From Thermostichus vulcanus str. 'Rupite' (lineage in GTDB: Bacteria > Cyanobacteriota > Cyanobacteriia > Thermostichales > Thermostichaceae), in assembly GCF_022848905.1 (NCBI RefSeq), contig NZ_JAFIRA010000017.1:1-64000 (forward strand): 64,000 nt of DNA. Direction: 5' to 3'. Numbering within the stretch: position 1 is the first letter of the stretch; each line of letters starts with the position of its first letter. A program made the position numbers and the translations under genes. The notes under the pieces are model-generated. The model searched no databases. It saw nothing but the letters and a program-made list of their open reading frames with translations, and was not told the origin of the DNA. Shown here in pieces: positions 1-64,000 of the stretch.

Positions 1-28
1 GCTTGAGTGTGGTGGTGACCCGTTTCAT
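1..28 (-). CDS. tnpB: TnpB, first nine codons only (continues beyond the window)
   Basis: The reverse complement of 1-28 is identical to the first 28 bases of the tnpB gene at 8060. Whether the rest of this copy is intact cannot be seen. Confidence 0.7.
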
Positions 29-123
29 GGGGACTATTGTATGTACTATTTCTGTTGCTGAATAAATTCAGCCTGTGCGCTTATATCCCCCGGTTGGAAA
101 CCGGGGGCTTTACGCTGTTTTTC
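1..123 (-). mobile_element. Left end of a second IS200/IS605-type element, cut by the window edge
   Basis: Positions 1-127 are the reverse complement of 7961-8087, the left end of the complete element further right, with only about two mismatches. Similarity stops exactly at TTAC (here GTAA at 124-127); beyond it the two flanks differ. The end carries the same 21-nt hairpin (87-107) and AAAG just before it. The element therefore runs leftwards out of the window. Confidence 0.85.
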
Positions 124-144
124 GTAAAGACTCAAGCTCGAAGA

Positions 145-630
145 TCAATGGCTATGGGCTAGTAAGTTTGGCTCAAATGCATGCAGCACCGACTGAAACG
201 GGATCCCCATATGGGCCAACCAATCCCGCAGGGGATCATCCGCCAGCAACAGGATCTGCCCCTGCGGGGAAATTTGTGCCGGTCGATGCCAATTGCCCAT
301 TTGATGTAGAACCTGTCCCATTTGCATCACGTTCTCCGGTTGGATCAAAAGTACAGGCTCCGCTTGGGCCTTGACCCGAATTTGTCGCTGTGCATCAGCA
401 TAGAGCAGATCGCCATCCCGAAGATGGGTGCCACGGGGCAGCATCAACCGGAGCTCAGTGCCCCGATCGCTGACCAACCGTTGTCGGGAACGCTGCCGGT
501 CATGCCAAGTGAGGGTGACCACCTCAAGGCTAAGCGGGATCCCACCTGGAGGCTCATCCAGTAGTTGTAGCACCGTGATGACCGGGGGATCCTTGGCTGC
601 GGTTGAGGGGGTGTTGGGTTCTTCCGCCAT
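145..630 (-). CDS. ureE: Urease accessory protein UreE (nickel metallochaperone)
   Basis: UreE delivers Ni(II) to the urease activation complex in the cytoplasm. The 161-residue product has the N-terminal UreE core (RGTELRLMLPRGTHLRDGDL, about residues 52-72) and the C-terminal metal-binding domain signatures GNWHRPAQI and LLADDPLRDWLAHMG. It ends in HSH rather than a long histidine tail. ATG at 630 shares one base with the TGA of the upstream gene (TGATG), so the two are probably co-translated; an in-frame TTG at 633 is a less likely start. No other urease gene is visible. An insertion element lies just downstream. Confidence 0.9.
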   Translation of the reverse strand: MAEEPNTPSTAAKDPPVITVLQLLDEPPGGIPLSLEVVTLTWHDRQRSRQRLVSDRGTELRLMLPRGTHLRDGDLLYADAQRQIRVKAQAEPVLLIQPENVMQMGQVLHQMGNWHRPAQISPQGQILLLADDPLRDWLAHMGIPFQSVLHAFEPNLLAHSH

Positions 631-974
631 CAAAGGGCCTCCAGATAGTGGCTGAGGTCTTCCCGCAGACGAGACAATTCCACCTCCGTAGACAGACGCA
701 GTAATTGGGTTTTCAAAGTTACCAACACTTTGGCTGCATGGGGGCTAGGCCAGATGTTGGGGTTACAAAATACCTCTAGATGCAGATCTTCGGCACGATG
801 GCAAAATTCCACGGGGGGTTGGGGTTGCCGCTGAGTATTCCCTGAATTGAGCTTGAGGCGCTCTAAAATAGTTTGCAGTGCCTCCCGCAACTGCAAGGAA
901 GCCTCAGGGGAAAGGGAAAAACTGGCTGACCCAGTTGCGAAGTTGAGGACAAACTGAGGAGAATAGGTAGTCAT
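630..974 (-). CDS. Conserved hypothetical protein, upstream of ureE
   Basis: A 114-residue soluble protein with no signal peptide or membrane segment. I do not recognise a family. It has two cysteines and a leucine-rich helical C terminus. The stop codon overlaps the ureE start, which argues for one transcript, but nothing in the sequence ties it to urease. ATG at 974 faces the TTG start of the next gene across only 27 bases, so that gap must hold overlapping divergent signals, or the promoters lie inside the coding regions. Confidence 0.75.
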   Translation of the reverse strand: MTTYSPQFVLNFATGSASFSLSPEASLQLREALQTILERLKLNSGNTQRQPQPPVEFCHRAEDLHLEVFCNPNIWPSPHAAKVLVTLKTQLLRLSTEVELSRLREDLSHYLEAL

Positions 975-1001
975 GGAGGCCCGTGCAGCGGGAGGGCAGC
1001 A

Positions 1002-1328
1002 TTGGATAACAACAGTATCTTACGTCAGCTCCTGCTGATGGGGGTGGGTACAACCACCCTGGTGGCGGAGCAATTGAAGAAGGCCGCTGACGATTTGGTG
1101 CAGAAGGGGCAGCTCAACCCAGAAGAGGCATCCAATGTGATTAACAGCCTGCTTAACCAGGTGAAGTTGGAACAGGGCAACGTGGAGTCCTACGTCCAGC
1201 GGCAGGTGCGCAACGTCTTGCAGGATTTGGGGGTGCCGCGCCAATCGGAAATGGACGAACTGCGGGGGCGACTGGATCGGTTGGAGCGACAAGTGCGCAA
1301 TTTGGAAAATCAGGTTTACCGTAAGTAA
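1002..1328 (+). CDS. Phasin-like small helical protein
   Basis: A 108-residue protein with an N-terminal helix (RQLLLMGVGTTTLVAEQLKK), an alanine-rich amphipathic middle and a C-terminal heptad-like segment (LRGRLDRLERQVRNLENQV, about residues 86-104) that looks like a coiled coil. This matches small phasin-family/PhaF-like proteins common in cyanobacteria. A granule-binding or scaffolding role is family knowledge, not seen here. The start is TTG at 1002 behind GGAGGG; the conserved N terminus supports it over the later ATG at 1038. Confidence 0.7.
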   Translation: MDNNSILRQLLLMGVGTTTLVAEQLKKAADDLVQKGQLNPEEASNVINSLLNQVKLEQGNVESYVQRQVRNVLQDLGVPRQSEMDELRGRLDRLERQVRNLENQVYRK

Positions 1329-1368
1329 ATCTTTAAGTCTTCCGGGTTCAAGGTTGAGATTCATCCAC

Positions 1369-1983
1369 ATGCCGAGCGAAGTTTTGACCATCACTGGCCG
1401 AGGGATCCCGCTTCCGGGCAATGATATCGACACGGATCGGATCATCCCTGCCCGCTTCTTGAAGTGCGTTACTTTTGATGGCTTGGGTCAGCATGTCTTC
1501 GCGGACGACCGCGCCCAGAAGCAAGGACAGCACCCCTTTGATCAACCTCAGTACCAAGGGGCCCAGATTTTGGTGGTGAATGCTAACTTTGGCTGTGGTT
1601 CCAGTCGGGAACATGCGCCCCAAGCAATTGCCAAATGGGGGATCCGCGCTATTCTGGGGGAAAGTTTTGCCGAGATTTTCTTCGGCAATTGTCTGGCAAT
1701 GGGGCTCCCCTGTGTAACCGTCAGCCCGGAGGTGGCCCAAACCCTGCAAACGGCGATTGCCGCCCACCCACAGTTGCAGCTCAGCCTGGATTTGTTGGCC
1801 AAGCAAGTCAGCTGGGAGAGCCATACAGCCCCTGTGGACTTGCCCGAGGGATCCCGGCAAATGCTGGTACAAGGCACCTGGGATGCGACGGGCCAATTGT
1901 TGGCAGCTCAAGATCGTATCAAACAAGTGGCCGCCTCTTTGCCCTATATGCGTTGGCCCGCCCCGGGATTCACAGCCCGTTAA
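1369..1983 (+). CDS. leuD: 3-isopropylmalate dehydratase small subunit
   Basis: LeuD pairs with LeuC to isomerise 2-isopropylmalate to 3-isopropylmalate in leucine biosynthesis. The 204-residue product carries the swivel-domain signatures GNDIDTDRIIPARFLK near the N terminus and NFGCGSSREHAPQAI in the middle, the region that contacts substrate across the interface with the Fe-S large subunit. Length is typical. ATG at 1369 is chosen over an in-frame TTG at 1354. leuC is not adjacent, as often in cyanobacteria. The next gene begins 6 bases after the stop. Confidence 0.95.
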   Translation: MPSEVLTITGRGIPLPGNDIDTDRIIPARFLKCVTFDGLGQHVFADDRAQKQGQHPFDQPQYQGAQILVVNANFGCGSSREHAPQAIAKWGIRAILGESFAEIFFGNCLAMGLPCVTVSPEVAQTLQTAIAAHPQLQLSLDLLAKQVSWESHTAPVDLPEGSRQMLVQGTWDATGQLLAAQDRIKQVAASLPYMRWPAPGFTAR

Positions 1984-1989
1984 AAACCC

Positions 1990-3060
1990 TTGAGAACCCT
2001 ACCCGACACCCATACTTGGCTGGGCACTGCCAACCCGGAGTTCCTGGAGCTGGCGATCCGAGAAATTGAAGCGGCGGATGCGGAAGCTGCTGTCCACAGG
2101 CTGGAGAGCGCACCCGGTCTGGTGTGGGTGTGTAGCCAACGCTCTTTTGCCGCTCTTGCCCAAGATTGGCAGGTGGCGCCCCCGATTTTCCTGCGCCATA
2201 TCTGCCCCGTTCACCAGGAGTACTACTGCTCAAAGGGATCCCTGACTCTGCCCCAACTGAGCCTAAACGATGAAGTATTGAAAAGCCTGGATCCTGCGCT
2301 GACTTTTTCCGTGCAGACGCGCCTGTTTGGGGAGCTGAATCTCAAGCCGTTTCAGGTGAACCAAGCTTTGGCAGAGCAGGTGATCTCAGCTACAGGGTCT
2401 CCCCTAGAGGTCAAAGATCCCCAGCAAATTCTCTCGGTCCTGATCCTGGCTTTGGCGGATGGGATCCGGGTATTCATCGGTCTATCCAAAGCAGCGCAAA
2501 ACCTCTCCAATTGGGCGGGTGGGATCCACCGTTTCCGACGGGATCCGGGGCAAATCAGCCGGGCGGAATTTAAGCTGCTCGAGGCCCTACAGGTGTTTCG
2601 GGTGCCGATGGTAAGGGGAGGCCGAGCTTTGGATTTGGGGGCGGCACCAGGGGGATGGACGCGAGTATTGCGACAGTATGGCCAAGAGGTTACGGCGGTG
2701 GATCCGGCGGAGTTGGATGGACGCCTAGCTCAGGATCCGGGTATTCATCATCGTCGCCTCAGCGCCCAAGCCTATTTGGCCCGTCATCCTGGCCAGTTTC
2801 ACCTTATCCTCAACGATATGCGCATGGATGGGTGCGACTCGGCCCGGTTGATGGTGGCGTTTGCCCCCCATCTGGAGCCTGCGGGAGCTGGGGTGATGAC
2901 CTTGAAGCTACCGGGTCACTGCCGCCTGCAGGTTCTTCAACAAGCCCTGGGCATTTTGCAGGGCACTTTCCCCGTTGTGAAAGCCCGACAACTCTTTCAC
3001 AACCGCAGTGAGGTCACCCTCTACCTACGAAAAGAGAGCCCTGCCTCTTCCAGCTCTTAA
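1990..3060 (+). CDS. RlmM/FtsJ-type SAM-dependent RNA methyltransferase
   Basis: The C-terminal half is a Rossmann methyltransferase with the SAM motif LDLGAAPGGW at about 214-223. The FtsJ catalytic tetrad K-D-K-E can be traced as K195 (SRAEFKLLEAL), D276 or D280 (NDMRMD), K306 (TLKLPG) and E341 (RSEVTLYL). Residues 1-160 resemble the THUMP-like front half of RlmM, which 2'-O-methylates C2498 of 23S rRNA in E. coli. The substrate in this organism is inferred from that family. The start is TTG at 1990, six bases after leuD, suggesting coupling. The serine-rich tail looks dispensable. Confidence 0.8.
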   Translation: MRTLPDTHTWLGTANPEFLELAIREIEAADAEAAVHRLESAPGLVWVCSQRSFAALAQDWQVAPPIFLRHICPVHQEYYCSKGSLTLPQLSLNDEVLKSLDPALTFSVQTRLFGELNLKPFQVNQALAEQVISATGSPLEVKDPQQILSVLILALADGIRVFIGLSKAAQNLSNWAGGIHRFRRDPGQISRAEFKLLEALQVFRVPMVRGGRALDLGAAPGGWTRVLRQYGQEVTAVDPAELDGRLAQDPGIHHRRLSAQAYLARHPGQFHLILNDMRMDGCDSARLMVAFAPHLEPAGAGVMTLKLPGHCRLQVLQQALGILQGTFPVVKARQLFHNRSEVTLYLRKESPASSSS

Positions 3061-3071
3061 CCCCATCCCCC

Positions 3072-3266
3072 TCAGTCGGCCGTTTCCACCACCTGAATCT
3101 CGCGGCGCAGTACCATCTGGCGAATGGAATCGAGTAACTGCGCTTCTTCAGGGGAGACTTTGCCATCAGCTCGGATGGCGGTCACAATTTGATCCATTTC
3201 CAGACGGGTGAGCTTTTTGTCTTCCAAGGCCCGATCCACCAGCTCTTGCAGTTGTGAGAACTCCAT
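3072..3266 (-). CDS. Small conserved protein, TerB-like helical pattern
   Basis: A 64-residue acidic helical protein. The segment IVTAIRADGKVSPEEAQLL resembles the DG-S-EE turn of TerB-like and related metal-binding helical domains, but similarity is too short to assign a family firmly. ATG at 3266 is preceded by AGGAG at good spacing; the longer frame from 3293 lacks such support. It converges on the methyltransferase with an 11-base gap. Confidence 0.65.
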   Translation of the reverse strand: MEFSQLQELVDRALEDKKLTRLEMDQIVTAIRADGKVSPEEAQLLDSIRQMVLRREIQVVETAD

Positions 3267-3388
3267 GTTTCGGATGCTCCTCTGTGACTTCACTTAGGCT
3301 AAACGCCCCGGCAAGGATCCAGCTCAAGTGCAAGATTCTCTTCAGGTATTCTTAGAAGGGAGAGGAAGCGTATTCGGGAGAGGACGTT

Positions 3389-3637
3389 ATGGCTGGCTCG
3401 GATCCCAGTAGCATCGGTGCTGCCCCGGCGGGGCATGACTGTGCCACGCTTTGCAGAGATGGATGTATCCTGGGCGAGGCTTGTCCACACCGGGAAGCCG
3501 CTCGTCAGGCGGTTGCCTTTGTCATGAGCACCGACTGGGATACGTTGATGAATATTGCCGAAACCAAGAACCTACCCCCGGAAGAATCGGATCCCCTCAA
3601 GGTTTTGGATAACTATTTCCCCGGCTCTCAACCCTAA
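3389..3637 (+). CDS. Small protein with a four-cysteine cluster
   Basis: An 82-residue protein. Its N-terminal part holds C-x3-C-x3-C-x5-C (CATLCRDGCILGEACPH, about residues 18-34), which could bind a metal or form disulfides. The rest (AVAFVMSTDWDTLMNIAE...) is helical. There is no signal peptide, so a cytoplasmic metal or Fe-S site is the likelier reading. I do not recognise the family. The spacing does not match a standard zinc ribbon or a 4Fe-4S ferredoxin (CxxCxxC). Confidence 0.65.
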   Translation: MAGSDPSSIGAAPAGHDCATLCRDGCILGEACPHREAARQAVAFVMSTDWDTLMNIAETKNLPPEESDPLKVLDNYFPGSQP

Positions 3638-3724
3638 ATCAGATCCCATCAACTCATGCCATCGGGATCCTAGCAGAGCGGATCCCTGCCAAGAATAGGG
3701 GGGTTTTGGGCCATACTGGATGCA

Positions 3725-4156
3725 GTGGGATCCCTGGATGCTATGGTTCTGCCCTGGATCATCATCGGATTGGTTTTAATTGCAGCTGAATTGTTTTTGC
3801 CGGAATTGGTAGCTGGGTCTGTGGGCTTGGCGGCTCTTCTGGCAGGACTTTTGGCTTATCTGGGGCTGCCGATCTGGGTACAGTTTTCCGCCTGGATTGG
3901 CGTGTCGATTGTGTTTATCATCCTCAGCCGCCGATTGGTGCCGCATGGATCGGCTCAACTAGAAGAGTCCCGGGAGGCCCGGGCAGTAACCGCTATCCCA
4001 GCGGGTGAGCGGGGCCGTGTATCTTATCTCGGATCCACCTGGAATGCCAAGTGCAGCATCCCCACCCTGGAAATTCAAGCGGGGCAAGATCTATACGTGG
4101 TGGAACGACAAGGCAATACCTTGATCGTGATGCCGGCCAAGATGCTGAACTCCTAA
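3725..4156 (+). CDS. NfeD-like membrane protein (short form)
   Basis: A 143-residue protein with two to three N-terminal transmembrane helices (VLPWIIIGLVLIAAELFLPE, SVGLAALLAGLLAYLGLP, FSAWIGVSIVFIILS) followed by a small beta domain (GERGRVSYLGSTWNAK...LYVVERQGNTLIV) typical of the OB-like domain of short NfeD proteins. These usually act with an SPFH/stomatin partner in membrane quality control. The only SPFH gene here is at 57.9 kb, not adjacent. GTG at 3725 is the longest start; ATG at 3743 would remove six residues and is equally plausible. Confidence 0.8.
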   Translation: MGSLDAMVLPWIIIGLVLIAAELFLPELVAGSVGLAALLAGLLAYLGLPIWVQFSAWIGVSIVFIILSRRLVPHGSAQLEESREARAVTAIPAGERGRVSYLGSTWNAKCSIPTLEIQAGQDLYVVERQGNTLIVMPAKMLNS

Positions 4157-4244
4157 ACCCAAAATCAGTCTTGTTTTCGGCTGCAATGCCCCCAATCCCA
4201 TGTACACCAACGGCGGGAATCTGTCATAATCGCAAGAGTCAAGC

Positions 4245-4318
4245 CGGGATGTAGCGCAGCTTGGTAGCGCATCTGCTTTGGGAGCAGAGGGCCGCAGGTT
4301 CAAATCCTGTCATCCCGA
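4245..4318 (+). tRNA. tRNA-Pro(UGG)
   Basis: A full cloverleaf can be drawn by hand: acceptor CGGGATG/CATCCCG, D arm GCGC...GCGC, anticodon stem TCTGC/GCAGA enclosing loop TTTGGGA (anticodon TGG at 34-36), T arm GCAGG-TTCAAAT-CCTGT, discriminator A. CCA is not encoded. Length is 74 nt. Confidence 0.97.
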
Positions 4319-4355
4319 TCACAGTACGCTCACGAACCCAAATGGAGTCTGTTGC

Positions 4356-4695
4356 ATGGTTCAGTTGGGGGCACGTCAGCGGAATGAAGCGCTTCCCAAG
4401 TCTTTCATGGTTACAGACTTCGTGGAGCGCTACGGAGACAACGCCCGCTATGAACTGATCGATAGAGAGCTAACCGATTTGGAGCCAACTGGTGTTCATG
4501 AAGAAAGAGGTTGCTGGGTTCATCGGGCGTAAGCTCAATGTTGCTATTGACCAGCAGCATGCTCCTTATGGGATTCCTTTCCGCTGTTTGATTAGGCTGT
4601 TGAGCACTGAAACTGCCTTTCGGCCTGACCTGGTTGTTCTGGATCAAAATCAGTTAGCGCAAGAACCTTATGAGCAAGCCACCTGGACTGGATAA
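4356..4695 (+). pseudogene. Uma2-family (DUF820) nuclease remnant, frameshifted and truncated
   Basis: Two overlapping frames together spell a Uma2 N-terminal half: frame one gives FVERYGDNARYELIDRELTDLEPTGVHE, frame two continues EVAGFIGRKLNVAIDQQ... and RPDLVVLDQNQL. The join requires a one-base shift near 4500-4508. The second frame stops at 4695, before the C-terminal half of a normal protein of about 190 residues. Uma2 proteins have a PD-(D/E)XK fold and are numerous and unstable in cyanobacterial genomes. The remnant begins 37 bases after tRNA-Pro. Confidence 0.75.
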
Positions 4696-4813
4696 GATCA
4701 AGCGGTTCTCTTAAAGGGGACTTGGATTGGCTTTGGGTCGGGATCCCCTTGCCTGAACCGTGAGGTTCTCGTTATCCTGGTAAAGCTGAAAAATCCGGGG
4801 AAGCAAGTGAACC

Positions 4814-5119
4814 GTGGCTAAAAAGAGCATGATCGAGCGGGAGAAGAAGCGCCAACGCTTGGTCGATAAGTATCGGGAAAAACGCCAACAACTGAAGGCG
4901 GAGATGGCCAATCCAGAGATCGATCAGGCCACACGCATGGAGCTGCACGCCCAGCTGCAAAAACTCCCTCGGGCCAGTTCTCGCACCCGTCTGCGCAATC
5001 GCTGCTGGCAAACGGGCCGTCCGCGTGGCTATTTCCGAGATTTTGGCCTCTCCCGCAACAGCCTACGGGAGATGGCTCACAGGGGGTTGCTACCCGGTGT
5101 GGTCAAGTCCAGCTGGTAA
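4814..5119 (+). CDS. rpsN: 30S ribosomal protein S14, long zinc-independent form
   Basis: A basic 101-residue protein. The C-terminal signature [20 protein letters not shown] and the following [21 protein letters not shown] are diagnostic of S14. The CxxC pairs of the short zinc form are absent, so this is the 100-residue type usual in cyanobacteria and plastids. GTG start at 4814 encodes [10 protein letters not shown], the conserved N terminus. Stand-alone location is typical for cyanobacterial rpsN. Confidence 0.97.
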
Positions 5120-5139
5120 GATCCAAAACTTGCGATTGA

Positions 5140-5793
5140 ATGAGCACTGAGGGATCCCGCGTGGGCCTACAGCCTTTTCAAGTTTGTGATGAGGATCTCT
5201 CTGCTGAGGTTCTAGAGGCACTTGCTGGCGAAACCCGATTGGCAGTAGATACTGAAACCATGGGCTTGATCCCGCAACGGGACAGGCTCTGTGTTGTGCA
5301 AATTGCCAATGCCTCTGATGAGGTGGTGCTGCTGCGGCTGAGTCGCGGGGTCCGGCAAGCCCCTCGCTTGGCCCAGTTGATGACGGATCCCGGCATTGAA
5401 AAGATCTTCCACTATGCCCGTTTTGATCTGGGTATGCTGTTGTATCATCTCGGGATCCCGGTTTGGCCGGTGTTTTGCACCAAAATTGCTAGCAAACTGG
5501 CCCGCACCTACACCAACAAGCACGGCCTTAAGGAAGTGGTGCATGAGCTATGTGGGGTGGAGCTAAACAAAACGGCCCAAAGCTCGGACTGGGGATCCGT
5601 ACAGGCTCTCTCTGCTGAGCAACTGGAGTATGCTGCCAACGATGTCCGGTATTTGATCCCGGTTCGGGATAAGCTAGCCCTCATGTTGCAACGGGAAGAG
5701 CGCTGGGACTTGGCACAGCGTTGTTTTCAACACTTACCCACGCTGGTGGATCTGGACTTGATGGGCTTTAGCAACATCTTCGAACATCAGTAG
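5140..5793 (+). CDS. RNase D-like 3'-5' exonuclease (DEDDy)
   Basis: A 217-residue single-domain exonuclease. The DEDDy residues are visible: D37 and E39 (AVDTET), D96 (FHYARFD), and Y164/D168 (YAANDVRYL). It lacks the HRDC domains of full RNase D, giving the compact form found in many cyanobacteria and alpha-proteobacteria. Predicted to trim RNA 3' ends with two divalent metals. The gene starts 20 bases after rpsN on the same strand. Confidence 0.88.
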   Translation: MSTEGSRVGLQPFQVCDEDLSAEVLEALAGETRLAVDTETMGLIPQRDRLCVVQIANASDEVVLLRLSRGVRQAPRLAQLMTDPGIEKIFHYARFDLGMLLYHLGIPVWPVFCTKIASKLARTYTNKHGLKEVVHELCGVELNKTAQSSDWGSVQALSAEQLEYAANDVRYLIPVRDKLALMLQREERWDLAQRCFQHLPTLVDLDLMGFSNIFEHQ

Positions 5794-6102
5794 CCCCACT
5801 CCACAGCACTGTTCGGCAGTCAGAGGCCCGTGGGGTTTCCAGTAGGTACGGGGCCTGAACCGTGATGAATCTCTGCTCTGTTCTCACTTTTTCTCTGCGA
5901 TAGATGAATCTCAAGGGATCCCTCTCAAACCGGCTCATCTCCGCTGCCGGAAAATGGGCAGGGTTGGGGGAGTGTAAGGTATCAGGTAACACAGTTAGCT
6001 GCTGCTCTCTCTGGTGTAGTGATGGCAGGACTGGCCCTAAAAGATTAAGAGACTAAGCCTTTTCTGTCCTGTGCTTTTGTGCAAACACCCGGAGTTGAGT
6101 CG
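5794..6102 (+). other. Intergenic stretch, no gene seen
   Basis: About 310 bases between the exonuclease and the ABC ATPase. It holds one GGGATCCC (about 5918) and a short T-rich run, but I see no tRNA, no convincing riboswitch core (in particular no TPP-type CTGAGA box) and no clear promoter. Confidence 0.4.
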
Positions 6103-6951
6103 ATGTTGGAGTCTCAGATGGTTGCCCAAGATCCGTCATCCCCTCCCAGCACCCGCCATGGGATCCCGGGTCAGCCCGTTCTGGAATTTCGTCATGTCTC
6201 GCTGCAATACCCCGGTAAAGGAGCTCCCGTCACCATCATTCGGGATCTCAACTTTTCTGTGGAGCACTCTGAGTTTGTCTCCATCGTCGGCCCTAGTGGC
6301 TGTGGCAAAACGTCGCTGCTGAAAATGGTTTCGGGTTTGAATACCAACCACGGTGGCACCATCTACTTTCAATCGCAACCGATCAATGGCCCCCTGAAAA
6401 ATGTGGGTATGGCCTTTCAAAACCCGGTGCTACTGCCCTGGCGCAACACCCTAAAAAATGTGCTGCTGCCTCTGGAGGTAGTTCAGCCCCACAAGCGCAC
6501 CTTCAAACAAAATCTAGCCCAGCACGAAAAATCTGCCCTCGACCTACTGGCAACCGTTGGTTTGGATGGTTTTCAAAATGCTTATCCCTGGCAACTGTCG
6601 GGTGGCATGCGACAACGGGCTTCTTTGTGTCGCGCCTTAATTCATCAGCCGGAGTTGTTGCTGTTGGATGAACCCTTTGCGGCCCTGGATGCTTTCACCC
6701 GCGAGGATATGTGGGAAATGTTGCAGCGGCTGTGGATGCACACCGCTTGTACCAGCATTTTGATCACCCACGATTTGCGAGAAGCGGTGTTCCTCTCCGA
6801 CACTATTTATGTGATGGGGCCGCGCCCGAGCGAGATCATCTTTTCCCTTAAGGTAGATCTGCCCCGCCCACGTCCACTGGAGATCTGCTTGACGGATGAC
6901 TTTCACCACCTGGTTTCGGAAGTGCGCAAACACATTCGCCGCAGCTACTGA
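6103..6951 (+). CDS. ABC transporter ATP-binding protein (nitrate/sulfonate/taurine type)
   Basis: A 282-residue ATPase with Walker A GPSGCGKTS, Q-loop in GMAFQNPVLLPWR, signature LSGGMRQR, Walker B LLLLDEPFAALD and H-loop ILITHD. The LPWRNTLKNV segment after the Q-loop and the DEPFAALDAFTRE Walker B region are typical of the SsuB/TauB/NrtD-like family. ATG at 6103 has GGAG eight bases upstream; a GTG at 6079 is the alternative. It couples with the permease that follows. No substrate-binding protein is encoded nearby, so the substrate cannot be named (sulfonate, nitrate/bicarbonate or thiamin precursors are possible). Confidence 0.88.
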   Translation: MLESQMVAQDPSSPPSTRHGIPGQPVLEFRHVSLQYPGKGAPVTIIRDLNFSVEHSEFVSIVGPSGCGKTSLLKMVSGLNTNHGGTIYFQSQPINGPLKNVGMAFQNPVLLPWRNTLKNVLLPLEVVQPHKRTFKQNLAQHEKSALDLLATVGLDGFQNAYPWQLSGGMRQRASLCRALIHQPELLLLDEPFAALDAFTREDMWEMLQRLWMHTACTSILITHDLREAVFLSDTIYVMGPRPSEIIFSLKVDLPRPRPLEICLTDDFHHLVSEVRKHIRRSY

Positions 6952-7017
6952 TCCCGGTTTTTGGGCTTTGAAGGTTCTGGATAGGTTTTGGCTTGTTGCG
7001 AACACTGGGGGATCCCA

Positions 7018-7791
7018 ATGAAGAAATCATTCGACCAATTTCTAAATACCAAAGCGGCTTCGATCATCCTGCCCGCTGCCACCATCATCCTCAGCATTGT
7101 GCTGTGGCAGGTGGGGGTACGCCTGTTCAACGTTCCCCGCTTCATCTTGCCTGCGCCCACTGAGATCATCGCCGCCATGAACCAATGGAGCCAGGTAATT
7201 ATGCGCCACTCCCTGATTACCGTGGGCTCGACGGTGCTGGCCTTTACGCTGGCTTTGGTAGGGGGAGTCCTGCTGGGATCCATCATCGGCAGTTCCCGCC
7301 TGGCCTATCTGTCTTTGTATCCGCTGCTGGTGGGCTTTAATACAATCCCAAAGGTAGCTTTGGTGCCCCTGTTGGCGATCTGGTTTGGTTTGGGCTTGAT
7401 CCCAGCGGTCATTACGGCCTTTTTGTTGGCTTTTTTCCCGATAGCAGTAAATGTGGCGGTGGGGCTAGAAACAGTTGAAACGGAAATGCGGGATGTGCTG
7501 CGCTCTCTGGGGGCGAGTGCCTGGGAGATCTTTATCAAGGTGGGATTACCCCACAGTATGCCCTATCTGTTTGCCTCGCTGAAGGTCTCCATCTCTTCAG
7601 CGTTTGTGGGTTCGGTGATCTCAGAAACGGTAGCCTCTAATGGTGGCTTGGGCTATTTGATCGTCTCCGCCAGCTCCTCTTTTGATGTGCCCTTGGCCTT
7701 TGCTGGATTGATTGCCCTCGGTATTATGGGCATCTTGCTCTACACCTTCTTCGCGGCCCTAGAGAGATATGTGTTGGCTTGGCGGCAGTAG
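7018..7791 (+). CDS. ABC transporter permease (BPD family, SsuC/TauC-like)
   Basis: A 257-residue inner-membrane protein with about six hydrophobic segments and the EAA-loop region (MRDVLRSLGASAWEIFIKVGLPHSMPYLFASLK), which docks on the ATPase. The family uses a separate periplasmic binding protein, missing here. ATG at 7018 follows a G-rich stretch; the longer frame from 6988 has no clear ribosome site. It lies 66 bases after the ATPase gene and is followed by a hairpin and the TnpB element. Confidence 0.85.
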   Translation: MKKSFDQFLNTKAASIILPAATIILSIVLWQVGVRLFNVPRFILPAPTEIIAAMNQWSQVIMRHSLITVGSTVLAFTLALVGGVLLGSIIGSSRLAYLSLYPLLVGFNTIPKVALVPLLAIWFGLGLIPAVITAFLLAFFPIAVNVAVGLETVETEMRDVLRSLGASAWEIFIKVGLPHSMPYLFASLKVSISSAFVGSVISETVASNGGLGYLIVSASSSFDVPLAFAGLIALGIMGILLYTFFAALERYVLAWRQ

Positions 7792-7792
7792 G

Positions 7793-7811
7793 GAGGGATC
7801 CTGGATCCCTC
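7793..7811 (+). terminator. Short hairpin after the permease gene
   Basis: GAGGGATC-CTG-GATCCCTC forms an 8-bp stem with a 3-nt loop immediately after the stop codon. There is no clear T tract, and the arms include the genome-wide GGATCC motif, so it may be incidental. Confidence 0.3.
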
Positions 7812-7980
7812 TGTGTCGCGTTCCCGGTCAGTGGTTGCCAGTCTTTATGGTTGCTAGCTAGCGTCTCCACCGAGAACTCGCGCCATCACGTCTGAACTCA
7901 CCGGCCACCAGGGATCCCCTGTCTTCGAGTCAGTCTTCTACCGAAACCGGCGGTGTGAGGTTACGAAAAGCAGCGTAAAG

Positions 7981-8001
7981 CCCCCGGTTTCTAACCGGGG
8001 G
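7981..8001 (+). repeat. Left-end hairpin of the IS element
   Basis: CCCCCGGTT-TCT-AACCGGGGG: a perfect 9-bp stem with a 3-nt loop, 16 bases inside the left boundary. It is the expected recognition structure for a Y1 transposase. Confidence 0.85.
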
Positions 8002-8059
8002 ATATAAGCGCACAGGCTGAATTTATTCAGCAACAGAAATAGTACATACAATAGTCCCC

Positions 8060-9232
8060 ATGAAACGGGTCACCACCACACTCAAGCTCAAGTTTCTTGA
8101 CCTCAATGTGGTCAAAGCAGAGATGTTCGACCAGACGGTTTGTGCGACAACCGAACTGGCAAACGAACTGCTCCGCATCAGTCCGAAGGAACGAAAAGCA
8201 TTGACAACCGCCAAAGTGGTGACACCACTCAAGTCGGCCCTCTCCAACCAGGTGATTCGTGTCCTGAAGGGGAAAGCCGGCCAGCGGGTCAAACACTTCA
8301 AAGTGTTCTGGCCAGAGGTCAACAACCAAAACTGGAAGCTGCACAAAATAGGCAGCACCTACTCAGTGAGCTTCCCCACAATTCAGGGTGACAAGCGGGT
8401 TCCCCTTGAGGTTAGCAGTTCCTACTATGCCGAGCGTCTTGAGCGCATCCTGGCCGAGCAGGATTGTGAACGGGGAACCTTGAAGCTGATGCAAATACGT
8501 GGGGTTTGGTATGCTGTTCTATCTATCACTTGGGAAGTTCCCGAAGTGAGCAGCACGGAGCGGCTGGGTGTTGACCGGGGGCAGAACCGTTTGGCGGTGG
8601 CGGCCACCCGTTGGGGTCGGGCGGTGTTTTTTGGGGGTGGAGAGGTAGCCTATCGTCGTCGTCGTTTCCAGAAGCGTCGCGCCCAGTTGCAGCAGGCGGG
8701 TAAATACCGAGCACTCAAGCGACTGGAGCGCAAAGAAGCCCGTTGGATGAGGGCGGTCAACCACACCGTTAGCCGTCGCATTGTGCGGTTTGCCAATGCG
8801 GTAAATGCAGATGTGTGGATGGAAGACCTCTCAGGTATCCGCCAATCCAGACAGAGCCAGAAGGCTCGCTCTGATGCCGGTAAGTCACGGCACACCTGGT
8901 CGTACTACGACCTAGAGCGGAAGGTTGCCTACAAGCTGGAGATGGCGGGTAGGACGCTGCATAAACGTCCTGCTGCCTACACATCCAAAACCGACCACAG
9001 GACAGGATTGATTGGGAAAAGGAGTGGGCATTTGTTCACCGGGCAGGACGGGTATTGCTGTGACGCGGACTGGAATGCCGCAATAAACATTGCTCGGTGG
9101 GACGGATTTTCGTGTCCTTTGAGTCTAAAAGAAGCCCTGCCCGTAATAGGCAGGGTCGGCTCAGGGGATGGGGTAGTTGGCAATCCCCTGAACTCCATGA
9201 ATACCTTGCAGTCTAAGGTTGCAAGGGGCTAG
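8060..9232 (+). CDS. tnpB: TnpB, RNA-guided nuclease of an IS200/IS605-type element
   Basis: A 390-residue protein with the split RuvC site of TnpB/Cas12 relatives: D172 in LGVDRGQNRLAV, E255 in VWMEDLSGIR and D337 in CCDADWNAAINIA. The usual four-cysteine zinc ribbon between RuvC II and III is degenerate: where CxxC...CxxC is expected the sequence reads TDHRTG and FTGQDG, with only C333-C334 near the end. The frame is intact from ATG 8060 to the stop, 10 bases before the right hairpin. In characterised relatives TnpB uses an RNA from the element's right end to cut DNA next to the target tetranucleotide. Activity of this copy is unknown. Confidence 0.9.
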   Translation: MKRVTTTLKLKFLDLNVVKAEMFDQTVCATTELANELLRISPKERKALTTAKVVTPLKSALSNQVIRVLKGKAGQRVKHFKVFWPEVNNQNWKLHKIGSTYSVSFPTIQGDKRVPLEVSSSYYAERLERILAEQDCERGTLKLMQIRGVWYAVLSITWEVPEVSSTERLGVDRGQNRLAVAATRWGRAVFFGGGEVAYRRRRFQKRRAQLQQAGKYRALKRLERKEARWMRAVNHTVSRRIVRFANAVNADVWMEDLSGIRQSRQSQKARSDAGKSRHTWSYYDLERKVAYKLEMAGRTLHKRPAAYTSKTDHRTGLIGKRSGHLFTGQDGYCCDADWNAAINIARWDGFSCPLSLKEALPVIGRVGSGDGVVGNPLNSMNTLQSKVARG

Positions 9233-9291
9233 AAGGGAGAATCCCCCGGTTTCTAACCGGGGGAGTGTCAAATTTCATCAGGTCACTAAAG
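9130..9291 (+). ncRNA. Predicted TnpB guide RNA (omega/reRNA) and its guide segment
   Basis: By analogy with IS605-family elements, the RNA scaffold covers the 3' part of tnpB plus the right end, and the guide is the flank right after TCAA, here 9272-9291. The right-end hairpin at 9243-9263 would be the scaffold's terminal stem. The 5' end given is arbitrary. The matching target-adjacent motif would be TTAC. This is inference from element architecture only. Confidence 0.35.
9243..9263 (+). repeat. Right-end hairpin of the IS element
   Basis: Identical in sequence to the left hairpin (9-bp stem, TCT loop). It is preceded directly by GAAT and followed by AGTG and then the TCAA cleavage site. 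Confidence 0.85.
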
Positions 9292-9340
9292 CCAGATCCG
9301 AGCCAGCCTCTTGTTAGATTGTTAGACATTCATGCTTTAC

Positions 9341-10297
9341 CTAAACCCGACTGAAGCCCACTATCCGTACCAACCAAAATAAGGGCAGGAGAGCCAGCAT
9401 CCAGCGATCCAGCCGCCGCAGTTGCAGGGCGTGCCAGCGCAGCGGGTGATCTGGGCCTGTTAAGCCCCGTGCCTGCATCGCCGTAGCCGTCTGTTCGGCC
9501 CGCAACAGCAGATTCTCAAAAAACCGTTCCACTAGCGCCATTAAGGTTTGGATCCCGCCCCGGAAACTCAGGGCTCCCCAGCGTACATCCCGTGTTTGCA
9601 CCGCCCGCACCAAGTTTTGCACCTCCTCCATCACCAGAGGCAGAAAGCGCAAGGCCAACGTTAGGGTGAGGATCACCTCCGCAATCGGTAAGCCCCAACC
9701 TTTCAGAGGCTGCAACAGTCGCCCGATCCCTTCCGTAATCTCTTCGGAGGCAGTGGTGAGCAAAAACAAGTTGGTGGCATAGAGCAGCGTGAACATGAGT
9801 GTGCCCAGCCGCAGCGCTACTGACAAAGAACGGCGGGAGATCTGAAATGTTCGCCCCAGTAAGGAGAAATGAACCAAACGATAGCGGTAGGGAGCCGGCC
9901 ATCGGCGAGTTTGGGCCATCCACACTCGGGTTGCCTCTTCTGGTTCAGAACTGGGGATCCCGGTCAACCCATAGCCCACCACCTGCACATCCTGTCGTTG
10001 CGGCTGCGGCGAAACCCCCAACCCATCCGGCGCCAAGCTCGTAATCCCAAAGGTGAGCAGGCTCAAGACCAGCACAAACGAGAGCTGGCGTGACCAGACC
10101 CGCCGCGGCAAGCGGGCCACGGCTGTCAGCACCAACAGGGCCACCACCACGGCTAGGCGCCAGACATTACTGGCCAGGATTGGGCTGAGCAATACACTCA
10201 GCAGCCAGAACAGCTTGACGCGCGGATCGAGGCGATGCAGCCAAGTTCGAGGTTCTTCTAGATAAACCCCAAGCGGGGCATTGCGCAGAATATCCAC
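9341..10297 (-). CDS. Energy-coupling factor transporter transmembrane subunit (EcfT/CbiQ family)
   Basis: A 318-residue membrane protein with N-terminal hydrophobic helices (LFWLLSVLLSPILAS, LAVVVALLVLTAVA, LSFVLVLSLLTFGI) and a central pair. The two coupling motifs near the C-terminal cytoplasmic helices are seen as VRAVQTRDVRW and TAMQARGLTG; the second has the classic ARG. EcfT links an S-component to two ATPases for vitamin or metal uptake; neither partner is encoded here. Plastid and cyanobacterial homologues are called Ycf92. The insert around residues 95-145 is longer than in typical EcfT. GTG start at 10297. Confidence 0.8.
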   Translation of the reverse strand: MDILRNAPLGVYLEEPRTWLHRLDPRVKLFWLLSVLLSPILASNVWRLAVVVALLVLTAVARLPRRVWSRQLSFVLVLSLLTFGITSLAPDGLGVSPQPQRQDVQVVGYGLTGIPSSEPEEATRVWMAQTRRWPAPYRYRLVHFSLLGRTFQISRRSLSVALRLGTLMFTLLYATNLFLLTTASEEITEGIGRLLQPLKGWGLPIAEVILTLTLALRFLPLVMEEVQNLVRAVQTRDVRWGALSFRGGIQTLMALVERFFENLLLRAEQTATAMQARGLTGPDHPLRWHALQLRRLDRWMLALLPLFWLVRIVGFSRV

Positions 10298-10358
10298 AAG
10301 AGCAAAAAGGGGTATTACCTATCCCCGCGAGAGGAGCAGAACCTGAGCCACAGACCCA

Positions 10359-12434
10359 TCAGGGTCGTTCCACCAAACGAGTGGTACCGGATTGTGCGGC
10401 AATCCAGCCGCCGGGAGCCCCATCCCGCTCAATGCGCAACCACACGGGAACCTGTCCTTCTCCAGACTGTACCTCCACCACCCGCAGCAGAGCTTGACGG
10501 GGGGCAGCCCCAACAATGGCTCCCGTCAGGCTAGGTTGCTGGCGAATGTTGATGCCATCATTCGAGATGACCCGCACCTGTTGCACCCCCTGCCATTCGG
10601 CTAGGGGGCCAGTCAATTCTGGCTCCGGCGGCGGAGTCGGTTCTGGCTGGGCAGAGTCGTTAATGGCAACCGGGGGCTCATCCAGTTGCACCTGCGGCTG
10701 TTCAATTGGCGGTGCTGGGGGTGGGGTGAATAGGCCCCGTAACATCTGCCAAATCACGATCAAAGAAATGATGCCAATGCTCACCACCCCGGCAAGGCGA
10801 ACCCCAGCAGGAATGGCAGGGCGATAGGGATCCCCACCGCCAGCGCGACCACGGTTTCTTCTCGGCCCAGAGCGGTTGCGGCGGTGACCCTCCAAGTCAT
10901 AGGACTCCGTCCCGCTAACGCGAAAGGAGGCACGACTGCGGGCTGGGGGAATCTCAGGTTCATCTGAATAGGGATGACCTTCCAACCCGTCTGCACTCGG
11001 ATAGGTGGGCAAATCCGCCATCCGAGGGGTGTTTAGAGGGGTGGTAGGTGGTGACAGAGCTCCCCCCCGTTGTAAGGGACTTGGGGGGCGATTCAACTCC
11101 TGCGTTTGTTCCGTAACCCGCGGGCCAACCATAGCGGGTAAATGGGGCTGAGGTGGGCTGGGGGATTGGGGAGACAACATCCCAGGGATCCCTTCCAGGG
11201 GGTCTTCACGGCTGGGCATCTCATCCAGGTAAGCCTGAACCTGAGGGTTGTCGAAGTAGGCTTGCAGAGTGGCTTGAGCGGTTTCCAAATCCCGAAATTC
11301 CGGGAAGACTTCCACTTCAAACCACTTTTCCGTAAAGCGGCACAGCCCCGGCAGTTGGTCAGGGGATCCGGCGGAGTGCTCTTCAATAAACTGCAACGCC
11401 TCTTCCTCTTGGGCTGATTGTAGATGCTGTAGGGCTTCCTCGGTGCGACCCAGCAACAGGCTGCAGATGGCTTGTTCTAGATGGACATCCTGCCGCTGCG
11501 CCAGCCGAGTCAGGTAGCCACGGGCTCGCCTGACCAGAGCAGGGCGATTGTCTAGGTAGCCACCCGCCAGCAACACCTGCGCCGCCAAGTAGGTCGCCAC
11601 CATGGAGGGCCGCTCAGCCTCCCGCTCAAACAATTCCTGTTGCTCCTTGAGGGTGAGCTGACGGCGCACCCGTTGGATAAAGCGCAGAAAATCTTCGGTG
11701 CTGAGGCCGGAGCCATCCTGGCCAGTACCCTCAATGCCGCGTCGTTCATCCAACATGGCCTTGAGGAGGGAGAGTCCCTGTTGCCGCAACAGAGCCGGAT
11801 CCTCTAAGGATCCCTTGCTGGCTTCAGCAAGGGTGCTCTGCACCGCTGCGCGATCGGGTTCGTGGCTGAGAAGTTGCAAAACGCGATAGGGGCGCAGCTT
11901 GCCCAGATCCACCCGGATCTCCGCTTGCATTTGTGGAAACGCCTGGTATTCCTCTAGCTCTGCCAAACCGGCCTGCAGAGAAAGGGCAGCCTCTTCATAG
12001 GATCCCTGCTGCCAGGCTTCTCGCCCCAACTCCAAACGACCAATGGCCCGCGACAAAATCGCATCGAAACGGGCGGGGTGCCCCTGATCCAACATCGCTT
12101 GCGCCAAATCCAAGGCGGCTTGATACTCACCGGATTCACAGTGCAAACAGAGCACTCCGGGCAGCAGTGACTCTTCCACCGTCAAAGTGGGATCCGCCGG
12201 AGTGAGGTGTTCATCGTAGTTGCGTCTTGCCTCTGGGTTGAGCAGCACAGCCGCTGCTTCTTGGATCAACTGGGCTCGACTCTCCACCGCCTCAGGCGAG
12301 AACTGCAATAACCAAGAACGCTCTCCTGGCTTGAGTTCGAGCCGTTCCTGATAAGCTTGCTCAATCTGATGCTCATCTGCCCGTGCCGACAGCATCAAAA
12401 CCCGATAGTAGTCGAGGGCCACCCGCACCGTCAT
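10359..12434 (-). CDS. Ftn2/ARC6-like cell-division protein with a C-terminal SH3b domain
   Basis: The 691-residue product begins with a J-like domain (LDYYRVLMLSARADEHQIEQAY...) lacking HPD, as in cyanobacterial Ftn2/ZipN and plant ARC6, which anchor FtsZ rings at the membrane. A long helical repeat region (about 80-400) and a proline-rich, charged linker follow, then one transmembrane helix near 546-565 (LAGVVSIGIISLIVIWQML). Normal Ftn2/ARC6 ends in an IMS (DUF4101) domain; here the last 75 residues instead read as a bacterial SH3 domain (VRVISNDGINIRQQPSLTGA...WLRIERDGAPGGWIA). ATG at 12434 matches the conserved N terminus; the longer frame to 12518 does not. Confidence 0.75.
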   Translation of the reverse strand: MTVRVALDYYRVLMLSARADEHQIEQAYQERLELKPGERSWLLQFSPEAVESRAQLIQEAAAVLLNPEARRNYDEHLTPADPTLTVEESLLPGVLCLHCESGEYQAALDLAQAMLDQGHPARFDAILSRAIGRLELGREAWQQGSYEEAALSLQAGLAELEEYQAFPQMQAEIRVDLGKLRPYRVLQLLSHEPDRAAVQSTLAEASKGSLEDPALLRQQGLSLLKAMLDERRGIEGTGQDGSGLSTEDFLRFIQRVRRQLTLKEQQELFEREAERPSMVATYLAAQVLLAGGYLDNRPALVRRARGYLTRLAQRQDVHLEQAICSLLLGRTEEALQHLQSAQEEEALQFIEEHSAGSPDQLPGLCRFTEKWFEVEVFPEFRDLETAQATLQAYFDNPQVQAYLDEMPSREDPLEGIPGMLSPQSPSPPQPHLPAMVGPRVTEQTQELNRPPSPLQRGGALSPPTTPLNTPRMADLPTYPSADGLEGHPYSDEPEIPPARSRASFRVSGTESYDLEGHRRNRSGPRRNRGRAGGGDPYRPAIPAGVRLAGVVSIGIISLIVIWQMLRGLFTPPPAPPIEQPQVQLDEPPVAINDSAQPEPTPPPEPELTGPLAEWQGVQQVRVISNDGINIRQQPSLTGAIVGAAPRQALLRVVEVQSGEGQVPVWLRIERDGAPGGWIAAQSGTTRLVERP

Positions 12435-12701
12435 GGTCTTTGTCTGCTCTCCTGTTGAATCACCGGAAGCTTGTCCTCTCCTTTCGTGTGCCCCAACGTT
12501 CAGGACACCCCATAGCAACCTGCAAGACTCCGTTTCTGTGCGGCAGCCCTAAGTGGGTTGAATAACCCTTAGCGGGATCCCTTGGTTGAGGACAACTCAC
12601 CCGAATCAGATTTACTTTAGTCCTTTTCCTCGGCAAAAGGGATCCCCTCCCTTAGAATCGGTATTTCGACTGAGGCTCCCAGATGGGGATCAACTCTGGG
12701 C

Positions 12702-13196
12702 TTACCAACCCCAACTGCCCGGCCCGCCCTTGAAAGGGCCCACCACTTTGGCGGTGATCCAGCCGCCGTAAAAACCCCCCGGTTGCGGCTGCACGAGTTC
12801 TCCCTCTACCCGGCACTCCTGCATCCGGCCCGGATAGAAGGCGAGGTAGTCGCGGATGGGTAAAAACGCTGGGCTGGGATCCGGGTAGCTCCAGGCCGCA
12901 TCGACCGCGGTTTGGGAGCCGACCTGTACCGTCCAATAGCGGGCGGATCCCTTAAACTCGCAGAAGGAGGTGCGCGGGCTGGGCTGGAGGTACTGCAGTT
13001 GAATATCGGCGGGAGGAATGTAGTACACCGGCGGGTGACTGGTTTCCAAAACCCGATAGCAGCTTTGGCTTTTGGCAATCCGCTGATCGTTAAAGATCAC
13101 TTCCACCCATTCTGAGGTGGGTTCTAGGCGGGGTGGGCGCGGATAATCCCAGACGGATTCCTGTCCGGGTTGTGGAGGAATGGGTTGGGGGCGCAT
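12702..13196 (-). CDS. DUF427 domain protein
   Basis: A 164-residue protein matching DUF427: VWDYPRPPRLEPTSEWVEVIFND, a tyrosine/proline-rich core (VYYIPPADIQ) and SFCEFKGSARYWTV. DUF427 proteins are small beta-rich proteins of unknown activity. The C-terminal tail ends in a glycine-rich stretch. ATG at 13196 begins the conserved part; the frame extends to 13262 but would run nearly into the next gene. Its stop is about 270 bases from the start of the Ftn2-like gene. Confidence 0.8.
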   Translation of the reverse strand: MRPQPIPPQPGQESVWDYPRPPRLEPTSEWVEVIFNDQRIAKSQSCYRVLETSHPPVYYIPPADIQLQYLQPSPRTSFCEFKGSARYWTVQVGSQTAVDAAWSYPDPSPAFLPIRDYLAFYPGRMQECRVEGELVQPQPGGFYGGWITAKVVGPFKGGPGSWGW

Positions 13197-13227
13197 GACC
13201 GGTTTGTGAAAATTCTTAGGAAACCCT

Positions 13228-13968
13228 CTACAGCAGGCGGGTGGCTTCCACCAGCTTGGCATACTGCACCAATAGCAGGGATTGTTGGTCTGGCAATAGC
13301 TTCACAACCCCCTGCCGAATAAAGCGATCTAACACCGCCGTTGCCGCCTCGAGGCTAACTTGGCTAATATCCGCCAAATCCTGTAGGGGTGGGTGAAAGA
13401 TGCGTACCCCCTGAGGGGTTTTCTCTCCGAAGGCTTCCCCCAGTTGCACCAGCGTATGGACTAGGCGCACCGGTGGGCTTTGCTGGCTGAGATCCGCCTG
13501 CAGGTTGGTCAGGCGCAGGCGGCGGGAGAGGCTAATGGCCAGTTGATAACACAATTGCGGCTCTTGGATCATCAATTCACTGAAAATCGCAGCCGGGATC
13601 CCGGCTACCCGCACCGTTGTTAGGGCCAGGACATCCCGAGAGCGGGGGGCTTCATCCAAAACCGCCATTTCCCCCACCCAGGAGCCTGGCCCCAAAATAG
13701 CGAGGGTTTTGGAGTTATCCTGCACGGACTCTCCATCGCGTACCCGCACCGCTCGTCGCACCTTCGCCCAACCGGAAAGCATCAGATAAACAACACTGCC
13801 CCAGGCATCTTGCATGAACAGGGCTTGTCCTGCTGAGACCTCCCGCAACTTCACCTGGGATCCCAGCCATTGCAGAGAGGCCGCCGAGATTTGTGCCAAC
13901 ATCGGCACCGCTTTTAGCTCGGCAAGAACAGCAGCCAATGAGGTGGAAACAGGAGAATTAGCAGTCAT
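13228..13968 (-). CDS. Crp/Fnr-family transcription regulator
   Basis: A 246-residue protein: a cyclic-nucleotide-binding beta barrel (residues about 20-145, with GPGSWVGEMAVLDEAPRSRDVLALT in the phosphate-cassette position), a dimerisation helix and a winged helix-turn-helix (about 170-235, LQDLADISQVSLEAATAVLDRFIRQGVV). The cassette has GEMAVLDEAPRSRDV, close to the RSA motif of cAMP-binding proteins (S retained), so cAMP binding is possible. NtcA-specific residues are not obvious. It is divergent from the sigma-factor operon, which it might regulate. Confidence 0.85.
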   Translation of the reverse strand: MTANSPVSTSLAAVLAELKAVPMLAQISAASLQWLGSQVKLREVSAGQALFMQDAWGSVVYLMLSGWAKVRRAVRVRDGESVQDNSKTLAILGPGSWVGEMAVLDEAPRSRDVLALTTVRVAGIPAAIFSELMIQEPQLCYQLAISLSRRLRLTNLQADLSQQSPPVRLVHTLVQLGEAFGEKTPQGVRIFHPPLQDLADISQVSLEAATAVLDRFIRQGVVKLLPDQQSLLLVQYAKLVEATRLL

Positions 13969-14271
13969 GCGGTAGTAGCTTCCAGACCCGGGGCAAGCTC
14001 ACTGTAGCCCAGTTGCCAAGCCAAGGGCTATCCTGCAAAAGTGCACTTAGTGGGTCAGCCTGTAGTCTCGCAGCTTGTGCCAAGATCCGGGAGGGAATCG
14101 TCTTGTCCAGGTGGTCTTGTCCGTATAATCCCGTGGCCATTGCTCCTGAGCCTGCCTTAGCTGTTCGAGGGAGGTTCCGGAACTGGGGGAACCCCTACTC
14201 TCCCATTTCGTCCAAGAAACAGAGGTTCTGCCCAGGAGGGGATCCCTCTGCTGTTGCTTCTCACCCCATGA
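13969..14271. other. Divergent intergenic region between the Crp-type regulator and the sigma-factor operon
   Basis: About 300 bases, no gene seen. It must carry promoters in both directions. The only clear element I find is TATAAT at 14124-14129 reading rightwards. No obvious Crp palindrome (TGTGA-N6-TCACA) stands out. Confidence 0.4.
14103..14129 (+). promoter_or_regulatory. Possible promoter for the sigma/anti-sigma operon
   Basis: A perfect -10 box TATAAT at 14124-14129 with TTGTCC at 14103-14108; the 15-base spacing is short. The -10 lies about 143 bases before the sigma-factor start. Confidence 0.3.
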
Positions 14272-14940
14272 ATGCCTATGAATGCTGCCCTCAGCGAAAT
14301 CAGTTGCCAGCCTTGGTCGGTTTTGGTGACGAGCGTGCCTGTGCGGCCCGAAAAGCTGACTGATTTGGATCTGGTGCTGCTTTGTCAGCAGGGATCCCAG
14401 CCCCACCGCGAGGCTTTTGCAGAGCTGATGCGTCGCTATCAAGGGCATGTGGATAAGGTGCTTTATCATCTGGCACCCGACTGGCATGACCGGCACGATT
14501 TGGCTCAGGAAGTGTGGATTCGTGCCTATCGCCACCTGAAGCGACTGCAGGAACCCGTTAAATTCCGCAGCTGGCTGGGTCGAATCGCCACCAACCTTTT
14601 TTACGACGAACTGCGCAAGCGCAAGCGGCAACAACAGCCTCTCTCCCTCGATGCCCCGATTCAAATGCGGGATAGCGAGATGGAATGGGAACTCCCCAGC
14701 GAGAGCCCCAGTCCCCACGACCACCTCACCACCTGTGAGTTTTACGAGCAATTGCACCAAGCGGTCAGGGATCTCCCTCAAGCCTTTCGCCAAACCATCC
14801 TGCTGCGGGAGATTCAGGGTATGGCCTACGAGGAGATTGCCGAAATTACAGGCGTATCTCTGGGTACAGTCAAGTCTCGCATTGCTCGTGCCCGCGCCCG
14901 TTTGCAATCCACCCTGAAACCTTATCTAGATGGTGAATGA
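14272..14940 (+). CDS. ECF-type (group 3) RNA polymerase sigma factor
   Basis: A 222-residue sigma factor. Region 2 is visible as FAELMRRYQGHVDKVLYHL...DRHDLAQEVWIRAYRHL...FRSWLGRIATNLFYDELRKRKR and region 4 as LPQAFRQTILLREIQGMAYEEIAEITGVSLGTVKSRIARARARL. There is no region 1 or 3, so it belongs to the ECF class, like cyanobacterial SigG. The stop overlaps the next start by four bases (ATGA), the classic arrangement with a cognate anti-sigma factor. Several near ATGs exist (14268-14278); 14272 is used. Confidence 0.92.
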   Translation: MPMNAALSEISCQPWSVLVTSVPVRPEKLTDLDLVLLCQQGSQPHREAFAELMRRYQGHVDKVLYHLAPDWHDRHDLAQEVWIRAYRHLKRLQEPVKFRSWLGRIATNLFYDELRKRKRQQQPLSLDAPIQMRDSEMEWELPSESPSPHDHLTTCEFYEQLHQAVRDLPQAFRQTILLREIQGMAYEEIAEITGVSLGTVKSRIARARARLQSTLKPYLDGE

Positions 14941-15518
14941 ACATGTTTCGCGGCAACTTTAACCCTAACCGGGGGGATCCCCCGCTTGATTCGCCCCCAG
15001 AGTTACCGGCAGTGGACAAACGCTTTGAGCAGTTGAGCGCCTATCTGGATGGGGAATTGTCGACCCAAGAGGCTCGACAGGTGGAGGATTGGCTGGCAAC
15101 CGATGCACAAGGGCGGCAACTGTATAGCCAGCTGGCCGCTTTGCAGGCGGGGTTGGCTAACCTGGAAGTGCCGACGATGGACAGCACCGAAACGGAGATG
15201 CTGATCAGCCGCGTTTTCGACAAATTGGATCAGGCTCCGGTGGTTCATCTGGGCTGGGGATCCCGGCAGCGGCGGCGTCATAACCCTTGGGGCCAAGTGG
15301 CAGCAGCCCTGCTGGTATTGGCAGGGGCGGGCTGGGCGGGTTGGCGTTGGTACCACCCACAGCCGTTGGTATCGCTGGAGGAGCCGCCGGTGCGGGTGGC
15401 GATTGTGCCGGCTTCTGCCCGGGTGGCGCAACGCTACCTCTTCGAGCCGGGGTATAAGCAAGACGCTTACTCGATTTTGTTTGAAGTGGCTTCCACAGGT
15501 GGAGCTGAGGTGCCCTAA
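14937..15518 (+). CDS. Anti-sigma factor, single membrane span
   Basis: A 193-residue protein. The N-terminal part (RFEQLSAYLDGELSTQEARQVEDWLATD) is the fold used by anti-sigma domains to clamp ECF sigma factors; the zinc-binding HxxxCxxC is absent, so it is of the non-zinc kind. A transmembrane helix follows (VAAALLVLAGAGWAGWRWY, about 120-138), then about 50 residues presumably outside the membrane. Translationally coupled to the sigma gene by a 4-base overlap. It likely holds the sigma factor inactive until an envelope or oxidative signal arrives; the signal is unknown. Confidence 0.85.
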   Translation: MNMFRGNFNPNRGDPPLDSPPELPAVDKRFEQLSAYLDGELSTQEARQVEDWLATDAQGRQLYSQLAALQAGLANLEVPTMDSTETEMLISRVFDKLDQAPVVHLGWGSRQRRRHNPWGQVAAALLVLAGAGWAGWRWYHPQPLVSLEEPPVRVAIVPASARVAQRYLFEPGYKQDAYSILFEVASTGGAEVP

Positions 15519-15520
15519 GG

Positions 15521-16273
15521 ATGACCCAGACAGGTGGTGTGGCAAGACGGGTTCGCTGGGCTTGGGGCTTGGGGGTATGCCTGGGTCTGTACAGCCTGGG
15601 TGCTGGGAATGTGCAGGCCCAGCTCAACTCCAACACGCGCCACTCGACCCACGGGATCCCGACTTCTGAAGCAAGCCCATCCCCGTTACAGCCCCACTTG
15701 CCCTCTGTAAAGGACTCTTCAGAGGACTCAGAGCAATCGGAATCCTCTCTTGAGGCTCAGGAACCCGGATCCGAATCCACCCCTCCCCCCAACGATCTAC
15801 CTTTTCCAGGGCGATTACCTCGCCTCACCACCCCCATGGCTCGCCCGCAAACTCCTACCCCAGAGCGGTGGCAGCCTGCGTTGCCCAGTGCAGAGGCGGA
15901 GTTGTTCCCCTTCTCCCGGTTTCCGCTCCTCGAAAAGCTGGATCCACCCCCTCCGACGTTGGCGGATCTGGGTATTCACCTGGATCGCTTGGCCCTGTTG
16001 CCGGATGCAGATCTGGCAGAACAAATGGATGTGGAATTTAGCCAACAGCTAGCCCGCCTCAACGCACAAATCGCTGACAAACAGGAGCGCCTCTATCGCC
16101 TTCTACAAGACTGGAGCTCCAGCGAAGCTGACCTCCGCCAGATTCAGGCCCAACTGAGCGAATTGCGCACCGAACGGGATCGCTTAGCCCTAGAACACCT
16201 GCTGATGCTGCGGCAGCTGCAAGACAGCTTTGCCCTACCCTTGCCCAACCGCTCTGCTGCTAGCTCCCCATAA
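15521..16273 (+). CDS. Exported coiled-coil protein in the sigma-factor operon
   Basis: A 250-residue protein starting two bases after the anti-sigma stop. It has an N-terminal signal peptide (VRWAWGLGVCLGLYSLGAGNVQAQ), a low-complexity stretch rich in Pro, Ser and Glu (about 40-130), and a C-terminal coiled coil (about 165-240: QQLARLNAQIADKQERLYRLL...LRQIQAQLSELRTERDRL). The arrangement resembles sigma/anti-sigma/periplasmic-sensor operons such as cnrYXH or Spy-like sensors, so a sensor or co-inhibitor role is possible. No known domain is recognised. Confidence 0.7.
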   Translation: MTQTGGVARRVRWAWGLGVCLGLYSLGAGNVQAQLNSNTRHSTHGIPTSEASPSPLQPHLPSVKDSSEDSEQSESSLEAQEPGSESTPPPNDLPFPGRLPRLTTPMARPQTPTPERWQPALPSAEAELFPFSRFPLLEKLDPPPPTLADLGIHLDRLALLPDADLAEQMDVEFSQQLARLNAQIADKQERLYRLLQDWSSSEADLRQIQAQLSELRTERDRLALEHLLMLRQLQDSFALPLPNRSAASSP

Positions 16274-16333
16274 GCCCAGGTTATGCTGTGACTGTGGGCA
16301 AATCCGAACACCAAAAGACAACGGAGCTGAGCG

Positions 16334-16648
16334 ATGGCCACAATGCCCAGCAACCTAGAAATTGAGCAATTGGCTGCCACCATTGGCGCAGAAGTTTACA
16401 TGGATGTAGCCCGCTGGCACCTCTACCTGCGGGATGCCAATTTGCACATACTTTTGGCAGAACGGCTGGCTCCACAGGTGATGGCCGGTAAGGTAGATGA
16501 GGCAGCTGTGACCCAGGTATTGCAAGGGATCCCAGTGAAGCTGGGGGGTGGGCGTAAAGAATTGCCTCTAGCGGATCTGCTGCCGATGCAAAGTCTACTC
16601 AACTTGCTGGATGTGCTGGAGGACTTTAGCCGCAAATGGGCCCAATGA
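16334..16648 (+). CDS. DUF3181 family protein (cyanobacterial)
   Basis: A 104-residue soluble protein matching DUF3181, a family nearly restricted to cyanobacteria: IEQLAATIGAEVYMDVARWHLYLRDANLHILLAERL. Function unknown. Its stop overlaps the next start by four bases (ATGA at 16645), so it is co-translated with the SLH lipoprotein. Confidence 0.8.
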   Translation: MATMPSNLEIEQLAATIGAEVYMDVARWHLYLRDANLHILLAERLAPQVMAGKVDEAAVTQVLQGIPVKLGGGRKELPLADLLPMQSLLNLLDVLEDFSRKWAQ

Positions 16649-17814
16649 AAAATAAAGTGTTAAACCATCTGTTAGATTATCAGCCCAGCCGATTTCAACG
16701 TAAGGGCTGCCGCTGGCTCCGGCTCAGTGGTGTGCTCTCCCTAATCGGTCTGCTATCGGCCTGTCAGGGTACCGAGTGGGGAGAGCAACTGGGGCGGGTG
16801 GTTCAGCCGGCCGTGCCAGCGGCATCTCCTGCGACCTCAACACCTCAACTCTCGTCCAGCCCAACCCCACTTCCTTCTCCTGGCCTGTCCAGCCCTCAGC
16901 CCACTGGGGTGGCCACAGTCTCCCCCTCCCCTCCCCTCTCCCCAGAAAGCAGCGGTCGTTTTGTCGATCTGGAGGCGGGATCCTTGGTGGCCCGTTCCGT
17001 GAACAGGTTGGATCAATTGGGGGTGTTTGCCGATCTGACTGGCAACGAATTTCAGCCACAGCGCAGCATCCGTCGCGGCGAATTTGCCCGCTGGTTGGTG
17101 CTGGCCAACAATGCCATTCATGCCGATGAGCCGAGCCGCCAGATCCGTCTCGGATCCGCATCAGAGCGCCCGATCTTTTTGGATGTTCCGGAAGAGGATC
17201 CCCATTTTCGCTACATTCAAGCCCTAGGAGCCGCTGGCTTGATCGACGGCGATGCCCATCAGGAGTTTCGCCCCAATAGTCTGTTGTCGCGGGCTGAGCT
17301 GATCCGCATGAAGGCACCCCTGGATCTGCCCCCCGGCCAGGTGAAGGGATCCCGGCAGGAATTGGAAGAAGGGTGGGGTTTTACGGATGTCGCCCAAATC
17401 CCTGCCGAAGCCGTTGCCCCCTTGGTGGCGGATCGCAGCCTCAACAATGCCTCGACAGTGTTGCGCACCTTTGGCCCGATTCGCACCTTCAACCCCTTCG
17501 AGCCGGTCAGCCGGGGAGAAGCAGCCATTGCTCTGTCGGCCTTTGGGGAACGAACTGCTCAAGACGCCGTACTGCAGACCCCAGCCCCCTCCTTGCCAGA
17601 TCCCACTCCCGAGCAAGAATCGCCAGAATCCTCAGAATCCGAGTCAGAACCCGAGCCCTCCCCCCCTCCAGCAGAGCCGGAGCAGACGGCTGACCCTGAG
17701 CCTGACCCAAGCCCGGATCCCACCCCTGCAGAACGGGCGACAAACCCGGCGCGTCCTAGCCCTCCAGAAGCGGCTCCAGGGGAAATCATCACCCCCAGTG
17801 AATCCCAACCTTAG
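16645..17814 (+). CDS. S-layer-homology (SLH) lipoprotein
   Basis: A 389-residue secreted protein. The N terminus has a hydrophobic stretch and lipobox (LSLIGLLSAC, cysteine near residue 36). A Ser/Pro/Thr-rich linker precedes SLH-type repeats (ARSVNRLDQLGVFADLTGNEFQPQRSIRRGEFARWLV; FLDVPEEDPHFRYIQALGAAGLIDG...FRPNSLLSRAELIRM; a third around FNPFEPVSRGEAAIAL). The C terminus is an acidic Pro/Glu/Ser tail. SLH domains bind peptidoglycan-linked polymers, so it probably tethers the outer envelope to the wall. ATG 16645 is preferred because it makes the ATGA overlap; 16636 is in frame. Confidence 0.85.
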   Translation: MKNKVLNHLLDYQPSRFQRKGCRWLRLSGVLSLIGLLSACQGTEWGEQLGRVVQPAVPAASPATSTPQLSSSPTPLPSPGLSSPQPTGVATVSPSPPLSPESSGRFVDLEAGSLVARSVNRLDQLGVFADLTGNEFQPQRSIRRGEFARWLVLANNAIHADEPSRQIRLGSASERPIFLDVPEEDPHFRYIQALGAAGLIDGDAHQEFRPNSLLSRAELIRMKAPLDLPPGQVKGSRQELEEGWGFTDVAQIPAEAVAPLVADRSLNNASTVLRTFGPIRTFNPFEPVSRGEAAIALSAFGERTAQDAVLQTPAPSLPDPTPEQESPESSESESEPEPSPPPAEPEQTADPEPDPSPDPTPAERATNPARPSPPEAAPGEIITPSESQP

Positions 17815-17843
17815 TGAACTCCAGTGAACTCCCTGGGTGAGCC

Positions 17844-17870
17844 ATCCATCCGGATCTCATCCGGATGGAT
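17844..17870. terminator. Bidirectional terminator-like hairpin
   Basis: ATCCATCCGGAT-CTC-ATCCGGATGGAT: a perfect 12-bp stem with a 3-nt loop between two convergent genes (SLH lipoprotein and HtrA). There is no T run on either side, so it may instead protect 3' ends. Confidence 0.55.
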
Positions 17871-17887
17871 CTGGACATCACCCCTTC

Positions 17888-18856
17888 TCAAAACTGCACT
17901 GGGATCTCCGCCAGTTGCCGCCCACGCCCAATCGTCAGCCGAGCCGATCGAGGTCGAGTATCCAGATAATCCAGCAACTGTTCCAAATTGGCCAAACGGC
18001 GACCATTCAGCCCCACCAGGCGATCCCCCGGTTGTAGGCCGATTCGGCTGGCCAGGGATCCCGTTTGTACCTCTTGGATCACCAGTGTTTGGGGATCTAC
18101 CGCCACCCCCAAGCGCGGCCCGGTTGGCTGGCTAGCAACCAGGGGAGCATTGTTCAGGTTTTGGGCAATGAAGGCTTGTGCAACGGTAGCACTGGTGGCA
18201 AAGCCAATTCCCAGATTTCCCCGTCCAGAGGTAAGAATCGCCTTGTTGACACCGATCAATTCGCCACGGGAGTTCAGCAAAGGCCCGCCGGAGTTGCCGG
18301 GGTTAATGGCGGCATCCGTTTGCAAATCGCCATTGGGGGCAATGCGGCTGAGAATGCCGGTAGTCAGGGTTCCTGATAGGCCGAAAGGGCTACCAATGGC
18401 ATACACCTGCTGGCCAACGCGAATGCCAGACTCTGAAGCCAAGGGCACCGTGGGAAAAGTCGCGCCGCCCGTGTCCCGCAAGCGCACCAGAGCCAAGTCA
18501 TTGAGCCGATCCACCGCGATTACATCACCTGTGTAGGTAGACCCGTCGGCTGTGCGCACCTGTACCTGCCCATTGCGGGATCCTCTCACCACATGTTCAT
18601 TGGTCAGGATTAAGCCCTCAGGACGGATAAACGTGCCCGATCCAGTGCCACGACCGTTGCCAATGGTCACCACTGCCGGACTGGCTGCCTGGTAAACATC
18701 GATGCTGGTCTGTTCTTCGCGGTTAAATTGGGTGGGCAACACTTCGATCGGATTGGCATCAACCCGTAGCCCCAGCAGGCCGAGGGTGAGCAAACCCACC
18801 GAGAACCAGCGGGAAAAGCGAAGAGAAACAGGGGAGGAAAGAACGCTCTTGCTCAT
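17888..18856 (-). CDS. HtrA/Deg-type serine protease with PDZ domain
   Basis: A 322-residue protein with an N-terminal signal/anchor (FSVGLLTLGLLGLRVDANP), a trypsin-like domain with the triad His (TNEHVV), Asp (LNDLALVRL) and Ser (NPGNSGGPL), and one C-terminal PDZ (LGVAVDPQTLVIQEVQTGSLASRIGLQPGDRLVGLNGR). It acts on misfolded envelope proteins. It is shorter than the cyanobacterial HhoA/HhoB/HtrA paralogues (about 400 residues). ATG at 18856 is used; the frame continues to 18907. Confidence 0.92.
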   Translation of the reverse strand: MSKSVLSSPVSLRFSRWFSVGLLTLGLLGLRVDANPIEVLPTQFNREEQTSIDVYQAASPAVVTIGNGRGTGSGTFIRPEGLILTNEHVVRGSRNGQVQVRTADGSTYTGDVIAVDRLNDLALVRLRDTGGATFPTVPLASESGIRVGQQVYAIGSPFGLSGTLTTGILSRIAPNGDLQTDAAINPGNSGGPLLNSRGELIGVNKAILTSGRGNLGIGFATSATVAQAFIAQNLNNAPLVASQPTGPRLGVAVDPQTLVIQEVQTGSLASRIGLQPGDRLVGLNGRRLANLEQLLDYLDTRPRSARLTIGRGRQLAEIPVQF

Positions 18857-19046
18857 GGTCACACGGATGAGGAAGGAACAGAAGCCTTCTTTTAGCTTGG
18901 CAGACAAATTGCTCCTTTAGGAGCCTCGCGAAGCTGTCTTGGCTGTCGGCTTGGGGAAGGTTAAGCTACGGCTGAGCGCAATTCTGTGAGGGAGGGCCAC
19001 TGCGGCTTAAGATGAAAAAACCGGAAAGCCTGTAGGGATCCCGCCC

Positions 19047-19616
19047 GTGTCCACAACTGTTCCCGAAACCCGTTCTGCTGATGTGCTGCGTTACACCGTA
19101 ATCGGATCGCGGCGGGCCAGCGTTTATTTTTGGGCAGTGGCCTTGACGGGGGGTGGGTTGGGCTTCACCTTGGCAGGACTCTCCAGTTATTTTCACCAAA
19201 ACCTGCTGCCGTTTTCGGATCCAGCGGCCTTGGTGTTCATTCCCCAGGGCATTGCCATGCTTTTTTACGGGGTGCTCGGATCCCTGGCGGGGCTGTACCA
19301 ATGGTTGAGTTTGTACTGGAACCTGGGGGGCGGCTACAACGAATTCGACCGTCAGGCCCAAAAGGTAACCTTGGTGCGGCAAGGCTTTCCGGGAAAAAAC
19401 CGTGAGGTGCGCCTAGAGTATGATTTTGCCGATGTGCAGAGCCTGCGGGTGGAACTGAGGGAAGGACTCAACCCCCGTCGGGCCATCTACTTGCGGGTGA
19501 AAGGGCGTGGGGATATCCCCCTCACGGGAGTGGGTCAGCCACCCCCCCTAGCCGAGATCGAAAACCAAGCGGCAGAAATCGCCCGCTTCCTCAATGTCAA
19601 CCTAGAAGGCATCTAG
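19047..19616 (+). CDS. ycf4: Photosystem I assembly protein Ycf4
   Basis: A 189-residue thylakoid protein that acts as scaffold in photosystem I assembly. Diagnostic features: two transmembrane helices (YFWAVALTGGGLGFTLAGLS; LVFIPQGIAMLFYGVLGSLAGLYQWL), then NLGGGYNEFD and the soluble C-terminal domain. Length is the family norm (about 185). GTG start at 19047 encodes MSTTVPETRS. It shows directly that the organism is photosynthetic. Confidence 0.96.
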   Translation: MSTTVPETRSADVLRYTVIGSRRASVYFWAVALTGGGLGFTLAGLSSYFHQNLLPFSDPAALVFIPQGIAMLFYGVLGSLAGLYQWLSLYWNLGGGYNEFDRQAQKVTLVRQGFPGKNREVRLEYDFADVQSLRVELREGLNPRRAIYLRVKGRGDIPLTGVGQPPPLAEIENQAAEIARFLNVNLEGI

Positions 19617-19851
19617 GCTCTCCATAATGCAAGTATAGTAGTTTACGGGCTTGATTGATCCATTGATCCGTAGACTCTTGCTCGCAGACTCTTGAAGAAG
19701 CAGCGGTGAAGGGCGTTCTGCTGCCCAGTTCTACCGGGATCCCCCTGGGGAAAACCCTGCGGGAAGTTGAATATTGTTTTCGAAGGGGCAGAATCCTCCC
19801 GGAAGAATGATCTACCCTTAAACCAGCTCGGTCTTTGCCTGGGAGAAGTCT

Positions 19852-21096
19852 GTGATCGCCAACCTCAACCCATTACCCCCCCTACGGGCCAAATTACGGC
19901 CAGTGCCACCCCGCCTGTGGTTACGCCTGGGGTTAACCCTCCTGCTCGCGCTGGGCTTGGCTCTGCTGGCCGTGTTGCTCACCCCCTATTCCGCTCATGC
20001 AGCCCGTGGTCCCCTGTATCGATTGGGCCGTCCAGAAGGAGCTGTTTCGATTGTGGCGTGGGCGGGCTATATCGAACGGGGCGAAACGGATCCCGCCTAC
20101 GACTGGGTGACCGGCTTTGAGCAAGAGACCGGCTGTAAGGTCAGCGTTAAAGTGGCGGCAACCTCCGATGAGATGGTGGCCCTGATGAACGAGGGGGGCT
20201 TTGACCTGGTGACCGCCTCTGGGGATGCCACCCTGCGGCTGATCAAAGGGGAACGGGTGCAACAAATCAATCCGCGCCTCATCCCCAGTTGGGACACGAT
20301 TGACCCACGCCTGCAGAATGCCCCCTGGCATACCGTGGAGGGCAAACACTACGGTGTTCCCTACCAATGGGGATCCAATGTGCTGATGTACAATACGCAA
20401 GCCTTTCGAGAACCGCCCACCAGTTGGGATGTGGTGTTTGAAGAGAAAATGCTGGCGGATGGCAAATCCAACAAAGGTCGCATTCAAGCCTACGACGGGC
20501 CGATTTATATTGCCGATGCCGCCCTTTACCTGAAGGCCCACCGACCGGAGCTGGGCATCACGGATCCCTACGAGCTGACCCGCGAGCAATTTGATGCCGC
20601 CCTGGATCTGTTACGGCAACAACGGCAACTGATTGGTCGCTACTGGCACGACGCGGCGGTGCAGGTGGACGACTTTGTCAACGAAGGGGTAGTGGCCTCT
20701 GGGTCTTGGCCCTTCCAGGTGAACCTGTTGCAGTACGAGGGACAGCCCATTGCTAGCGTGATTCCGGAAGAGGGAGCCACCGGTTGGTCAGATACCACCA
20801 TGCTCAGCTCTACGGCCAAACATCCCAACTGCGCCTACCTGTGGATGGAGCATTCCTTAAACCCGAAAGTGCAGGGGGATTTGGCGGCTTGGTTTGGTTC
20901 GGTGCCGGTGGTGCCTGCGGCTTGTCAGGCGAGCGAGCTACTAGGGCCGGAGGGATGCCAAACCAATGGCATTGATAACTTTGAAAAAATCTCTTTTTGG
21001 AAAACTCCAGTGGCCGACTGTGGCGATGGCCGGATGGACTGTGTGCCCTACTACGAATGGGTCACCAACTACATCGGCGTGATTGGGGGGCGCTGA
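19852..21096 (+). CDS. PotD-like extracellular solute-binding protein (spermidine/putrescine type), orphan
   Basis: A 414-residue protein with a long N-terminal signal (LWLRLGLTLLLALGLALLAVLLTPYSAHA) followed by a type II periplasmic binding fold (VSIVAWAGYIERGETDP...FEQETGCKVSVKVAATSDEMVALM...FDLVTASGDA...VPYQWGSNVLMYNT). It most resembles PotD/PotF-type polyamine binders. GTG start at 19852. No permease or ATPase of the polyamine class is adjacent: the following Phn operon is a different family and has its own binding protein. The ligand is therefore unproven. Confidence 0.8.
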   Translation: MIANLNPLPPLRAKLRPVPPRLWLRLGLTLLLALGLALLAVLLTPYSAHAARGPLYRLGRPEGAVSIVAWAGYIERGETDPAYDWVTGFEQETGCKVSVKVAATSDEMVALMNEGGFDLVTASGDATLRLIKGERVQQINPRLIPSWDTIDPRLQNAPWHTVEGKHYGVPYQWGSNVLMYNTQAFREPPTSWDVVFEEKMLADGKSNKGRIQAYDGPIYIADAALYLKAHRPELGITDPYELTREQFDAALDLLRQQRQLIGRYWHDAAVQVDDFVNEGVVASGSWPFQVNLLQYEGQPIASVIPEEGATGWSDTTMLSSTAKHPNCAYLWMEHSLNPKVQGDLAAWFGSVPVVPAACQASELLGPEGCQTNGIDNFEKISFWKTPVADCGDGRMDCVPYYEWVTNYIGVIGGR

Positions 21097-21126
21097 TGGG
21101 TCAACCTTCACAGGACCCAACCCGTT

Positions 21127-21145
21127 CTTAAATCACTCTTAACTG
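21127..21145 (+). promoter_or_regulatory. Weak Pho-box-like pair
   Basis: CTTAAATC and CTTAACTG, two octamers separated by three bases, resemble the PyTTAAPyPy(T/A) unit of cyanobacterial Pho boxes. There is no third good unit, so it is a weaker candidate than the array at 21363. Confidence 0.3.
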
Positions 21146-21221
21146 CAACGTGACCTCAACAGCAAAGTTCATGAGCCATCTCAATCTCGTTGGGATGGTT
21201 TTTGCTTTTCAGGCAAACCTT

Positions 21222-21251
21222 TTGGGATCTTAAGTGCCCCAAAGATCCCAA
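21222..21251. terminator. Terminator-like hairpin after the PotD-like gene
   Basis: TTGGGATCTT and AAGATCCCAA form a perfect 10-bp stem around a 10-nt loop, 126 bases after the stop codon. There is no T tract on the plus strand. Confidence 0.35.
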
Positions 21252-21362
21252 GTGGACCCGGGCCTGAACAGGGGATCCCTGACTCAAAATCGCAATGCTT
21301 ACAGAAGTTTAGAGTGTGGCTTCAAGCCCAACAAAAGTGGCATTGGTGCTTAATAACCCACT

Positions 21363-21392
21363 CTTAACCTTTCATTAAACTCGTCTTATCTT
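21363..21392 (+). promoter_or_regulatory. Pho box (PhoB/SphR-type) upstream of phnD
   Basis: Three octamers spaced by exactly three bases: CTTAACCT (21363), ATTAAACT (21374), CTTATCTT (21385). This matches the cyanobacterial SphR/PhoB consensus of three PyTTAAPyPy(T/A) repeats in 11-base phase. It lies about 205 bases before the phnD start and predicts induction under phosphate limitation. Confidence 0.65.
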
Positions 21393-21598
21393 GAATTTTG
21401 CCAAACAGCGCTACTGTGTTATTGAGTTTCGTTAAGCATTGTGAGTCTTGCAGAGTCTTCAGGGCTCTGTTGGTATTGATTTGTTCTGAATTTGACCTGA
21501 TATGGCTCTGTGTTTTGAATGAATAGCTTCACCTGCTTGTGCTTGATAAACTCAACCTTTTCGGCCTCGACTTCATCTCGGCTAGGAGATTTTTTGCA

Positions 21599-22576
21599 AT
21601 GTTGGCGTCTCACTCTGTGACTCGTCTGTTATCCAAAAGCCTTGCCCTGGCTGCTCTAATCGCAGTGATGGTAGGCTACCAATCGGCACAGGCTCAATCT
21701 TGCCCTCGCCCGGCGGGCATGGATGAGCGCTACTGTGATGCCGATGGGGATCTGGTGGCGGATACTCCGACGGATCCCGCTCAAATTGTTAATCCTGACA
21801 CCTTGCTCATCTCCTACACCTCTTCCGAGGATCCCGCTGTTTATTCAGAAACTTGGCAGGAGTTCACCGACTACCTCAAGCAAGTGACTGGCAGAGAGGT
21901 GCAATTTGTACCCGTGGATTCCGAGGCCGCCCAAACAGAGGCATTGCGGGCTGGACGCCTGCACATTATGGGCACTTGCACTGGCTGTACCCCTCGCGCT
22001 GTCAACCAAGCAGGCTATGTGCCCTTCGCCATTTTTGCTCAGGAAGACGGCAGCTTTGGCTACGAAATGGAAGTGATCACTCGCATCGACAGTGACCTGG
22101 AAAAACTGGAAGACATCAAAGGCCGACGCATTGCCTTCACCCAGCCCTCTTCCAATTCCGGCTACATCAGCGCGCGCATTTTGATCGAGGCAGAAACTGG
22201 TTTTAAGGATGGTGTGGACTACGAAGCCAACTTCTCCGGTAGCCACGAAAACTCGATTTTAGGTGTGTACAACGAAGACTACGATGCAGCCCCCATTGCC
22301 AATGATGTGCTGAACCGCATGTGCATCGCCGGACAAGTGGAGTGTAATCAGTTCCGCACGCTCTATAAATCTGCGACCTTCCCCAGCGGCCCCTTTGGCT
22401 ACGCTCACAATTTGGATCCGGATCTGCAAGCGAAAATCCGTGAAGCATTCTATACATTTGACTTTACGGGAACCAAATTGGCTGAGGCCTTTGACCGCGC
22501 TGCTTTTGTCCCCATTACCTACAAGGAAGATTGGGAAGTGATTCGCTTGATTCAGGAAAATGCCCCGCCCCAATAG
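21599..22576 (+). CDS. phnD: Phosphonate/phosphite-type ABC transporter substrate-binding protein
   Basis: A 325-residue periplasmic protein with signal peptide (LLSKSLALAALIAVMVGYQSAQAQ). The PhnD/PtxB/HtxB-like core is recognisable: LLISYTSSEDPAVYSETWQEFTDYL, then TEALRAGRLHIMGTCTGCTP and FTQPSSNSGYISARILI. First gene of phnD-phnC-phnE-phnE. ATG at 21599 has AGGAG 12 bases upstream; the frame extends to 21539. Ligand could be phosphonate, phosphite or hypophosphite; sequence alone does not decide. The unusual C-P-R-P-A...YCDADGD segment near the N terminus has two cysteines. Confidence 0.88.
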   Translation: MLASHSVTRLLSKSLALAALIAVMVGYQSAQAQSCPRPAGMDERYCDADGDLVADTPTDPAQIVNPDTLLISYTSSEDPAVYSETWQEFTDYLKQVTGREVQFVPVDSEAAQTEALRAGRLHIMGTCTGCTPRAVNQAGYVPFAIFAQEDGSFGYEMEVITRIDSDLEKLEDIKGRRIAFTQPSSNSGYISARILIEAETGFKDGVDYEANFSGSHENSILGVYNEDYDAAPIANDVLNRMCIAGQVECNQFRTLYKSATFPSGPFGYAHNLDPDLQAKIREAFYTFDFTGTKLAEAFDRAAFVPITYKEDWEVIRLIQENAPPQ

Positions 22577-22595
22577 GGGTTGAAAAGGGAAGCCA

Positions 22596-22636
22596 GGGAT
22601 CCCTTCTTGAGGGTAAGTCATAGGGGATCCCTTCTT
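22596..22636 (+). repeat. Direct repeat in the phnD-phnC gap
   Basis: GGGATCCCTTCTT occurs twice (22596-22608 and 22624-22636). The core is the genome-wide GGGATCCC octamer; the shared flank suggests a small local duplication. Confidence 0.5.
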
Positions 22637-22730
22637 ATTTCAAAAGTTTCAAAAGTTCTCTCAAACCTCTCAAGGCTCTGGTTCTGGAAGGCCCGCAACT
22701 GTAAGTGTCCACCCAAAGTAGGTTATCAAG

Positions 22731-23540
22731 ATGCTACGTATCGACTCCCTCAGCAAACGTTACCCCACAGGCGATATGGCCTTGAAGGGTGTGACCCTAG
22801 AGGTGCCGGATGGTCAGGTGATGGCCTTAATTGGCCCTTCGGGAGCCGGGAAAAGCACCCTGATTCGTTGCATCAACCGCTTGGTGGAACCCACCAGTGG
22901 TAGCGTTTGGCTCAATCGAGTGGATCTGACCCGCTTGAACACCCGTGAGTTGCGGCAAGCGCGGCGCAAAATCGGCATGATCTTCCAGGAATATGCTTTG
23001 GTGGAACGCCTGACCGTAATGGAAAACATTCTTTCCGGGCAACTGGGCTACGTCAATTTCTGGCAAAGTTGGTTCCGCAAGTTTCCTCAGGCCACCCTTG
23101 ATGAAGCATTCCGGCTGTTGGATCGGGTCGGTCTGTCGGACTTTCCTGATAAGCGAGCCGATGCCTTATCCGGTGGACAACGGCAACGGGTGGGGATCGC
23201 CCGGGCGCTGCTGCAAAACCCAGAACTGCTCTTGGTGGATGAGCCAACCGCCAGTTTGGATCCGAAAACCTCCCGTCAAATCATGCGCTTGATCAATGAG
23301 CTGGCTGCTGAGCGGGGCCTGTCGGTGATCATCAACATTCACGATGTGCCCTTGGCGCAGATGTTTGCCCAGCGGATCGTCGGCTTGCGCTTCGGAGAAG
23401 TGGTTTATGATGGCCCGCCCAATCGCCTCACCCCCAGTGTCTTGAATGAAATCTACGGCGAAGAAGACTGGAATGCTTCTGGCCCCGCCCAAGACTTGGA
23501 AGAGGCTGAATCCGTTTCGGCAGGGGTGGCAGCCCATTAA
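22731..23540 (+). CDS. phnC: Phosphonate-type ABC transporter ATP-binding protein
   Basis: A 269-residue ATPase: Walker [11 protein letters not shown]-loop [20 protein letters not shown], signature LSGGQRQR, Walker [14 protein letters not shown]-loop INIHD. The region [15 protein letters not shown] between Q-loop and signature is characteristic of PhnC. It energises uptake through the two PhnE permeases that follow. The gap to phnD (154 bases) is wider than the other gaps in the operon. Confidence 0.93.
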
Positions 23541-23598
23541 CGGGCCATCCATCGACAGGGATCCCTGACAAGCAGCCGTCAGCATTGTGGAGTAGAAC

Positions 23599-24408
23599 AT
23601 GGCACAGGCAACAACACTGAGCGGGCGGAAGTGGTCACCGCCACCTCTGATTAAGAATCCCTGGGTTCGTTGGGGACTGATTGTGGGGGGCATCCTCTAC
23701 CTGATCTTTGCTCTTTCTACCCTCAACTTCGATGCAGCCCGAGTATCGCGCGGCCTTGAGCGCAGCGGTCGTCTGCTGTTGGCCTTTTTGCAGCCCGATT
23801 TCACCACCCGTGGCAACCTGATCTTCACCGGCATGATGGAAAGTGTGACCATGGCCGCCATTTCTACGGTGGCGGGGTTCATCGTCGCGGTTCCGGTGGG
23901 GTTTGGTGCTGCCCGCAACTTGGTGCCGGTGCCGGTCTATCTATTTTGCCGTGGCCTGATTGCCCTGTCCCGCACTTTTCAAGAGGTGATCATTGCCATT
24001 CTGTTTGTGGTCATGTTTGGTTTTGGGCCTTTTGCTGGGGTGCTCACCCTCACCTTTGGCAGTGTGGGCTTTTTCAGCAAGCTGCTGGCGGAAGACATCG
24101 AAGAAATTGATGCGGTACAGGTGGAAGCCATTCGTTCTACGGGAGCCTCCTGGCTACAAATGGTCAGCTACGCTGTCGTGCCGCAGGTGTTGCCCCGCAT
24201 GATCGGCCTGACCCTATATCGCTTCGACATCAACATTCGTGAGGCGGCCATTCTGGGGATTGTTGGAGCGGGTGGGATTGGCTCTACCCTGAATACTTCC
24301 CTCCGTCGCTACGACTACGACACCGCCTCGGCCATCATCCTCATGATTATTGCCTTGGTGATGGTGGTGGAATTGAGTTCCGGTTGGATTCGCAAGAGGG
24401 TGCAATAA
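23599..24408 (+). CDS. phnE: Phosphonate-type ABC transporter permease 1
   Basis: A 269-residue membrane protein with about six hydrophobic helices and the EAA loop (DIEEIDAVQVEAIRSTGASWLQMVSYAVVPQVLP), followed by the PhnE signature YRFDINIREAAILGIVGAGGIG. The stop codon overlaps the start of the second permease (TAATG), so both are made together, probably as a heterodimer. Confidence 0.93.
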   Translation: MAQATTLSGRKWSPPPLIKNPWVRWGLIVGGILYLIFALSTLNFDAARVSRGLERSGRLLLAFLQPDFTTRGNLIFTGMMESVTMAAISTVAGFIVAVPVGFGAARNLVPVPVYLFCRGLIALSRTFQEVIIAILFVVMFGFGPFAGVLTLTFGSVGFFSKLLAEDIEEIDAVQVEAIRSTGASWLQMVSYAVVPQVLPRMIGLTLYRFDINIREAAILGIVGAGGIGSTLNTSLRRYDYDTASAIILMIIALVMVVELSSGWIRKRVQ

Positions 24409-25220
24409 TGCCTGTTCTAGAAAGCAATGGGATGAAAACCTGGCAGTGGCGCAATCAAAAGCAAACCTTGATTGAATACGCTTTCTGGTTGCTGCTGCTG
24501 TTGGTGATGTTTGCCTGTGCCAAGTTCATTGCCGAGCGAACCACCTGGAGCTTTGTCTTGGATGCACCGCGCCAGGGGGGAGAAATGCTCGCACGGGGGA
24601 TCCCACCCCGTTGGGATTATATGTCGCAGCTTTGGCGGCCCCTTTGGGATACTCTCACCATCGCCACGTTGGGTACGGTTCTTTCCTTTGTGATTTCGGT
24701 GCCGGTGGCGTTTTTAGCGGCTCGCAATACCACCCCTCATCTACTGGTTCGCTACATCGCCCTGTTCATCATTGTGGGTACTCGTTCGGTGAACTCCCTA
24801 ATCTGGGCTTTGATCCTGGTGATCATCCTTGGACCGGGGGTCTTGGCGGGAACCTTAGCCATTGCCCTGCGCTCGGTTGGCTTTATGGGCAAGCTGATCT
24901 ATGAAGGCATCGAGGAAATCAACGAGGAGCCTGTGGAAGCAATTCGCTCGACGGGGGCCAGTGGGGCTCAGGTGCTGAGCTACGCCATCTGGCCACAGGT
25001 GATCACCAATATCCTCGGGGTAACGGTTTACCGTTGGGACATCAATTTGCGCGAGTCCACGGTGGTGGGTCTGGTGGGTGCGGGTGGCATTGGCCTACAG
25101 CTGGATGCTTCCATCAACACCCTGCGCTGGAATCAGGTGAGTCTGATCCTGCTGGTGATCTTTGTTTCTGTGTTCATCAGCGAGTGGATTTCCGCTAAGG
25201 CCCGGCAAGCCCTGACTTAG
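24408..25220 (+). CDS. phnE: Phosphonate-type ABC transporter permease 2
   Basis: A 270-residue paralogue of the preceding permease. EAA loop: GIEEINEEPVEAIRSTGASGAQVLSYAIWPQV; C-terminal signature YRWDINLRESTVVGLVGAGGIG. ATG at 24408 shares a base with the upstream TAA. Tandem phnE genes arise by duplication in many Phn-type loci. No C-P lyase (phnGHIJKLM), phnX or ptxD is visible here, so the catabolic step is encoded elsewhere or absent. Confidence 0.93.
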   Translation: MPVLESNGMKTWQWRNQKQTLIEYAFWLLLLLVMFACAKFIAERTTWSFVLDAPRQGGEMLARGIPPRWDYMSQLWRPLWDTLTIATLGTVLSFVISVPVAFLAARNTTPHLLVRYIALFIIVGTRSVNSLIWALILVIILGPGVLAGTLAIALRSVGFMGKLIYEGIEEINEEPVEAIRSTGASGAQVLSYAIWPQVITNILGVTVYRWDINLRESTVVGLVGAGGIGLQLDASINTLRWNQVSLILLVIFVSVFISEWISAKARQALT

Positions 25221-25274
25221 CCTCAGGGATCCCGACGGGTTCTTCAGCTATGGTGAAGAGCAGGTTGTAACCCT

Positions 25275-25997
25275 ATGACTGCATCTCTCATGACGGAAGA
25301 ACTGTTTCGGGCGGATGCCTATCTCACTACCTGCCAAGCTAAGGTGATCGCCCTTGTGGATACTGGGATCCAGTTGGATCGAACGGTCTTTTACCCCACA
25401 GGGGGCGGGCAGCCCGGAGATACGGGATCCCTGATCACAGCCGATGGTCGCGTCATCTCGATTGTCGATACTCAAAAGGGGGAAACAGGCATTGTCCATG
25501 TCCCAGCTGAGGGATCCCCGTCCCTGAACATTGGGGATGAAGTCACCGCTCGCATTGACTGGGAACGCCGCTATCGCCACATGCGCATGCACACGCCTCT
25601 ACACCTGCTCTGTGCGGTGGTAGAGGGTGGAGTGACGGGGGGACAAGTGGGGGAAAGCAAGAGCCGCTTGGACTTCGATATCCCTGGAGACAAACCCGAC
25701 AAGGAAACCCTGACAGCCCGCCTGAATGAACTGGTGCAGGGGAATCATGGGGTGCAGCCCCGCTGGGTGAGCGATGAAGAGCTAGCGGCCAATCCTAATT
25801 TGGTGCGCACCATGTCGGTTAAGCCGCCGACGGGACAAGGGCGGGTACGCTTGCTGGACATTGAAGGGGTAGATTTGCAACCCTGTGGCGGCACTCACGT
25901 GCGGGCAACCGGGGAAATTGGCCAGTTGCTGGTGAGCAAGATTGAAAGCAAAGGCAAACAGAATCGCCGTATTGTGGTTAGCTTGATGGATCCTTGA
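25275..25997 (+). CDS. AlaX-type alanyl-tRNA editing protein
   Basis: A 240-residue stand-alone editing domain related to the C-terminal part of AlaRS. Zinc-site motifs are present: [11 protein letters not shown] (HxxxH) and CGGTH near residue 206. The N-terminal [12 protein letters not shown] segment makes this the AlaX-M class, which hydrolyses Ser-tRNA(Ala) and/or Gly-tRNA(Ala). It follows the phn operon by 54 bases on the same strand and may be co-transcribed. Its end overlaps convergent ndhB by 20 bases. Confidence 0.88.
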
Positions 25998-27543
25998 AAT
26001 CCACTACCGCCTGAAGACGGGCCGCCTCTGAAAAGGGGGCTTGCGCCGTCGGGAAGCCCAAGAACGGGCTCTCCTCCACCGCCTGGGTGGAGAGGGTAAA
26101 CAAGGGGTTGGAGAGGATCCCGGCAAAGATGGTCGCCACCAGAGTCAACACCATACCCACCCGCAGAGCTTGCATGCCTTCCTCTTGCCAGTTGGTCTCC
26201 GGGTAGTTTTGCACCGAAACCGACATCTCCTGGGGCTCTTTCACCACAATCGTTTTCACCACCCGCACGTAGTAGTAGATGGAGATCACACTGGTAACCA
26301 ACCCCACCAACACAAGGGTATAGGCTCCCGCTTGCCAACCGGCCCAGAACAGATACAGCTTGCCGAAAAAGCCCGCCAGAGGGGGGAGCCCACCCAGCGA
26401 GAGCAAACAAATGCTCAAGCACAAGGTCAGGAAGGGATCCTTCTGGTAAAGGCCGCTATACTCGTTAATCTCGTCGGTGCCGGTCTTGAGGCTGAACAGG
26501 GTAATGCACAGGAAGGCCCCCAGGTTCATGACCAAATACACCAGTAGGTAGAAGATCAAGCTGGCGTAGCCCGCCTCTGTCCCCACCACTAGCCCAATCA
26601 TGACAAAGCCCGCTTGCCCAATTGAGGAATAGGCGAGGAGCCGCTTCAGGCGGGTTTGGGTAATCGCCACCACATTCCCCAGCACCATGGTCAAGATCGC
26701 CAGCACTGAGAACACAGCGTGCCACTCTTCGGTCATGGCCGGGAACACCGTTGCCAAAAACCGTACCGCCAGCGCAAACCCTGCCGCCTTGGATCCCACC
26801 GATAGGAATGCCACTACCGGAGTTGGGGATCCCTCGTAAACATCGGGAGTCCACTGATGGAAAGGGACGGCTGCCAACTTAAAGCCGATGCCGCCGATGC
26901 AGAGCACCAAAGCAATGATCCCCGCCAAGCCTGAATCCCCCATGTGCAGCGCAATCGCCTCCAGATGGGTTTGCCCACCCGACAGGCCGTACAGCAGTGA
27001 CATGCCGTAGAGAAAAATCGCCGTGCTACTGGCCCCGATCAACAGATACTTCAGGGCGGCCTCAGAGGAGCGAGGGTCTTTTTTGGTGTAGCCGGCCATC
27101 AGATAGCTGGCGATGCCCAGAGTTTCTAAGGCAACAAACACCATAATTAAATCGGTAGCGCCGGAGAGGAACATGCCCCCCACGGTGGCGGTGAGCAACA
27201 GCACATAAAACTCGCCGGTAGCAGCCCCCGACTGGGCGATATAGCGCTCCGCCATCATCACCGTTAGCAGAGCTGTACCCACCACCAAGCTCCGGAACAA
27301 AATGCTGATCGGATCCGCGGCAAAGCTACCCAAAAAACTTTCTGGTTGTGGGTGCTGCCACTGCAAAACCAGGGTTACCCAAGCCCCGACCAAGCCCAAG
27401 ATCGAGAGAACCGGCAGGCTTTTGCGAACGGACGAGCCGCCCACCAAGTCCACCACCAGCACCAACAGTAGAGTCAGGGTGACGACCACTTCTGGCCAAA
27501 TGGCGCCAGCATTCAGATTGGCGGTTGGGGCAAAGATATCCAT
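25978..27543 (-). CDS. ndhB: NAD(P)H-quinone oxidoreductase subunit 2 (NDH-1)
   Basis: A 521-residue antiporter-like membrane subunit of the thylakoid NDH-1 complexes used in respiration, cyclic electron flow and CO2 uptake. It has about 14 hydrophobic helices with conserved stretches such as [38 protein letters not shown] and [21 protein letters not shown], and the C-terminal NdhB extension. Single gene, as in other cyanobacteria. It is convergent with the AlaX gene and overlaps it by 20 bases. Confidence 0.97.
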
Positions 27544-27664
27544 AGGGAAAAACTATGAAGAGAGATTGAAGAGAGATGACAGGTAATCTGAAGCCAGCAT
27601 ACCGCGATTTATTTCCCCCTCTCATCTCTTCTCTCGATAGTCTCGATAAGTCAGAATCAAAATC

Positions 27665-28981
27665 TCAATAGAGCTTGGCACTAGAGGTGAGCACCAATTT
27701 CAGGCGGGCATGGATCAAATCCAACTGAGCCAACCCCAGATCAATTTCTCCGTCGATGACAATACCGGTGTTGATCAGCCGATCCAACAGTTCCAACAGG
27801 GATCCCTCGCGGTGGGGTTGCCCAGGGTAGTAGTCCCCTTTGCGGGGCAGGAGTGTACCCAAATCCCCCAAATCCACATTCAAGTCGGCGGGGTCAATCT
27901 GAAACAGCTCGCAAAGGTGCAAAATCTGATCCCGCAAGGTTTGCAGGCTGGTACCGGCCCGTTCGATTTGTTCCGGGGTAAGACGCTCCGCCTCCATTTG
28001 GCGCACCACCTGCGCTTCCATGAGTTGCCGCAACAGTTCCACCAAAGTCAACACCAACGAGGCTAAACCCGCCTCCGGGCGCTCCGGAGAATGGATAAGT
28101 GGGGATCCCGCCAGCTGGTCTAGCTCCTCCGGACCAGCAGGGGCAATGGAAAGGCGAGGCAGAGGCCCTGTCGGATCTGCGGTTGGGGTTGAGATCCTTG
28201 CAGTCGAGACCCAGTGCTCGAATGGCTGAGACAGTTGCGCCAATTCCAACAGGTGCAGACGGGGATCCTGGGCGGCCTGCTGTCGTTCTTCCGGCAGGTT
28301 ATAGCCCCAACCGGCCAGAAACAAAACCGCATCCTGCAGAGCGGGTACGGCTTTGACCTGCTCCAGGGTTTGCAGGCGATCCTCCACAAACCACAGCTCG
28401 GCAGCGGGCAGTTGAGCGGCTGTGAGCAACCGTTGTAAGGTCGTGGATTTGGGGGCACGCACCTCTTTGCCCAAAATGTGGTGGCGCAGCAGTTGGATCC
28501 CTTCCCCTTGTAGAAGCTGCTGGATAAATCGCCCTTCCTTGGTGCTGAGGATCACCAAGCGCGGTTCCCCGGTAGCCCGGATCTGGCGCAACCAGGCTCC
28601 AACTCCAGGGTAAAACCGATGCAATCCCAGCCAACCAGGCAGATCTGCGTGGATCCATTCATCGCGCACCTGATCCAGCGCCTGAGCCAACTGGTCAGAA
28701 GGGATCCCGGACTGTTGCAACAACTGCTGCCGCTGAGCAGGCCAATCCTGGCGCAACTCCGCTTCTGCGATCCCCTGCTGCAACCCCCAAACCAACAAAG
28801 GCATTTCCCAGCCCGTCTCGATCAGGGGGCGTAGGCGGGCGAAGACAGAACGCAAAGGCTCCAGTTGGGACTCCTTAGCCCCCCAAATCCGTTGACAAAC
28901 CCGGCAGGCAGTGGCGAAGTATTCCGCCAACCCATCGCAAATCACCCCATCAAAATCCAAAGCCAAAAGGCGGGGGTGCAT
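27665..28981 (-). CDS. HAD hydrolase - GvpK - GvpA/J-like fusion protein
   Basis: One uninterrupted 438-residue frame with three parts. Residues 1-250 are a cyanobacterial HAD-like hydrolase: motif I DFDGVICDG (D9, D11), motif II LVILSTKEG, motif III around K172-K179, motif IV FVEDRL (E200, D201). Residues about 303-380 match gas-vesicle protein GvpK (LVLTLVELLRQLMEAQVVRQ, LTPEQIERAGTSL, DPADLNVDLGDLGTLLP). Residues about 393-438 match the GvpA/GvpJ family (LLELLDRLINTGIVIDGEID...LDLIHARLKLVL). A proline-rich linker (260-300) joins the HAD and Gvp parts. No other gvp gene is in the window. The combined function is unknown. Confidence 0.82.
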   Translation of the reverse strand: MHPRLLALDFDGVICDGLAEYFATACRVCQRIWGAKESQLEPLRSVFARLRPLIETGWEMPLLVWGLQQGIAEAELRQDWPAQRQQLLQQSGIPSDQLAQALDQVRDEWIHADLPGWLGLHRFYPGVGAWLRQIRATGEPRLVILSTKEGRFIQQLLQGEGIQLLRHHILGKEVRAPKSTTLQRLLTAAQLPAAELWFVEDRLQTLEQVKAVPALQDAVLFLAGWGYNLPEERQQAAQDPRLHLLELAQLSQPFEHWVSTARISTPTADPTGPLPRLSIAPAGPEELDQLAGSPLIHSPERPEAGLASLVLTLVELLRQLMEAQVVRQMEAERLTPEQIERAGTSLQTLRDQILHLCELFQIDPADLNVDLGDLGTLLPRKGDYYPGQPHREGSLLELLDRLINTGIVIDGEIDLGLAQLDLIHARLKLVLTSSAKLY

Positions 28982-29010
28982 GGGTGAGGATCCCTAGAGC
29001 AGTAGCTCGA

Positions 29011-29655
29011 TCAAGACTCTGAAATGGTCACGGACTTAATTTCCACCGGATCCACCGGACGATCCTGCGGCCCAGTGCGTGCAGTTGCAATGGCATCCAG
29101 CACCTCTTCCCCTTCGATTAGCTGCCCAAAAATGGTGTAGTTGGGGGGCAAGGGATAGTCAGCGTGCATGATGAAAAACTGACTGCCATTGGTGTTGGGG
29201 CCAGCATTGGCCATCGCCAGAATCCCCCGGCTGTAGGGACGCTGCACGGGCTCATCCGGAAAGCGATAGCCTGGCCCCCCGCGGCCTGTGCCAGTGGGAT
29301 CCCCACCCTGAATCATGAAACCCCGAATCACCCGATGAAAAATCACCCCATCGTAAAAATGCTCATTGGCCAAGAAGACAAAATTATTGACGGTGAGGGG
29401 AGCTTCTTGCGGAAACAGTTCCAGCGTCATCGTGCCGGCGGTGGTCTCCATGGTAGCCGTGTAGGACTTGGCCGGGTCGATCACCATCGGCGGGGGACTA
29501 TCGTAGGTTTTCACGTCTTTGCCCAATTGTTGTGCCAGGAGCAAATCGTAGGAAGAATGCGGGCGGGCCGAGACAGGGACAACACCTAACCCCAGCCAAA
29601 GCAGCACCATCAGCACAGCCATCTTCAGGAGGGTCATTCCAGGTCGCACACGCAT
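29011..29655 (-). CDS. Exported cyclophilin-type peptidyl-prolyl isomerase
   Basis: A 214-residue protein with a signal peptide (LLKMAVLMVLLWLGLGVVPVSA) and a cyclophilin domain: NNFVFLANEHFYDGVIFHRVI, FMIQGGDPTGTG, GILAMANAGPNTNGSQFFI, and YTIFGQLIEGEEVLDAI. The active-site arginine (FHRV) and the QFF segment are kept. Predicted to speed prolyl isomerisation in the periplasm or thylakoid lumen. Confidence 0.92.
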   Translation of the reverse strand: MRVRPGMTLLKMAVLMVLLWLGLGVVPVSARPHSSYDLLLAQQLGKDVKTYDSPPPMVIDPAKSYTATMETTAGTMTLELFPQEAPLTVNNFVFLANEHFYDGVIFHRVIRGFMIQGGDPTGTGRGGPGYRFPDEPVQRPYSRGILAMANAGPNTNGSQFFIMHADYPLPPNYTIFGQLIEGEEVLDAIATARTGPQDRPVDPVEIKSVTISES

Positions 29656-29789
29656 ATCTCTCGCAAGAACGCTCCGTGATTATCCTACCTCCTCTTAAGG
29701 TTTTCTGGAGGCTGACGGGATCCCGGGCAGGAATCTACTAGTGTGAGGGTAGATCTGGTTTTAACCGGATTAGTTCAGGCAATTGCTGA

Positions 29790-31082
<1,293 letters not shown>

Positions 31083-31114
31083 AAACACTTGAACTCTGGG
31101 AATGCTTGGGTGGG

Positions 31115-31819
31115 CTAGAGCAAGTACTGAGCCCATTCTTCCACCACCTCAGGGGTGCCATACCAGCGCCGCCCGCCACGCCCGGAGTGGTAACAGTCGG
31201 GCAACGTGAGGTTGGTGGCCCCCTGCAGATGGGCGGCCTCGATCGGAATGATGCCATCCCCCCACAGTTCCCCTTTCCCGGCGGTGAGTTGATAGCTGTT
31301 GTAGGCCAGCCAGGTGAGATAGCTTTCCCGCAGGGATCCCAGCCCCCATCGCTGCCCTTGAATGACTTTGCCCGCCACGCAAACGTAGTTCACCTGCGGC
31401 CAAAAAGCGCCCGGATAATGATTGTTGACAAAATCCAAATTGCGCTTCGTCCAGCGTTCTCGGCTGGTATGGGGGGATCCAAGACTGATCAAGGTAGCCA
31501 CCCGATCTCGCCCCTGCCACACCTGACCTCCATAGGGGACGGATCCCAGATAGATGCGGGCAATCCAGCCGCCTGCTGAGTGGGCCACCAAGTTGACCCG
31601 GTCAGTGCCAAACTCCTGTAGGGTCTGTTGCAGGGTGGTGTGCAAAACCTTCAGGATCGGAGTGATCGGCCTGCCCCCCAGTGTTGGCAGCCAACTGCGC
31701 ACCCGCAAGGGCACCACCCGGGTTGGAAAACCGAGTCCCTCCAGCGTTTGCCGCAAAGGCTCGTATTCCAGGGCACCCGCCAGATAACCGGGCAAAATCA
31801 CCGTTGGTAAAGGGTTCAT
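31115..31819 (-). CDS. Lipase-like alpha/beta hydrolase
   Basis: A 234-residue alpha/beta hydrolase. The oxyanion region is TVILPGYLAGALEYEPL and the nucleophile elbow is VNLVAHSAGGW (A-H-S-A-G, a Ser nucleophile with the first glycine replaced by alanine). The late ATNLTLPDCYHSGRGGRRWYG supplies a plausible catalytic His. Similar to plant and cyanobacterial lipase-like hydrolases; substrate unknown. ATG at 31819 opens the conserved core; extending to 31936 would run into the GNAT gene. Confidence 0.78.
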   Translation of the reverse strand: MNPLPTVILPGYLAGALEYEPLRQTLEGLGFPTRVVPLRVRSWLPTLGGRPITPILKVLHTTLQQTLQEFGTDRVNLVAHSAGGWIARIYLGSVPYGGQVWQGRDRVATLISLGSPHTSRERWTKRNLDFVNNHYPGAFWPQVNYVCVAGKVIQGQRWGLGSLRESYLTWLAYNSYQLTAGKGELWGDGIIPIEAAHLQGATNLTLPDCYHSGRGGRRWYGTPEVVEEWAQYLL

Positions 31820-31844
31820 GGCCAATGGGGATCCAGCCTCAACG

Positions 31845-32537
<693 letters not shown>

Positions 32538-32559
32538 CTACGGGCTCTGCGAACAATCG

Positions 32560-33279
32560 ATGGCTCTCCCCGGCACTGGTACCCTTGTCAATACTCTCGC
32601 CATTGTGGTGGGTAGCGCCATGGGTTGGGGGCTAGGTAGCCGTCTACCGGAGCGCATCGGCCAAACGGTGTTGCAAGGCCTGGGATCCCTGGTGTTAATC
32701 CTGGGGATCCAAATGGCCCTCACCCTCAGCAGTGCCGCCCAATCGGTAACGGTCTTGATTGCCCTGGTCTTGGGGGCTGTGGTGGGGGAGTGGATCAACC
32801 TCGAAGCCGCCTTCGAGCGCGTCGGGCAAGCCCTAGAAAAGCAAGTGAGCCGCTGGCTTGGCCCCAGCCCCATCACCCAAGCCTTTGTCACCACCAGCAT
32901 CCTGTTTGTGGTTGGGCCTATGACCCTACTGGGATCCATTCAAGATGGGCTAGGGGATCCCTCGTTGTTGTTGATCAAAGCAGCCCTAGATGGCATCGCC
33001 ACCCTTGCCTTCACCACCAGCCTCGGCTGGGGTACCCTGTTTTCTGCGATACCCGTGTTCTTGGTTCAGGGGGGAGTGGCTCTGTTGGCGCGGCAGTTGC
33101 AGCCCCTCTTGCGCCCAGAGATGATCGCGGCTTTGGAAGCCACCGGCGGGATCTTGATCTTGGGGATCGGCATCAACCTACTCGGCCTAACCCGTCTGCG
33201 GGTGGGGAATCTATTGCCAGCCCTGTTGATCGTGGAACTGTTGGTGGGATTCTTGCCAGTTTGGGAGCTGAACTTTTAG
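32560..33279 (+). CDS. DUF554 membrane protein
   Basis: A 239-residue integral membrane protein with about seven hydrophobic helices and conserved DUF554 segments: TGTLVNTLAIVVGSAMGWGLG, FVTTSILFVVGPMTLLGSIQDGL and LEATGGILILGIGINLLGL. The repeated glycine-rich small-residue pattern suggests a transporter-like fold, but the function of the family (E. coli YqgA and B. subtilis YdfK belong) is unknown. Confidence 0.85.
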   Translation: MALPGTGTLVNTLAIVVGSAMGWGLGSRLPERIGQTVLQGLGSLVLILGIQMALTLSSAAQSVTVLIALVLGAVVGEWINLEAAFERVGQALEKQVSRWLGPSPITQAFVTTSILFVVGPMTLLGSIQDGLGDPSLLLIKAALDGIATLAFTTSLGWGTLFSAIPVFLVQGGVALLARQLQPLLRPEMIAALEATGGILILGIGINLLGLTRLRVGNLLPALLIVELLVGFLPVWELNF

Positions 33280-33356
33280 GGGAGCGGTTGTGTCCGCCTT
33301 GGCTAGGATCCAGTTCCCTGTCCGGTCTATCGTAGAAACATCGAGTCGGATCCCGC

Positions 33357-33974
33357 ATGAGCTTGCACTGGTTGACTTGGGCCCAACAACTTCAGGCGAT
33401 TGCCCAGAACGGTCTCACCTACAGCCAAAATCCCTTTGATATCGAGCGCTACCAGAAACTGCGACAGATCGCGGCCCAGATCCTGGCCCAGCACACCGAT
33501 TTGGAAGCGGGGGCTATCTTGAAAGGGTTTGAACAAGAGCTGGGCTATGCCACGCCGAAGGTGGATGTCCGAGCTGCTGTCTTTCGGGAGGATCAAATCT
33601 TGCTGGTCAAAGAGCGCATCGATGGCTGTTGGACGCTGCCGGGGGGGTGGGCGGATGTGGGAGACTCCCCTAGCGAAGCGGTGGAACGGGAGGTGTGGGA
33701 AGAATCAGGCTACCGGGCCAAAGCGGTGAAATTACTGGCGGTTTACGACAAAAGTCGCCATGATCACCCTGCCTATCAAGACTATTCCTACAAGCTGTTT
33801 TTCCACTGTCAGCTCACCGGGGGATCCCCCAGCACCAGCTTGGAAACCGATGGAGTGGGTTTTTTCCCGGAAGACCAGCTACCTCCCCTCTCTTTGCCAC
33901 GCGTGACTCCCGCCCAGATTGCGCGCCTGTTTGAACACTACCGCCACCCGGATTGGCCCACCGATTTTGACTGA
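33357..33974 (+). CDS. Nudix hydrolase with N-terminal Nudix_N-type extension
   Basis: A 205-residue protein. Residues 1-65 form the helical N-terminal domain seen in ADP-ribose/nucleotide-sugar Nudix enzymes (WLTWAQQLQAIAQNGLTYSQ...DIERYQKLRQIA). The Nudix box is GGWADVGDSPSEAVEREVWEESG, with REVWEESG intact; the first Glu of the canonical G-x5-E is Asp here. Likely hydrolyses a nucleoside-diphosphate derivative; the exact substrate is not determined by the sequence. Confidence 0.87.
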   Translation: MSLHWLTWAQQLQAIAQNGLTYSQNPFDIERYQKLRQIAAQILAQHTDLEAGAILKGFEQELGYATPKVDVRAAVFREDQILLVKERIDGCWTLPGGWADVGDSPSEAVEREVWEESGYRAKAVKLLAVYDKSRHDHPAYQDYSYKLFFHCQLTGGSPSTSLETDGVGFFPEDQLPPLSLPRVTPAQIARLFEHYRHPDWPTDFD

Positions 33975-34055
33975 CTGCCCTGAGTTCGTCCCATCAGCTT
34001 GCTTGCATCCCCCCTTTTTGCCTTAAACCGCAAGTTGAAAAGGGGAGTCGTTACC

Positions 34056-37000
34056 ATGAAACAAAGTGCGAGATCGTGCATGGCTTCCCTCCCATTTGAG
34101 CAATTTTTTGAATATTGCCCCAGCCTACTTTGGGCGGTTGATGGCGATGGGCGAATTTTGCACATGAACAAGGCGTGGGAACGGTATCTTGGACACCCCG
34201 CCCAGGTCTTACGAGGGCAATCCCTCCTGCAGCACTTGCATCCTGAAGATCGTCCCCAAATCCAGTCAGCCTGGGAAAAACTCTGGCAGGGATCCCCTCC
34301 CTTCCAGCGGATGGGCAGCACCATCACCTTTGTTGGGCGAATACGTGCTCAAGATGGTATTTATCGTCGCCTCAGCTGGACAGCTGCCCCCTTGCCGCTA
34401 CCGGGTAGCCTACGTCACGGGCTGTGTGGCACGGCTTTTGGGCGTGTGGATCCCGTTCTCTCGCCATCCGATGCTCCTGAATTGTCATCCTTGCAATCTC
34501 TGTACGACAACTACCACCATCTCCAAGCCCTAATTGAGCAAACCAGCGTCGGTATTGGCCTCACAGACTTGAGTGGACGCCTGTTCAGCATCAACCCTGC
34601 TGCCCAGCGTATGTATGGCTACAGCCAGGAGGAGCTGCTGCAGATGCACTTCGCGGACTACACCCATCCCGAGGATTTGCAAAAAGACCAGGATCTGTTC
34701 CAACAGTTGGTGACTGGAGAAATCCCCTCCTACAGCCTGGAGAAACGCTACTTGCGCAAAGATGGCAGCCAATTTTGGGGACGCCTCACCATCAGCTTGG
34801 TTCGGGATCCTGAAGGTCAGCCTCAGTTTACCGTTTCGGTCTTGGAGGATATCTCGGAGGCTAAGCAGGTGGAAGCTGCCCTGCGCCAGAGCGAGGCAGA
34901 AAAGCAGGCGATCATCCAAGCCATTCCAGATCTCATGTTGTGGATCGATGCGGAGGGTCGTTACCTGAGCATGGTACGGCAGCCAGTTGGCTTCCCGGTG
35001 TTGGCCAATATGGATGAGATTCAGGGACAAGCTATCCCCGATATCATGCCCCCGGATCTGGCGGAACGGGAGCTGTTTTATCTGCGGGAGGCGCTGCGCA
35101 CCGGGCAACAACAGATCTACACTTACCCACTCATTTTGGGCGGGGAAGAGCGACACTTTGAAGTGCGCATGGTTCCCAGTGGCACCGAGAAAGTTTTGGC
35201 TGTGGTGCGGGAATTCACCGATCAAAAACGCGCGGAAACCGCCCTCCGGGCCAGCGAAGAACGCCTGCGAGCGATTCTGGAAAACGCCCCCAATGCCATC
35301 AATATCCTCAGCCTGGATGGGCGCGTTTTGGAATGTAATCCTGCTGCTCTCAACTTGCTGGGCTATACGCTAGAGGAGCTGCAAGCTCTTAGTTTTGCCG
35401 ACTATACCTACCCAGAAGATCAGGGGCTTTCGGAAGGGATCCTCGACGAATTGTTGGCCGGACAACGGGAGAACTACCGCTACGAAAAACGCTTTGTGCA
35501 CAAACAGGGGCATGTGGTGTGGACGCGGGTAGCCGTTTCGTTGCTGCGGGATAGCGCCAATACCCCCACCCACATCATCAGCATCATCGAAGACATCACC
35601 CAAGCGAAGCACCTGGAACAGGAACGACTGGTGGTGCTGGAATCCTTGAAAGAAAGTGAGGCCCGTTACCGCCTGCTGGCAGAAAATGCCACCGATATGA
35701 TCTCCCGTCACGGCCCCTTGGGACAGTTTTTGGATGCTTCCCCCGCCTGTTTCGCCATCCTCGGCTACCGACCGGAAGACCTGACGGGGAAAATGCTTTT
35801 CGATTTGGTCCACCCCGAAGATTTGACCCATGTCCAGGCTGCCTTTCGTCCCAACCTGGGATCAGGGGTAGACAGTGAGCCGCGGGTGATCTACCGGGTG
35901 CGTCATCAGCAGGGCCATTTCGTCTGGCTAGAAACCAGCAGTCGGCTGTTGATCGGCCCAGAGGGATCCCTGGAACGGGTAGCGGTATCGCGGGATATCA
36001 CCGAGCGCAAACAGGCGGCCCGTGAGTTAGAACGCTCTTTGGCGCTGCTGCAAGCCACGCTAGAAGCCACCACCAACAGCATTTTGGTGACAGACCTGCA
36101 GGGCCATCTACTGGTGTACAACCGCCTACTGGTACAAATGTGGGGGTTGAAGTCAGCCCACCTGAAGCCGGAGGCAGAGGTAGAACGCACCCAGCACATG
36201 GCTGAACAGGTGCAAGATCCACAAGCCTTCCTCAGCCTGATTGAAGAGTTGCTCGCTTGTCCGGAAGTCAGCCAGAGCCTGGTTTTGGAATTACTGGATC
36301 AACGCATTTTGCACCTTGTCACCAAACCTCTTTGGATTGGCGGTACCATCACTGGTCGGGTCTGGAGCTTCCAAGACATCACCAGCAGCAAAAAAATCGA
36401 ACGGATGAAAAACGAGTTCGTCTCCATGGTCAGCCATGAACTGCGCACACCCCTCACCTCCATTCGTGGTTCCCTGGGGTTGATCTTGGGTGGAGTGGGT
36501 GGCCCCCTGAACAAACAACACCAAAATCTTCTGGAGATTGCCCAAAAAAACAGCGAGCGACTCCTGGTGTTGATCAACGACATCCTGGATATCGAGAAGA
36601 TCGAAGCGGGGCGCATTAGCTTTGAGATCCGACCGCTGCCCTTAATACCGCTGCTGGAGCAAATTTTGCAGGTGAACCAATCCTATGCCGATAATTATGG
36701 GGTTCGGATGCGTCTATCGGTGGATCCCGGCTGTGCAGATTGCCAGATCCGCGCCGATAGCCAACGCCTCACCCAGGTGGTGACCAATTTGCTCTCCAAT
36801 GCCATCAAGTTTTCTCCCCCCAGAGAATCGGTGGATCTGCGGGTGAGCCAGATCCCAGGCTGGCTGCGGCTCACGGTTCAGGATCGCGGACCTGGGATCC
36901 CAAGAGCCTTTCATTCACAAATGTTTCAGCGGTTCGCTCAAGCGGATGCCTCCGATACCCGCCTACGCGGGGGAACCGGTTTGGGGCTGAGCATCAGCAA

Positions 37001-37169
37001 AGCCATTGTCGATAAGCTCGGGGGGCGCATCGATTTCATCACCTGCTCCGCAGAGGAGGGCGAAGGAGAAACCGGCACCTGTTTCTACCTAGATTTTCCC
37101 CTACTTTTGGGAGGGGATCTCTTGGCACAGACTGCCTCTGAGCAGGATTTTCCTGATAAAGGATCCTAA
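34056..37169 (+). CDS. Six-PAS sensor histidine kinase
   Basis: A 1037-residue cytoplasmic-looking kinase with no transmembrane helix. Six PAS segments can be read in order, for example FEYCPSLLWAVDGDGRILHMN, IEQTSVGIGLTDLSGRLFSIN, IQAIPDLMLWIDAEGRYLSM, LENAPNAINILSLDGRVLECN, AENATDMISRHGPLGQFLDAS and LEATTNSILVTDLQGHLLVYN, several followed by PAC motifs. The kinase core has the H-box SMVSHELRTPLTSIRG (H794), N-box LTQVVTNLLSNAIKFSP, G1 DRGPGIP and G2 GGTGLGLSIS. ATG at 34056 has AGGGGAG upstream; the frame opens at 33999. A response regulator follows 55 bases later. Confidence 0.93.
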   Translation: MKQSARSCMASLPFEQFFEYCPSLLWAVDGDGRILHMNKAWERYLGHPAQVLRGQSLLQHLHPEDRPQIQSAWEKLWQGSPPFQRMGSTITFVGRIRAQDGIYRRLSWTAAPLPLPGSLRHGLCGTAFGRVDPVLSPSDAPELSSLQSLYDNYHHLQALIEQTSVGIGLTDLSGRLFSINPAAQRMYGYSQEELLQMHFADYTHPEDLQKDQDLFQQLVTGEIPSYSLEKRYLRKDGSQFWGRLTISLVRDPEGQPQFTVSVLEDISEAKQVEAALRQSEAEKQAIIQAIPDLMLWIDAEGRYLSMVRQPVGFPVLANMDEIQGQAIPDIMPPDLAERELFYLREALRTGQQQIYTYPLILGGEERHFEVRMVPSGTEKVLAVVREFTDQKRAETALRASEERLRAILENAPNAINILSLDGRVLECNPAALNLLGYTLEELQALSFADYTYPEDQGLSEGILDELLAGQRENYRYEKRFVHKQGHVVWTRVAVSLLRDSANTPTHIISIIEDITQAKHLEQERLVVLESLKESEARYRLLAENATDMISRHGPLGQFLDASPACFAILGYRPEDLTGKMLFDLVHPEDLTHVQAAFRPNLGSGVDSEPRVIYRVRHQQGHFVWLETSSRLLIGPEGSLERVAVSRDITERKQAARELERSLALLQATLEATTNSILVTDLQGHLLVYNRLLVQMWGLKSAHLKPEAEVERTQHMAEQVQDPQAFLSLIEELLACPEVSQSLVLELLDQRILHLVTKPLWIGGTITGRVWSFQDITSSKKIERMKNEFVSMVSHELRTPLTSIRGSLGLILGGVGGPLNKQHQNLLEIAQKNSERLLVLINDILDIEKIEAGRISFEIRPLPLIPLLEQILQVNQSYADNYGVRMRLSVDPGCADCQIRADSQRLTQVVTNLLSNAIKFSPPRESVDLRVSQIPGWLRLTVQDRGPGIPRAFHSQMFQRFAQADASDTRLRGGTGLGLSISKAIVDKLGGRIDFITCSAEEGEGETGTCFYLDFPLLLGGDLLAQTASEQDFPDKGS

Positions 37170-37224
37170 GTTAGGATTATTACTTAAACACTGAAGTTTC
37201 CTGTCCCCTCTCCGCAATTTCCCC

Positions 37225-37614
37225 ATGACAGCCTCGTTGGAACGCATTCTTCTGGTGGAGGACGACCCCGATATCCAAGCGGTGGCACGGTTGGCGTTGG
37301 AAGCGGTGGGAGGGTTTACGGTTGGGATCTGTAGCTCCGGCAAAGAGGCTCTGGAGCAGGCGGTGGGCTTTGCTCCCGACTTGATCCTGTTGGATGTAAT
37401 GATGCCGGTCATGGATGGGCCGACCACCTTAAAGGCGTTGCGGGAGTTATCTCCCCTCAGGGATACCCCAGTTATCTTTATGACAGCGAAAGTTCAAACT
37501 CACGAGGTAGAAAGCTATAAGCAATTGGGAGCAGTGGATGTCATCTCCAAACCCTTCGACCCCATGAACCTGTCCAGTACGATTCACACCATCTGGGCAA
37601 CTTACCATGCCTAG
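37225..37614 (+). CDS. Single-domain response regulator (CheY-like)
   Basis: A 129-residue receiver domain with the acidic pair (LLVEDDPD), phospho-acceptor Asp in LILLDVMMPVMDG, Thr in VIFMTAK and Lys in DVISKPFDP. It has no output domain. It overlaps the next gene by eight bases (ATGCCTAG), so the two are coupled. Likely a phosphate carrier between the multi-PAS kinase and the Hpt-containing diguanylate cyclase. Confidence 0.93.
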   Translation: MTASLERILLVEDDPDIQAVARLALEAVGGFTVGICSSGKEALEQAVGFAPDLILLDVMMPVMDGPTTLKALRELSPLRDTPVIFMTAKVQTHEVESYKQLGAVDVISKPFDPMNLSSTIHTIWATYHA

Positions 37615-39277
37615 CTCCCCGGCCACCCCCACCCAAATTCAACAACAGATGCAGGCACTGCGGGCCGCCTATGCCGAGAAGATCGGTGAGCGGGTGTTGC
37701 AAATTGAGCAGTCTTGGGATCGGCTGGTTAAGGATGACTGGAATCTGGAGACCCTGCGGACTCTGCATCGCATGGTTCACAGTTTGGCCGGATCGGGGGC
37801 CACCTTCGGCTTTACCTATTTGGGTACCATTGCCCGCACTCTCGAAATTTTGCTCACCTCGATTCTAGAAACCGGTAACCCCCCAATTGCTCTGCAACGG
37901 ATTCAGGTCCATGCGCTGTTGGCCTCACTGCGTCAGTCCATTCACGAACCAGAGCAAAACCTGCCGGAATTGACGGCTTTTATCCCTTCCCAAAGCCCAC
38001 TTCCGAACAGGGGTGACAGTCACCTGATTTATTTGGTGGATGATGACCCCGAGTTGGCGGAAGATTTGGCCCTACAGATTGGCTATTTCGGCTATGACGT
38101 GGTGCGTTACCACAACAGTACTGACCTTAAAGAAGCGGTGTTACAACAACTTCCCGCCGCAATCTTAACCGACATCACCTTCTCAGAAGGAGATTCCGCC
38201 GGTATTGAGATGATTTCAGCCTTACGCAAGCAACTGGGATCCAATATGCCCCCGGTGGTGTTCATGTCGCTACGGGAGGACTTGACCGCCCGCCTCGAAG
38301 CGGCTCGCGCTGGGGGCAAAGCCTACTTTACCAAGCCCGTCAGCGTGCCCAGTTTGGTGGATAAGCTGGATGAACTGACCCGGGCGCATCCCCAAGAAGC
38401 CTATCGCGTCTTGATCGTGGATGACGAGTCTCATCTGGCGGTTTATTATTCCCTGATTCTGCAGCGCACGGGCATGGTCACCCAGGTGGTGACGGATCCC
38501 TTTGATTTGATCCCGGTGATGTCGGAGTTTAACCCCGATCTGATCCTGATGGATGTCTATATGCCCCATTGCAGCGGCCTAGAGCTAGGGACGGTGATCC
38601 GCCAACAGCCGGCCTATGTCGGGATCCCGATCGTCTTTCTCTCCACCGAGACCGACCTGAACAAACAACTGGATGCCATGAATTTGGGGGGTGGGGATGA
38701 ATTTCTCACCAAGCCGATCCAGCCAGATCACCTCATTATGGCGGTTTACTCGCGGGCTCAACGGGCTAGAACCCTGCGTTCTCTGATGGCCACCGACAGC
38801 CTGACTGGACTCCTGAACCACACCACCACCAAGGAACAGCTGGTGCAGGAAACCCTGCGGGCGGAACGCTCCCAGAGCAGTTTGGCCTTTGCGATGCTCG
38901 ATTTGGATCATTTCAAATCCGTGAACGACACCTATGGCCATGCCACCGGGGATCGAGTGATCAAGAGCCTCTCTCGTCTACTGCAACAGCGCTTACGCCG
39001 CACCGATACCATTGGCCGTTATGGAGGGGAAGAGTTTGCGGTGATTCTCCCCGATACGGATGGTGCTACCGCCTGCAAAATCATGAACGATATACGCCAA
39101 CGCTTTGCTCAAATTCGGCAACAGTCGGAAGACGAAGAATTCTCTGCGACCTTCAGTTGTGGTATTGCCGTGTATCCCACCTTCTCGGATGTGGGAAGCT
39201 TGAAGACGGCTGCGGATAAGGCCCTCTACCGAGCCAAACATCAGGGGCGCAATCGGGTGGTTTTGGCGGAGAAGTAG
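37607..39277 (+). CDS. Hpt-REC-REC-GGDEF diguanylate cyclase
   Basis: A 556-residue protein. Hpt near residues 40-75 with the phosphorylatable His in MVHSLAGSGATFG (H58). REC1 about 138-258 (D145-D147, acceptor D189, K243). REC2 about 265-385 (LIVDDES, acceptor D316, K369). GGDEF about 395-556: DSLTGLLNH, LDLDHFKSVNDTYGH, and an intact GGEEF (473-477) preceded five residues earlier by RxxD (R464-D467), the product-inhibition I-site. Predicted to make cyclic di-GMP under phosphorelay control, feeding from the kinase and CheY-like protein upstream. Confidence 0.93.
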   Translation: MPSSPATPTQIQQQMQALRAAYAEKIGERVLQIEQSWDRLVKDDWNLETLRTLHRMVHSLAGSGATFGFTYLGTIARTLEILLTSILETGNPPIALQRIQVHALLASLRQSIHEPEQNLPELTAFIPSQSPLPNRGDSHLIYLVDDDPELAEDLALQIGYFGYDVVRYHNSTDLKEAVLQQLPAAILTDITFSEGDSAGIEMISALRKQLGSNMPPVVFMSLREDLTARLEAARAGGKAYFTKPVSVPSLVDKLDELTRAHPQEAYRVLIVDDESHLAVYYSLILQRTGMVTQVVTDPFDLIPVMSEFNPDLILMDVYMPHCSGLELGTVIRQQPAYVGIPIVFLSTETDLNKQLDAMNLGGGDEFLTKPIQPDHLIMAVYSRAQRARTLRSLMATDSLTGLLNHTTTKEQLVQETLRAERSQSSLAFAMLDLDHFKSVNDTYGHATGDRVIKSLSRLLQQRLRRTDTIGRYGGEEFAVILPDTDGATACKIMNDIRQRFAQIRQQSEDEEFSATFSCGIAVYPTFSDVGSLKTAADKALYRAKHQGRNRVVLAEK

Positions 39278-39329
39278 TTTCAGAAGAGTTCAGTTAAGAG
39301 TCTATCCATTGGCGCTAGGGAATAGGCAC

Positions 39330-40619
39330 TCATAGCACCAGCTCAACCCGTTCGAGAGCCTGGTCTGGCCCCACCAAGGCAAGCACAGGCATCACCAGAT
39401 AAGTCTGTACGGCTTGATGCAACTGTTCTGCATTCAGGTGCCTCACCAGGTTCAGATACTGCTGGTCAAACTCCATCCCCAAGCCCAAGATTTCGTACCA
39501 GCCCGCCAGTTGTGCCACCTGGGCATTGGTTTGTTTGCTGAGGGCGTATTGACCCAACAGTTTACGCTGGGCCAGTTCCACCTCTTCCGGTGTCAAAGGG
39601 TGCTTGTGCAGGCGGTGGATCTCTGCTTGTAGCCGATCCAGAGCCATCTCCGTATTGTCTGAGGCGGTGCCCATATAGGTCACAAAGGGAGCCGGATCCC
39701 GACGGGTGGCATAAAAGGCAGAGACCTCATAGGCCAGCCCACAACGCTCCCGCAACTCCCCAAACAGGCGGCTGGAGAGGCCATTGCCTAAGTAAGTACA
39801 GAGCAACTTCAGAGCCGCATAATCAGCTGTTCCGGCAGCGGCACCCCGAAAGCCGATCATCATCGTCGTTTGTTGGGTCGGTTGCGGTAGCTTGAGGAGC
39901 TTGGGTTGCCCCAAAGGAGACAAGGGTAGGGCGGGATCCACAGGGGAATGGGCGGGAGCTGACCAGTCCGCCAAGGCCGCTTCGATGTGGGTGGCCATCT
40001 GCTGTGGTGGTTCTGGGCCAATCACCACCATCACCATGCGGTCTGGGCGACAATGGGTGGCGTGGTACTGACGCAAGTCCTCACGAGTCAGGGATCCCAC
40101 CGTTTCGGGTCGGCCAATGCCCGGCAGAGCATAGGGATGATCGCCATAGAGGGCTTGCCGCACCTGATCAAAAGCTAGACTGAAGGGTCGCTCCTGTTGG
40201 GCGCGAATCGACTGCAACATCAGCGCCCGTTCCCGCTCCACTTCCGCCTCAGGAAAGCTGGGATCCCGCAAAATTTCAGACAGCAACCCCAGGAGCGCGG
40301 GAAAATCCGCCGCAACACAGCGCAGGCTAACCTCAAAGTAATCGGCAGCGCTATCAACGGAAAGGGCAGCCCCCAAAGATTCCACCCAGGCGGCGATGGC
40401 TTGGGAATCCCGTTGCTGAGTGCCTTTGGTGAGGACAGCGGCCATGAGGTTGCTTAACCCCGCCTGCTCCGGTCGCTCAACCCGGCTACCGCCACGGAAA
40501 AAACAGTGGGCCGCCAAGATATCCACGGTTGGATTTTGCCCCAGCAGCAAAGTGGCACCATTGGCTAAGACAACACGCTGTAGATGGCCACGCTGGGTGG
40601 CAGAGGGGGTAGAGGTCAT
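39330..40619 (-). CDS. M16 peptidase family protein, non-catalytic subunit
   Basis: A 429-residue M16B protein. Where active members have HxxEH, this one reads GLSNLMAAVLTKGT, so the zinc site is lost. The R/Y region of the C-terminal domain that inactive partners contribute is kept (LSSRLFGELRERCGLAYEVSAFY). It lies 29 bases downstream of a catalytic M16 gene on the same strand, forming the usual active/inactive pair, as in bacterial relatives of mitochondrial processing peptidase. Confidence 0.9.
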   Translation of the reverse strand: MTSTPSATQRGHLQRVVLANGATLLLGQNPTVDILAAHCFFRGGSRVERPEQAGLSNLMAAVLTKGTQQRDSQAIAAWVESLGAALSVDSAADYFEVSLRCVAADFPALLGLLSEILRDPSFPEAEVERERALMLQSIRAQQERPFSLAFDQVRQALYGDHPYALPGIGRPETVGSLTREDLRQYHATHCRPDRMVMVVIGPEPPQQMATHIEAALADWSAPAHSPVDPALPLSPLGQPKLLKLPQPTQQTTMMIGFRGAAAGTADYAALKLLCTYLGNGLSSRLFGELRERCGLAYEVSAFYATRRDPAPFVTYMGTASDNTEMALDRLQAEIHRLHKHPLTPEEVELAQRKLLGQYALSKQTNAQVAQLAGWYEILGLGMEFDQQYLNLVRHLNAEQLHQAVQTYLVMPVLALVGPDQALERVELVL

Positions 40620-40648
40620 GAATTCTAAGAGGGGATCCCGTTGAGGAC

Positions 40649-42031
40649 TTAACGGTAGGCCAGTTGCCGCTCGGGCGAGGATGCCGAATCAAGGCCAGCG
40701 GGCTTGAGAGTGGTGACCACATAGGCTTCGGGAGAGAGGTGTTGCTGGGCCAACTCTCGCACTTGGGTTGGGGTGAGAGACTGCAACAGCTCCAAATACT
40801 CCTGAATGCGTTGCACGCCCCCCAGGGTTTCGTAGTAGCCGTAGATGCCCGCCAATTGGCTGGGGGACTCTGCCGAGAACAGGAACTCATGGGTGAGGAT
40901 GCGACGGGTACGATCCAACTCCGCTTGGCCGATGCCATCCTGTTGCAGCTTTTCGATCTCGTGCAGGATGGTTGCCTCCACCCGCGATAAATGATCGGGA
41001 TCCATCTGGGCACTGACGCAGAATAGACCCCCCTCCTTCAGCACCATCGAAGAGCAGCCAATGCCCCTCACCCAACCCCGCTGTTCCCGCAGCAGATGCA
41101 CCAAGCGGGAGGTACGACCATCCCCAAGAATGGAGGCCAAGACTTCTAGGCCACAAGCTGTCTGCCAATCGTGGGCACTGACGGTGGGCCAAGCCAACAG
41201 CAAGCGGGCCTGTTCCAAGCGAGGATGGGTACTCTCTTGGCGCAGGATCCCTTGGGGACGGGGCTGTGCTGGGGCAGGGGGGATCCGCAACTCTGCACCG
41301 CTGGGGGAACCCCCAAATTGCTCTTCCACCAAAGCCAAAGCCCGCTCCGGATCGATGCCACCCGTCACCACCACAGTCATTTGCTCCGGTCGGTACCAAC
41401 CTTGATGGTAGGTGCGCATTAACTCTGGGGTCAGATCCATCAGGCTTGCGGGCGTACCCAACACCGGTCGTCCGTAGGGATGATCCCCGTAGGCCGTTTG
41501 CATTAACTGTTGATAGGCGTTGTAGTCAGGGTTGTCTGCTGCCCGACGAATTTCTTCGAGAACCACCTGGCGCTCCCGCTCAAATTCATCCGCAGGGATC
41601 CCCGCCCGTAAGACCACCTCTGCTAAATAAGGCAAGCTCTCGGGCAGATCGCCAGCCGCAACCGTGATGTAGTAGTGGGTGTAGTCTTGGCTGGTGGCCG
41701 CATTGGTTACTCCTCCCCGGCCTTCAATGGCTCGATCCAGCTCCCCTGGAGCCAGCCGATCATTGCCCTTGAACACCATGTGTTCTAAAAAATGGGATAG
41801 GCCCAACCATTCAAGGGGCTCATTGCGTCCTCCGGTCTGTACCCAAATATCGACAGTTACAGAATCGGTGATTGGGATGGGGTGAAGAATAACGCTTAAC
41901 CCATTGCTCAGACGGTGGGTGTGGGCAGGCAGAAGGCGAGGGGAGCAATTCAAAATTCTTAATTGATAGAGAACACTCTTATTGTAGTCAGGGGAGGCCA
42001 CCCCAGGACAGTATTTGCGATCACTTTTCAT
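40649..42031 (-). CDS. M16 zinc metallopeptidase, catalytic subunit
   Basis: A 460-residue protein with the inverted zinc motif HFLEH (GLSHFLEHMVFKG) and the distal Glu in the VVLEEIRRAADNPD region. Both halves of the M16 clam are present. It resembles PqqL/MPP-beta-like cyanobacterial peptidases. The first 33 residues (to LLPAHTHRLSNG) are poorly conserved, so the true start may be downstream of 42031. Likely degrades small peptides or processes exported peptides with its partner. Confidence 0.9.
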   Translation of the reverse strand: MKSDRKYCPGVASPDYNKSVLYQLRILNCSPRLLPAHTHRLSNGLSVILHPIPITDSVTVDIWVQTGGRNEPLEWLGLSHFLEHMVFKGNDRLAPGELDRAIEGRGGVTNAATSQDYTHYYITVAAGDLPESLPYLAEVVLRAGIPADEFERERQVVLEEIRRAADNPDYNAYQQLMQTAYGDHPYGRPVLGTPASLMDLTPELMRTYHQGWYRPEQMTVVVTGGIDPERALALVEEQFGGSPSGAELRIPPAPAQPRPQGILRQESTHPRLEQARLLLAWPTVSAHDWQTACGLEVLASILGDGRTSRLVHLLREQRGWVRGIGCSSMVLKEGGLFCVSAQMDPDHLSRVEATILHEIEKLQQDGIGQAELDRTRRILTHEFLFSAESPSQLAGIYGYYETLGGVQRIQEYLELLQSLTPTQVRELAQQHLSPEAYVVTTLKPAGLDSASSPERQLAYR

Positions 42032-42082
42032 CAGCTGTCTACCCCAGGGATGTGGATATAAGGAGCCCTGCCTCGCGTCCAG

Positions 42083-43306
42083 CTAAGACTTGCTGTGGAG
42101 GTCTGGGGATCCCTGCAAAGATAAGCTGGGAGAGGATCCCTCGCTGGCCAGGGTTTCTTCCGCTTGAAAGCCGGGGGGCCATTCCTGGCTGTCCCGAATC
42201 CGTTGCACCACCTCCTGCGGTAACATCACCCCCAACTGACGGGCAGCCATTGCCACCACATCCCCCCGATCGATCAACCCAGCAATTGCGCCGGTAGGGG
42301 TCAGCACCAAGACTCGGCGCGGCTCCGACTGCCGCATCATCTGAATCACTTGCGGGATCGGGGTTTCTTCTCGTACCCCCTGCAGTTGCTCCATCGGCTT
42401 CAGGATCGCCTTGAGACTGAGGTGATCCCATTGACTGCGCTCGATATCGCTGATCAACTCTGGCCTGACCAACCCCCGGTAGCGGCCATCTTCTTCGGCA
42501 AAATAGACTTCGGGTTCCGGCTGGGCTGCTTCCGGTTCGGTTTTCAGGGAGGAGGGCACCACATAGCGATCGACAAACTCCCGCAGACTCATGCCGGCAT
42601 CCAAAACCCGGAAATTGCGGGTCATGACATCCCCAGCTTTCAGGCGACCCAACACCTGCTGTAGCTGAGCGTATTGGCTGTAGCGGCGAGCATTGTTCAA
42701 GATAAACAACCCGATCAACCCCAGCCACAGACCATTTAGGCTACCGGCAAACACCACCAGCAACCCCAACCCCAGCAGGCCAAAACCCACCCACTGACCG
42801 GTTCGAGCCGCCCAAATCAAGCCCCGTTGTCGATCCCCAGTCATACCCCAAATGGCGGCTTTGAGCATTTGCCCTCCATCCAACGGCAGACCCGGCAGCA
42901 GGTTAAATAGGGCAAGCGTCAGGTTGATGGCGGCCAAACTGGTTAATGTAGAGGCCAGCAGGGTCTCTGGAGTTGTCCAAGCCAGCGCCAAGCTAAGGAA
43001 GGCAAACAAACTCAGGTTGAGCAGAGGGCCAGCCACCGCCACCCAAAAGGCTCCGAGGGGATTGGGGACTTCCCGTTCAATCGCGGCCATCCCCCCAAAA
43101 ATGAACAGGGTGATGGAGTTGACGCGGATCCCGTGGGCGCGGGCCACCAGACTGTGGGCCAGCTCGTGAGCCAGCAAAGAGAGGAACAGCCCCAAAGCGG
43201 TCAGCACCCCGTAGGAGAGCGTGAGCAACAGCGCCACCGGGAACCAGGTGTAGTCGATGAAGAACGGGATCCCCCACAGGCTACCGATGCGCAGGCGACT
43301 GGTCAT
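42083..43306 (-). CDS. Site-2 protease (M50) with CBS domains
   Basis: A 407-residue membrane protease. The zinc motif HELAH (residues 47-51) and the second-site NLLPGLPLDGG (about 143-153) lie in membrane helices. The C-terminal half carries two CBS motifs (VMTRNFRVLDAGMSLREFV...EDGRYRGLVRPELI; LQGVREETPIPQVIQMMRQSEPRRVLVLTPTGAIAGLIDRGDVV), which usually bind adenine nucleotides. This SpoIVFB-like M50-CBS form is widespread in cyanobacteria; its substrate is unknown. ATG at 43306 begins the conserved MTSRLRIGSLWGIPFFID; the frame opens at 43339. Confidence 0.92.
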   Translation of the reverse strand: MTSRLRIGSLWGIPFFIDYTWFPVALLLTLSYGVLTALGLFLSLLAHELAHSLVARAHGIRVNSITLFIFGGMAAIEREVPNPLGAFWVAVAGPLLNLSLFAFLSLALAWTTPETLLASTLTSLAAINLTLALFNLLPGLPLDGGQMLKAAIWGMTGDRQRGLIWAARTGQWVGFGLLGLGLLVVFAGSLNGLWLGLIGLFILNNARRYSQYAQLQQVLGRLKAGDVMTRNFRVLDAGMSLREFVDRYVVPSSLKTEPEAAQPEPEVYFAEEDGRYRGLVRPELISDIERSQWDHLSLKAILKPMEQLQGVREETPIPQVIQMMRQSEPRRVLVLTPTGAIAGLIDRGDVVAMAARQLGVMLPQEVVQRIRDSQEWPPGFQAEETLASEGSSPSLSLQGSPDLHSKS

Positions 43307-43810
43307 GGCGATCAACACTCCGTATACTGCGTTGCACAATCGGGACCGTCACTGGGGATCCGCCCGAGAAGGTGCATGTTGGGACTGCAAGCTGAACTGT
43401 TCGCGACAGCGGGACGGAGTCCCTATCCGCTTGGGATCCCCCTCTTTCACTGTAGCCCCCTGCTCTCCCCGACGGTGTGGGAGTGGGGCTTGGCGAGAAT
43501 CTTTCCAGAACTTTCCAGAATCTTTTGATGGTTCGGTAGGGATCCGATAAGACCGATAAGAGTAGATGGGGGAGCGGATTTGGGCTTGCTCTATCCCTAG
43601 AGGCTCTTGGGTAGAGGAACATGGAATCGCACTAGATGTGACATCTGGCCTGCGAGGATTGTGATAGCCTGATGGGCGTTGTGCTGGGTTACTGCCTACA
43701 AACGGAAGTCTCGGCAGAGGTTTGGGGCAGCCCACACAGGGTCAAAGGGTTATCGGTTGGTTTATTGTGCTCTGCACAGTTTGGAGCGTCATCGCAGGAG
43801 GGGTGTAGAG
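43307..43810. other. Divergent intergenic region between the M50 protease and nrdJ
   Basis: Five hundred bases with no gene I can support. It contains two back-to-back tandem duplications (listed separately) and the ribosome site AGGAGGGG before nrdJ. I looked for a B12 riboswitch and NrdR boxes and saw neither clearly. Confidence 0.45.
43501..43561 (+). repeat. Two short perfect tandem duplications
   Basis: CTTTCCAGAA occurs twice in tandem (43501-43520) and CCGATAAGA twice in tandem (43544-43561), separated by 23 bases. Both lie between divergent genes and could be regulator-binding repeats or replication slips. Confidence 0.6.
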
Positions 43811-46800
43811 ATGGTTCAGAGCAAAGAGGTGCGTTCTGCTGAGGTATCGGGATCCCTGAACATGGATGCGTCGGCTCGCTCTGGTGGGGATTTTCCAGCT
43901 TCCGCTCCGGCAGCCAACCCGGTGTTTTATCGCACCTACAGCCGTCGCCAAACTGACAAAGGGCGAGAAACCTGGAGCGAGGTTTGCGACCGCACCTTGG
44001 CGGACATCGCCGAGTTAGGCCGGTTCACCCCAGAAGAACAGGATCTGATCAACCGCATGCAGCGGCAACTAAAGGCTTTGATCTCAGGTCGGGCCCTGTG
44101 GGTGATGGGCACCGACTGGATTCATCAACCGGAAAACTTCTCGGGAGCCTACAACTGCACCAGCACCAACGTCACCGACTGGAAAGCCTTTGGTTTGATG
44201 ATGGATCTGGCCATGATGGGCTGTGGCACAGGTGCTGTTTTGGAACCCAAGTTCATCAATCGTCTACCGGCCATTGTCAATCGTCTCCAGGTTCAAATCA
44301 CAGGAGCAATCGGTGCTACTCCCCCCCAACAACGGCAGGACAAAACCCGCATTCATCGACAGGGATCCCAGGCCCATATTCAAGTGGGAGATAGCCGGCG
44401 CGGCTGGGTAGATTCCTATCAGGTGTTGATGGAGTTGGCTTCGGATCCCAGTTTTGGCGGGGAAGTCCAACTAACGGTAGATCTGAGCGATGTACGGCCT
44501 GCGGGTGAAATTTTGAAGGGCTTTGGCGGAGTGGCTAACCCGATTAAACTGCCCACATTGTATGAGCGATGCGCCGCCATTTTGAACAAGGCTGTTGGTC
44601 GTCAGCTGAATTCCGTTGAGTGTTGCCTACTGATTGATGAGGCAGCCTCTTGTATTGTCGCGGGGAACATTCGTCGTTGTCTACCCGAAGATGCGTTGGT
44701 ACACACCTCAAAAGGATTAGTGCCTATTCAGCACATACAAGTTGGGGATTTGGTTCAAACGCCTTTGGGCTTCCGAAAAGTGGTCAATAAATTCGACCAA
44801 GGTTTTCAAAACGTCTATGAGATTGAGACCAATGCCACAGCTCCACGGGCAACTCTGAACCATCAACAAGCCATTCTCTTAGACCCTAGAGGAGCTATTC
44901 ATTGGAAGCGAGTTGCGGAGCTAAATCCGGGGGATCGCCTCATTCACAATACTCAAGTTCTGCCGGGAACCATCACCCATTTGCCGGCTGACTTCACAGC
45001 CATTCGTTCCAGTCATAGCCAAACAGCCAAACCTCTGGTTATTCCCGATCTCACACCAGAAGTAGCCTGGCTAATTGGCTTTACTCATGGAGATGGATAT
45101 ATTGTCTTAGGACGGAATAAACACAATAAGCCCTATGGACGCGTAGAATGGGCCATGAATGGCTCAGATGCAGAAGATATATCCCGGATCCGTCACAAAC
45201 TAGACAGCGCACTAAAGTGCTTTGGCTTAACCGCTGAGTATAGTCAAGTCAAGGGGAAAAATACAGCAAAATTCATCTGCTCTTCAATTCGGCTTGCCGA
45301 ATACTTCCATCGCTACATTAAACAACCCAATGTGCCTCTGCAAGTCCCACCATTTATATTACAAGGGACAACAGATATCCGAGCAGCTTATTTAGCGGGG
45401 CTGATGGATAGCGATGGTACTGTCAACAATCATCCTCCCCATCTTGTGACAACCATTTATCCTTCCTTTGCTCGGCAAGTGGGTGTAGTACTCTCTAGCT
45501 TAGGTATAGCGGGACGGATGACTATAGTTCGTCCTCAAGAGCAAAACTGGCAACCTAAATACAATCTCACCCTTCCAGCGTTCAAGGAGCGCTACAACAA
45601 CTTGATTGCCCCTCACTCTGTCAAAGGAGCTATCCGGCAGGATCTAAAAACGTATGGGTTTACGATTCCTGGAGAGTTGATGCGGGAAGTTTTCACATAC
45701 AGTGAAATGAGGGCAATGGGCTTTCAAGGTTCTCGCTTTGTTGATGCCAACTATGAAAGATATGTAGCGGAAGCAGATGTAGAACTTCCTATTCCAGTCA
45801 CAGTCAAAGGGCTTGGCAGCTATGACTATGTGAGAACCTTTGATATTGAGGTTGAAGAGGCCCATTGTTTCTACTGTGATGGTTATCTCACACACAACAG
45901 CGCCGGAATGCGTCAATTTGATGGGGAAGATCAACTGGGATCCACTGCCAAAGATAACCTCTGGCAACAGGATGAAAATGGGAATTGGCGTATCGATCCG
46001 GAGCGAGATGCCCTGCGCATGGCCAATCACACGCGGGTGTTTCATCGCAAACCCACCCTAGAGGAAACCATCGAGGCAGTCCGCAAGCAGTTCTACTCCG
46101 GGGAAGGGGCGATTCAGTGGGCAGGCGAAGCCGTGGCGCGGGCCAATTGTGATCTGATCCCACCCGATCAAAAATCTGATTTTCTCAAGGCTTATGAGGC
46201 CGGATCTGCCAAAGATTGGTTGCAAAAACGGGATCCCTCTTTAAGTGCAGAGGAACTGGAAGATCGGATCCATCGCTACGGTTTGAATCCTTGTGTGACC
46301 GCAGACACTTGGATCCACACCGGAGACGGGCCACGTCAGGTGAAGGATTTAATCGGGATCCAACACAGCACCTACGTCAACGGTGAACTGTTTAGCACCA
46401 CCACAGCAGGCTTTTTCTACACAGGCACCAAGCCAGTTTTCAAGCTCATCACCCAAGAGGGCTATCAGGTGAGGCTGACGGGCAATCACAAGGTACTGAA
46501 AGTAACAGCTCAAACACAGAAGAGACAGTACAGCGAGTGGGTTGCGGCTGAAACCTTACAACCTGGTGATCGAGTCCTGCTCCATAATCACCGAGAGCTA
46601 CAGCCCTGGGATGGAGCAGGGACATTTGAGGCGGGCTGGCTGTTGGGTAACCTGTTGGGTGATGGCAGCTTAGCCAAGACTCAGTGGAATGACATTGCTC
46701 TCTTGCGTTATTGGCAAGACTCTCAGGATGAGATGAGCCAATTCGCAGTAGCTTTGCTAAAAACCAGCGTGGGCTATGAGCGACGTGTTGATGAGGTTCA

Positions 46801-48457
46801 TGACCATTCCACACTGAAGCACCGAGTCATTAACTCGACTGGGTTAGCTCAGCTAGCAGCAACATTTGGCATGACCCAAGGCTGCAAAGTCATCACGCCA
46901 GCCATTGAACAGGCCAGCTACCCGTTTTATCAGGGGTTCTTACGCGGTCTGTTCGATGCGGATGGTAGTGTGCAGGGCAACCACACCAAAGGTATCAGCA
47001 TTCGTCTAGCCCAAAGCAATCTAGCGAATCTTCAGGCTGTTCAGCGGATGTTGGCCCGGCTGGGAATTATCTCCACACTTTATTCGGAGCGACGGCTAGA
47101 GGGTTATCTAGCACCATATTTTTGTCAGGCTCAACATGAGTTGATTATCACCAAAGATAATCTCTCAAAGTTTCAGGAGGTGATTGGATTCCAGGAACCC
47201 GCTAAGGCTGCTAAGTTGTCTGAGCTACTGGGATCCTACACCTACAAGGAACAGTTCAATCAGGAACGGTTCGCAGCAACAGTGATGTCTCTCATTCCCG
47301 ATGGTATTGAACCTGTGTATGACTGCACGGTTCCTGGCCCTCATCGTTTCGATGCCAATGGCTTTGTTGCTCATAACTGTGGGGAAATTATCGGATCTAA
47401 CTATCATTGCAACTTGTCCGAAATTCACCTGAATCAGATTGATCCGTACAACTACAAAGAACAAGAAGAAGCCTTCGCTGCTGGGGCATTGGCTGTGGCA
47501 GCTCTGCTTAATCATCGTTTCCAAGAACCCCGTTACCAACGCTCGCGGGAATGGGATCCGATTGTCGGGGTTTCTTTCACCGGATTATTCGACTTCTTCG
47601 TCAAAGCCTTCGGCGTGGATTGGCTACGCTGGTGGCAGGAGGGGCGACCGGAAACCCCGACTGGACTGACCTTCAAACGAAAAGAGCAAGAATACTTGAC
47701 CCGCTGGCGAGAGATAGCCCATCAAACCGTCTGGGACTACTGCGACCGCCATGGGTTACGCCGACCCAATCGCTGTACCACTGTCCAACCGGCAGGCACG
47801 AAGTCTCTTTTGACAGGGGCAGCACCCGGCTGGCATCCTCCCAAAGCACAACGCTACATTCGCCGCATTACCTTCGGCAAAAACGATCCGGTGGCTTTGG
47901 CTTGCTTGGAGTATGGCTACTCGATCGTGCCCTCCCAATCGGATAAAGATGAAAACGGGAACCTGCTCAACGATCCGTTTGATCCTCGTTGTACGGAGTG
48001 GTTGGTGGAATTGCCTGTCGAGGTTCCTTGGGCCAACTTGCCCGGTGCCGATCAAATCGAGATTGAGCAGTTTTCTGCCCTGGCCCAATTTGACTTTTAC
48101 ATGCAGGTGCAGAAGCACTACACCACCCACAACACCTCTGCCACCATCGAGCTGCGGGAAGACGAAGTGGAAGCCTTAGGATCCCGTATTTTCAAGGCGA
48201 TTCAGGAGGATGAGGGGTACATGAGTGCCGCCTTATTGGCCCGCTTTGATGCTCCCTTTCCTCGCCTACCCTTCGAGAAGATCGACAAAGCCACCTACGA
48301 GCAGCTCTCGGCGGAGGTTCTGCGTCGTCGGCAAACCGAGGATTTCTTTGGGGCGCTGATGCGCTACGACCGTGGCTTTTTGAATACAGAAGGGCCAGCT
48401 GGCTGCGATGCCATGGGTTGTCTGTTGCCAGAGGCTACTCCCCAAGGCCAGAGTTAG
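43811..48457 (+). CDS. nrdJ: Class II (adenosylcobalamin-dependent) ribonucleotide reductase with two inteins
   Basis: The 1548-residue precursor reduces to about 779 residues after removal of two inteins, the size of monomeric B12-dependent ribonucleoside-triphosphate reductase. Active-site features of the exteins: NCTSTN near residue 115 (substrate-redox Cys), NPCGE with the thiyl-radical Cys just after intein 2, YHCNLSEI (second redox Cys), and the C-terminal C-x4-C pair (GCDAMGC). ATG at 43811 follows AGGAGGGG at about 8-12 bases; the frame opens 44 codons earlier without a ribosome site. Class II enzymes need B12 but not oxygen, fitting a mat dweller with oxic/anoxic swings (inference). 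Confidence 0.95.
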   Translation: MVQSKEVRSAEVSGSLNMDASARSGGDFPASAPAANPVFYRTYSRRQTDKGRETWSEVCDRTLADIAELGRFTPEEQDLINRMQRQLKALISGRALWVMGTDWIHQPENFSGAYNCTSTNVTDWKAFGLMMDLAMMGCGTGAVLEPKFINRLPAIVNRLQVQITGAIGATPPQQRQDKTRIHRQGSQAHIQVGDSRRGWVDSYQVLMELASDPSFGGEVQLTVDLSDVRPAGEILKGFGGVANPIKLPTLYERCAAILNKAVGRQLNSVECCLLIDEAASCIVAGNIRRCLPEDALVHTSKGLVPIQHIQVGDLVQTPLGFRKVVNKFDQGFQNVYEIETNATAPRATLNHQQAILLDPRGAIHWKRVAELNPGDRLIHNTQVLPGTITHLPADFTAIRSSHSQTAKPLVIPDLTPEVAWLIGFTHGDGYIVLGRNKHNKPYGRVEWAMNGSDAEDISRIRHKLDSALKCFGLTAEYSQVKGKNTAKFICSSIRLAEYFHRYIKQPNVPLQVPPFILQGTTDIRAAYLAGLMDSDGTVNNHPPHLVTTIYPSFARQVGVVLSSLGIAGRMTIVRPQEQNWQPKYNLTLPAFKERYNNLIAPHSVKGAIRQDLKTYGFTIPGELMREVFTYSEMRAMGFQGSRFVDANYERYVAEADVELPIPVTVKGLGSYDYVRTFDIEVEEAHCFYCDGYLTHNSAGMRQFDGEDQLGSTAKDNLWQQDENGNWRIDPERDALRMANHTRVFHRKPTLEETIEAVRKQFYSGEGAIQWAGEAVARANCDLIPPDQKSDFLKAYEAGSAKDWLQKRDPSLSAEELEDRIHRYGLNPCVTADTWIHTGDGPRQVKDLIGIQHSTYVNGELFSTTTAGFFYTGTKPVFKLITQEGYQVRLTGNHKVLKVTAQTQKRQYSEWVAAETLQPGDRVLLHNHRELQPWDGAGTFEAGWLLGNLLGDGSLAKTQWNDIALLRYWQDSQDEMSQFAVALLKTSVGYERRVDEVHDHSTLKHRVINSTGLAQLAATFGMTQGCKVITPAIEQASYPFYQGFLRGLFDADGSVQGNHTKGISIRLAQSNLANLQAVQRMLARLGIISTLYSERRLEGYLAPYFCQAQHELIITKDNLSKFQEVIGFQEPAKAAKLSELLGSYTYKEQFNQERFAATVMSLIPDGIEPVYDCTVPGPHRFDANGFVAHNCGEIIGSNYHCNLSEIHLNQIDPYNYKEQEEAFAAGALAVAALLNHRFQEPRYQRSREWDPIVGVSFTGLFDFFVKAFGVDWLRWWQEGRPETPTGLTFKRKEQEYLTRWREIAHQTVWDYCDRHGLRRPNRCTTVQPAGTKSLLTGAAPGWHPPKAQRYIRRITFGKNDPVALACLEYGYSIVPSQSDKDENGNLLNDPFDPRCTEWLVELPVEVPWANLPGADQIEIEQFSALAQFDFYMQVQKHYTTHNTSATIELREDEVEALGSRIFKAIQEDEGYMSAALLARFDAPFPRLPFEKIDKATYEQLSAEVLRRRQTEDFFGALMRYDRGFLNTEGPAGCDAMGCLLPEATPQGQS
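44678..45898 (+). other. Intein 1 of NrdJ, with LAGLIDADG homing endonuclease
   Basis: 407 residues, from Cys (CLPEDALVHTSKG, block A) to His-Asn (GYLTHN), followed by extein Ser in SAGMRQF. Block B has TLNH; block F/G is FDIEVEEAHCFYCDGYLTHN. Two dodecapeptide endonuclease motifs are present: WLIGFTHGDGY and YLAGLMDSDGT. Joined exteins read GNIRR-SAGMRQF. All splicing residues look intact. This segment is visibly more AT-rich than the exteins and has few GGATCC motifs, suggesting later arrival. Confidence 0.93.
46292..47377 (+). other. Intein 2 of NrdJ, with LAGLIDADG homing endonuclease
   Basis: 362 residues, from Cys (CVTADTWIHTGDG) to His-Asn (NGFVAHN), followed by extein Cys. Block B has TGNH; block F/G is YDCTVPGPHRFDANGFVAHN. 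Endonuclease motifs: WLLGNLLGDGS and FLRGLFDADGS. Joined exteins read GLNP-CGEIIG: the first residue after the intein is the thiyl-radical cysteine of the reductase, so unspliced precursor cannot be active. GGATCC occurs several times, unlike intein 1. Confidence 0.93.
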
Positions 48458-48656
48458 AGGGATCCCCATCCCACAGCAAGGACTTCGTTAACAGGAGCAG
48501 TTAGATCCACCCGCGACGGGAAAAGCCTCGAATCCGGTCAGGGCTTGTGATACTTTTGTAAAGGTGTCAAGGCCGATTCCAGCTTGGCTGGAGCCCAAGA
48601 ATTCTGTCCCGCGCTCTCGCGCTGCGAGGTGCGTAGCCCTATTGGAATTGGACTGC

Positions 48657-49637
48657 ATGCAAGACCAACTTCTCACTCTACAAAGCGAAGCGCTCGCCCA
48701 AGTGGAGCAAGCTGCCGACCTCGAGGCTCTGGAACAGTTACGCATCGACTACCTGGGCAAAAAAGGTAAGCTCTCCAAAATTTTGGGGGGGATGGGGAAG
48801 TTGCCCCCCGAAGAGCGGCCTGTGATTGGGGCATTGGCCAACACCTTCAAAGAGGCTTTGCAATCCAGTCTGGATCAGCGCAAACAGGCCCTCAGCGAAG
48901 CCCAACTGCTGGAGCGCTTAGAAGCAGAGCGGCTGGATGTGACAATGCCGGGATCCCGTCGTCTCTTGGGGCGGATTCACCCTTTGCAGGCCACCATCGA
49001 CCGCATGCTGGATATTTTTGTGGGCATGGGCTACACGGTGGTGCATGGCCCTGAGATCGAGACCGAGTATTACAACTTTGAAGCCCTCAATACCCCTGCC
49101 GACCATCCAGCACGGGATATGCAGGATACGCTTTACCTGGAAAACGGCTACCTGATGCGTACCCAAACCTCCTCCGTACAGGTGCGCTACATGGAGCAAC
49201 ACCAGCCCCCCTTACGTATTGTTCATGCCGGACGGGTGATGCGCCGCGATACCGTTGATGCCACCCACTCGGCGGTGTTTCACCAGATGGAAATCTTGGC
49301 GGTGGGAGAAAACCTCACCTTCTCTGACCTGAAAGGCACCCTGAACGAGTTCATTACCCGCCTGTTGGGCAAACGGGAAACCCGCTTTCGCCCCAGCTAC
49401 TTTCCATTTACGGAGCCTTCGGCGGAGATGGATGTGCGCTTTGGCTCTAAGTGGCTGGAAATTTTCGGCTGCGGCATGGTGGATCCAAACGTCTTTCAGG
49501 CGGTGGGCTACGATCCAGAGCGCTACACCGGCTTTGCGGCAGGGATCGGCATTGAACGGATGGCTATGCTCCTCCACGGCATTCAGGATATTCGCCTGTT
49601 CTACACCAGCGATCTGCGCTTTCTTTCCCAGTTTTAG
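48657..49637 (+). CDS. pheS: Phenylalanyl-tRNA synthetase alpha subunit
   Basis: A 326-residue class II synthetase subunit that charges tRNA-Phe with PheT. N-terminal coiled-coil domain (about 1-85, including [19 protein letters not shown]), motif 1 near [21 protein letters not shown], motif 2 in VQVRYMEQ...[24 protein letters not shown], and motif 3 in [21 protein letters not shown] at 48657 gives the usual cyanobacterial length; the frame opens at 48564 with a non-conserved lead. pheT is not adjacent, as is usual in cyanobacteria. Confidence 0.97.
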
Positions 49638-49768
49638 TGCTAACCCGAACGTGGAGTACAACAACAATACAGGTGACTGTCTTCAGGGGTGAACTTAGGG
49701 GGAGTCTTTGAGGCTACTCTTCGGCACTACACTCAAAAAGGGTGTTGCTGCTGGAGTAACTGGTCAAC

Positions 49769-50413
49769 TTGGCTTCCCAAACTGGCTACCGTCACCTTGA
49801 TTGGTTGGCTTACTGGCTGCTGAAGTGGTTGGTGGTCAACCCTCTGTTTCGTGGACTGTACTTGGGGCACACCTACGGGCAGGACAGGGTGCCTCGCCAG
49901 GGATCCCTGATTATCGTGAGCAACCATGCCAGCCACTTGGATCCGCCGTTGCTGTCTAATGCGGTGCGTCGCCCGGTGGCCTTTATGGCCAAGGAGGAAT
50001 TGTTTCGGGTTCCGGTTTTGAAGCAGGCGATTCGGTTGTACGGGGCTTATCCGGTGAAACGAGGTGGTTCGGATCGCAGCGCACTGCGGGCCACGGAAAC
50101 CGCTTTGGCTCAGGGGTGGGCGGTGGGCATCTTTCTGAATGGCACCCGTACTCCCGATGGGCGCATACCGCATCCGCACTTGGGTGCGGCCTTGATCGCG
50201 GCTCGTACCCAAACCCCGTTGTTGCCTGTAGCCCTTTGGGGAACCGAGAAGGTACTGCCCAAGGGATCCAAATGGCCACAGCTGTTTTGTCCGATCACCG
50301 TGCGCATTGGCGAACTCATCCCACCGCCGGCCTCCAGCGACAAGGGAGAGTTGCAGCAAGTCACGGCAAGATGTGTAACAGCTATCCATATGCTTTTGGA
50401 TCAGGGACGCTAA
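49769..50413 (+). CDS. 1-acyl-sn-glycerol-3-phosphate acyltransferase (PlsC family)
   Basis: A 214-residue acyltransferase with HX4D motif I (NHASHLDPP), motif II near [16 protein letters not shown] and motif III region [11 protein letters not shown]. In typical PlsC the third motif is F-P-E-G-T-R; here Glu is Asn, which is unusual and may change the glycerophosphate site. Motif IV is LLPVAL. It likely makes phosphatidic acid at the membrane. Start is TTG at 49769 with a GGAG 19 bases upstream; no ATG is near. It is convergent with the ferredoxin gene, overlapping by four bases. Confidence 0.85.
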
Positions 50414-50835
50414 GGGCATTCGTCAGGGATCAAAGTATCTTGGGCCACCAAATAGTCCCAAACCGGGATCCCGCCCAGCACATGCTCTTGCAAAATCCGC
50501 TCAATCACCGCAGGGGTGGCGGAGTGGTACCAAAACCCACCGGGGTACATCAGCAGCACAGGGCCAGGAATGCCATAGTCACACCCCCGTAGACAGTTGG
50601 CCTTGGTACGGTGGACCCGCAGGGATCCCGGTCCTCCAAGCTCCAGGTTTAAGGCTTTGATGCGCTGCTTCAGATAATCCCAGGCTTCTAGACCGACAGC
50701 CTTCTCACAACATTTGGGTTTGGTTGGGTCAGCACAGAGAAAGATATGCCATTGATAGGGAGGAATAGGAACTTGACTGGGGCAGCCCGGTTCAGAAGCG
50801 AGTTCTGAGTTGGGGAGAGAATCGGTGGAAAGCAT
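50410..50835 (-). CDS. Thioredoxin-like [2Fe-2S] ferredoxin
   Basis: A 141-residue protein. After an unconserved N-terminal 30 residues comes [24 protein letters not shown], then [27 protein letters not shown]. The cysteines (C in FLC, the CC pair and C-x3-C) fit a Shethna-type thioredoxin-fold ferredoxin, widespread in cyanobacteria. Electron-transfer partner unknown. ATG at 50835 is chosen; TTG at 50850 is in frame. Confidence 0.85.
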
Positions 50836-50916
50836 GATTACGCCCTTCAAGCTACGGTTGCATTATCCTCCCCTTCCTATGGGTTCTGATGTTTGCGTTT
50901 TGATGTCTGAGTTCTG

Positions 50917-51642
50917 ATGTCGGCCTCCAAAAAAGTGTTTCTGGCACTGCTCCCTCCCCCGGAACTGCAGGGGCAGGTGAGAGCCCTTCAACAGGAATTT
51001 GTAGATCGGTTTGCCAGTCGTGCTGCCCTCCGTTCTCCTCCTCACATCACCCTAGTCCCACCTTTCGAGTGGCCCGGCTCCGAATGGCCTGCGTTACTCG
51101 GATCCCTGCGGGGTTTTGCCGCCAGCCAAGATTCCATCTCAGTGGAGCTATCGGGTTTTGGCGCTTTTGCCCCCCGTGTCATTTACATCCAGGTTGATCC
51201 TTCGGCAGAACTGCGGCAGCTGCAATCAGGCGTCCAGGCTCATCTGCTGCCCCTGTTGCATTCAAAAAATCCTTCGACCCGCTCACGCCCCTTTGTCCCG
51301 CACATGACTGTGGCTTTTCGAGATTTGACCCCACAGAACTTTCGTGCTGCTTGGCGAGAGTTCCAACCTCGACAGTTTCAGGCTTCTTTTTCGGCTACAG
51401 ACTTGACCCTCTTGCAACACGATGGTGAGCGGTGGCAAGTAGCAGAGCAGTTTTCCTTAGGGATCCCTCATGACCCATCAACCAACCCTACGACGATACA
51501 TTCCCTTCCCGCTCAGCCAGCACTGGAGGACGATCCTGTCCGGTTGCAAACCAGTTCTGTAACCGATCCCACTCGATCTGGTTGTAGCCATCCACCACCC
51601 AGTTGGCCCGCCGTTGCAACATGTGCAGAGGAAACAGAGTAG
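50917..51642 (+). CDS. 2'-5' RNA ligase/cyclic phosphodiesterase-like protein (2H family)
   Basis: A 241-residue protein with the two HxT/S motifs of the 2H superfamily, HITLVPPFEWP and HMTVAFRDL, about 85 residues apart, as in ThpR/LigT. Conserved part ends near residue 185; the last 55 or so residues (Ser/Thr/Pro-rich) overlie the antisense HAD gene and are probably read-through rather than a domain. Predicted to act on 2',3'-cyclic phosphate ends of RNA or nucleotides; direction of reaction not determinable. Confidence 0.8.
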   Translation: MSASKKVFLALLPPPELQGQVRALQQEFVDRFASRAALRSPPHITLVPPFEWPGSEWPALLGSLRGFAASQDSISVELSGFGAFAPRVIYIQVDPSAELRQLQSGVQAHLLPLLHSKNPSTRSRPFVPHMTVAFRDLTPQNFRAAWREFQPRQFQASFSATDLTLLQHDGERWQVAEQFSLGIPHDPSTNPTTIHSLPAQPALEDDPVRLQTSSVTDPTRSGCSHPPPSWPAVATCAEETE

Positions 51643-52228
51643 CCATGGCCAACACCGGGATCCCAACGGAACGGGCGGCACGAATGCCGGGATAGGTGGC
51701 TTCAATGCTCAAGCACTCAGCAGCCTGCACCCCCATCCGCTGCAAAAGCAGCCGATGTAAATGACCAGGAGACAACAGGGGATCCCCTTCGTCCCCCGTG
51801 ACTACAACGGGAAAATAGGGCTCCAAGTGGCAGCGTCTCAGCACAGAGTTGACCTCTGCCGCAGATTGCCCACAGACCAACCCAACAGACAGCCGCAGTC
51901 GTTCCAATTTCTCCAGGGTTTCCACCAAACGTGGGATCAGGGGTAGACGGGCTTGAGCTTCCAGAGCCTGTTGATAGTAGAGGGCTTTGCGCTCCAGTAA
52001 GTCCGCCAGTTGTTTGGGGTTGAGAACCCGACCCTGATTTCCCCAGAGGCTGAGCAGGCGTTCTCGATCCGGTTGGCCCAGATACTGCAGTCGGTAAAGT
52101 TCCTTTTGGTTGGGATCCCAGGGGCGCAGATTTTCTTCCACCAGCAATCGGTTGATTGCCTCTAGGTGTAGCCCTTCGTCCTCGGCCACCACCCCACTCC
52201 AGCTCAGTATCACCCCTTGCAGTGCCAT
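51488..52228 (-). CDS. HAD-superfamily protein with degenerate catalytic motif
   Basis: A 246-residue HAD-like (beta-phosphoglucomutase/CbbY-shaped) protein. The cap region (HLEAINRLLVEENLRPWDPNQKELYRLQYLG) and motifs II-IV can be traced (VGLVCGQS; VVVTGDEGD; SIEATYPGIRAARSVGIPVLAM), but motif I reads VILSWSGVVAED instead of DxDG(V/T), so the nucleophile and acid/base aspartates are missing. A phosphatase role is therefore doubtful. ATG at 52228 is used (TTG at 52237 in frame). The 3' end overlaps the convergent 2H gene by 155 bases. Confidence 0.8.
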   Translation of the reverse strand: MALQGVILSWSGVVAEDEGLHLEAINRLLVEENLRPWDPNQKELYRLQYLGQPDRERLLSLWGNQGRVLNPKQLADLLERKALYYQQALEAQARLPLIPRLVETLEKLERLRLSVGLVCGQSAAEVNSVLRRCHLEPYFPVVVTGDEGDPLLSPGHLHRLLLQRMGVQAAECLSIEATYPGIRAARSVGIPVLAMATLFPLHMLQRRANWVVDGYNQIEWDRLQNWFATGQDRPPVLAEREGNVSS

Positions 52229-52357
52229 ATCGGCCAAGACTACCCCATGTCGGTCGGTTGCAGCTCCAGAGCCGCTCTTTATCTTTGCTGGTCTTTACTT
52301 GATCCTTTCTTGATCAAAGCAAAGATTTGAGGAGAATCGGCAGGAGCAGCGATATGA

Positions 52358-53353
52358 CTAGGCTGCCCGCACGGGTGGAGCCATAAAACTGGGGGGGATC
52401 GACTCGGGAATACAGGTTTGCAAAATCCTATCGATGGTCTGCATCGCTGCCTCATCCAAGGACCATCCCCACAGCCCCGCTACCGCATCTAGGTGGTAGG
52501 GTTTCCGCGCACCCCACAAGGCCACACTCACCCCCGGACGATCCAGCATCCAGCGCACCGCCAACTGAGGTAGGGTCTTGCCGTAGCGCTCCTGAGCAAA
52601 CTGGGTCAGCTCTGCTGCTGCCTTTAGATACTGGGAATAACGGGGTTCTGTGAATTTGGGATCGATTCCAGAGCGCATATCCCCTGCGGCAAAGGTGGTC
52701 TCTGGACCCATGCGCCCACTCAGTAGACCCCGACACAGGGAGCTGTACATCAGGGTGTGAATGCCATTTTGCCGACAGTAGGGCAAGACATCCGCCTCAA
52801 TATCCCGTTCAAACAGGTTGTAGGGGGGTTGAGCACTGTGTAGGGGGGCCACCTGGCGGAAGCGATCCATTTGTGCTGGCGAAAAATTGCTCACCCCAAT
52901 GGCACGGATCTTGCCTTGCTTGAACAACTGCCCCAAAAACGCGGCGGTTTCCTCGATTGGTTCCACCGGATCCGGCCAGTGAATTTGGTAGAGATCGATT
53001 ACATCGGTTTGTAAGCGGCGCAGGGAGTCTTCCAGCTCCTGGGTGAGGCGAGGCAGGCTGGAGTTGCGCACCACTTGGTTATTGGACCAATCCAACCCAG
53101 CTTTGGTGGCGATGATCACCTGATCGCGACGACCGGAGTCTTTGACCGCTTGCCCGACCACTTCTTCTGAGAGTCCAAATCCGTAGATGGGGGCGGTGTC
53201 GAGGGTGGTAATGCCCAGATCAATCGCTTTGCGAACCGTAGTATAAGAATCCTGTCGGTCGGAAGGCCCCCACCAACCTCCACCGATGGCCCAAGTGCCC
53301 AACCCGACGCGGCTCAACCGTAGCCCTGTATCCGCAAGCGTCACAAACTCCAT
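52358..53353 (-). CDS. Aldo/keto reductase
   Basis: A 331-residue NADPH-dependent oxidoreductase barrel. The catalytic tetrad is visible: Asp and Tyr in TLDTAPIYGFGLSEE, Lys in VIIATKAGLDW and His in DLYQIHWPDP. The cofactor loop near the C terminus is VSVALWGARKPYHLDA. ATG at 53353 starts at MEFVTLADTGLRLSR, the conserved N terminus. Substrate not predictable. It resembles the YajO/potassium-channel-beta-like branch. Confidence 0.92.
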   Translation of the reverse strand: MEFVTLADTGLRLSRVGLGTWAIGGGWWGPSDRQDSYTTVRKAIDLGITTLDTAPIYGFGLSEEVVGQAVKDSGRRDQVIIATKAGLDWSNNQVVRNSSLPRLTQELEDSLRRLQTDVIDLYQIHWPDPVEPIEETAAFLGQLFKQGKIRAIGVSNFSPAQMDRFRQVAPLHSAQPPYNLFERDIEADVLPYCRQNGIHTLMYSSLCRGLLSGRMGPETTFAAGDMRSGIDPKFTEPRYSQYLKAAAELTQFAQERYGKTLPQLAVRWMLDRPGVSVALWGARKPYHLDAVAGLWGWSLDEAAMQTIDRILQTCIPESIPPSFMAPPVRAA

Positions 53354-53651
53354 CACTGTACCTCTCAAAGAACCTGGTCAGCCCCACTGTCCAAGACTCT
53401 CTCAGCATTAGGGATTAGGGGCACGAAAAGTTTGCAATGATTCGACCCACCTACTGTGGCAGGGGATCCCATGAAAAAATCGTAACAGAGGCTACTTTTT
53501 CTCAATTACAGCAAAGAGGGGTGCGCAGATGTCCCAGACATTTGGCCGTGGCTGGAAGCCGATGACAGGCTTTTGACTCTGCTTCTGGGAGGAACTGGGT
53601 CGATAGGATCAGATTCAAGATGGATGACTTGCCACTTCAAGGAATTGTTCG
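53354..53651. other. Divergent intergenic region, no gene seen
   Basis: About 300 bases between the aldo/keto reductase and the exported protein. It contains one GGGATCCC (about 53464) and an A/T-rich stretch (53472-53512). No RNA gene or clear promoter could be recognised. Confidence 0.35.
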
Positions 53652-54173
53652 ATGAAGTCCTCTTTTGTCTTTGGCCTTTCCAGTGTTCTTTTCAGTTCTG
53701 TGGGTGTGCTGTTGCTGGGGGGATCCGTTGCTCAGGCACAGGTGATCACCCCGATTTTCCCGGAAACCTCGACAGCCCCTGTACCAGCTGAACCTTTGCC
53801 CCCCAGTCAGGATATTCCCACCTTGCCGATTGTGCCGGATGCTCAACCCTTGCCCGTTACGCCAGGCAGCACCCGCCCGTTACCTAGGGGGAGCTTTGAA
53901 GAGATCAGCCAATATTTCCGGGATCTAAACCGAGCCAAAAACCTGGCTCGCCAAACCGCCGAGATTGCCAATGGGGGTCTGCAAAACTATCGTGCTGAAG
54001 CCTCGATGCACGGAGCCGCCTTTGACTCCCCTTTTGAAGAGTTTGAAGATTATTGGATCTTCACCTTCCGCGGAGGGGAACCCGGCTTTGTGCAGCCCAG
54101 CATCGAAAGTCAGGTGCGGGTCGATAAAGGAACCTTCCAAACCACCCTGCTCTACAACGGCCCTTTGCGCTAA
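53652..54173 (+). CDS. Exported protein of unknown function
   Basis: A 173-residue protein with a signal peptide (SSVLFSSVGVLLLGGSVAQAQ), a proline-rich segment (about 30-80, PVPAEPLPPSQ...PLPVTPGSTRPLP) and a small globular C-terminal part (SQYFRDLNRAKNLARQTAEI... YWIFTFRGGEPGFVQPSIE). No known domain is recognised. A secreted or lumenal location is likely. It is 66 bases upstream of pyrG on the same strand. Confidence 0.7.
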   Translation: MKSSFVFGLSSVLFSSVGVLLLGGSVAQAQVITPIFPETSTAPVPAEPLPPSQDIPTLPIVPDAQPLPVTPGSTRPLPRGSFEEISQYFRDLNRAKNLARQTAEIANGGLQNYRAEASMHGAAFDSPFEEFEDYWIFTFRGGEPGFVQPSIESQVRVDKGTFQTTLLYNGPLR

Positions 54174-54221
54174 GCCCGTGGTTGGGATCCCTGTCATACT
54201 TGTCATAGTCGAAAGGGCTAG

Positions 54222-56623
<2,402 letters not shown>

Positions 56624-56738
56624 GGGTCTCTCATCGGCACCAGCAGGTTTGTTGCTCAGTCTAAAAGGTTTGCCAAAATCCCACAAGGGATCCCCGATCG
56701 GATCTCACTAAAATAGGGATCCCATTTGGAATGCCACC

Positions 56739-57638
56739 ATGTCTCGTTCCCCCGTCCCGTTTTTGGGTTTGCCTGAGCCGGAGCCCGAGTCTGCGCAAGC
56801 GATTCTGCTGCCTGTCCCCTACGAGGCCACCACCTCCTACGGCAAAGGCACGGCCAAAGGTCCCCAGGCGCTCCTGGAGGCTTCTGCTTATGTAGAAATC
56901 TACGATGAGGTGCGGGATCGAGAGCCAGCCTTGCATCCTGACTCACCGACGGAGATCTCCCGTTACTGGACTGCCCCTGCCGTAGAGTTTACGGATCCCC
57001 ATGAACCGGCCATGGCGGAAATTCAGCGGCGGGCGGCTGAGTGGGTGAAGCCGGGTCAGTTCTTGCTGTCGATAGGGGGGGAACACTCCATCACCGGCCC
57101 CTTGATCGCCGCCCATCTCCCCCATTACCCGGATGTGCATGTGTTGCAGATCGATGCCCACTGTGATCTAAGAAACAGTTATGAGGGATCCCGTTATTCC
57201 CATGCTTCCGCCATGGCCCGTGTGGTGGAGCAGGTGGATAACCGCCTCACCCAAGTGGGGATCCGCTCCATTTGTGCCGAAGATCGCCAAGCGATTCGGG
57301 AACGCCGTCTCCACACCTTTTTTGCCCACAGTTTGCAGAGCAAGCCCCCGCAGCAGTGGATTCAAGAGGTCATCGATACCCTCGGCCCGCGCGTGTATCT
57401 GACGGTGGATGTGGATGGATTGGATCCCGCCGTGGTTCCAGCGACCGGCACCCCAGAACCGGGGGGCTTGGGTTGGTGGGAAACCCTGGAGTTGATCCGC
57501 GCTTTGGGCCGGCAACGGCAGATAGTCGGGGCGGATGTGGTGGAACTGGCGGTGACGGGAGAACGGGAAACGGATCGGCGCAGTGCCTTTACGGTAGCGA
57601 AGCTAACTTATCAGATCCTAGCGGCAGCTCTGGAATGA
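56739..57638 (+). CDS. speB: Agmatinase/arginase-family ureohydrolase
   Basis: A 299-residue binuclear-manganese hydrolase. Metal ligands can be traced in SIGGEHSIT, QIDAHCDLRNSY and LTVDVDGLDPAVVPATGTPEPGG. The closing GADVVELAV and ETDRRSAFTVAKL fit agmatinases (agmatine to putrescine plus urea). The family also includes guanidine hydrolases and arginases in cyanobacteria, so the substrate is not certain. If urea is released, it would connect to the urease accessory gene ureE at the left edge. Confidence 0.85.
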   Translation: MSRSPVPFLGLPEPEPESAQAILLPVPYEATTSYGKGTAKGPQALLEASAYVEIYDEVRDREPALHPDSPTEISRYWTAPAVEFTDPHEPAMAEIQRRAAEWVKPGQFLLSIGGEHSITGPLIAAHLPHYPDVHVLQIDAHCDLRNSYEGSRYSHASAMARVVEQVDNRLTQVGIRSICAEDRQAIRERRLHTFFAHSLQSKPPQQWIQEVIDTLGPRVYLTVDVDGLDPAVVPATGTPEPGGLGWWETLELIRALGRQRQIVGADVVELAVTGERETDRRSAFTVAKLTYQILAAALE

Positions 57639-57857
57639 GCACAGGAGTTCAGCATGAGGTTTGAGGGCATCTCGAACGAGCCTAGCCTTCTCAATGTCTC
57701 AATCCTACTTATAAGGATAAGGATCTGGCGCAGGTGATTGAACCGATCCACCTGGGTTAAGCTCAAAAGGGTTTCGGCCACGGATCCTGCCTTGGAGCTC
57801 GATGGGTTCCCGATCCCTGACCCTTCTGTTTCTGTGTGTTGTCTTGGTGGCACTCCT

Positions 57858-58724
57858 GTGAAATCGGCTCATCCCCGTCGTCCTAGATTTGATCCGTCCA
57901 CCCTGTCCTGGATCCCGTTGGTGGGCGGGGCACTGGTGTTGATTCTCTTGGCTACCGTGCTGCAGTGTTTGGTGGTGGTACCTGCCGGTGCACGGGCTGT
58001 GGTGTTCAACTCGCTGACGGGTCTCAAACCCCAACCCTTGGGGGAAGGGCTGCACCTGTTGCTGCCGGTGATAGAAACGCCGATCTTTTACGATGTGCGC
58101 ACCCAAACCTACACCATGGCCTCTCAACGCTCCGAGAGCCAATCTTTGGGAGATGATGCCCTGAAGGTGCTGAGTGCCGATGGCCAGCAGATTACTCTGG
58201 ATGTGTCGGTGCGCTTCCGACTGGATCCGGCCAAGGTTGCCCACCTGCACCAAACTATCGGCCCCTCCTACGTAGACAAAGTGATCCGCCCGGAGGTGCG
58301 CACCGTGATGCGTAATGAACTGGCTTTACACCGAGCGATCGCGGTTTTCTCCGAAGAACGGGAAGAGATTCAGCACAACGTCGAGCAGCAACTCTCCAGC
58401 ATCTTTGCCGAGAACGACCTGATCCTGCAAAACGTGCTCCTGCGCAATGTCCGCTTTTCTGACCAGTTCCAAACCGCCATCGAACAAAAGCAAATTGCCG
58501 AGCAGGAAAAAGAACGGGAACGCTTCCTGGTGGAAAAAGCAGAGCTAGAAAAGCAACGGGTGGTGGTGCTCGCGGAAGGAGAAGCCCAGTCCATTCAGTT
58601 GCAGGGGGAAGCCCTGAAGCAAAACCCAGAGGTGGTGCAGCTGGACTACGTGCGCAAATTGGCTCCCGGTACCCGCGCCATCATTTCTCGACCGGAAGTG
58701 CTCACGGATCCGTTGAAGCGGTAA
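57858..58724 (+). CDS. Prohibitin-like SPFH/Band 7 membrane protein
   Basis: A 288-residue protein with an N-terminal transmembrane helix (WIPLVGGALVLILLATVLQCLVVVP), a Band 7 domain (GARAVVFNSLTGLKPQPLGEGLHLLLPVIE...LKVLSADGQQITLDVSVRFRLDP) and a long charged helix/coiled coil (QQLSSIFAEND...QKQIAEQEKERERFLVEKAELEKQRVVVLAEGEAQSIQLQ). Prohibitins form large membrane rings that scaffold proteases. GTG at 57858 removes a non-conserved 40-residue lead that opens at 57738. No FtsH gene adjoins. Confidence 0.88.
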   Translation: MKSAHPRRPRFDPSTLSWIPLVGGALVLILLATVLQCLVVVPAGARAVVFNSLTGLKPQPLGEGLHLLLPVIETPIFYDVRTQTYTMASQRSESQSLGDDALKVLSADGQQITLDVSVRFRLDPAKVAHLHQTIGPSYVDKVIRPEVRTVMRNELALHRAIAVFSEEREEIQHNVEQQLSSIFAENDLILQNVLLRNVRFSDQFQTAIEQKQIAEQEKERERFLVEKAELEKQRVVVLAEGEAQSIQLQGEALKQNPEVVQLDYVRKLAPGTRAIISRPEVLTDPLKR

Positions 58725-58770
58725 CCCCAGTTTTTCCCTCCCCCTTTTTGGCGGGGATCCTTACCTGACG

Positions 58771-59475
58771 ATGCCACTGCCCACCTCCCCAGTCGATGAG
58801 TCCCTGATTCACAGCCGCATCCAGGCGGTACGGGAGCAGATCCCGGAGCATGTGGAGATCATGGCGGTGAGCAAAGGCTACAGTGCCGACCACATTCGCG
58901 CCGCCTATCAAGCCGGGATCCGACACTTTGGAGAAAGCCGTGTCCAGGAAGCCGCTCAGAAACAGGCCCAACTGCAGGATCTCCCAGACATCATCTGGCA
59001 TTTGATCGGCCACTTGCAAACCAATAAGGTCAAACCCGCCCTCAAACAATTTGCCTGGATCGACAGTGTCGATAGCCTGCGACTGGCCAAGTTGCTCAAC
59101 CAGAAAGCCTGGGAACTGCACCTCTCCCCCAAGCTGTGCCTACAGGTAAAGTTGGCCCCCGACCCCAATAAATCCGGCTGGTCGATTTCCGAACTGCTGC
59201 AAAGCTTGCCCCAACTGGATCAACTGCTGCAGGTGCAAATATCCGGCTTGATGACCATTCTGCCCCTGGGCCTAGACTCAGAAACTGCCCTAGAGCTGTT
59301 TCGCAAACTGGTGGAGCTGGCGGATCACATTCAGCGGAGTGGCTACGAGCACCTTAACCTGCAAACCCTCTCTATGGGCATGTCGGAGGATTACCCGTTG
59401 GCCGTCGCGGCGGGTTCTAACTTAATTCGGCTGGGGCGCGCTTTGTTCGCAGAGGCTGACCGAAAAGAGGGATAG
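58771..59475 (+). CDS. pipY: PLP-binding protein of the YggS/PipY family
   Basis: A 234-residue single-domain PLP protein. The Schiff-base lysine is in IMAVSKGYSADHIRAAYQAGIRHFGESRVQEA, and IWHLIGHLQTNKVKPALK and the phosphate-binding SMGMSEDYPLAVAAGSNLIRLGRALF complete the fold. It maintains vitamin B6 and amino-acid balance. In cyanobacteria it is PipY, often next to pipX; pipX is not seen upstream here. sepF and proC follow, the widespread pipY/yggS-sepF-proC order. Confidence 0.9.
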   Translation: MPLPTSPVDESLIHSRIQAVREQIPEHVEIMAVSKGYSADHIRAAYQAGIRHFGESRVQEAAQKQAQLQDLPDIIWHLIGHLQTNKVKPALKQFAWIDSVDSLRLAKLLNQKAWELHLSPKLCLQVKLAPDPNKSGWSISELLQSLPQLDQLLQVQISGLMTILPLGLDSETALELFRKLVELADHIQRSGYEHLNLQTLSMGMSEDYPLAVAAGSNLIRLGRALFAEADRKEG

Positions 59476-59965
59476 GGCCAAGCGGTTCATTAAGATTTCA
59501 TTAAACTTATGTTAAGCCACAGAGGCTTGGAGAGGACTTTGGCCCCATCTTCGGGCTGTTCTGTCGTTACCTAGGAGCCAAAAGGGTAGCAAACGGGGAA
59601 CAAGTGAATGGGATCCCGCCCTGAATTTCGATCTTTTGGGAGAATCTCAAGGGAATTTGCAATCATTTGCGTCACTTCCGTTAATATGTGTTCAATCTGG
59701 GTAAAGCTGGAGGATTACTTCTTAAGAGCATCTTGTGGGCAGATGGGATGACATTTTCGTTCCTCCTGGGTAAACTCTATTCGTCTAAGCCGATGGGATC
59801 CTGTGAATAGAAGTTGGTCCCCGGCTGCGGCAGTTTCTCGAACAAGCCCTGTCTCAACCTCTTGAAATCCTTTTTAGGATCCGTCTGCAGACTAGGAGAT
59901 CTGCTGCTCAAGAGCTTGAAACATGTATCGAACGCGAACCATAATCTGTAGCGAGGATGTGTGTG
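59476..59965. other. Long leader region between pipY and sepF
   Basis: 490 bases without a gene. It contains a Pho-box-like array (59489-59518) near pipY, an AT-rich patch (about 59655-59690) with TTGCAA and TTAATAT as a possible promoter, and a ribosome site (GAGG) shortly before sepF. The length is notable for this otherwise tightly linked pair. Confidence 0.5.
59489..59518 (+). promoter_or_regulatory. Pho-box-like array between pipY and sepF
   Basis: Three octamers with three-base spacers: ATTAAGAT (59489), ATTAAACT (59500), GTTAAGCC (59511). The 11-base phase matches cyanobacterial Pho boxes; only the middle unit is identical to one at the phn operon, and the first base of each unit is a purine rather than a pyrimidine. 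Confidence 0.4.
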
Positions 59966-60637
59966 ATGACTGTGAATGGAATCTGGAGCAGGGTAAGAGA
60001 TTTTGTCGGCCTGACGGATCCCGTCGATGGCTTGGAAGAGTACTCTGATAGGGAAGGACAGGAGGATTTCCGACAGCTTTATGAAGGGCATCATTCCGCG
60101 CCAGTTGCTCCGGCCGAAGAGGAGGAGGCAGACTCCTTTCCACGCGGACGGCGGCAGCGGGCGGCAGAGGTGTCAGACGGTTCTCTCAGTCGGGAAGAGT
60201 CTCGTGGACATCGGCGCAGTCAACATCGGGATCGGGGAATAGGGGGCGGTATGGGCAGCAACGTGATCGGATTGCCAAGTGTCAGTCAACCCACCAGTGA
60301 GGTGGTGGTGATTGAGCCGCGCAGCTTTGATGAAATGGCCCAGGTGGTGCAGCACCTGCGGGATCGCAAGACAGTGATTATGAACCTGACCCTGATGGAT
60401 CCCGCCGATGCTCAGCGTTCTGTGGATTTTGTGGCCGGTGGCACCTATGCCATTGATGGCCACCAGGAGCGCATTGGTGAAAACATTTTCCTGTTCACCC
60501 CCAGCACCGTCACGGTTTCGACCCCCAGCAGCCAAATAAGCCAAATAATGGGACAGCCCCTACAGCGGCCCTTGCAAAGCCCAGCTCCCCTCTGGTCCAG
60601 CAGCTATGAACATTTGCAGGCGGTTGGCCAGCACTGA
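59966..60637 (+). CDS. sepF: SepF-type cell division protein (Cdv2)
   Basis: A 223-residue protein. The C-terminal core is Sep[71 protein letters not shown]. The N terminus ([16 protein letters not shown]) can be the membrane-binding amphipathic helix, and a charged, low-complexity linker (about 25-95) separates them. SepF aligns FtsZ filaments at the septum; in cyanobacteria Cdv2/SepF is needed for division. Start ATG 59966 is 10 bases after GAGG; ATG 59957 is in frame. proC follows. Confidence 0.92.
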
Positions 60638-60642
60638 GCTGC

Positions 60643-60679
60643 ACTAAATTACTAACTAAATAACTAAATCAGACTAAAT
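60643..60679 (+). repeat. ACTAAAT heptamer cluster
   Basis: ACTAAAT occurs four times within 37 bases (60643, 60655, 60663, 60673) in the sepF-proC gap. The spacing is irregular (12, 8, 10). Confidence 0.7.
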
Positions 60680-60747
60680 CAGGTTGAATTAGGTTGAGAA
60701 CCGGATCCGTGAACTTCCCATAGCCCCTTCTCTACTCCGGTTCAGCC

Positions 60748-61551
60748 ATGGAGCAACTTTTCCTCAGTGTCATCGGCGGTGGTGCCATGGGATCTGCCCT
60801 CCTGCGTCGTTGGGTGGATTCAGGCATTTGTCCCCCAAATCAGATTGGCCTGCGAGAACCGGACTCAGTTCGGGCCTCTGCGTTGCAAAAAGAATTGGGC
60901 ATCCGTCTTCTCTCGGATCTCACCCAAGCGGGGGAGTCCCAGATTGTCTTCTTGGCGGTTAAGCCACAGGTTTTTGCCACGGTTGTGGCGGAGATGGGCC
61001 AATTGACTGCTTCAGAGCTGGTGATCTCCATCATGGCCGGGATCCCTTTGCAGCAGTTACAGCAGGCTTTCCCCAGGCAGGGGGTGGTGCGGACCATGCC
61101 CAACACTCCTGCTCTAGTGGGGGCTGGTATAACGGCCATCAGCTATGGAACGGGCATTACGCCTACCCAAATGGAACAGGTGGAGAAGCTGTTTCGGGCT
61201 GTGGGAGAGGTGGTTACGGTGGCTGAGAACCAGATGGATGCAGTGACTGCCCTTTCCGGTTCCGGGCCAGGGTATGTGGCGGTGATGGTGGAAGCCCTAA
61301 TTGATGGCGGCGTGCGCGTCGGCTTGCCCCGCCCGATTGCCACCCAACTGGCTCTGCAGACGTTATCCGGCACGGCGGCCCTATTGCAGCAGGAACAACT
61401 CCACCCTGCCCTTTTGAAAGATCGCGTCACCAGTCCGGGTGGCACCACCATTGCCGGGATTGATGCCCTCGAGCAGGCCGGTGTGCGTGGGGCATTGATG
61501 CAGGCAGTTCAGGCTGCCTATGAGCGCTCTTGCCAACTCAAGGGATCCTAA
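60748..61551 (+). CDS. proC: Pyrroline-5-carboxylate reductase
   Basis: A 267-residue enzyme catalysing the last step of proline synthesis with NAD(P)H. N-terminal Rossmann motif SVIGGGAMGSALLRRWV; IVFLAVKPQVFATV; MPNTPALVGAGITAI; and the C-terminal ALSGSGPGYVAVMVEALIDGGVRVGLPR...RVTSPGGTTIAGIDALE. Length is standard. Its stop overlaps that of the convergent dehydrogenase gene by four bases. Confidence 0.97.
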   Translation: MEQLFLSVIGGGAMGSALLRRWVDSGICPPNQIGLREPDSVRASALQKELGIRLLSDLTQAGESQIVFLAVKPQVFATVVAEMGQLTASELVISIMAGIPLQQLQQAFPRQGVVRTMPNTPALVGAGITAISYGTGITPTQMEQVEKLFRAVGEVVTVAENQMDAVTALSGSGPGYVAVMVEALIDGGVRVGLPRPIATQLALQTLSGTAALLQQEQLHPALLKDRVTSPGGTTIAGIDALEQAGVRGALMQAVQAAYERSCQLKGS

Positions 61552-62774
61552 CGGGGCAACAGACTTTTCCACAGGGGGCGGCTGATCCAGTTCCAGCCCA
61601 CCTTCAGTTGATGCTCCAGGGTAGGCATCCGCACTAGATAAGCGGTTCGCCGCGCTAGGTAACCCAGTGGGCCGGTCAAGGTGAAGCCCCCCAGCGCAGA
61701 CAACACCGCCGTATCCACCCCCAAACTGAGCATTTCCCCCAGCGAGAAATAACGGAAGGGCAAGAGGGGTCGTTCTTGGGTGAGAAAAGCCCACAGATTC
61801 CAAGCGCAGTAGCTAGCCTGTTGAAAAGCCGCTTGAGCTGTAGCTGGTATCCGTTGCCCCTCCGCATCCACCCCTGCGGCCACATCCCCTAAGGCAAAGA
61901 TCTCCGGGAAAGTAGGGGTTTGTAGAGTTGGCAAAACCTGAAGCCGTCCCCGCTCTGTTTTGGGGAGGTCTAAGGTTGAAATCACCTCGGCCACCTGTGT
62001 GCCCACCGTCCAGAGCACGGCATCAACGGGATCCGTTGTGACCGTCGTGATCTCCGGGTTATTCAGCCGTTGTACCTGCAGGCAAAAAGAGGGTATCCCG
62101 TTCTGGTGCAGGGCTTCTATGCACAAGACCTTGGTTTGTAGCTCCACTGGGATCCCTCGCTCCGCCAAAGCCTGTTGGGCTGCCTTCCGACTGGATTCGG
62201 TAAACCCAGACAAAATATCGGCTCCTAGCTCGATCAGTTGGATTCGCCCACGGGATCCCAGGCGATCCGCCAATTTACAAGCCAATTCCACCCCACTTGC
62301 CCCTGCTCCCACAATCGCTAGACCTATGGGCTGGGCCGGATCCCGCTCCTCCAGGCGCTTCAGGTGGGCGCGCAGCCGCTGGGCATCCGCCAAGGTACGA
62401 AAGGGAAAAGCATACTCCGCCGCCCCTGGCACCTGGTTCAAGGGGGTTTCCCCCCCTAGCGCCAGCACCAACCCGTCGTACTCCAAGCTCTGCCCATCTT
62501 GAAGCGTGACTCGACGCGCCTTGGGATCGATGGCTGTAACGGATCCCTGCACAAACTGCACCGACTCAGAAGACAAGAGATCCCGGAAGCGGGGGGCCAC
62601 TTCCCAATCCTCCATTTCCTCCGTTAGCAGTTCGTAAAGCAGGGGGGCAAAGACAAACCGTTCCTGACGATCGACTAGAGTAATCTGCGGGGGTTCTGGC
62701 CAGGGTTGTCGGCTGAGTTCGAGGGCAGTGTATAGCCCGCCAAACCCACCCCCAAGAATGCAAATTCGACTCAT
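61548..62774 (-). CDS. ndbB: Type II NAD(P)H dehydrogenase, NdbB-like
   Basis: A 408-residue single-subunit flavoprotein. FAD-binding motif RICILGGGFGGLYTALEL at the N terminus, NAD(P)-binding GLAIVGAGASGVELACKLADR in the middle, and the second FAD-contact segment FPEIFALGDVAAGVD. The C-terminal helices (WNWISRPLWKSLLP) could sit in the membrane. The closest group is cyanobacterial NdbB, implicated as demethylphylloquinone reductase in vitamin K1 synthesis; that role is family inference, and the symbol is provisional. Confidence 0.8.
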   Translation of the reverse strand: MSRICILGGGFGGLYTALELSRQPWPEPPQITLVDRQERFVFAPLLYELLTEEMEDWEVAPRFRDLLSSESVQFVQGSVTAIDPKARRVTLQDGQSLEYDGLVLALGGETPLNQVPGAAEYAFPFRTLADAQRLRAHLKRLEERDPAQPIGLAIVGAGASGVELACKLADRLGSRGRIQLIELGADILSGFTESSRKAAQQALAERGIPVELQTKVLCIEALHQNGIPSFCLQVQRLNNPEITTVTTDPVDAVLWTVGTQVAEVISTLDLPKTERGRLQVLPTLQTPTFPEIFALGDVAAGVDAEGQRIPATAQAAFQQASYCAWNLWAFLTQERPLLPFRYFSLGEMLSLGVDTAVLSALGGFTLTGPLGYLARRTAYLVRMPTLEHQLKVGWNWISRPLWKSLLPR

Positions 62775-62855
62775 GCTCAGATGGTTGAGAGTGCTCCTAC
62801 CCTAGCAAACGGTGAGCGCAGCAACGGGATCCCATCTTTGATTGGCTATGTGTGC

Positions 62856-64000
62856 TCACTTGCGCTCGGCACTGCCCAGGGGCACCGGTTCTTTCTGTTG
62901 TTGAGAAGCTGCTGCATTCACCTTGCAGGGCAAAATTTGGTTCAGCCAACTTAAAATCCCCCACACCACAGCCACCGTGGCTACCCACAAAACCCACAAA
63001 CCTCCCACCCAAGGTTGCGGCAAGTCCAACACTACCCCGCCAATCATCGGGCCAGCGGCAAACCCTACCGCCCAACAGAGGGAATTAATGGACAAGTACA
63101 CCCCCCGCAGATGATCCGGGGCCAAATCCGCCACCAAAGCAGATGCAGAAGGGTTGTAGCTCACCAGCGCCAGAGAGAGCACCATCAGAGCCACCGTCGC
63201 CAAAGCCAACGCCGGTAGGCTACCCAGCTCCGCCGAAAGACCGGTCAGCAACACGAGGGCAAAGCCAATTCCCCAAATCAAGGCGGATCCCTGTAATCCT
63301 TGAATGCGGGTAAAGCGATTTAGCCAACGGGCTACCGGCATCTGCAGTAGGCCAATCAAGGCCCCATGCAAGGCAAACAAAGCCCCGATTTGCACTTCCG
63401 GGATCCCGACAAAATTGCGGAAGTATAGGGGCATGCTGCTGCTCAATTGGGCTACGTAGGTGGTGAAGAGGATGTTGGATAATCCAAACACCAACAAGGA
63501 GCGATCCGTCAAAGCGGTTTTCCACCCCGCCAGCATCGGCCCCGCCACCGGACTAGCCACCCGAGTTTCCTGAATGAAAAACCAGAGCACCGCCAAAAAG
63601 ATCAAGAAGGTGATCCCATCGATTACAAACAGCAATCGGTAGGCCCCCGTTAGCGCCACCACAGCACTGGCCATTGCTACCCCAATGCTGTGGCCCAAAT
63701 TATCCCCAAGGCGGTTCAGGGCATAGGCTTCGTTGCGCTGTTCGCGGGTAGTGAGATCCGCCACAATCGCTTCAGCGGGCGGCCAGTACAACCCTTGTCC
63801 CAACCCTGCCGCTCCATTGGCCAAGGCAAAAGCCCAAAAGTTGTGGGAGAGGGCCAACCCGAAGGAGCCGAGAGTGGAAATGGCCAAAGACACCATCAAG
63901 GTGGCCTTGCGCCCCCAAGCCCCATCGGCCATCGAGCCGCCGAAGATGCGACCAAATACCCCGGCAAAGGCCATGATCCCCAGGCCCAACCCCACTTGAG
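62856..64000 (-). CDS. MFS transporter, 5' end outside the window
   Basis: The visible 380 or so residues contain about eleven transmembrane helices and the MFS loop motif GRIFGGSMADGAWGRKATLMVS near the left edge of the protein. The first helix and start codon lie beyond 64000; a GTG at 63995 is just an internal codon by this reading. There is no recognised substrate signature. The family could be drug or small-molecule export. Confidence 0.85.
   Translation of the reverse strand, partial: QVGLGLGIMAFAGVFGRIFGGSMADGAWGRKATLMVSLAISTLGSFGLALSHNFWAFALANGAAGLGQGLYWPPAEAIVADLTTREQRNEAYALNRLGDNLGHSIGVAMASAVVALTGAYRLLFVIDGITFLIFLAVLWFFIQETRVASPVAGPMLAGWKTALTDRSLLVFGLSNILFTTYVAQLSSSMPLYFRNFVGIPEVQIGALFALHGALIGLLQMPVARWLNRFTRIQGLQGSALIWGIGFALVLLTGLSAELGSLPALALATVALMVLSLALVSYNPSASALVADLAPDHLRGVYLSINSLCWAVGFAAGPMIGGVVLDLPQPWVGGLWVLWVATVAVVWGILSWLNQILPCKVNAAASQQQKEPVPLGSAERK

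Follow-up and report, generated by a model that had tools for sequence, protein, structure and literature searches.

The locus lies on the reverse strand of the window, the whole stretch of 64,000 nucleotides that was analysed, where a single ATG-to-TGA open frame of 438 codons (28981→27665) encodes a HAD hydrolase joined to the gas-vesicle protein GvpK (Table 1). The GvpK profile is matched over positions 5–85 of 85 (E = 8e-31, 106 bits against a cut-off of 25) and PF00741 (Gas_vesicle) over positions 1–39 of 39 (E = 4.5e-13, 49.5 bits), the latter match corresponding to an α-β-β core. Both scores are above the Pfam cut-offs and agree with an earlier note on this DNA, which had assigned residues 303–438 to gas-vesicle families. 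The Hydrolase profile PF00702 matches residues 4–203 slightly below its cut-off (E = 6e-5), and HAD_2 matches too. A sequence search of solved structures with the fusion protein gave nothing beyond a weak GvpA match, and a promoter scan of the fusion region found 0 promoters, which says little either way. The downstream gene ndhB meets an alanyl-tRNA-editing-like gene on the forward strand, tail to tail, with the 3' ends overlapping by 20 bp (25978–25997).

Table 1. Features of the fusion gene and of the genes on either side of it (positions in the window).
Feature	Position	Strand	Basis
HAD-GvpK fusion gene, 438 aa	27665..28981	−	Open frame, Pfam, genus homologues
HAD-IA hydrolase module, residues 1-258	28208..28981	−	Pfam, conserved columns, AlphaFold model, structure comparison
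Linker, residues 259-297	28091..28207	−	Low pLDDT, indels, relaxed dN/dS
GvpK domain PF05121, residues 298-378	27848..28090	−	Pfam
GvpA/J-like motif PF00741, residues 394-432; native tail of cyanobacterial GvpK	27686..27802	−	Pfam
Cyclophilin-type peptidyl-prolyl isomerase gene, 29 bp upstream of fusion gene	29011..29655	−	Adjoins fusion in 6/6 genomes
ndhB (NADH dehydrogenase subunit 2), downstream of fusion gene	25978..27543	−	Adjoins fusion in 6/6 genomes

The earlier note had described one in-frame fusion of 438 residues, exactly as we find it, and had pointed to relatives as the place to look for the same fusion. The full-length protein is present in all six genomes of the genus that were examined (75–100% identity, 423–438 residues as aligned), and the site is identical in each, between the cyclophilin gene and ndhB. 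Two of these genomes are single contigs (2,932,766 and 3,046,682 bases). A frameshift or sequencing error, a possibility raised in the same note, is excluded because the frame is open in six assemblies; purifying selection is also seen on both sides of the junction, and the chance that an artefact of sequencing, assembly or reading frame produced the fusion is vanishingly small. GvpK was found in 177 of 390 cyanobacterial genomes; among the matches listed, frames of 436–470 residues belong to the six genus members only, and those outside the genus have at most 224 residues. The other cyanobacteria sampled encode the HAD protein (254–278 residues) and GvpK (about 140–224 residues) separately.

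The fusion had been read as one of three domains, but it joins two genes. The alignment with standalone cyanobacterial GvpK runs in a single frame over residues ∼290–434, and the standalone GvpK of the sister genus (G007) matches both PF05121 and PF00741; the GvpA-like tail is therefore a native part of cyanobacterial GvpK. As a true GvpA or GvpJ the tail was rejected, with 15.8 bits against an NCBIfam GvpA cut-off of 100. The likeness to standalone proteins extends over the whole GvpK domain and tail (51–67% identity to sampled proteins), the nearest being that of the sister genus (L084:9557-10129); the fusion differs from them in its N-terminal HAD module, in the substitution R328Q and in the position of the gene away from all other gvp genes. 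The sister-genus GvpK begins with an extension (AMQITAAQPQDWGQ...) that the end of the linker, residues ∼275–297 (RLSIAPA... / RLSITPAQPEELSQ...), resembles; where that protein has an internal methionine, the linker has leucine or phenylalanine. This resemblance places the join probably near residues 260–275, with nearly all of both proteins retained.

AlphaFold modelling with 74 related rows as input, a step that the earlier note had proposed, gave a confident HAD-IA fold for residues 1–258 (a Rossmann core with a helical C1 cap, pLDDT > 90 for nearly all residues), disorder over residues ∼263–302 (linker pLDDT about 33–45), moderate confidence for the GvpK helices at 306–359 and low confidence for the last part of the tail. 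Compared with known HAD-IA structures, the first 258 residues reach DALI-scale Z scores of up to 16.9, the closest being phosphoglycolate-phosphatase-like (2hsz, 2hi0 and 2nyv; Z 16–17), which share the fold and motifs at an identity of 12–16%. The module is nevertheless not assigned as a phosphoglycolate phosphatase, as it scores 22 bits against an NCBIfam equivalog cut-off of 225. Standalone cyanobacterial HAD-IA proteins of 254–278 residues (for example that of Synechocystis salina, L127:5989-6774) are 45–51% identical to it and keep the catalytic columns. The catalytic residues had been judged intact from this one protein, and motifs I–IV are indeed kept in all six fusions: D9 and D11 (motif I), T147 (motif II), K172 and K178, and E200 and D201, in columns that are 99–100% conserved in 102 standalone HADs.

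In the GvpK half, 50 of the 54 columns that are at least 95% conserved in standalone cyanobacterial GvpK are kept in all six fusions. Three of the four altered columns are common to the sister genus, and R328Q is specific to the fused clade; each of 32 standalone GvpKs has arginine at this position and every one of the six fusions has glutamine, a change that could possibly bring some shift in GvpK behaviour. Purifying selection acts on both halves, with pairwise dN/dS (NG86) of 0.10–0.16 for the HAD part, mostly 0.10–0.14 for GvpK and 0–0.11 for the PF00741 tail; the linker has 0.24–0.65.

The earlier note had found none of the usual gvp partners in the window, which is correct for the window itself; profile searches of the genome located them on four other contigs, so that the idea of missing partner genes was rejected. 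Its list of genes to look for (gvpA, C, N, F and G) was found in full, although scattered: gvpA, a gvpC-like gene (33-residue repeat, TIGR02641), gvpN and gvpJ lie together on one contig (L005:9802-12290, G000:C7), gvpF on a second (L087:2718-3446, G000:C57), another gvpF/L on C10 and gvpG on C28 (G000:C28:12707-12901). By the same searches the fusion is the only GvpK of the genome. The gvp genes of the single-contig genome G005 lie at about 1.50, 1.55, 1.62, 1.92 and 2.23 Mb, and the set is therefore truly dispersed; across the genus the core gas-vesicle genes occupy several chromosomal places rather than the usual single cluster. The GvpA protein is 100% identical in the six genomes at dS values of 0.35–0.75, dN/dS is 0.01–0.09 for gvpJ, gvpN and gvpF, and gvpA is also below 0.1. 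From these sequences the gas-vesicle system looks maintained and not a relic.

In the GvpK tree the fused proteins group as a single clade whose closest relative is the standalone GvpK of the sister genus, a member of the same family (support 96/94 for this sister relationship); in the HAD tree they again form one clade (100/100), with no settled placement among the other HADs. The sister genus has a DUF3318-like gene back to back with gvpF/L, followed by gvpK. This genome keeps the DUF3318/gvpF/L pair on C10, with a Uma2 gene behind gvpF/L in place of gvpK. A further genome, G006, has the pair and a standalone HAD, and GvpK was not found in it (the genome is 91% complete). From the vacated site, the tree clades and the loci of G007 and G006 we infer that gvpK left its ancestral place and was fused to the HAD gene once, before the genus radiated.

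Outside the genus the HAD family is not tied to gas vesicles. A tally of 59 genomes gave six with the fusion, 24 with both proteins separate, 23 with the HAD only, five with GvpK only and one with neither; the 53 non-fused genomes show no positive association, and the HAD was rejected as a gas-vesicle partner by co-occurrence. Standalone HAD genes often lie upstream of nurA, whereas the HAD of the fusion is joined to GvpK instead: a NurA nuclease gene on the same strand is a neighbour of the standalone HAD in 58 of 102 loci (L163 and 57 others), a sample weighted towards filamentous cyanobacteria, and is usually directly downstream. This recurrent neighbour hints at nucleotide or DNA-end chemistry, or at a part in DNA repair, for the unassigned HAD family. 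In a separate observation, three genomes of family f24 (G030, G044 and G057) and G021 have GvpK and no match to the HAD, which was found in most other cyanobacteria searched.

The earlier note knew of no description of such a fusion. One sentence published in 2010 does mention a GvpK homologue linked to an aspartyl-nucleophile HAD domain, with organism and analysis absent (PMC2963123); the domain pair is the same as here and probably represents this fusion in a sequenced relative. Our literature search found no other description of a HAD–GvpK fusion. The present analysis adds conservation throughout the genus, an origin in a single event, the former gvpK site now left empty, a scattered gvp set still under selection, and evidence that elsewhere the two halves are independent of each other. 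GvpK itself was essential in four of four gas-vesicle systems studied and is described as soluble and little understood; most of its fusions to NanoBiT (split-luciferase) parts still permit vesicle assembly (PMC11445434).

We consider it likely that a single ancestral fusion gave a bifunctional protein, the C-terminal half of which is a working GvpK while the HAD half keeps an unrelated role. In the ancestor of the genus a nearly complete gene for a cyanobacterial HAD-IA phosphatase would have been joined to a nearly complete gvpK, which would earlier have left its place behind the gvpF/L gene. The product would be a single polypeptide, translated as one chain, with two independently folding modules on either side of a flexible linker. 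Its C-terminal module would provide the GvpK function of the cell within the dispersed, still selected gvp set, and the HAD module would continue to act as a phosphatase in its own right, on small molecules or nucleotide-type substrates. Joining the two is probably near-neutral in itself, securing co-expression and tolerated because GvpK accepts terminal fusions; with the independence of HAD and GvpK and the GvpK literature taken together, a passive, tolerated fusion is the economical reading. Weighing against this reading, our literature search found neither expression nor vesicle data for the genus, R328Q may have shifted the behaviour of GvpK, and retention throughout the genus would also be expected from selection for the fusion itself.

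One alternative is functional coupling: through its GvpK half the HAD phosphatase would be recruited to nascent vesicles or to the GvpF/G/L/N assembly complex, and there control vesicle formation through a metabolite or phosphoprotein substrate. In its favour, none of the six genomes has lost either half or the link between them, neither HAD nor GvpK has a second copy beside the fusion, R328Q is specific to the genus, and in a different gas-vesicle system GvpK is in contact with GvpG, GvpN and GvpL (PMC11445434). However, the co-occurrence tally and the nurA neighbourhood both point away from gas vesicles, the disordered linker is under little constraint, and GvpK is reportedly missing from purified vesicles (work cited in PMC11445434); we regard coupling as rather unlikely. 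A natural chimera of enzyme and assembly factor, with GvpK carrying the phosphatase into the seeding complex and so coupling vesicle formation to a metabolite or phosphorylation signal, is in our view unlikely. An enzyme tethered to a shell-type module, or a control element of vesicle assembly, had been suggested in the earlier note; this may be so, but no finding points to it, since across cyanobacteria either protein is found without the other and nurA is the usual neighbour of the HAD gene.

The frame might also yield two proteins in practice, by cleavage in the linker or by additional production of GvpK from an internal start. The linker is disordered and variable in length, and two genomes have an ATG within it, but this ATG is absent from the other four, including the present one; no start preceded by a Shine–Dalgarno sequence and common to all six could be read by eye, and there is no known protease site. 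A conserved internal start across the six genomes was accordingly rejected, and we think the two-protein outcome quite improbable. It is very improbable that vesicles are no longer made and that the GvpK half has been repurposed, for example to oligomerize the enzyme. The dispersal of the gvp genes would suit this, and our literature search found no reports of gas vesicles for the lineage, but the core set (A, C, N, J, F, G and K) is complete, gvpA is invariant and the GvpK half is as constrained as the other gvp accessory genes. The related suggestion of a relic that had gained a new role thus finds no favour, since every domain is under purifying selection.

The fusion offers a natural test of how the essential GvpK tolerates a 260-residue N-terminal partner and a ready-made geometry for labelling or engineering GvpK, and the genus shows that gas-vesicle genes can be spread over the chromosome and still be conserved as a set. 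In a further side observation, the divergent pair of a DUF3318-like gene and gvpF/L is kept in three genera (L088:7698-9279, L084:8026-9466 and L093:4180-5730), even where gvpK has gone, and DUF3318 may belong with gas vesicles.
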